Shown here: positions 1-22,241 of the stretch, piece by piece
Layout: the number at the start of each line of letters is the position of its first letter
Position numbering within the stretch: the stretch's first letter is position 1
IMG/VR virus record: IMGVR_UViG_3300037493_004714
Coordinates: 1-22,241 of that record
DNA length: 22,241 nucleotides
Direction: 5' to 3' (one strand)
Origin: a virus
The notes under the pieces: generated by a model
What the model was told of the DNA's origin: nothing
Database searches by the model: none
Seen by the model: only the letters and a program-made list of their open reading frames with translations
Program-made: the position numbers and the translations under genes

Positions 1-2
1 AA

Positions 3-374
3 AATGAAGTAGTTAAGAGTGAAGTAAAGTTAGTTACTCCAGGTGAGTATCAAGTAAAATTCGTGGAAGCAAAAGACTTTTTAAGAGGTCCATTTCCAGG
101 AACAAGTTTTGAATGGATTTTCAAAATAGTTGATGAAGACGATACAATCATTACTAAATTGACACCCAAGACATTATCGTCAGCATCCAAGATGGGTGTT
201 TGGTTATCTGATATGACAGGTAAGACAACTAAAGAGTTAATGGATATTGATGATGTTGGCGGTTTTATTAATGATCTAGAGGGATCAAGATTTACAGCTG
301 TGATAGAAAATGAAGTTAAGGAAAAAGGGACATATAATAAGTTGCTGCAAGTTCTGCCACTTAAAAAAAAATAG
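3..374 (+). CDS. Partial phage DNA-metabolism protein, OB-fold/SSB-like (5' end outside window)
   Basis: The frame is open to the left edge, so this is the 3' part of a longer gene. An internal GTG at 63 exists, but the upstream codons read smoothly into it (LVTPGEYQVKFVEAKDFL), so I treat the whole stretch as coding. The pattern of a GEYQVKF strand, a PFPGTSFEWIFKIVDED strand pair, LTPKTLSSASKMGVWLSDMTG and a basic tail resembles small phage proteins of the DUF669/ssDNA-binding type that sit near recombination and replication genes. That assignment rests on pattern memory only, and no catalytic residues are visible. It ends in a Lys-rich tail and is followed 15 bp later by a strong terminator, so it closes an upstream, probably early, transcription unit. 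Other small OB-fold or unknown early proteins are possible. Confidence 0.6.
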   Translation, partial: NEVVKSEVKLVTPGEYQVKFVEAKDFLRGPFPGTSFEWIFKIVDEDDTIITKLTPKTLSSASKMGVWLSDMTGKTTKELMDIDDVGGFINDLEGSRFTAVIENEVKEKGTYNKLLQVLPLKKK

Positions 375-389
375 ATAAATGTTTTTCCC

Positions 390-427
390 CCTCTACTGAC
401 GAATTGTGTTCGTCAGTAGAGGTTTTT
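390..427 (+). terminator. Rho-independent terminator, perfect 14-bp stem
   Basis: Positions 390-403 pair without mismatch to 409-422 around the 5-nt loop ttgtg, followed by T5 at 423-427. It ends the upstream transcription unit. The Shine-Dalgarno of the next gene begins only about six bases after the T-tract, leaving no room for a separate promoter between them. Confidence 0.93.
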
Positions 428-443
428 AATTCAAGAGGAATAG

Positions 444-749
444 ATGATGAAATTATGGAGATGGGACAGAGTAATAAAAAATAACCCCAGCTGCATATAT
501 ATAGTTAGAATGATACTCAAACCAGACACTACCGCAAACAAAGAATTTATTGCCAAAGATGCAATTGAGCATTTGTGCAAAGTTAGCCCAGAGATTAAAA
601 TATTGTTCGCTGCTGGAGATGCAATATATACAACAGGAAAGAAAAGTAGATTGAGTAAAGAAAAGTGTTTGAAGATATTAGGATGGACTCATACAGACAA
701 TGCAAGGTTTGATAGATTATTTGCTAATTTACAAACGATACTAAATTAA
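444..749 (+). CDS. Hypothetical protein, 101 aa
   Basis: I do not recognise this protein. Two consecutive ATGs (444 and 447) follow AAGAGGA at 433-439; the second has the better spacing (7 nt), so the protein may be 100 aa. The sequence is basic and mixed alpha/beta, with a central segment (EFIAKDAIEHLCKVSPEIKI) that looks helical and a C-terminal helix-turn-helix-like stretch (SRLSKEKCLKILGWTHTDNA, then RFDRLF). That could bind DNA or simply be a small helical domain. It has no signal peptide or membrane segment. It is the first gene after the terminator at 390-427 and lies 18 bp before the next gene, in what appears to be the start of the late operon. Confidence 0.65.
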   Translation: MMKLWRWDRVIKNNPSCIYIVRMILKPDTTANKEFIAKDAIEHLCKVSPEIKILFAAGDAIYTTGKKSRLSKEKCLKILGWTHTDNARFDRLFANLQTILN

Positions 750-767
750 AGTATAGGAGAAAATATT

Positions 768-1052
768 ATGTGTGAAGAAAATAGAGAATTGAATAGAGAA
801 TTGAATTTAAGTGGATTAATACCACATTTCGTGGAATTGATTCCTTTGGGCATTGCTTGTAAAAACAATGCAGATGTCAAAGCTTTTGTTGCAAAGTTAT
901 TGGAAATTATAGAAGATCTAAAAACCAATCCAACTTATTCTGCGATTAGAGAAGAGTATTCCAAGCTTGGTGATGGAAAGTTTTTAGCAATGTTGGTACA
1001 GTTGCTGAAATTGTTACCCACTATTCTGCCATTATTTATGGGAACAAAATGA
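768..1052 (+). CDS. Small protein with hydrophobic C-terminus, 94 aa
   Basis: I do not recognise a family. ATG 768 is preceded by TAGGAGA at 754-760. The N-terminus has a short duplication (ELNRELNL; gaattgaat repeated at 785-805). The middle is helical with a run of acidic residues, and the last 25 residues (KFLAMLVQLLKLLPTILPLF, then MGTK) are strongly hydrophobic, so the protein may associate with membranes. Its stop overlaps the start of the peptidase gene as ATGA at 1049-1052, implying translational coupling and perhaps a functional partnership. A pinholin or membrane anchor is conceivable, but the sequence does not prove it. Confidence 0.65.
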   Translation: MCEENRELNRELNLSGLIPHFVELIPLGIACKNNADVKAFVAKLLEIIEDLKTNPTYSAIREEYSKLGDGKFLAMLVQLLKLLPTILPLFMGTK

Positions 1053-1888
1053 GAGAATATAGATTAGGTAGATTACCCTCAGATCATAATGATAAAGTCC
1101 GCAGGTTACAACTTGCGGACTATTATGCTCTACCCACTGTCCCCCCCTCGACTAATTGGCGTTCTAAAGCTGCAGCAAGTTTGAATACCGTGCTTGGTAA
1201 TGATCAACACGGTGATTGCGTCGTATGTGCGGGTGCCCATATCGAGGGGGTGACTAGTGCTAATTCTGAGAAAGCAGAAAGGGTATATACCACTAAAGAA
1301 ATTGTTGATATATATTACAAGCTAACTGGTGGAGCTGATAATGGACTAAATATGCTCCACTTTCTAAAATATTGGCAAAAAACTGGTATTCTTGGACATA
1401 AATGTGGTGCATATCTAAGTATTCCAAACGATATGAACACAATTAAAAGTTGTATTGCTATTTTTGGGACAGTTTTTGCAGCATTTGCTCCAGTTCCCCA
1501 AGATTGGATGGAAAATCCCATATGGAATAGACCAAGTAGAGGAGCAGGCGGACATGCAATTGCTTTCGTTGATTATGACGAATCCTATCTCTATGTCAGT
1601 ACTTGGGGGGAAATAAGAAAAGCAACAGCATTAGCATTACCAATTTTTGATGAAGTTTATGTTGTACTTGATCCTGATTGGATTAAAAATGCTCCAAATG
1701 GATTTGATACTGCCAGTTTAATTAAAGATTTTAATAGTTTAGGTGGCAATGAGCCAGTACCACCCGTTGTGGACCCCGTAGAGCCACCGCCTGAGCCACC
1801 AAAGCCAGAGCCAGTCCCAATAGATACTAATTGGTTAAAACTCATACTAGATATCATTAAAGCGATTCTGGAGGTATTCAAGAAATGA
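1049..1888 (+). CDS. Papain-like (C1-type) cysteine peptidase with proline-rich tail, 279 aa
   Basis: The fold is suggested by the motif NDQHGDC at residues 51-57, which supplies the oxyanion Gln53 and nucleophile Cys57 of C1 papain-like enzymes. It is followed by GGHAIAF (His169 as the general base) and a YVSTWGE segment at 182-188 at the position of the family's NSWG. The usual catalytic Asn is replaced by Ser184, so activity may be altered. Residues 235-258 form a Pro/Glu/Val-rich linker leading to a C-terminal amphipathic helix (NWLKLILDIIKAILEVFKK). There is no N-terminal signal peptide. The start overlaps the previous stop (ATGA) and the end overlaps the next start (ATGA), placing it in a tight cassette with a hydrophobic small protein and an exported thioredoxin-like protein. 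It could act in envelope penetration, lysis or host-protein cleavage; the target is unknown. Confidence 0.8.
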   Translation: MREYRLGRLPSDHNDKVRRLQLADYYALPTVPPSTNWRSKAAASLNTVLGNDQHGDCVVCAGAHIEGVTSANSEKAERVYTTKEIVDIYYKLTGGADNGLNMLHFLKYWQKTGILGHKCGAYLSIPNDMNTIKSCIAIFGTVFAAFAPVPQDWMENPIWNRPSRGAGGHAIAFVDYDESYLYVSTWGEIRKATALALPIFDEVYVVLDPDWIKNAPNGFDTASLIKDFNSLGGNEPVPPVVDPVEPPPEPPKPEPVPIDTNWLKLILDIIKAILEVFKK

Positions 1889-2370
1889 AAATACATTATT
1901 ATTTTTTTATTATGTTTTTTGCTTGGGCTGTAGCAGCACAAGGCGATGAAATAGACAATTTGGTTTTAAAAGTTAGAAATGATAGGATAGCTATATCAAC
2001 CGCACAGGCAAACTACGCCAACAGTGTAAGAGCATTGAATATTTATCTGTTGGGCAATGTCGTAGTTGTGCCACCTCTTGTTGTTCCCGATCCAATTGTT
2101 GTACCGCCAGTTAAGCCAAGGGTTAGCGTGAAAGTATATGGTAGTGAGAGCTGCGCCCCTTGTATTGCAATGAAAAATGTTGTTAAGTTACTGAAAGAAG
2201 CTGGGCATTGGGTGGAATATACAATAGATGCTACAGGAATAGAAATAGTGGCTACACCAACCATTGTGTGTTATGTAGATGGTAAAGAGGTGAGTAGGGT
2301 AGTAGGATATATTGGATTGGAATCCATGACAAAGTGGATTACCGATACTGAAAAATGGGCAGCTAAGTAA
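1885..2370 (+). CDS. Exported thioredoxin-fold protein with CAPC motif, 161 aa
   Basis: The N-terminus is a typical signal peptide (basic start, hydrophobic core through about residue 18, AVAAQG cleavage region). A helical segment at 21-58 follows, then a Val/Pro-rich linker at 59-78, then a thioredoxin/glutaredoxin-like domain. The redox motif CAPC lies at residues 90-93 after strand VSVKVYG, and the conserved cis-proline is in VATPTIV (Pro125). It probably acts as a dithiol-disulfide oxidoreductase outside the cytoplasm, or is membrane-tethered if the signal is uncleaved. Its start overlaps the peptidase stop as ATGA at 1885-1888. Both neighbours use a similar Pro/Val-rich linker. Possible roles are activating the papain-like cysteine enzyme, forming disulfides in the phage's Cys-rich tail proteins, or interfering with host envelope redox. 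Confidence 0.85.
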   Translation: MKIHYYFFIMFFAWAVAAQGDEIDNLVLKVRNDRIAISTAQANYANSVRALNIYLLGNVVVVPPLVVPDPIVVPPVKPRVSVKVYGSESCAPCIAMKNVVKLLKEAGHWVEYTIDATGIEIVATPTIVCYVDGKEVSRVVGYIGLESMTKWITDTEKWAAK

Positions 2371-2391
2371 TACAACTTGAATGGATTAAAA

Positions 2392-2682
2392 ATGGACAAA
2401 TACGATGAAAATATATGTAGAGCCAAACATGATGGGGTAGATTGTAAATTGAACAGTCACAATTGGGTTTTTTCTATTGTTATTACATTGCAGCTTGCCT
2501 GTTTTGGTTTTATGGGCTGGCTCAGTACTAAAACTATTCAAATAGAAGTTGGTCAGCAGATTCAAGACAATAGAATAGATAATATAGAGAAGGAAATAAA
2601 CGAAAAATTAAATGTTATTTTAACTAATAGTAATAAGTTAGATATTATTTTAAAAAAAATGGGAGAAAAAAAATGGGATTGA
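2392..2682 (+). CDS. Single-TM coiled-coil protein, holin-like candidate, 96 aa
   Basis: I chose ATG 2392 over the in-frame TTG 2377 because neither has a strong ribosome site and the ATG keeps the hydrophilic N-terminus intact. Residues 1-23 are hydrophilic with two Cys. Residues 25-44 (WVFSIVITLQLACFGFMGWL) form one clear transmembrane helix, and residues 50-90 form an amphipathic heptad-like helix (IQDNRIDNIEKEINEKLNVI). Small phage membrane proteins of this shape are often annotated as holin-like or membrane-anchor proteins, but no family match is certain. It overlaps the next gene by 10 bp, in the block with the peptidase and thioredoxin-like genes, which makes a lysis or envelope role plausible. 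Confidence 0.65.
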   Translation: MDKYDENICRAKHDGVDCKLNSHNWVFSIVITLQLACFGFMGWLSTKTIQIEVGQQIQDNRIDNIEKEINEKLNVILTNSNKLDIILKKMGEKKWD

Positions 2683-2924
2683 ATCCAGTACAACAAGGTA
2701 TTATTGCTAAAATAATTGCTAACATGCTTAATCCGCCAGTAGTAGTTAAGCCAGAATTAACGGCTGAAGAGAGAGCTGAGAAAGCATTGTTAGCAACAAT
2801 GGATCAAAAACAAGTTGTTGTTTATATGACAGAAAAAAGAAAGAAAAAACTTGAGGCAGATTTAGCAGCTACGGTTAGCGAATTAAGCGTATTAAAAAAT
2901 GAAGAGATACTGGAGACAATCTAA
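2673..2924 (+). CDS. Small helical protein, 83 aa, unknown function
   Basis: The start at 2673 follows a GGGAG site at 2661-2665 inside the preceding gene. The N-terminal part (GIIAKIIANML) is hydrophobic-helical and is followed by a Val/Pro linker (NPPVVVKPE) like those in the two upstream proteins. A long charged helix follows, probably a coiled coil (TEKRKKKLEADLAATVSEL and onward). I do not recognise a family. Its stop overlaps the next start as TAATG at 2922-2926, so it is coupled to the beta-rich fibre candidate. A role as an assembly helper or anchor for that protein is possible but unsupported. Confidence 0.6.
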   Translation: MGLNPVQQGIIAKIIANMLNPPVVVKPELTAEERAEKALLATMDQKQVVVYMTEKRKKKLEADLAATVSELSVLKNEEILETI

Positions 2925-4240
2925 TGGCCACATTAACTTTTGATGCTAGCGTAGACGGTAATCTGTTGAACCCACTTAATTGGGCACCCAATCATAATGC
3001 GGTTCCTACTCCTGGCGATGATGCCGTAATTGCTGCCGACTGTGATATTGACCCAGAAGTGGCATGTCCTGGGCAATTTAATTGTATGTCTTTATCTGTG
3101 GGCAACTTTCGTTGTCATATAGCGAGCGTTTATGCTGTTAATGCTAGAATCCAGAGCAATATTACGGTTCTTGAGGGTTCCAGCCTTAGCCTCAGAAAAT
3201 TAAGTCTTAATGTTACTGGACCATACATTTTTACTAACTTACGAGCCACCCCAACAACAACTACTGCTACCTTTACTCTTGGCACTTTTGGTAATATTGT
3301 AACCTCATCTTCATTAATAATGGATTCATTTTCTAATGATAGTTCTAGTACTACAGACATCGCATTTAATAAAACCACTACCAATGGTGAAATATTTATT
3401 ACGGGCGATTGTATTATTAAGAATGGCTGTGTTTGTAAAGATACACAGGTGGAGATTAACGGAAATGTGACTGTTATCGGTGGAGTATCTACCGGCACAA
3501 TGTTTCAAAACGATATTTTTGTTTGTAACGGCGATGTTACTCTATCAAATTGCGCGGCCATTGAAAACGCTTCCGACATGGTAATTTCTGGAAATCTTAC
3601 GGTTGGAAATGTATCTGGAGTTGCCTTTAATCTTGGTTCATTAGATTGTGCGGCGGGAAATGTTGTTATTGGAACCGTTGGGTCAATTTTTGCGTCTGCA
3701 GTAACCGGTGCTATCGTAGTTAATAGTCTAATAGTTGGCAGTATTGGTAATAGTCTTGCTCATGGTGCCTCTGTTCTTAATGTTAGCACCTACATAGTTA
3801 CTGGTGCAATAGGTACTGCTGGTGATTCGGCCATAGTGGGCTCATCTTCTGTAACTGTTGGCACTTATTTCTGTTGTGGTGGAGTTGGCCAGTTCTTTAT
3901 TTCGGGCGGCACTTCTTCAATTGTGGCGGGCGAATATATTGAGATTGGTTATGTTGGATTTGTCTTAAAGGGTGCGGGTTTGCCAACTATTGACACCCCC
4001 TTTATGTACCTTGGCTCTCTTTATAATTCACTTGGTCCATATAAGATTACTACCAGAGCTATTGGACCCTGGAGAAAGTGGGCTACATATGTAGATAATA
4101 CTCCTGTTAATCATATAAATAGTTTCGCATTAACTGATACGACATCATTACCATTACCATTAGGAGGATCAATGGGATATTGGAGAGTAGAAGCTGTCAC
4201 CGGATCATTGAAAAGAATAGGAGCTATGAAATTATTATGA
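2924..4240 (+). CDS. Beta-rich repetitive protein, probable fibre/adhesin, 438 aa
   Basis: The N-terminal segment (NPLNWAPNHNAVPTPGDDAV, residues 16-35) matches the W..P..P..GDDAVI pattern common at the start of beta-helix surface proteins. The body, residues 50-370, is rich in Ser, Thr, Gly, Val, Asn and some Cys. Short alternating hydrophobic strands recur (EINGNVTVIGG, MVISGNLTVGNVSG, AIVVNSLIVGSIGN), as expected for a parallel beta-helix or solenoid. The C-terminal 55 residues (from RKWATYVDN) look like a separate domain. This suggests a receptor-binding fibre, tailspike or head decoration, although no enzymatic motif is seen and its position before the terminase genes is unusual for a tail fibre. 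The body uses T-ending codons more than its neighbours do, which could reflect separate ancestry. Confidence 0.6.
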   Translation: MATLTFDASVDGNLLNPLNWAPNHNAVPTPGDDAVIAADCDIDPEVACPGQFNCMSLSVGNFRCHIASVYAVNARIQSNITVLEGSSLSLRKLSLNVTGPYIFTNLRATPTTTTATFTLGTFGNIVTSSSLIMDSFSNDSSSTTDIAFNKTTTNGEIFITGDCIIKNGCVCKDTQVEINGNVTVIGGVSTGTMFQNDIFVCNGDVTLSNCAAIENASDMVISGNLTVGNVSGVAFNLGSLDCAAGNVVIGTVGSIFASAVTGAIVVNSLIVGSIGNSLAHGASVLNVSTYIVTGAIGTAGDSAIVGSSSVTVGTYFCCGGVGQFFISGGTSSIVAGEYIEIGYVGFVLKGAGLPTIDTPFMYLGSLYNSLGPYKITTRAIGPWRKWATYVDNTPVNHINSFALTDTTSLPLPLGGSMGYWRVEAVTGSLKRIGAMKLL

Positions 4241-4623
4241 GTGATAAAGATATTTTAATTAGAAGAAGAGGTAGTGCTGGCAAGAATATTATTGCTGCAA
4301 CAATTGTTGTTCTAGAGGGCACACAAAGGACTCCACCACATACATATAAGACTAGCAAGGGAGAGTATTGTGCAACTGATAGATGGTTTGATATGTGCGC
4401 ATTAGTTTATGATTCTAGTATTACAGATAATGAAATTGTAGATCATGTAACAGTTGGTACTCCTGGCGGTAGATACAAGCCAATGTTGGCATTACAAGGT
4501 AGAGATTATTCTGTTTATTATCCTAATTCTACTGAAGCGGATTATAAAGCAATAATGACAAGTGGCTCATCAGGTAGATGGCTGCATAGATGGTCACAAA
4601 AATCCAATTATGTGAGGTTTTAA
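4237..4623 (+). CDS. Hypothetical protein, 128 aa
   Basis: I do not recognise this protein. The frame is open from 4180, but the likely start is ATG 4237, which overlaps the fibre-candidate stop as ATGA. The N-terminus is basic (MSDKDILIRRRGSAGKN). It is followed by a hydrophobic strand (IIAATIVVLEGT) and a Tyr/Arg-rich C-terminal half (GGRYKPMLALQGRDYSVYY, then SGRWLHRWSQKSNYVRF). There is no signal peptide or membrane helix. The pattern suggests a small soluble mainly-beta domain. Its position between a probable fibre gene and the small terminase gene suggests a virion accessory role, but that is only context. Confidence 0.6.
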   Translation: MSDKDILIRRRGSAGKNIIAATIVVLEGTQRTPPHTYKTSKGEYCATDRWFDMCALVYDSSITDNEIVDHVTVGTPGGRYKPMLALQGRDYSVYYPNSTEADYKAIMTSGSSGRWLHRWSQKSNYVRF

Positions 4624-4624
4624 T

Positions 4625-4918
4625 ATGGGTGTTAGCACAGGTAGAGATGCGAAAGGTAGATGGTTGCCAGGAACAAATGGTTGTCCATATAGTGGTGAAA
4701 TTAATAGATTAAGGCGCAGTTTATATAGAGCATTAACTAATAATAAAGCATCTGCTATATGGGATAAGATGATTGATATGGCAATTCATGGGGATAAAGC
4801 AGCTGCACAATTAATTATGACATTCGCAGGTGTTCAGATTAAAGAAGAAAAAGAAAAGATTATAGTGGTAGAGAAAGAACAATCACCCATGTTTGAGAGG
4901 ATACAAGCATTAAATTAA
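4625..4918 (+). CDS. terS: Terminase small subunit candidate (DUF5681-like), 97 aa
   Basis: The N-terminus GRDAKGRWLPGTNGCPYSGE resembles the G-RF-PG-SGNP signature of DUF5681-type proteins often found just before large terminases. A helical region follows (RRSLYRALTNNKASAIWDKM) with the IHGDKAAAQLIM motif, then a charged C-terminal helix. Small terminases bind the packaging site and regulate the large subunit. It starts 2 bp after the preceding stop and lies directly upstream of the large terminase, whose reading frame (one base back) is already open across the last seven codons of this gene. Assignment rests on the N-terminal signature and position; no classical helix-turn-helix is obvious. 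Confidence 0.72.
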   Translation: MGVSTGRDAKGRWLPGTNGCPYSGEINRLRRSLYRALTNNKASAIWDKMIDMAIHGDKAAAQLIMTFAGVQIKEEKEKIIVVEKEQSPMFERIQALN

Positions 4919-4974
4919 CTCCAACGCTATTAGGTAGAATCATAAATCCTTGGTTTAAGACTCCAAGCCATGTT

Positions 4975-6276
4975 ATGACAATGGAGAAAGATATACTAGA
5001 GTTCTTTGAAAATCCGATTACAAATAGAATGATTTTTGCGTATCCTGTACGGCATGGCAAAAGTACCATGTGCATGTTCTTAATGCCATTATGGAGGATA
5101 TTAACAAATCCTGAAGAGCATATTTTATTAGCAAGTAGAAGCAAAACATTTAGTTGCGAATGGGTTAGCCAAATTAGAAACATATTAGCACAATATGGAA
5201 AAGAATTAACTGGAGTGGAATTAGATCCAACAAAGAGAACAGAGTCCCATGTAAAGATTAAAGACCACAGGGGTGAGATTAGAGCAATAGGTGTGGGATC
5301 AGGTTGTGCTGGTTTTACTTCCACTCTAACTATTATTGATGATGTTTATGAAGATCAATTCCAAGCTAATAGCCCAACACAAAGAAAAAAGATAGAGGAC
5401 TGGCTTAGTGCTGAAATAACAAATAGAGCTACACCAATGGAAGGTAGAGAGCCCAAAATTTTAATGTGTGGCTCACTTAGACATCCAAGCGATATTAGTG
5501 CAACATTAGTAAAAAGTTCTATTGATTTACCAGACACAAAGAAATGGAATTATAAAAAGTATTCAGCAATACAAGATGATGGCACGGCATTGTGGCCTGA
5601 ACAATTTGGATTAGAAAGATTAGAAGATATTAAAAGAGAATACGAATTACAGGGACAGAGCTACTTATTTGAATCTTTATATCAATCCAATGCATGTGCA
5701 GATCCAAGTGCAATTGAATACCCAGCAGAGTATTTTGGAGATCATATATGGTATGATCATGAAGTAGAAAATGTATCATATACATTCGGGGCAGTAGATC
5801 CAGCCACAGGAAAAGGGGAGTCAGGAGACTACAGCTGTGCTATTTCAATGCTAATGGATAAAGATGGACATTGTTGGATTGATGATAGTTTATTACTCAG
5901 ATGTCCAATTACAGAGTTTGAATCCAGGACTGTCACATTTTTTGAAAAGAATTATCCAGATGCATTATTAGTAGAAACAAATATAGAAACTGGCTATGCA
6001 CAAAGAATGCCTGATTTGTTTTGGAAAGAGACTGGCAGACAGTTATATATGAATGTAATACATCATACTAAAGCAAAAGAAATAAGAATAAGACAAGCTT
6101 TAACTCCATTATTATATCAACACAAATTGCATTTTAGAAACAATAAAAACAATAGATTAGGGATACAACAAATAAAAGAATTGTGGAGTGGGACACACGA
6201 CGATTATCCTGATGCTATTGCTATGGCTATCGAGTTAATGAACACATTTCTAGGAAAGGAAATTAGTTTATGTTAA
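4975..6276 (+). CDS. terL: Terminase large subunit (ATPase and nuclease), at least 433 aa
   Basis: This is the DNA-packaging motor. From Met 4975, the Walker A motif is PVRHGKS at residues 24-30, Walker B is LTIIDD at 118-123, and the coupling motif is GSLRHPSD at 166-173. The RNase H-like nuclease carries acidic residues in GAVDPATGK (Asp275), LLVETN (Glu334) and HDDYPDA (Asp410/Asp413), so both domains look intact. The start is uncertain. ATG 4975 and 4981 lack a Shine-Dalgarno, and the frame is open back to 4897, encoding TPTLLGRIINPWFKTPSHV, which looks like genuine terminase N-terminus before the helix ahead of Walker A. An ATT at 4909 sits 8 nt after GAGAGG. The true protein is probably about 22 residues longer. 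It overlaps the next gene by 7 bp. Confidence 0.95.
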   Translation: MTMEKDILEFFENPITNRMIFAYPVRHGKSTMCMFLMPLWRILTNPEEHILLASRSKTFSCEWVSQIRNILAQYGKELTGVELDPTKRTESHVKIKDHRGEIRAIGVGSGCAGFTSTLTIIDDVYEDQFQANSPTQRKKIEDWLSAEITNRATPMEGREPKILMCGSLRHPSDISATLVKSSIDLPDTKKWNYKKYSAIQDDGTALWPEQFGLERLEDIKREYELQGQSYLFESLYQSNACADPSAIEYPAEYFGDHIWYDHEVENVSYTFGAVDPATGKGESGDYSCAISMLMDKDGHCWIDDSLLLRCPITEFESRTVTFFEKNYPDALLVETNIETGYAQRMPDLFWKETGRQLYMNVIHHTKAKEIRIRQALTPLLYQHKLHFRNNKNNRLGIQQIKELWSGTHDDYPDAIAMAIELMNTFLGKEISLC

Positions 6277-7106
6277 ATACTTATGTAATGGGGCATCCAG
6301 CCGTTGTGGTTTGCAGCCCAAATAGAATTGAATTGGTAAATGGACAATGGAAATTAGAAGATATAACTGTTGAGTTTATGCGTGCTAGATTGAATCTACA
6401 ACCACTATGGAATCGCAATCATCAAGAGTTAATAGTAGATGGATTAGAAGTGGGCAAGGCAAGGAATGCAGCGGCACAAGAAGCAGTTAAAGTTGGAGCA
6501 GAATACTTATTTTTTATTGATAACGATGTAATATTAAAACCACAGACACTAAATAGATTAGTATGGCTAGCAGACAACTGGCCTGATTATGGAATCTTTT
6601 CAGGAGTCTATTGTACTAAGACACCTAACTCTGTTCCATTGATATTTAAAAAGGTAGAGAATCCAGGACATGGGGAAGTGTTTTGGGATTGGACACCAGG
6701 AGATTTATTAAAAGATGATATATTAGGATGTGGCATGGGTTGTTGTTTAATAAGAGTATCATTATTAAAAGCAATGCTAGATAAATATCCTGATGCTCCA
6801 CTATTTGAAACTGTGCCACCAACTATTAATGGAAAAGGATGTAGTGAGGACATATGGTTTTGCACAAGAGCAAGATTAGAATTTAATTCAAAGATAATGA
6901 TTGATACAAGTTTAATATGCAATCATATAGATAAATTAACTGGGACTATGTATGGGTTGCCAGCAGATTCGCTACCAGCCAGAAACTATTACGCCAAGTA
7001 CCCACAGGAGTTGCCAAATGAAGAAGACCAAAGAAGAGAAGAGATTGAATGTACAACTGAAGGAAATGAAACAACTTCAAATACAGAATCAATCATCCAT
7101 AATTAG
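6270..7106 (+). CDS. GT-A-fold glycosyltransferase-like protein, 278 aa
   Basis: Residues 60-100 (VGKARNAAAQEAVK, then EYLFFIDNDVILKPQTL) match the family 2-like GT-A pattern: RN-A helix, then a strand ending in the metal/nucleotide-binding DxD, here Asp84-Asn85-Asp86. Downstream are GVYCTK (112-117), a GCGMGCCLIR strand (153-162), SEDIWFC (192-198, resembling the acceptor-side ED motif) and CNHI (217-220). No membrane segment is present. It probably transfers a sugar to phage structural proteins, DNA or a host surface component; donor and acceptor are unknown. ATG 6270 has AGGAAAGGA about 9 nt upstream and overlaps the terminase stop by 7 bp. The last 29 residues are charged and low-complexity, and are overlapped by the portal gene. 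Finding this gene between terminase and portal is unusual. Confidence 0.78.
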   Translation: MLNTYVMGHPAVVVCSPNRIELVNGQWKLEDITVEFMRARLNLQPLWNRNHQELIVDGLEVGKARNAAAQEAVKVGAEYLFFIDNDVILKPQTLNRLVWLADNWPDYGIFSGVYCTKTPNSVPLIFKKVENPGHGEVFWDWTPGDLLKDDILGCGMGCCLIRVSLLKAMLDKYPDAPLFETVPPTINGKGCSEDIWFCTRARLEFNSKIMIDTSLICNHIDKLTGTMYGLPADSLPARNYYAKYPQELPNEEDQRREEIECTTEGNETTSNTESIIHN

Positions 7107-8646
7107 CAATAGAATTGATAAATTAAAAAGCGATGGAGTTAGGTTCGAAGAAGATCCTATCTTTGGTTACCCTATTGATTGGAATTGGGATTTAGGTAGC
7201 AATGTTCCAGTATCCGCATTTCCAAGGGAAATGTTTGTAGATAGACCCACTACATTAAGAACACAAATTGCACAAGATGCAATTAGATTTCAATCAAGAG
7301 TTTGGTATGAAACCTGTCCACAATACTCAGGCGTTATTAACCATTTAAGAAATTTCATTATTGGCACAGGATTAACTATTGATGTTGTTACTAATAAGAA
7401 AGAAGCTGCTGGTGAAGAATTAGATACAGAGATAGATGAACAGGAAAAGCCAGATGAAGTAATAAGTGGTGAAGATGAATTGGCAACAGATGTCCAAGAT
7501 TACTTAGATGATTTTTGTAAATACAAACAGAACAAAATTCACAAGCGGTTATATGATACTGTTCTTAATTATTTTAGAGATGGGGAAGATGCCATTAGAT
7601 TGTTTCCTGATCAGGATGGAGTAAATGTTAGATCTGTTGATACAAGCACGATTAGGGGTCCTAACAATGAAATAACAGGACCTTGGTCTTATGGTGTTCT
7701 AACTAGTTATCCACATGATTATGAAGATGTAAAAGCATATCATGTTTGGTACGCAGATAACAAGCATGAGAATGTATCCCCATCGTTATTAAAAATGCTT
7801 AAGAGCGAAACTACTGGTAGCAATGTAAAACGGGGCGTTCCACTTGCTTATAGAATGCGCAAGCAAATAGAACAACTAATTAAATTAAGTGATTGTACTG
7901 CAATTGGTGAAGCTGCTAGACAGTCTATTCCATATTTAATTCAGTACCAATTACAACAGCAAGGAACAGTGCAAGGACAAATTAATAGTCGTGTTCCTAG
8001 TCCATATGGCACAAATGCATATGATAGTACTAATTCTAAAGGTGATGCAAAAACTAATATATTACCAGGAGAGATTAGACATATTGGCCCAGGTAAAGAA
8101 TTCGTGCAAGGACCAACTGGTAGCGATTCTACTTGGGCTTATCAAATGCTTTGCCAACAGATGGCTACAGCAGTTAATTGTCCAGCATGGATGATATCAG
8201 GTACAGCCAATGATACAAATTTTAGCTCTAGCTTAGTAGCCGAATCGCCATTAGTTAAATTAATACAACATTGCCAACAACAGGTTACTGATTATTATAA
8301 AGAGATAATGGAAGCAGTAGTTGAGATTGGTATTGCCAAAGGAATGTTCCCAATTGATACATTGGACTTAGTAGATATACATTGTGAATTACCAAGCCCA
8401 ATAGCCCGAAATATGAAAGATGAGATAGAAGTTGATATTAATTTAATGAAAGAGAATCTTTTATCACCACAGCATGTTTGTGCAAGAAATGGATTAGATT
8501 TTGAAGAAGAACAAGATTTAATTAAAATTGCTGAAGAATCAGGTTGGGAGAAACAACAGGAGATTGATCCCAATAGTGAAGAGGCAAATGCTAATAAAGA
8601 AGGAAATACTTCACCAGAAGCAGAAAAGAAAAAATTAGAGGATTAG
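7018..8646 (+). CDS. Portal protein, 542 aa
   Basis: The portal forms the dodecameric ring at the capsid vertex through which DNA passes. Evidence is the length, the position directly after terminase, and family-like segments: RTQIAQDAIRFQSRVWYETC (81-100), the VINHLRNFIIGTGLTID segment (106-122), RLYDTVLNYFRDGEDAIRLF (177-196) typical of the portal core, and a late NFSSSLVAESPLVKLIQHCQ stretch (about 401-420) before the crown region. The C-terminus is acidic and low-complexity. The frame is open from 6952, but I chose ATG 7018 because AGGAG at 7005-7009 lies 8 nt upstream. This gives an unusual 89-bp overlap with the glycosyltransferase-like gene. It most resembles lambda gpB/HK97-type long portals, with moderate certainty on subfamily. 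Confidence 0.88.
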   Translation: MKKTKEEKRLNVQLKEMKQLQIQNQSSIISNRIDKLKSDGVRFEEDPIFGYPIDWNWDLGSNVPVSAFPREMFVDRPTTLRTQIAQDAIRFQSRVWYETCPQYSGVINHLRNFIIGTGLTIDVVTNKKEAAGEELDTEIDEQEKPDEVISGEDELATDVQDYLDDFCKYKQNKIHKRLYDTVLNYFRDGEDAIRLFPDQDGVNVRSVDTSTIRGPNNEITGPWSYGVLTSYPHDYEDVKAYHVWYADNKHENVSPSLLKMLKSETTGSNVKRGVPLAYRMRKQIEQLIKLSDCTAIGEAARQSIPYLIQYQLQQQGTVQGQINSRVPSPYGTNAYDSTNSKGDAKTNILPGEIRHIGPGKEFVQGPTGSDSTWAYQMLCQQMATAVNCPAWMISGTANDTNFSSSLVAESPLVKLIQHCQQQVTDYYKEIMEAVVEIGIAKGMFPIDTLDLVDIHCELPSPIARNMKDEIEVDINLMKENLLSPQHVCARNGLDFEEEQDLIKIAEESGWEKQQEIDPNSEEANANKEGNTSPEAEKKKLED

Positions 8647-8689
8647 TTATTTTATCTAAATTAACACTATATAACAATAGGGCGGAATT

Positions 8690-9418
8690 ATGGTATTAGA
8701 ATTATTTGAACAAGTTGTGATTGACAGACCCAGGATCGATAAGAATGCTGGTATTATCTATAGAGCCCATGTTCTAGGGCTAAAGAGTAATAATGGATAC
8801 TCTTACGCTATTAATGGATTAAAATCAGTGTATTCAAAATATGAACAAATGCCAGTATCTATTGATCATGACTATGGTAGCTCCCAGCCAACAGTGGGCC
8901 GTACTTGGGGTACTCTAACCAATCCAACATGCGATGAGGAAGGAATATGGGCAGACTTACATTATCTAAGATCACACCCACTAACAGAACAGGTTATTGA
9001 AGATGTCGAAAGAGGAACGGGTCTTTTTTCTTTATCCACTGTTAATGGCGGTGTAATTCAGAAAGGTAGAATAATAGAGAAGTTTAGCCCAATGCGTTGT
9101 GATCTTGTTGTAAAAGGCGCAACTACTAGAACATTATTAGAACAGGAACATATTATGGAAACAATCATAGAAGAAGTAAAGGTTGGGGGATGCTCTGAAG
9201 AGCCAGTAGTGGCAGAGCCAGTAGTTGTGGCACAAGTTGTCACCTTTGAGCAGTATCAATCACTAGAAACAAAATGTAATGATCTAATTGCAAAAGTCGT
9301 AGAGCTTGAGAAACGATTGGAATTACATAATGAATATTTATCACCCAAGACCACATTAGAGCAAACTATTGCTGCTACGGTTGCAGGGATTGATTTAAAA
9401 GAATTTTGGAAATCTTAA
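8690..9418 (+). CDS. Prohead maturation protease with C-terminal coiled coil (scaffold-like), 242 aa
   Basis: Residues 54-150 look like a herpesvirus-type/S78 capsid protease: the PVSIDHDYG motif supplies the catalytic His60, GIWADLHYLRSHPLTEQVIE is the conserved middle, and TGLFSLST (110-117) carries the candidate nucleophile Ser. A CDLVVKGATTRTLLE segment (137-151) matches the usual end of these proteases. After residue 155 comes a Val/Pro-rich linker, then a predicted coiled coil (QYQSLETKCNDLIAKVVELE) that may serve as scaffold, a common fusion in phages. It likely cleaves scaffold and/or capsid N-termini during maturation. ATG 8690 follows GGGCGGA at 8680-8686. It sits between portal and capsid genes, as expected. 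Confidence 0.82.
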   Translation: MVLELFEQVVIDRPRIDKNAGIIYRAHVLGLKSNNGYSYAINGLKSVYSKYEQMPVSIDHDYGSSQPTVGRTWGTLTNPTCDEEGIWADLHYLRSHPLTEQVIEDVERGTGLFSLSTVNGGVIQKGRIIEKFSPMRCDLVVKGATTRTLLEQEHIMETIIEEVKVGGCSEEPVVAEPVVVAQVVTFEQYQSLETKCNDLIAKVVELEKRLELHNEYLSPKTTLEQTIAATVAGIDLKEFWKS

Positions 9419-9433
9419 TAAAGAGGTAAAATT

Positions 9434-10105
9434 ATGGCAGCGTCAAATTATGCTCCCGCAGCGGGAAACATTGAAGTAATTAGTGGTCCTAATGATAATG
9501 TAAAGAAAATTCCCATTATCGCAACAGCCCAGCGTTCTTTCCCAGTTGGAACACCCTTGTGGCTTTCCACCAGTGGTAATGCTGAACCAAGTTTAATGCC
9601 AATCGCAATAGCAGTTGGTAGTGCTAGTACTTATACTGATGTGATTACTCTAAGAGCAGCGTTTGCTCCTATTTTCTTGGGCTTTAGTGCTGAGAACAGG
9701 ATACCACAACAGTTTGCTGACGGTAGCAATAAGTTTTCAGCAGCTGGCCCAGCTCCCACTGCATTACAGTGGAATGATGCTAGCAGACCATTTATTTCCG
9801 TATGGGATAAAGGTGTAGCACAAGCACAAATTAATCAGGGTGGTGGCAGAACAGTTACTACGCAATTAGAAGTTGGACAAATGGTTAGTTTAATGACTTT
9901 CCAGAATGAAGCTAGCTCTGGTGTATATTGCCCAGATGGCACGCTACAAACTGATACTAAGTTTTATGCATACATGAATGAAGTAGAGATCACAACTGTT
10001 ACAGCACACGCTATTGGCGTTATCTGTGAAAGAGCCCCCGTAGGAGCAACTAAAGTTAAATTCACATTCAACGCTCGTGTCACGAATCGTGCATTAGTAG
10101 CATAA
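9434..10105 (+). CDS. Capsid-associated/decoration protein candidate, 223 aa
   Basis: I cannot assign a precise family. The protein is soluble, mainly beta, and rich in Ala, Thr, Val and Gly, with segments such as PIIATAQRSFPVGTPLWLST, LEVGQMVSLMTFQN and VKFTFNARVTNRALVA. It has no membrane helix or signal peptide. ATG 9434 follows AAAGAGG about 7 nt upstream. Its place between maturation protease and major capsid genes, with short spacing on both sides (15 and 20 bp), is where head decoration or capsid-stabilising proteins usually lie. That role is inferred from context and composition. It could alternatively be a minor head protein. Confidence 0.7.
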   Translation: MAASNYAPAAGNIEVISGPNDNVKKIPIIATAQRSFPVGTPLWLSTSGNAEPSLMPIAIAVGSASTYTDVITLRAAFAPIFLGFSAENRIPQQFADGSNKFSAAGPAPTALQWNDASRPFISVWDKGVAQAQINQGGGRTVTTQLEVGQMVSLMTFQNEASSGVYCPDGTLQTDTKFYAYMNEVEITTVTAHAIGVICERAPVGATKVKFTFNARVTNRALVA

Positions 10106-10125
10106 CATATAAAGAGGTAATAAAA

Positions 10126-11520
10126 ATGTCAAGACGAGAGAGTAAAATTAAGAAGTTATTTGAAACCAGTATGGAACAAGGTGGATTGCCCGCTTTCCGT
10201 GCCAACTGGGAACAATCCATTGGTATTGTTACCAATGAAGATGGTAATAAAGTTTTAGATAATTCTAAAAAAGAGATTGATTATAAAGATTTTGAAATTG
10301 GTAGAGTTTGCCAAACGCTTATGGGTAATGATTGGCGTAATACTTTTGAACAGAATTGGCAAGCTGCTAGTAGACTTAGATTTGAATCTGGTGGTGGAAC
10401 GATATTACCAGGATCACTTCCATATGTTAGTGCAGCCATTGATACGGTGGCAGGGCTAGCCAACGCTCGCGCCCTTGACCGACCATCTGCCCCGCAGTTT
10501 ATATGGGACAGTCTTTGTTCAGTACAAGAGGCAGTCGGAGAGGGTGGATACGATGTGATAATTCGGCCAGCCGGTACTAAGCCATCTACTGATTTAGCTG
10601 ATGGACAACAGTTGCCAACCACTCAATTAAAAGGTAGCCGTGTTCATCGCAAACGGACTAAGAATCAGGGACTAAGGACTAAAGTTAATCTTTATACTGT
10701 TCTTGATGATCTAACTGGTACTCTTTATCAAGCAATTGATGAGGTATCTGATCAAGTACTCAATGAGAGAGAGCGGAAAGTTATTGATTGTTTATGCGGT
10801 ATTTATGATCCACAGAACGAAGGCGTTATTTATGTTGAACAGGATGGACAACAGTTTTTCCCATATCAATATGCAGTCGGTACTACGCCAGCTCCTGATA
10901 ATGGTGTTGTTGTTCAAAACTATAAGAACGCTTGTATTAGCACAGGTGATACTTATGGTCTAGGCGATTATACTTGCGTTGAAAGAGCATTTACAATGCT
11001 TTATGGTAATAAAGATCCATTTACTGGTTTGCCAGTGGATATTGGTCTTAATGGCATGAAATTCATTGTTGCTCCTAGAAGCTTTATCCAAGCTAAGTAT
11101 ATTATGAATGCAAGAGAAGTATGGCAAGGCAACAGTGCTGGTATTACGGCTGCTTATGGCAAAAATACCATTGCTGCAAATCCCCTTGATGGCATGGGCT
11201 TTAGTATTCTTACTTCGCAGATTATGGCGAATCGTTTGAGCGGAGTAGGCATAAGCCAGTATAACGCTTTAACCACGGCTCTACAAATGACGGATAATGC
11301 TGCTGATACTTTCTCAACGGCAGATTCATTAGCTAGCTTTTTCCTAATGGGACATCCTGAGAAAGCTATTAAATACTTGCAGAGACAACCATATACGGTT
11401 CAGCAAGTCCCACTTGGCAGCACAGAATACGGCGAACAAACTGTTCTCGTACAGGATGTTAGAGAAAGAGGACAAGCTTATTGGGTTGATCCCCGTCAAA
11501 TGGTACGGATTTTTGCTTAA
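10126..11520 (+). CDS. Major capsid protein (HK97-fold), 464 aa
   Basis: The position after protease and decoration candidate, the length, the strong AAAGAGG ribosome site, and a private downstream terminator support the main shell protein. Features in order are a charged helical N-terminus (SRRESKIKKLFETSMEQGG) that may be removed in maturation, an Ala/Asp-rich junction (PYVSAAIDTVAGLANARALD), a basic extended-loop-like part (GSRVHRKRTKNQGLRTKVNL), the spine-helix-like VSDQVLNERERKVIDCLCG (about 207-225), and a C-terminal P/A-domain-like part ending in ERGQAYWVDPRQMVRIFA. The HK97 fold is near-universal in tailed phages; I infer it rather than see a diagnostic motif. It uses more C/G-ending codons in places, as highly expressed genes may. 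Confidence 0.85.
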   Translation: MSRRESKIKKLFETSMEQGGLPAFRANWEQSIGIVTNEDGNKVLDNSKKEIDYKDFEIGRVCQTLMGNDWRNTFEQNWQAASRLRFESGGGTILPGSLPYVSAAIDTVAGLANARALDRPSAPQFIWDSLCSVQEAVGEGGYDVIIRPAGTKPSTDLADGQQLPTTQLKGSRVHRKRTKNQGLRTKVNLYTVLDDLTGTLYQAIDEVSDQVLNERERKVIDCLCGIYDPQNEGVIYVEQDGQQFFPYQYAVGTTPAPDNGVVVQNYKNACISTGDTYGLGDYTCVERAFTMLYGNKDPFTGLPVDIGLNGMKFIVAPRSFIQAKYIMNAREVWQGNSAGITAAYGKNTIAANPLDGMGFSILTSQIMANRLSGVGISQYNALTTALQMTDNAADTFSTADSLASFFLMGHPEKAIKYLQRQPYTVQQVPLGSTEYGEQTVLVQDVRERGQAYWVDPRQMVRIFA

Positions 11521-11544
11521 TTAAAAAATTGGTTTCCTTTCTGG

Positions 11545-11588
11545 GTAGGGGGTAGGATAGGGTATCTTATCCTATCCTCTACTTTTTT
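11545..11588 (+). terminator. Rho-independent terminator after the capsid gene
   Basis: Positions 11545-11560 pair with 11567-11582 as a 16-bp stem containing three G-U pairs, with loop ggtatc and T6 at 11583-11588. It starts 25 bp after the capsid stop and should reduce transcription into the tail genes, tuning capsid-to-tail protein ratios. The ribosome site of the next gene (GAGG, 11591) follows the T-tract directly. Confidence 0.85.
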
Positions 11589-11600
11589 ATGAGGTAATTT

Positions 11601-11864
11601 ATGGCAATAACAACAACATCACTTCACACTGTATATAACAATTTAGTTACCACTCTGGCTGCAGAAATAGCTTTTGAAGCAGCTAATGGAGCTAAGCCAT
11701 CTTATTCAGTTGGCAATAGAAGTGTTGATTGGAATGGATATAGATCTAGCATTATTAAACAGATTGAAGATCTAGCATTATTAATTAGTAAAATTGATAG
11801 TTTTGATATAACACAACAAGCTATTCCTGGTAATAGAAGTAATAGTGGCGGGTGGGTAATGTAA
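11601..11864 (+). CDS. Small head-tail junction protein candidate, 87 aa
   Basis: The protein is helical with an N-terminal amphipathic segment (LHTVYNNLVTTLAAEIAFEA), then KPSYSVGNRSVDWNGYRSSI followed by IKQIEDLALLISKIDSFD. A short 'P-Y-V-G-R-S-V' hairpin followed by a long helix is reminiscent of lambda gpW-like joining proteins, which are similarly small and sit just after the capsid gene, but the match is weak. ATG 11601 has GAGGT at 11591-11595. The stop overlaps the next start as TAATG (11862-11866), indicating translational coupling with the connector candidate. Confidence 0.65.
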   Translation: MAITTTSLHTVYNNLVTTLAAEIAFEAANGAKPSYSVGNRSVDWNGYRSSIIKQIEDLALLISKIDSFDITQQAIPGNRSNSGGWVM

Positions 11865-12529
11865 TGGGATTAAATTTAAGTACCGACTATAAAGTATTTA
11901 ATGAAGGAGATACATCCGTTCAATTAATGAGTGGTACCTATTATTCCCGTACTAATACTCTAACTCCAACTTATAGTAGTTTTAGCATTAGCAATGGAAT
12001 TAAGTTAGATACAAAAACAGTAGAAGCAACAGGATCTTGGGGCGTATATTGTAAGACTTTTGTTGATTTTGATTTAGCTATACATGATTTTTTTACAGTA
12101 AATGATCCTAAAGTTGGCGATTACATTATTGATTCAAGTTTATTAGCATATATTGTAGTAGCAGTTAGAAACCCAGTATTTAGTGATTATTGGGGATTAA
12201 CAACAGTAGCTCCACAGATAATTGGTGGTGAGATGCTGATTCCAAGAACAGCAATAGAAACAACAGATGCATATGGTGGTAGAACAATAACTCATACAAG
12301 TCAGACAGCAATATTGGGCTGGGTACAACCAACTACTCAAAGAGTGGCAGATATGTTTGGCAAGAGGGGTTATGTAGACGATCACAATATTTATTTATTA
12401 ACTAATGCATGTATTAAATATGGAGACTTAATACAAAAACCAAATGGAATTGAATATGAGATATATGAAGTTAATAACTCAAAAAAAATTGATGAATTAC
12501 AACAATTGAAGGGAGTTATTAAACCATGA
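11864..12529 (+). CDS. Head-tail connector/stopper candidate, 221 aa
   Basis: ATG 11864 overlaps the previous stop as TAATG and is preferred over the in-frame GTG at 11852. The protein is mainly beta. The C-terminal segment (YGDLIQKPNGIEYEIYEVNN, then SKKIDELQQLKGVIKP) matches the 'GD-I-G-Y-V-EV' pattern of phage head-closure/stopper proteins that contact the portal-adaptor ring, although the whole protein is longer than most of them. The N-terminal part (residues 1-90) has repeated Thr/Ser strands and is unassigned. It overlaps the next gene by 4 bp (ATGA). Gene order (capsid, small helical protein, this, tail-completion candidate) supports a neck role. Confidence 0.62.
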   Translation: MGLNLSTDYKVFNEGDTSVQLMSGTYYSRTNTLTPTYSSFSISNGIKLDTKTVEATGSWGVYCKTFVDFDLAIHDFFTVNDPKVGDYIIDSSLLAYIVVAVRNPVFSDYWGLTTVAPQIIGGEMLIPRTAIETTDAYGGRTITHTSQTAILGWVQPTTQRVADMFGKRGYVDDHNIYLLTNACIKYGDLIQKPNGIEYEIYEVNNSKKIDELQQLKGVIKP

Positions 12530-12945
12530 TGATCCCTGAGATAATTAAAAGTATTAAATTTATATGGAATAGAAGTGATTTAATTCCCAAGTCTAATATA
12601 TATTTTCAGAGAGTACAGACAGGAACAGTGGCTCCATATATGAAAATTAATTGTAGTTGTATCGGAGTAGAATCAGTATCAGGAGACGCTGATAATTTAA
12701 ATACATATAGAGTAGATATACAGATATGGGGCGATGAAAGTATGTTGAATAGTAGTAGTTATTCTAATGCATTATCTACCATGATGAATAAATTACCAGT
12801 TAATACTCCATTGGCATTTGTCCCAGGATTTTTACATTGTTTACCAGTTCAAGACAATATTAGTTTAGATATTGATACTAAATTAGGTAATGATATTTTA
12901 ATAACACAAAGCTCTTGGAATATGTTAATACAAGAGCCAAGATAA
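12526..12945 (+). CDS. Tail completion/tail terminator candidate, 139 aa
   Basis: The start overlaps the connector candidate as ATGA; a second in-frame ATG follows directly at 12529. The pattern of an N-terminal helix (MIPEIIKSIKFIWNRSDLIP), strand IYFQRV, APYMKINCSC, TYRVDIQIWGDES and a helix NALSTMMNKL resembles tail-completion proteins of the DUF3168/gp17-like type, where 'APY..I' and 'V.I.IW' strands flank the central sheet. These form a ring closing the tail tube and docking to the head. Position before the tail-tube gene agrees. Subfamily is uncertain. Confidence 0.68.
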   Translation: MMIPEIIKSIKFIWNRSDLIPKSNIYFQRVQTGTVAPYMKINCSCIGVESVSGDADNLNTYRVDIQIWGDESMLNSSSYSNALSTMMNKLPVNTPLAFVPGFLHCLPVQDNISLDIDTKLGNDILITQSSWNMLIQEPR

Positions 12946-12957
12946 AGGAAAATTAAT

Positions 12958-13596
12958 ATGACAGCGAATATACAAGGGTCGGTTTTATCATCAGTATCGT
13001 TAGACGGTTGTTCCGCTAGCATGATACTCAATCCAATGAGTAATGTAGTTAATCATGCTAATGTTGTGATTGCAGCAGGCGTTACTACTACTACTTGGGT
13101 TAATAGTGGAAGTAACTTAATAGCAACAGTAACAATTAGTAATCCAGGCACGGCTATTTATGTTGATGGTCAAAAAGTAGCAATGTATTGGAGTACTGGT
13201 GGAAAAACAGAAGGCGTTATTAGTTCAGCTAATACTACATCTTTTGTGGCTACATTCCCAGCTGGAACAGGATGGGGATCAGGCGTTGCATCTTTAACTC
13301 TACCAGCAACAAATACAAGTTGTGTTCTATCAATTGCTACTGAGATTGTTGATATGACATTTAATGGTACTAATTGCGTACAGCTATTGATTACCAGTAC
13401 TCAACCAGGTAGTTGTGTTCTGAGAGCTTCTACTGTTGTTCAATTGGAAAAATATTTAACTAATGCTGGGGATTTCTACAATTACCCAACGGCTACTGGT
13501 GAAGCTAGTCCAGTTACTGGTGATGCAATAACTAACGCAGCGGTTTATAACAATTCTTTATTTGCAGCAACTTTCCAAGTTGTCGCGGGAGTATAA
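12958..13596 (+). CDS. Beta-rich virion protein, 212 aa, unknown
   Basis: I do not recognise a family. ATG 12958 follows AAAGGA at 12945-12950. It is rich in Ser, Thr, Val, Asn and Ala, without charged clusters. Segments such as VTTTTWVNSGSNLIATVTIS, AIYVDGQKVAMYWSTG and WGSGVASLTLPATNTSCVLS suggest Ig-like or other beta-sandwich domains. It has five or so Cys and no signal peptide. It lies between the tail-completion candidate and the tail-tube gene, so a minor tail or tail-tube-associated protein is likely. An alternative is a second tube protein. Confidence 0.65.
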   Translation: MTANIQGSVLSSVSLDGCSASMILNPMSNVVNHANVVIAAGVTTTTWVNSGSNLIATVTISNPGTAIYVDGQKVAMYWSTGGKTEGVISSANTTSFVATFPAGTGWGSGVASLTLPATNTSCVLSIATEIVDMTFNGTNCVQLLITSTQPGSCVLRASTVVQLEKYLTNAGDFYNYPTATGEASPVTGDAITNAAVYNNSLFAATFQVVAGV

Positions 13597-13601
13597 TAAT
13601 T

Positions 13602-14003
13602 ATGGCTATTCAAAGATTAAGCGGTCAGACGGGTAGTGTTACCATCAGTGGAAACACATTTGGGGTAACTGAGTGGAAATTAAATAGAGCATATAACAAT
13701 GCTGATGTTACTGTTACTACCAGTGGTGCATGGGAAGAATTCTGTCCTATTACCCGAAGCTGGTCAGTAGAAATATCAGTACCATTTGATGTCAATGGGG
13801 CTAATATTGATGGAGCGTTTGATGTGGCATGTTTCGCTCTAGCTGGGGCTGATGCTCCAGTGGCTTGCACATTTTTACTAAAAGCTGGTAAGACTTATTC
13901 AGGCAGTGGATTACTTGAAAACTATACAGTTACTGATAGTGCTAAAGACGCATGTAGAGTAACTTTTAATATCAAGGGTACTGGTGTATTAACTAAAGTT
14001 TAA
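13602..14003 (+). CDS. Major tail tube protein, 133 aa
   Basis: The N-terminal SGQTGSVTISGNTFGVTEWK, then DVTVTTSGAWEEFCPITRSW, a YSGSGLLENYTVTDSAKDAC stretch and the closing VTFNIKGTGVLTKV match the tail-tube pattern (G-V-W-l strand, 'vT.sg', 'Y.G.g.l..y.v', 'f.i.G.G.lt'). The compact length of 133 aa is typical for small siphovirus tube proteins. It would stack as hexamer rings around the tape measure. It lies 5 bp after the preceding gene and directly before the G/GT chaperone gene, the canonical place. A GCGGGA site lies about 11 nt upstream of ATG 13602. Confidence 0.82.
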   Translation: MAIQRLSGQTGSVTISGNTFGVTEWKLNRAYNNADVTVTTSGAWEEFCPITRSWSVEISVPFDVNGANIDGAFDVACFALAGADAPVACTFLLKAGKTYSGSGLLENYTVTDSAKDACRVTFNIKGTGVLTKV

Positions 14004-14015
14004 TTAAAGTTTAAT
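13994..14015 (+). repeat. 11-bp tandem duplication across the tail-tube stop codon
   Basis: The unit taaagtttaat occurs twice in direct succession (13994-14004 and 14005-14015) and spans the TAA stop of the tail-tube gene. It probably arose by slippage; no function is evident. Confidence 0.8.
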
Positions 14016-14037
14016 TAAAAGGTAAAGAGAGGAAATT

Positions 14038-14511
14038 ATGATTGATAATAACAATGTAGAATTGATCAGTCCACCAGGGTCTATTGTATTGGATAATAAG
14101 ACCTATTTAGTATCTAAGCCCACTGAACGGGATATATTTACTATATTTACAAATGCTAATAAAATGGCTAGAAAATTATTTAATCCCATTAAAGAAACAA
14201 TGGATAGTATAGAAGGATTAAATATAACGGATGAACAAAAACTAGCCATTTTATTACAAGCACACAAAGTAAAATCTAGTGGAGAGATTCCACTAGAATC
14301 TATTAGTGAATATTTAATGAGCCCACATGGTTGTCAATTCTATGCTTGGATTTTAATTAGAAAGAATCATCCTGAAGTAACTCTTGAAATGCTAAAGAAA
14401 TTCATTACAGATGAAAATGTAATATATATATTTGCAGAGTTAGATGAAGCGTCTGGCGTTAATCTAATTCACAAGAGCATGGAAAACAATGATTTTTTTC
14501 CAGTGCCCTAA
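14038..14511 (+). CDS. Tail assembly chaperone G (shorter product), 157 aa
   Basis: This is the upstream half of a lambda G/GT-type chaperone pair that binds the tape measure and tube protein during tail assembly. It is a soluble helical protein, with DKTYLVSKPTERDIFTIF near the start and GCQFYAWILIRKNHPEVTLE in the second half. ATG 14038 follows GAGAGGA at 14027-14033. The terminating codons ttt ttt cca gtg ccc taa carry the heptamer T TTT TTT at 14493-14499, seven codons' worth of sequence before the stop. Minus-one slippage there opens a long frame reaching the tape-measure start. Position between tube and tape measure is exactly that of known G/GT genes. Confidence 0.85.
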   Translation: MIDNNNVELISPPGSIVLDNKTYLVSKPTERDIFTIFTNANKMARKLFNPIKETMDSIEGLNITDEQKLAILLQAHKVKSSGEIPLESISEYLMSPHGCQFYAWILIRKNHPEVTLEMLKKFITDENVIYIFAELDEASGVNLIHKSMENNDFFPVP

Positions 14512-14732
14512 CAACGGGGCAGCATTGGATTGTTAATTATTGCAGTACTGATAGAGGTGCATTTTATGAGTCTTTAATGGTTAATTACTCATGGACTCCT
14601 GATATGATTAGTACAATAACAGTATTGCAATTAATGGCAATATGGGGGAGCAAGGAGCCAGAAGTTACAGCAGAAACTATGGCAGTATCAAAAAACAATA
14701 CTGAATTATTAAAGAGGTTTTTAAATGAGTGA
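14038..14732 (+). CDS. Tail assembly chaperone GT, -1 frameshift product, about 231 aa
   Basis: Ribosomes slipping back one base on T TTT TTT (14493-14499) continue in the -1 frame from codon TCC at 14499 to TGA at 14730-14732. The product has 154 residues of G plus about 77 further residues, starting SSALTTGQHWIVNYCSTDRG and including FYESLMVNYSWTPDMISTIT and LQLMAIWGSKEPEV. This second frame has no useful start codon with a ribosome site, is fully open, encodes protein-like sequence, and fills a 213-bp gap between G and the tape measure that otherwise lacks a gene. It overlaps the tape-measure start by 8 bp. G/GT frameshifting is conserved in siphoviruses; the frameshift here is inferred, and its efficiency is unknown. 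Confidence 0.85.
14493..14499 (+). promoter_or_regulatory. Programmed -1 ribosomal frameshift site (T TTT TTT)
   Basis: The heptamer fits X XXY YYZ in the zero frame (gaT TTT TTT cca), so both tRNA-Phe can re-pair after slipping. The zero-frame stop lies 10 bases downstream. I saw no strong stem-loop immediately 3' by eye; some G sites lack one. Confidence 0.82.
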
Positions 14733-16236
14733 ATTAACTGAATTAAGATTAGCAGTATTGACTCTAACCAATGCGTTCAATAATTCCACTACTGGAGCTC
14801 ATGGTGGTGGCAATGGTGGCAAGGGAGTGGCTGCTGGAGTGGCTGGTGGCGTTATTGAAGGTAGTATTAATTCTAGTGCCACTAGCAAGATGGGCAAAGA
14901 TATTACTGAAGCTGCTAGATTGATGGGTTCTAAGTTTGATAATTCCATTAAATTAATGGATGTTAGCTTTAGAAAATTCGTAGATTCTTTACACACAGTC
15001 TTTATCCAGGGATCAATTGATTTAAAAAGATTATTCAATCCTAAGACTTGGTCAAATGCTACAGACCATAAAAAAGTTGGTTCATTGCAAGCAGAATCTG
15101 CAAAGGCGTTTATGGATGGCGCTCAAAAGGAATATGATAAATTAGCCCATAAAGACCCCAAAGCTGAAGCTGAGAAAATAAAAGCATTAGCTCTTGAGGA
15201 AAAATTAAACAAATCCAAGAAAAGAGCAGAGGATGGTTGGAAAACTTTTAATGGATTAATTAATAAAGCCGCTTTAACTTTAACTGGATTTGTCGCTGCT
15301 GGCCTTGCTGATACCGTCCAGGGATATCAATTAGGATTTGAATTAAAGAGATTAGCATATCAGATTGCTGATTCTGTTCTACCTATTATCCTATCATTTA
15401 CCAGAAATTTAAAGTTATTAAATAACTATCTAGATAGGCAAAATAGAGATAGAAAGCCAGGGGAAATTGGTGGGCTTGGGGCGACCATTGCTACTGTAAT
15501 TGCTGCTCCATTTATAATTGCTATTGGCAAGCCACTACTTGGTTTGACAAAATTTCTTGGCACAGAGTTTAGCAAGACTATGGCAATGGTTTGGGGCAAA
15601 GTTGGTGGCTTGAGAGGTCTTGGACAGATGGTTGGCTCTCTAGGTGAAGGTACTAGTAGAGGCATGGGTATCGGCTCTAGAGTAGGTGGTACGGGAGTAT
15701 TGGGTGGAGCGGGATTAATTGGCTCTACTATTGCTCTTGCATTATGGACTCTATATGAATCTAAAAAGATTAAAGATTTTGATGATAACTTCAAGAAAAT
15801 GAAAATGGGCAAAGAGGGCTGGTATAGAGAGGATACCAAAGAGAGCTTAGCTAAAAAGAAAGCTGAAGCAGACGCGGTTGCAGAAACTCCTTGGAGATAT
15901 AGAAAGAAAGAATTAGGTAATGGGGATCGCCGTGAATATACCAAAGATGAAAAAGCGGATTTAGAAAAGAAATATTCTGCTGGTAAAAAAGATAAAGCTG
16001 AGAAAGAAAAAGCCGATAGACTTGAATCAATGTTAACTACCAGTTTTGGCAATGTTACCCAGCTGTGGGAAAAAATGCAAAGTGAGACAACAGCGAATCC
16101 AACATTAGATGTAGCTGAGAAATCATTGGATACTCTTGGTTATTTATTATTAAATATTATTAATATTAAAGAAATTCTAAGTAACCAAAAACAGACAACA
16201 GCAGAAGAATTATTAACAGATACCCCCGAACGGTAA
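14725..16236 (+). CDS. Tape measure protein, 503 aa
   Basis: The position directly after the G/GT chaperone gene and the composition identify it. The N-terminal helix (SELTELRLAVLTLTNAFNNS) is followed by a Gly-rich linker (residues 24-46). A helical part (FRKFVDSLHTVFIQGSIDLK) and a Lys/Glu/Ala coiled-coil stretch (about 125-178) come next. Hydrophobic segments lie near 181-200 and 248-280, a Gly-rich zone at 290-335, and another hydrophobic segment (GLIGSTIALALWTLYESKK) near 330-348; these may contact the membrane during DNA ejection. A Lys/Glu-rich tail follows. At roughly 1.5 angstroms per residue the tail would be about 75 nm, short for a siphovirus (inference). ATG 14725 follows GAGG at 14714-14717. 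Confidence 0.85.
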   Translation: MSELTELRLAVLTLTNAFNNSTTGAHGGGNGGKGVAAGVAGGVIEGSINSSATSKMGKDITEAARLMGSKFDNSIKLMDVSFRKFVDSLHTVFIQGSIDLKRLFNPKTWSNATDHKKVGSLQAESAKAFMDGAQKEYDKLAHKDPKAEAEKIKALALEEKLNKSKKRAEDGWKTFNGLINKAALTLTGFVAAGLADTVQGYQLGFELKRLAYQIADSVLPIILSFTRNLKLLNNYLDRQNRDRKPGEIGGLGATIATVIAAPFIIAIGKPLLGLTKFLGTEFSKTMAMVWGKVGGLRGLGQMVGSLGEGTSRGMGIGSRVGGTGVLGGAGLIGSTIALALWTLYESKKIKDFDDNFKKMKMGKEGWYREDTKESLAKKKAEADAVAETPWRYRKKELGNGDRREYTKDEKADLEKKYSAGKKDKAEKEKADRLESMLTTSFGNVTQLWEKMQSETTANPTLDVAEKSLDTLGYLLLNIINIKEILSNQKQTTAEELLTDTPER

Positions 16237-16253
16237 AAACCTGAAAGATAAAT

Positions 16254-17138
16254 ATGAATACATTTCCAAAATTAGGATACACAGGAATCAGTTGTAACTT
16301 TAGCAATGATTCTAATACCGCTACTAGAGAATTCTATGTCAAAGAGGAAGTAGCTCTTAAGACAATGCTAGAGATATTATTAGGAAATCCATATCTCGGA
16401 ATTCTACCACATGCTCATCCGAGTTTCACAAGTTTTAGATGTTATGATGTAGCAATAACTCCAGTTAATGGTAAATCAGTCCAAGGTAGTAGAGATACTG
16501 ATACTGATATTCAGGGATTCTTGGATGCTAAAGAACATGTGGTTGGATATAAAGTAGTGGCTACATATAGACCTATTGCTGATGAGGGTAGTATAAAAAA
16601 TATTACTGAGGAGACTTTTGATTTCTCTGCTCAGACAATGTGCTTAATTGGCAATCAGATGGCAGCAGATAAAGCATCAGGATTGCATTGGGCTAGCGAT
16701 AATAAATTGTGTATTAATGTTAGAAGCATAGTTAAAATTATTCCTAAAGTAGATATCATCCAGAAAAGAATTTATTTACAAAATGTTCCTGGCTCTGTAG
16801 TATATGGTAAAATCGGTAGTATAAATAATGCTGATTTTTCTTTTACTCAATCTAGAAATGGTGGTAATCTTAATGAATGGAAAGCTGGGACTTTATTATT
16901 CCTGGGTTGTCCAACTACTAGAAAATTCAGATGGGATGGACAGTTTAATACTGAAGTAACTCTGAAGTTTGCAGCCAATGTATTCAGGGATAAAATATAT
17001 GGTGGTACAGAGGACTTCGTAACTTGGAATAGATTGTTTAGACCTAAAGAAGGTTATTGGGATAAAGTCCAGATTGGTACAGCCAACAAACTATTATATC
17101 CTGAAGTAGATTTCTCTATATTTAACACAATGAAATAA
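16254..17138 (+). CDS. Distal-tail-region protein candidate, 294 aa
   Basis: I do not recognise a named family. It follows the tape measure by 17 bp, the position of distal tail or tail-tip hub genes. The sequence is mixed, with beta-type segments (TSFRCYDVAITPVNGKS, VVGYKVVATYRPIADEGSI, VEVTL-like strand TEVTLKFAANVF) and a Trp-rich C-terminus (DFVTWNRLFRPKEGYWDKVQ). A CLIGNQMAADKASGLHWASD stretch lies near the centre. There is no signal peptide or membrane helix. The ribosome site is weak (GAAAG). The dit-like role is from context only; it could also be a hub protein. Confidence 0.65.
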   Translation: MNTFPKLGYTGISCNFSNDSNTATREFYVKEEVALKTMLEILLGNPYLGILPHAHPSFTSFRCYDVAITPVNGKSVQGSRDTDTDIQGFLDAKEHVVGYKVVATYRPIADEGSIKNITEETFDFSAQTMCLIGNQMAADKASGLHWASDNKLCINVRSIVKIIPKVDIIQKRIYLQNVPGSVVYGKIGSINNADFSFTQSRNGGNLNEWKAGTLLFLGCPTTRKFRWDGQFNTEVTLKFAANVFRDKIYGGTEDFVTWNRLFRPKEGYWDKVQIGTANKLLYPEVDFSIFNTMK

Positions 17139-17140
17139 AT

Positions 17141-18388
17141 ATGAATACAATTAACCAGGGCGGTAGATTAAATAGAGGCGACTATAACGATTTGGTCAAT
17201 CGGGCTGATAGCTCATCTAAGTTATCTTTTGCTGGTGCTGATGTTGGTGCCGCTGGTAATCATGTTGTATCCGTAGAGGAATATCAAGAGCCAGGATGTT
17301 GGGGAATGATTCTTGGTAATGATGCCACTTATCAGAAGGCTTATATCTGGAAAGAAGTGGTTGGGGCAGTAATTAGTGGTGAAGCTTCATCTTTTGATTG
17401 GCCTGAGGAGCCAAGAGCTTCTGATGTTAACTGGGATAGCCGAGGTGGGAATGCTCTAATTCTTAGTAGGGGAGAATGCAAAGATTTAGTTAGAGAGAAG
17501 AATGACTTAGCATTAGCAGTTGGACAGATTTGCTGGATTGTTCCATCCTATCTAAATAACCCCACTTGTGAATTTGTTACAGATGCTGAATTCTCAATGT
17601 GGGCGAGAGTTGGTGAACAGACTAGCGCAATGCGATCTAGTTTTGCCAGTGATGGAGAACATTATTTTCCATGGAAAGAAGTGCAACAAACTAGTTTTGG
17701 TACTTGGGTTGATACCGATAGGTATAAGTCAACTTGGACGGGTACTTATTTGAGAAATCCACTTAGATGCACAATGGATGCTACTTTACCAAAGAAAGAT
17801 GATATTGTCAGAGTATTCCCCGGAATGATGCAAAGTTATTCTGAAGGTGGATATTTAAAATTTGAGAACATATGGAATTTCAATGCTAGTGGATCAGCTT
17901 CTCCATTGATTGACTTCATGTTAAAGACTAACCTGACCCCAGGTAGCTCCGCTGATGCGTATTTATTAAAAGCAGATGGTACTCCTGATACTAGTGCGTC
18001 TACTATTGTTGTTCATGATTTACCAGAGACTACTAGGCGGGCATTTGGCAAAAATTCCCACTCCACCAACGCGGCAAAAGGTAAATGCTTTTATAATGAA
18101 TTAACCAGTAAATATGAAATAGTATCAATGATTGTTCTGGCTAAGTTATGCAAGGCATCTACTGTAGCATCATCCATTAATGCTACAGATGCTACTTTTA
18201 CTGTTGATAATATTGAAGTTTTAGATGATGGTCAGTCCCCAGTAGAAAGTAGCTCTGCTACTTTATCAGTGGTCAATTGGTGCGCCTGGCAAGCAAATGC
18301 TTCAGGTAAGCCAGTAGTTATTGTTCATTGGTCTAGCGGTACCTATGCGTTCTTGCAAGGAGGTTGCTTCCCAGCTCCAACTTCATAA
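17141..18388 (+). CDS. Tail-tip/baseplate-region protein candidate, 415 aa
   Basis: I do not recognise a family. ATG 17141 lies 2 bp after the previous stop, with no clear Shine-Dalgarno, so translation is probably coupled. The N-terminal part is polar (GGRLNRGDYNDLVNRADSSS); the middle has Trp-rich segments (FDWPEEPRASDVNWDSRGGN, SFGTWVDTDRYKSTWTGTYL); and the C-terminal region is beta-like (INATDATFTVDNIEVLDDGQ, then ATLSVVNWCAWQANASGKPV). Such long, mostly beta proteins after the distal tail gene usually form the tail tip, and this one may carry a host-recognition part. The stop overlaps the next start as TAATG at 18386-18390. Confidence 0.65.
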   Translation: MNTINQGGRLNRGDYNDLVNRADSSSKLSFAGADVGAAGNHVVSVEEYQEPGCWGMILGNDATYQKAYIWKEVVGAVISGEASSFDWPEEPRASDVNWDSRGGNALILSRGECKDLVREKNDLALAVGQICWIVPSYLNNPTCEFVTDAEFSMWARVGEQTSAMRSSFASDGEHYFPWKEVQQTSFGTWVDTDRYKSTWTGTYLRNPLRCTMDATLPKKDDIVRVFPGMMQSYSEGGYLKFENIWNFNASGSASPLIDFMLKTNLTPGSSADAYLLKADGTPDTSASTIVVHDLPETTRRAFGKNSHSTNAAKGKCFYNELTSKYEIVSMIVLAKLCKASTVASSINATDATFTVDNIEVLDDGQSPVESSSATLSVVNWCAWQANASGKPVVIVHWSSGTYAFLQGGCFPAPTS

Positions 18389-19443
18389 TGCCAGATCTAC
18401 CAGGTGGAAAACTTTGTTGTTGTTGTACCAATACTTGTGATTATGTCAAGTATTTGTTGAATACTGCAATGTTCCCCCAACCAGCATTGAAATATTCAAT
18501 AGAAGCTAAGCTTGATTGGGGTGGGACTTGGGATTATGACGCATATGGACAGATAGGATCTCAGACAGTATTGTGGTATCCTCATTTAGGGCCAGTAGTA
18601 ACTCTGATGGCTGGGCCGCCGCCATATAATGTTGGCTCTACCAACGCGGACAACCAATTAGCTCTTAATCATGACTTGTATCCAGAATGTGGAGGAGCAG
18701 TACGGGGCGCAGAAATTATATCCAATGGTGCTTATTTTTTAACTCAATGTGAAACTTATTATTTCTGGTACAATAGATGGTCTACTTGTGATAGCCCCGC
18801 GTCATCCGTCACAACTAATACAGTTAAATTTACTAATAACCATGCTACAGATTCTATTTGGGTTTGTCAAAATGATGGTACTGGAATAGAAATTACAGCT
18901 GGTAGCTCTCATACTTTTTCTGATGGATATAAATGGGTTGATGGACAAGGTGATAAAAACTCTGTAGCTAACTCAGCAAAAAATAAATATAAAGTCCAGA
19001 GTACCAGTGGATCTTGTGGTGTTTGCTGCGTATGGCCCTATACTTATGGTGATGAATTTGTTTTAAATTATGATACAGGTACTTGCACACATTGCTATAA
19101 TGATGTTCTAAATTGTGATGGCAAGCAATATTGTTTCTTTATTAGGTTAGCTTATACTTATGGTAAATTTACCATTTTAGTTGGCTTTGTGTTGTTAGAG
19201 CCAAGTGGTAGTACTGGCTGTCTAAAGAAATGTAATTGTTCTACTTTAATGGAATATGAGAGACTTGATGCTGCTAAGTATAAAGTCTATAAATATGAAT
19301 TAACAGTTACAGGATCATCCCCATCAGTCTGTGATTTACAATATAATGAGCCAAGTTATATATCTACTGCTGGAACGCTGACAGTACCTTGGCCAGTTAC
19401 TACTTCAGGAACAATAATGTCTTTAACACATGTAGACCTATAA
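18388..19443 (+). CDS. Cysteine-rich tail-region protein, 351 aa
   Basis: I do not recognise the family. ATG 18388 overlaps the previous stop as TAATG and is preferred to the in-frame TTG at 18364. Cysteines are clustered: KLCCCCTNTCDYVKYLL at the N-terminus, TSGSCGVCCVWPY, TGTCTHCYNDVLNCDGKQYC and TGCLKKCNCST towards the C-terminus. Between them are aromatic beta-like stretches (YFLTQCETYYFWYNRWSTCD). Such density suggests multiple disulfides or metal sites in a structural protein, probably at the tail tip or host contact. There is no signal peptide, so it acts in the virion. The end overlaps the next start as TAATG at 19441-19445. Confidence 0.65.
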   Translation: MPDLPGGKLCCCCTNTCDYVKYLLNTAMFPQPALKYSIEAKLDWGGTWDYDAYGQIGSQTVLWYPHLGPVVTLMAGPPPYNVGSTNADNQLALNHDLYPECGGAVRGAEIISNGAYFLTQCETYYFWYNRWSTCDSPASSVTTNTVKFTNNHATDSIWVCQNDGTGIEITAGSSHTFSDGYKWVDGQGDKNSVANSAKNKYKVQSTSGSCGVCCVWPYTYGDEFVLNYDTGTCTHCYNDVLNCDGKQYCFFIRLAYTYGKFTILVGFVLLEPSGSTGCLKKCNCSTLMEYERLDAAKYKVYKYELTVTGSSPSVCDLQYNEPSYISTAGTLTVPWPVTTSGTIMSLTHVDL

Positions 19444-19733
19444 TGCATTGTATATTCAAAGATAAAAAATGTATTAATTGTGGATTTATTATCCCTGATT
19501 CTTGGGGAATTAAGTCTTGTGTTAATATGTGTCCTATAGATCCACCACTTGAAGTACAATTAGCAACTGCAGATAGAGATTTTGAAACCATTGCCAAAAA
19601 TCTTGAAGTTTGCAGACTCTGTGAATTCTGGTCAATAACTAGATGCGTCAAATGCGATTGCCCTAGGTCAGCTCCTATGGCTTGGGCAAATAGGGTAAAT
19701 ATGGGTAAATGTCCTATGGGAAAATGGCTATAA
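19443..19733 (+). CDS. Small Cys-rich protein (CxxC motifs), 96 aa
   Basis: ATG 19443 overlaps the previous stop (TAATG) and is chosen over the in-frame TTG 19389. It has eleven Cys in 96 residues: CINC at 10-13, CVNMC at 26-30, CRLC at 57-60, CVKCDC at 68-73 and Cys90 in MGKCPMGKWL. The CxxC pairs fit a zinc-binding rubredoxin/zinc-ribbon-like fold, but family assignment is not possible by eye. A central helix (EVQLATADRDFETIAKNLEV) separates two Cys clusters. It is the last gene of the late operon and directly follows the Cys-rich tail protein; a joint structural or assembly role is inferred. Confidence 0.7.
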   Translation: MHCIFKDKKCINCGFIIPDSWGIKSCVNMCPIDPPLEVQLATADRDFETIAKNLEVCRLCEFWSITRCVKCDCPRSAPMAWANRVNMGKCPMGKWL

Positions 19734-19767
19734 TCTGCTATTTAAATTGAATGTAATAGTTATGTAA

Positions 19768-19782
19768 TCGAAAAGATTTCGA
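19768..19782 (+). repeat. Inverted repeat TCGAAA-AGA-TTTCGA, operator candidate
   Basis: Two perfect 6-bp arms with a 3-bp centre lie just upstream of the possible promoter. A dimeric regulator could bind here, but no regulator is identified. Confidence 0.5.
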
Positions 19783-19790
19783 AAATAAAA

Positions 19791-19817
19791 TTGAAAGTGA
19801 GATTGATATATTATAGT
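19791..19817 (+). promoter_or_regulatory. Possible sigma-70-type promoter, TTGAAA-N15-TATAGT
   Basis: TTGAAA (19791-19796) and TATAGT (19812-19817) each match the consensus at five of six bases, but the 15-bp spacer is short. Initiation near 19824 would read into the terminator at 19853-19901 before the next gene, implying attenuation or antitermination. This is prediction only. Confidence 0.35.
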
Positions 19818-19834
19818 AGCAACTGGCATTGCTA
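19817..19834 (+). repeat. Inverted repeat TAGCAA-N6-TTGCTA, operator candidate
   Basis: Perfect 6-bp arms around CTGGCA overlap the predicted start point of the promoter candidate, a usual place for a repressor site. It may also be chance. Confidence 0.45.
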
Positions 19835-19852
19835 ACACAATTTACAATTTAG

Positions 19853-19901
19853 ACAACCCCCATTATTCCGTGCCAGCGGGTAGTGGGGGTTGTTCTTTTT
19901 T
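19853..19901 (+). terminator. Rho-independent terminator closing the late operon
   Basis: Positions 19853-19865 pair with 19881-19893 (13 bp, one T-G pair), with a 15-nt loop and a T-rich tail (TTCTTTTTT) to 19901. It lies about 120 bp after the last tail gene and directly abuts the AGGAG ribosome site of the next gene. Confidence 0.85.
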
Positions 19902-19911
19902 AGGAGCGAAT

Positions 19912-20103
19912 ATGGGCGCAGCAACAGGCGAAGCAACCGAATTTACACAGAAAGAAAAAGATTATATGATACACATGGCACGGGTCATGGGTGATTTATA
20001 TAACGAAAAACAAGTGATTGATTGGATTTTACAGAAAATGAATTTACAGAGAAATTTACAGAGAAATTTACAGAAAAGGAATACAGAAAATGATAAAACA
20101 TGA
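19912..20103 (+). CDS. Small protein with NLQR repeat, 63 aa
   Basis: ATG 19912 lies 5 nt after AGGAG (19902-19906); an earlier GTG at 19870 lies inside the terminator loop and is rejected. The protein is helical (FTQKEKDYMIHMARVMGDLY, then NEKQVIDWILQKM). It ends in a triple NLQR/NLQK repeat encoded by three 12-bp units and a polar tail. I do not recognise a family; the size and charge suggest a small DNA-related or regulatory protein. It overlaps the primase-helicase gene by 14 bp and is probably translated with it. Confidence 0.6.
   Translation: MGAATGEATEFTQKEKDYMIHMARVMGDLYNEKQVIDWILQKMNLQRNLQRNLQKRNTENDKT
20041..20076 (+). repeat. Three 12-bp tandem repeats (aatttacagaga)
   Basis: Two perfect units and one 11-of-12 copy run in tandem inside the small gene, encoding NLQR-NLQR-NLQK. 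Related ttacagaaaatg sequence flanks the block on the left. Slippage or protein-repeat selection explains it; an iteron role near the replication gene is possible. Confidence 0.85.
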
Positions 20104-22078
20104 AAATATACCCCAAGAGCTAAAAGAAATGAATTCTTGGGTTGGATGGAAAGATAAAAAAATACCCTATTGTCCAATGAATGATAAGCCAGCTAGGACT
20201 AATGATCCTAGTACCTGGGCTAATTATGATTCGGCCGTTGAATATTACGATACCGTAGAAAATGTTCTAGGCATTGGCATTGTACTTCAGGACAATCTTA
20301 TTGCCATTGATCTTGACAATTGTATTGTTAATGGAGTTATCAATGATTTTGCCAATGAAATCATTGATCAGATTGATTCCTATACCGAAATTAGTCCGTC
20401 AGGAAACGGTATTCATATCTTTGCTTTCGGGGAGCCAAGACAAGGTAAAAGAAAAACGGCTGGTTTGGAAGTCTATGATTCTAATTCCGCCAGATATTTA
20501 ACCGTTACTGGTAATAAATATGGAATTGGGGAATTGTCTTTTAGAATTGATGAAATTACGACTCTCTGTGATGAATTTTTTAAAGAAAAACCAGCTCCAG
20601 GTTTTAATGACCATTCTGGTGACCATTCTGGTGACCATTCTGGTGACCATTCTGGACACACAACTATGGGCTACAAACAAGCCCAAGAATATATAGAAAA
20701 TTGCGGAGGCGGTAAAGCTGGGAATGACGCTAGTGGTTATGCTATGGCCATAGCTATTAAATTAATTCATGGTTATGGACTGAATGAAAAACAAGCTATT
20801 GAATTAATGTTAAAATGGGGTAATAAGGAAAGCAATACCGATTACCAGGGTAATTACTATCCCTGGGAAGAAAAAGAGATCAGACACAAGGTAGCAGATG
20901 CTCTCAGAACACGCTATGTTGGTGTCAGAGGCGATGCAATTAATAAAACGGTAGAATTGACCAAAAGAATTAAAACTATTGTAGAAGAGCCCATTTTGGA
21001 GGTCCTAGGCCATACCGTTAAAAAAGAAAAAGAATTTGCTTATAAGATTATTACAGCAAAAGAATTAGATGTTGGGCAATATGAGTTAGAATATCTAGTT
21101 GAAAACTTCTTGGTTGCCAACCAACCATGCATAGTGGCTGGTTGTAAGAAAACATTAAAAACCAATGTTCTTATTGATTTGGCAATAAGTTTAACTAATG
21201 GTAAATTGGTACTTAATACACCGTTACTTCCAGTGACAAGATCAATTGCTGTTGGAATTATGACAGGTGAATCAGGATTGGCAACAATACAGGAAACTGC
21301 TAGACGGATATGTATTTCCAAGGGACTTAAATTGTCTGAATGTGAAAATCTGTATTTTAGTGAAGATATGCCAAAATTGGGAGCTACAAAACACGAAGAT
21401 GCAATTTCTAATTTTATTAAAAATTGTAAATTAGAAGTTTTAATTATTGATCCAGCATATATGACAATTCCTAGCGGGACAAAAGCTGAAAACTTGTTTG
21501 AAATGGGAGAATTGTTGTATTCAATGAATAAAGTATGCAAATCGCATAAATGTCTTATGATGTTAGCACACCATATGAAGAAACTGAATTTCGGAGGAAA
21601 TTCAAATCCTTACAATCCACCTGACATGGAAGATATTGCTTGGACTGGATTCCAGGAGTTTGCCAGACAATGGATTTTAATTGGCAGAAGATGTGCTTAT
21701 GAGGACGGTACTGGTACCCACCACATGTGGATTAGGTCTGGTGGCTCCGCTGGACACAGCTCTTGTTTGGCGGTTGATATCGAAGAAGGACATAGACCAA
21801 ATAGAATCTGGACTGTTAGCTCCAGATTTGCTAAAGAGGAAATTGAGAACAATAAGCAAGATAAGCAAAATAAGAAAGATGGGCAGTTTGATAGGAATTC
21901 AAATCTTGTCATTGGAATTCTTACTGGAATTGAAAACGCGGACACAAAAGCTGGAGTATTTAAAAAATCCAAGCTGGGTAAAGCATCTTTTGACAAGATT
22001 TGGGATCATATTTTGCCTGATTTAATTACCAAAGAGATTACCAAAATGAAGTGGAAAGGGGTTGGATACTATGTCTAG
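20090..22078 (+). CDS. Primase (PrimPol-like) fused to RepA-type helicase/AAA ATPase, 662 aa
   Basis: The N-terminal region (IPQELKEMNSWVGWKDKKIP at 7-26, acidic IDLDN at 73-77, SPSGNGIHIFAFGEP at 102-116) matches the primase-polymerase N-domain of phage and plasmid replication proteins, with Asp74/Asp76 and His109 as likely catalytic residues. A His/Gly/Ser/Asp linker (174-190), encoded by four 12-bp repeats, leads to a helical domain (about 190-280). The RecA/RepA-like ATPase follows: Walker A AGCKKTLKTN (350-359), TGESGLATIQETARR (392-406), Walker B VLIIDPAY (450-457) and the AHHMKK motif (493-498). It likely primes and unwinds phage DNA at the origin. ATG 20090 has AAGGAA about 9 nt upstream. 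The ATPase style resembles planctomycete proteins. Confidence 0.85.
   Translation: MIKHENIPQELKEMNSWVGWKDKKIPYCPMNDKPARTNDPSTWANYDSAVEYYDTVENVLGIGIVLQDNLIAIDLDNCIVNGVINDFANEIIDQIDSYTEISPSGNGIHIFAFGEPRQGKRKTAGLEVYDSNSARYLTVTGNKYGIGELSFRIDEITTLCDEFFKEKPAPGFNDHSGDHSGDHSGDHSGHTTMGYKQAQEYIENCGGGKAGNDASGYAMAIAIKLIHGYGLNEKQAIELMLKWGNKESNTDYQGNYYPWEEKEIRHKVADALRTRYVGVRGDAINKTVELTKRIKTIVEEPILEVLGHTVKKEKEFAYKIITAKELDVGQYELEYLVENFLVANQPCIVAGCKKTLKTNVLIDLAISLTNGKLVLNTPLLPVTRSIAVGIMTGESGLATIQETARRICISKGLKLSECENLYFSEDMPKLGATKHEDAISNFIKNCKLEVLIIDPAYMTIPSGTKAENLFEMGELLYSMNKVCKSHKCLMMLAHHMKKLNFGGNSNPYNPPDMEDIAWTGFQEFARQWILIGRRCAYEDGTGTHHMWIRSGGSAGHSSCLAVDIEEGHRPNRIWTVSSRFAKEEIENNKQDKQNKKDGQFDRNSNLVIGILTGIENADTKAGVFKKSKLGKASFDKIWDHILPDLITKEITKMKWKGVGYYV
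20609..20655 (+). repeat. Four 12-bp iteron-like repeats (gaccattctggt)
   Basis: Three perfect units and a fourth matching at 11 of 12 lie inside the primase-helicase gene and encode the linker GDHSGDHSGDHSG. Each junction forms the palindrome TGGTGACCA. Tandem repeats inside an initiator gene recall the lambda O iterons, so this may be an origin; simple linker expansion is the alternative. Confidence 0.85.
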
Positions 22079-22099
22079 GATAGGCATAGATAGATTGTT

Positions 22100-22118
22100 G
22101 ATATATATTATATATATC
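22100..22118 (+). repeat. Perfect AT palindrome, 9-bp arms
   Basis: gatatatat and atatatatc are exact inverted copies around one central t. It could be an operator, an easily melted element or low-complexity AT sequence. Confidence 0.6.
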
Positions 22119-22124
22119 TACCAC

Positions 22125-22180
22125 TATAGGGTAAGAGCGTCTTCGACTCTGCTTCGCATCTTGACGCTTACTTACCTATA
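22125..22180 (+). promoter_or_regulatory. Long bulged inverted repeat, possible RNA hairpin in a 5' leader
   Basis: The outer arms TATAGG-G-TAAG and CTTACCTATA pair with one bulged G, and the inner arms AGCGTC (22136-22141) and GACGCT (22163-22168) pair, with a TA bulge at 22169-22170. The 21-base loop (22142-22162) has no clear inner stem. No T-tract follows on either strand, so it is not an intrinsic terminator. It ends 40 bp before the next ATG. Confidence 0.6.
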
Positions 22181-22219
22181 CACTTATTGGGTTTGGGAAT
22201 ACTATGGAGGTTTTAAATT

Positions 22220-22241
22220 ATGAAAAATTACACAACTATCC
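22220..22241 (+). CDS. Start of a gene cut by the right edge
   Basis: ATG 22220 follows GGAGG at 22206-22210 with 9-nt spacing. Only seven codons (MKNYTTI) are in the window, so no function can be assigned. It probably belongs to the replication operon or begins a new unit after the hairpin. Confidence 0.55.

Follow-up and report, generated by a model that had tools for sequence, protein, structure and literature searches.

Frameshifting that yields the tail-assembly chaperones G and GT is widely conserved across long-tailed phages (PMC5009743). In the model for phage lambda, the tape measure is coated by G and the tube protein is recruited by GT, with the two chaperones kept at a set ratio (PMC5009743). 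We analyzed a virus record of 22,241 bases from IMG/VR, referred to in its entirety as the window, in which positions 14038-14732 very probably encode a G/GT tail-assembly chaperone expressed by programmed -1 frameshifting, with two products from one start. This assignment, which is based on sequence comparison, agrees with the original prediction for the locus and is supported by two conserved frames, in-phase heptamers and the gene order. The sequence family is new to the databases searched, whereas the frameshift system is well known, e.g. from phage lambda. The following features of the window were considered.

6952-8646: portal protein, with relatives in cellular genomes (L116-L125)
13602-14003, plus strand: major tail protein, the gene before the chaperone (PHROG phrog_1407, E 1.6e-11)
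14038-14511, plus strand: G-like chaperone, zero-frame product of 157 aa (ATG 14038, TAA 14509-14511; AGGA Shine-Dalgarno sequence)
14493-14499, plus strand: slippery heptamer T TTT TTT (pattern X XXY YYZ), phased so as to permit a -1 shift, assigned by sequence and by the same phase and place as the heptamers of relatives
14499-14732, plus strand: T-like extension of 77 codons and TGA, read in the -1 frame, assigned by homology to the second frames of relatives and by codon score
14038-14499 joined to 14499-14732, plus strand: predicted GT product of 231 aa, joined after residue 154
14500-14528, plus strand: candidate stimulatory stem-loop after the heptamer (UGCCCU/GGGGCA, extended by CCAG/UUGG)
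14725-16236, plus strand: presumed tape measure protein of 503 aa, by its position after GT (Shine-Dalgarno sequence GAGGT)
16254-17138, plus strand: distal tail-region protein, BLASTP E 3e-19 to L106:6787-7788, in the same place in relatives

Major tail protein, G, GT, presumed tape measure and distal tail protein follow one another in a conserved order, with G/GT after the major tail protein and before the presumed tape measure, the latter being assigned by position. A homologue of the major tail protein occupies the same position in the related phage L097 (BLASTP E 8e-8). The match of the distal tail-region protein in L106 is the gene right after the tape measure of that phage. The 503-aa presumed tape measure itself showed no similarity to the 728-aa tape measure of L106 (BLASTP E 0.58). 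Terminase and portal of the window match phrog_38 (E 1.2e-60) and phrog_21 (E 1.7e-25), respectively. Neither an Rfam family nor a tRNA was detected in the window. Between terminase and portal lies a glycosyltransferase-like gene (6270-7103; Pfam Glycos_transf_2, E 5.5e-4, below the Pfam cut-off), and further upstream a thioredoxin-like gene (1885-2370; E 3.6e-4, also below the cut-off). The distal tail genes are followed by a gene for a cysteine-rich protein with CCCC near its start (18364-19443), which has no PHROG match.

At the end of G, the zero-frame codons read GAT TTT TTT CCA GTG CCC TAA. The T7 run is therefore in the phase of a tandem -1 slip, as had been predicted; its distance to the zero-frame TAA is nine bases rather than the ten given originally. 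The -1 frame carries a TGA at 14490-14492 immediately 5′ of T7, opens at 14493 and then contains no stop until TGA 14730-14732, which is the extent first proposed. Its end overlaps the ATG of the next gene at 14725 by 8 bases. The gap of 213 bases from the G stop to the next gene start (14512-14724), the length of 231 aa for the joined protein and the join at residue 154 were likewise found as described. Gene callers would miss the long GT form.

Several measures characterize the -1 frame, which is coding-like and open into the start of the presumed tape measure gene. Only 9 out of 5000 dinucleotide shuffles of the region left this frame open. With a codon score trained on the genes of the window, the part of the -1 frame 3′ of the G stop reached 0.414. 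Among real in-frame slices the mean score was 0.508 (sd 0.135); among out-of-frame slices, none of which reached 0.414, it was -0.194 (sd 0.148). Codon use in the -1 frame 3′ of the G stop is coding-like. A scan of both strands of the window for genes of at least 90 aa that have an in-phase heptamer at their end together with a long open -1 frame singled out just two, G (14038-14511) and 2377-2682. The latter encodes a protein of 101 aa, probably including a membrane segment, and has two terminal A8 runs in -1 phase. A shift there would enter the next ORF (2673-2924), which has its own ATG, and an ordinary overlap is as likely for 2377-2924 as a -1 shift.

Related IMG/VR phages were reached via terminase and then portal alignments, and further ones by whole-record searches. 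The viral collection yielded no relatives when it was scanned with the single proteins G, capsid, presumed tape measure or terminase, a scan of the genome collection with the G alignment gave no match, and ten planctomycete genomes contained no G homologue at E <= 0.001. The relatives share the portal, the protein in the prohead-protease position and the capsid protein with the window. Several of them carry G homologues (E 5e-12 to 2e-15), and a profile of their G proteins matched the window G with 80.5 bits (E 1.4e-23). Every relative with a detectable G homologue displayed a canonical, in-phase -1 heptamer near the end of G followed by an open -1 frame. In L091 (with L090 and L112), L096 (with L093, L095 and L104) and L113, G GGA AAC directly precedes TAG; in L114/L115, A AAA AAC lies 18 nt before TGA. 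In the more distant L100, A AAA AAG is found 18 nt upstream of TAG and the -1 frame continues for 281 nt; the G of this phage is too distant to be detected by the G profile. Hence, homologous G, in-phase -1 heptamer and homologous second frame are kept in four relative lineages, and L100 has the same architecture.

Compared with the window, L091, L096, L113, L114 and L100 have homologous G, T, capsid, portal and prohead-protease-position genes (except that the G of L100 escapes the profile), an in-phase -1 heptamer and the same gene order. They differ in having G GGA AAC, A AAA AAC or A AAA AAG instead of T TTT TTT, a G protein that is only 30-32% identical and a different stem downstream.

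Whether related phages conserve the second frame had been suggested as a check of the prediction; the four lineages do. A profile was built solely from the second frames of the relatives, leaving the window out. It scored 16.8 bits against the -1 frame of the window (E 7e-4), while the best of 2000 shuffles of this frame reached 7.5 bits and none of the other six-frame peptides of the window came near 16.8 bits. The alignment retains the pattern W/F-L...DR...Y...QL-A. At the sequence level, these comparisons establish the two-frame architecture and its homology.

A second frame of this kind might also belong to a separate small gene, and in-frame ATGs are indeed present at 14577 and 14604. However, internal start codons of the -1 frame have a Shine-Dalgarno match of at most three bases, compared with AGGA for G and GAGGT for the next gene, in keeping with the claim that the frame has no start signal of its own. 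Moreover, both ATGs lie inside the conserved T domain and would forfeit its W...DR...Y part. As no start signal was found in the -1 frame, the separate-gene reading was rejected; we regard it as extremely improbable. Another alternative is an error in sequencing or assembly. Homopolymers are the commonest type of site for indel errors, and T7 occurs in a single record, no close relative bearing it having been found in the searches for relatives. One additional T would join the frames, so that a true run of T8 would make GT a single continuous gene. The original prediction had expected one continuous gene from T6 as well as from T8. Reading the sequence, this is true of T8, which fuses both frames, but not of T6, which leads into the +1 frame and its stop at 14534-14536. 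A T8 run is nevertheless very unlikely, since all relatives found, each from an assembly of its own, retain the two-frame arrangement with a heptamer where the frames meet, and a single GT gene would leave the phage with no separate G, unlike every relative.

The composition of T7 also calls for a comparison with slippage during transcription. A homopolymer of seven T gives a weak rU:dA hybrid and is a type of site known for polymerase slippage. Stuttering of RNA polymerase on T7 would generate a minority of mRNAs with one U more or two U less, which would encode the same GT fusion; transcriptional slippage is reviewed in PMC5009743. Against this stand the tandem-slip phase, which the relatives keep exactly, the stem conserved 3′ of the heptamer in the relatives and their G GGA AAC sites, which contain no long homopolymer. 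As G GGA AAC is unlikely to support polymerase slippage, slipping of the ribosome explains the family better, and a purely transcriptional origin of GT appears unlikely.

With programmed ribosomal frameshifting, most ribosomes would terminate at TAA 14509, yielding the 157-aa G-like chaperone, while a minority would slip back on T TTT TTT by a single base. In these, the tRNAs-Phe in the P and A sites could re-pair perfectly to UUU UUU, and the slipped ribosomes would continue in the -1 frame to give the 231-aa GT-like protein. By analogy to lambda, the G part would coat the tape measure, the T part would recruit the major tail protein, and both G and GT would leave the finished tail. We infer the slip, its rate and these assembly roles. 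Slip sites with the sequence U UUU UUU are uncommon. In E. coli, both this site and A AAA AAC are reported to shift far less readily than A AAA AAG (PMC5009743). The ratio of G to GT needs a low slip rate.

Downstream of the heptamer, UGCCCU/GGGGCA (14504-14521) could form a stem, and pairing of the loop bases with UUGUU (14530-14534) would give a compact pseudoknot that includes the zero-frame stop. The stem-loop at 14500-14528 ranks in the top 0.2-0.25% of window positions for folds of 24-30 nt, and among simple pseudoknots the pseudoknot score is in the top 0.22% of window positions, this measure having been chosen after the structure was seen. Compared with shuffles of itself, the stem-loop is weakly better (z -1.1 to -1.3). 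Stem-loop and pseudoknot are thus candidates for stimulating the slip.

A different stem characterizes the relatives. It starts after a six-base spacer, and codons around W-P pair with the D-R-P codons. In five sequences, 35 of 35 cells were paired, with compensating changes in two pairs; when the partner was slid along, pairing fell to 63% or less. Conservation and covariation of this stem are suggestive, given five sequences under protein constraint. It is located at L091:19605-19644 and in the same place in L096, L113 and L114, where it joins the start of the T domain to the DRP codons, and the Arg codon within it (CGG, AGG or AGA) tracks the opposite side of the stem. This conserved stem is absent from the window. 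Tentatively, T7 and the compact pseudoknot may be a lineage-specific substitute for G GGA AAC and the hairpin of the relatives that kept the two-protein output, with polymerase slippage perhaps adding to the fusion product; we consider this possible but doubtful.

Searches of protein families and structures placed the chaperone at a distance from described proteins. The window G matched neither a Pfam nor a PHROG family, and the annotated phage collection contained no match to G/GT. The N-terminus of the G protein of L096 weakly matched the tail assembly chaperone family PHROG phrog_1613 (E 0.014), a family that the G of the window itself does not match. An AlphaFold model of G (pLDDT 72) displayed a beta hairpin followed by helices. 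Phage proteins that are uncharacterised gave the best matches to this model (E 1.8e-7 at best), and a tail assembly protein of a Paenibacillus phage matched weakly (E 0.038); comparison with the PDB gave no useful match (best VIA-align Z 3.5, uninformative). The model of the T domain is helical (pLDDT 71).

As all ten portal relatives detected among 84,980 cellular genomes resided in Planctomycetota assemblies, about half of them Pirellulales, a planctomycete phage is the likely setting of the locus, and the window probably derives from a tailed phage of Planctomycetota bacteria. One of the host-linked loci, L125 (Planctomyces sp. MAG contig JAIXVG010000358.1), contains an ORF in the head module that adjoins the 3′ side of the capsid gene (L125:6798-7516). 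This ORF has an in-phase T TTT TTC at 7298-7304, 9 nt before its stop, and its -1 frame is open for 200 nt further; a frameshift in a head gene is possible there. As a relative of G/GT this two-frame gene was rejected, for it lies right after the capsid gene, is missed by the G and T profiles and matches no other locus compared.

The locus extends a known rule of tail assembly to a chaperone family that lacks a database entry, from phages whose host group has been little studied, and makes correct annotation of the G/GT gene in this lineage possible. Furthermore, window and relatives together provide a natural series of four slip sites, T TTT TTT, G GGA AAC, A AAA AAC and A AAA AAG, at one gene position.

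In comparison with phage lambda, the V-G-T-H order corresponds to major tail protein, G, GT and presumed tape measure of the window. Both systems have a -1 heptamer in phase near the end of G, and the short and frameshift-extended products of lambda gpG/gpGT have predicted counterparts in the window. The proteins themselves differ. Between the G proteins there is no significant sequence similarity (hhalign probability 1%), and the T region comprises 77 codons of the 231-aa GT in the window, compared with 144 aa annotated for lambda T. The slip site is T TTT TTT in the window and G GGA AAG in lambda.
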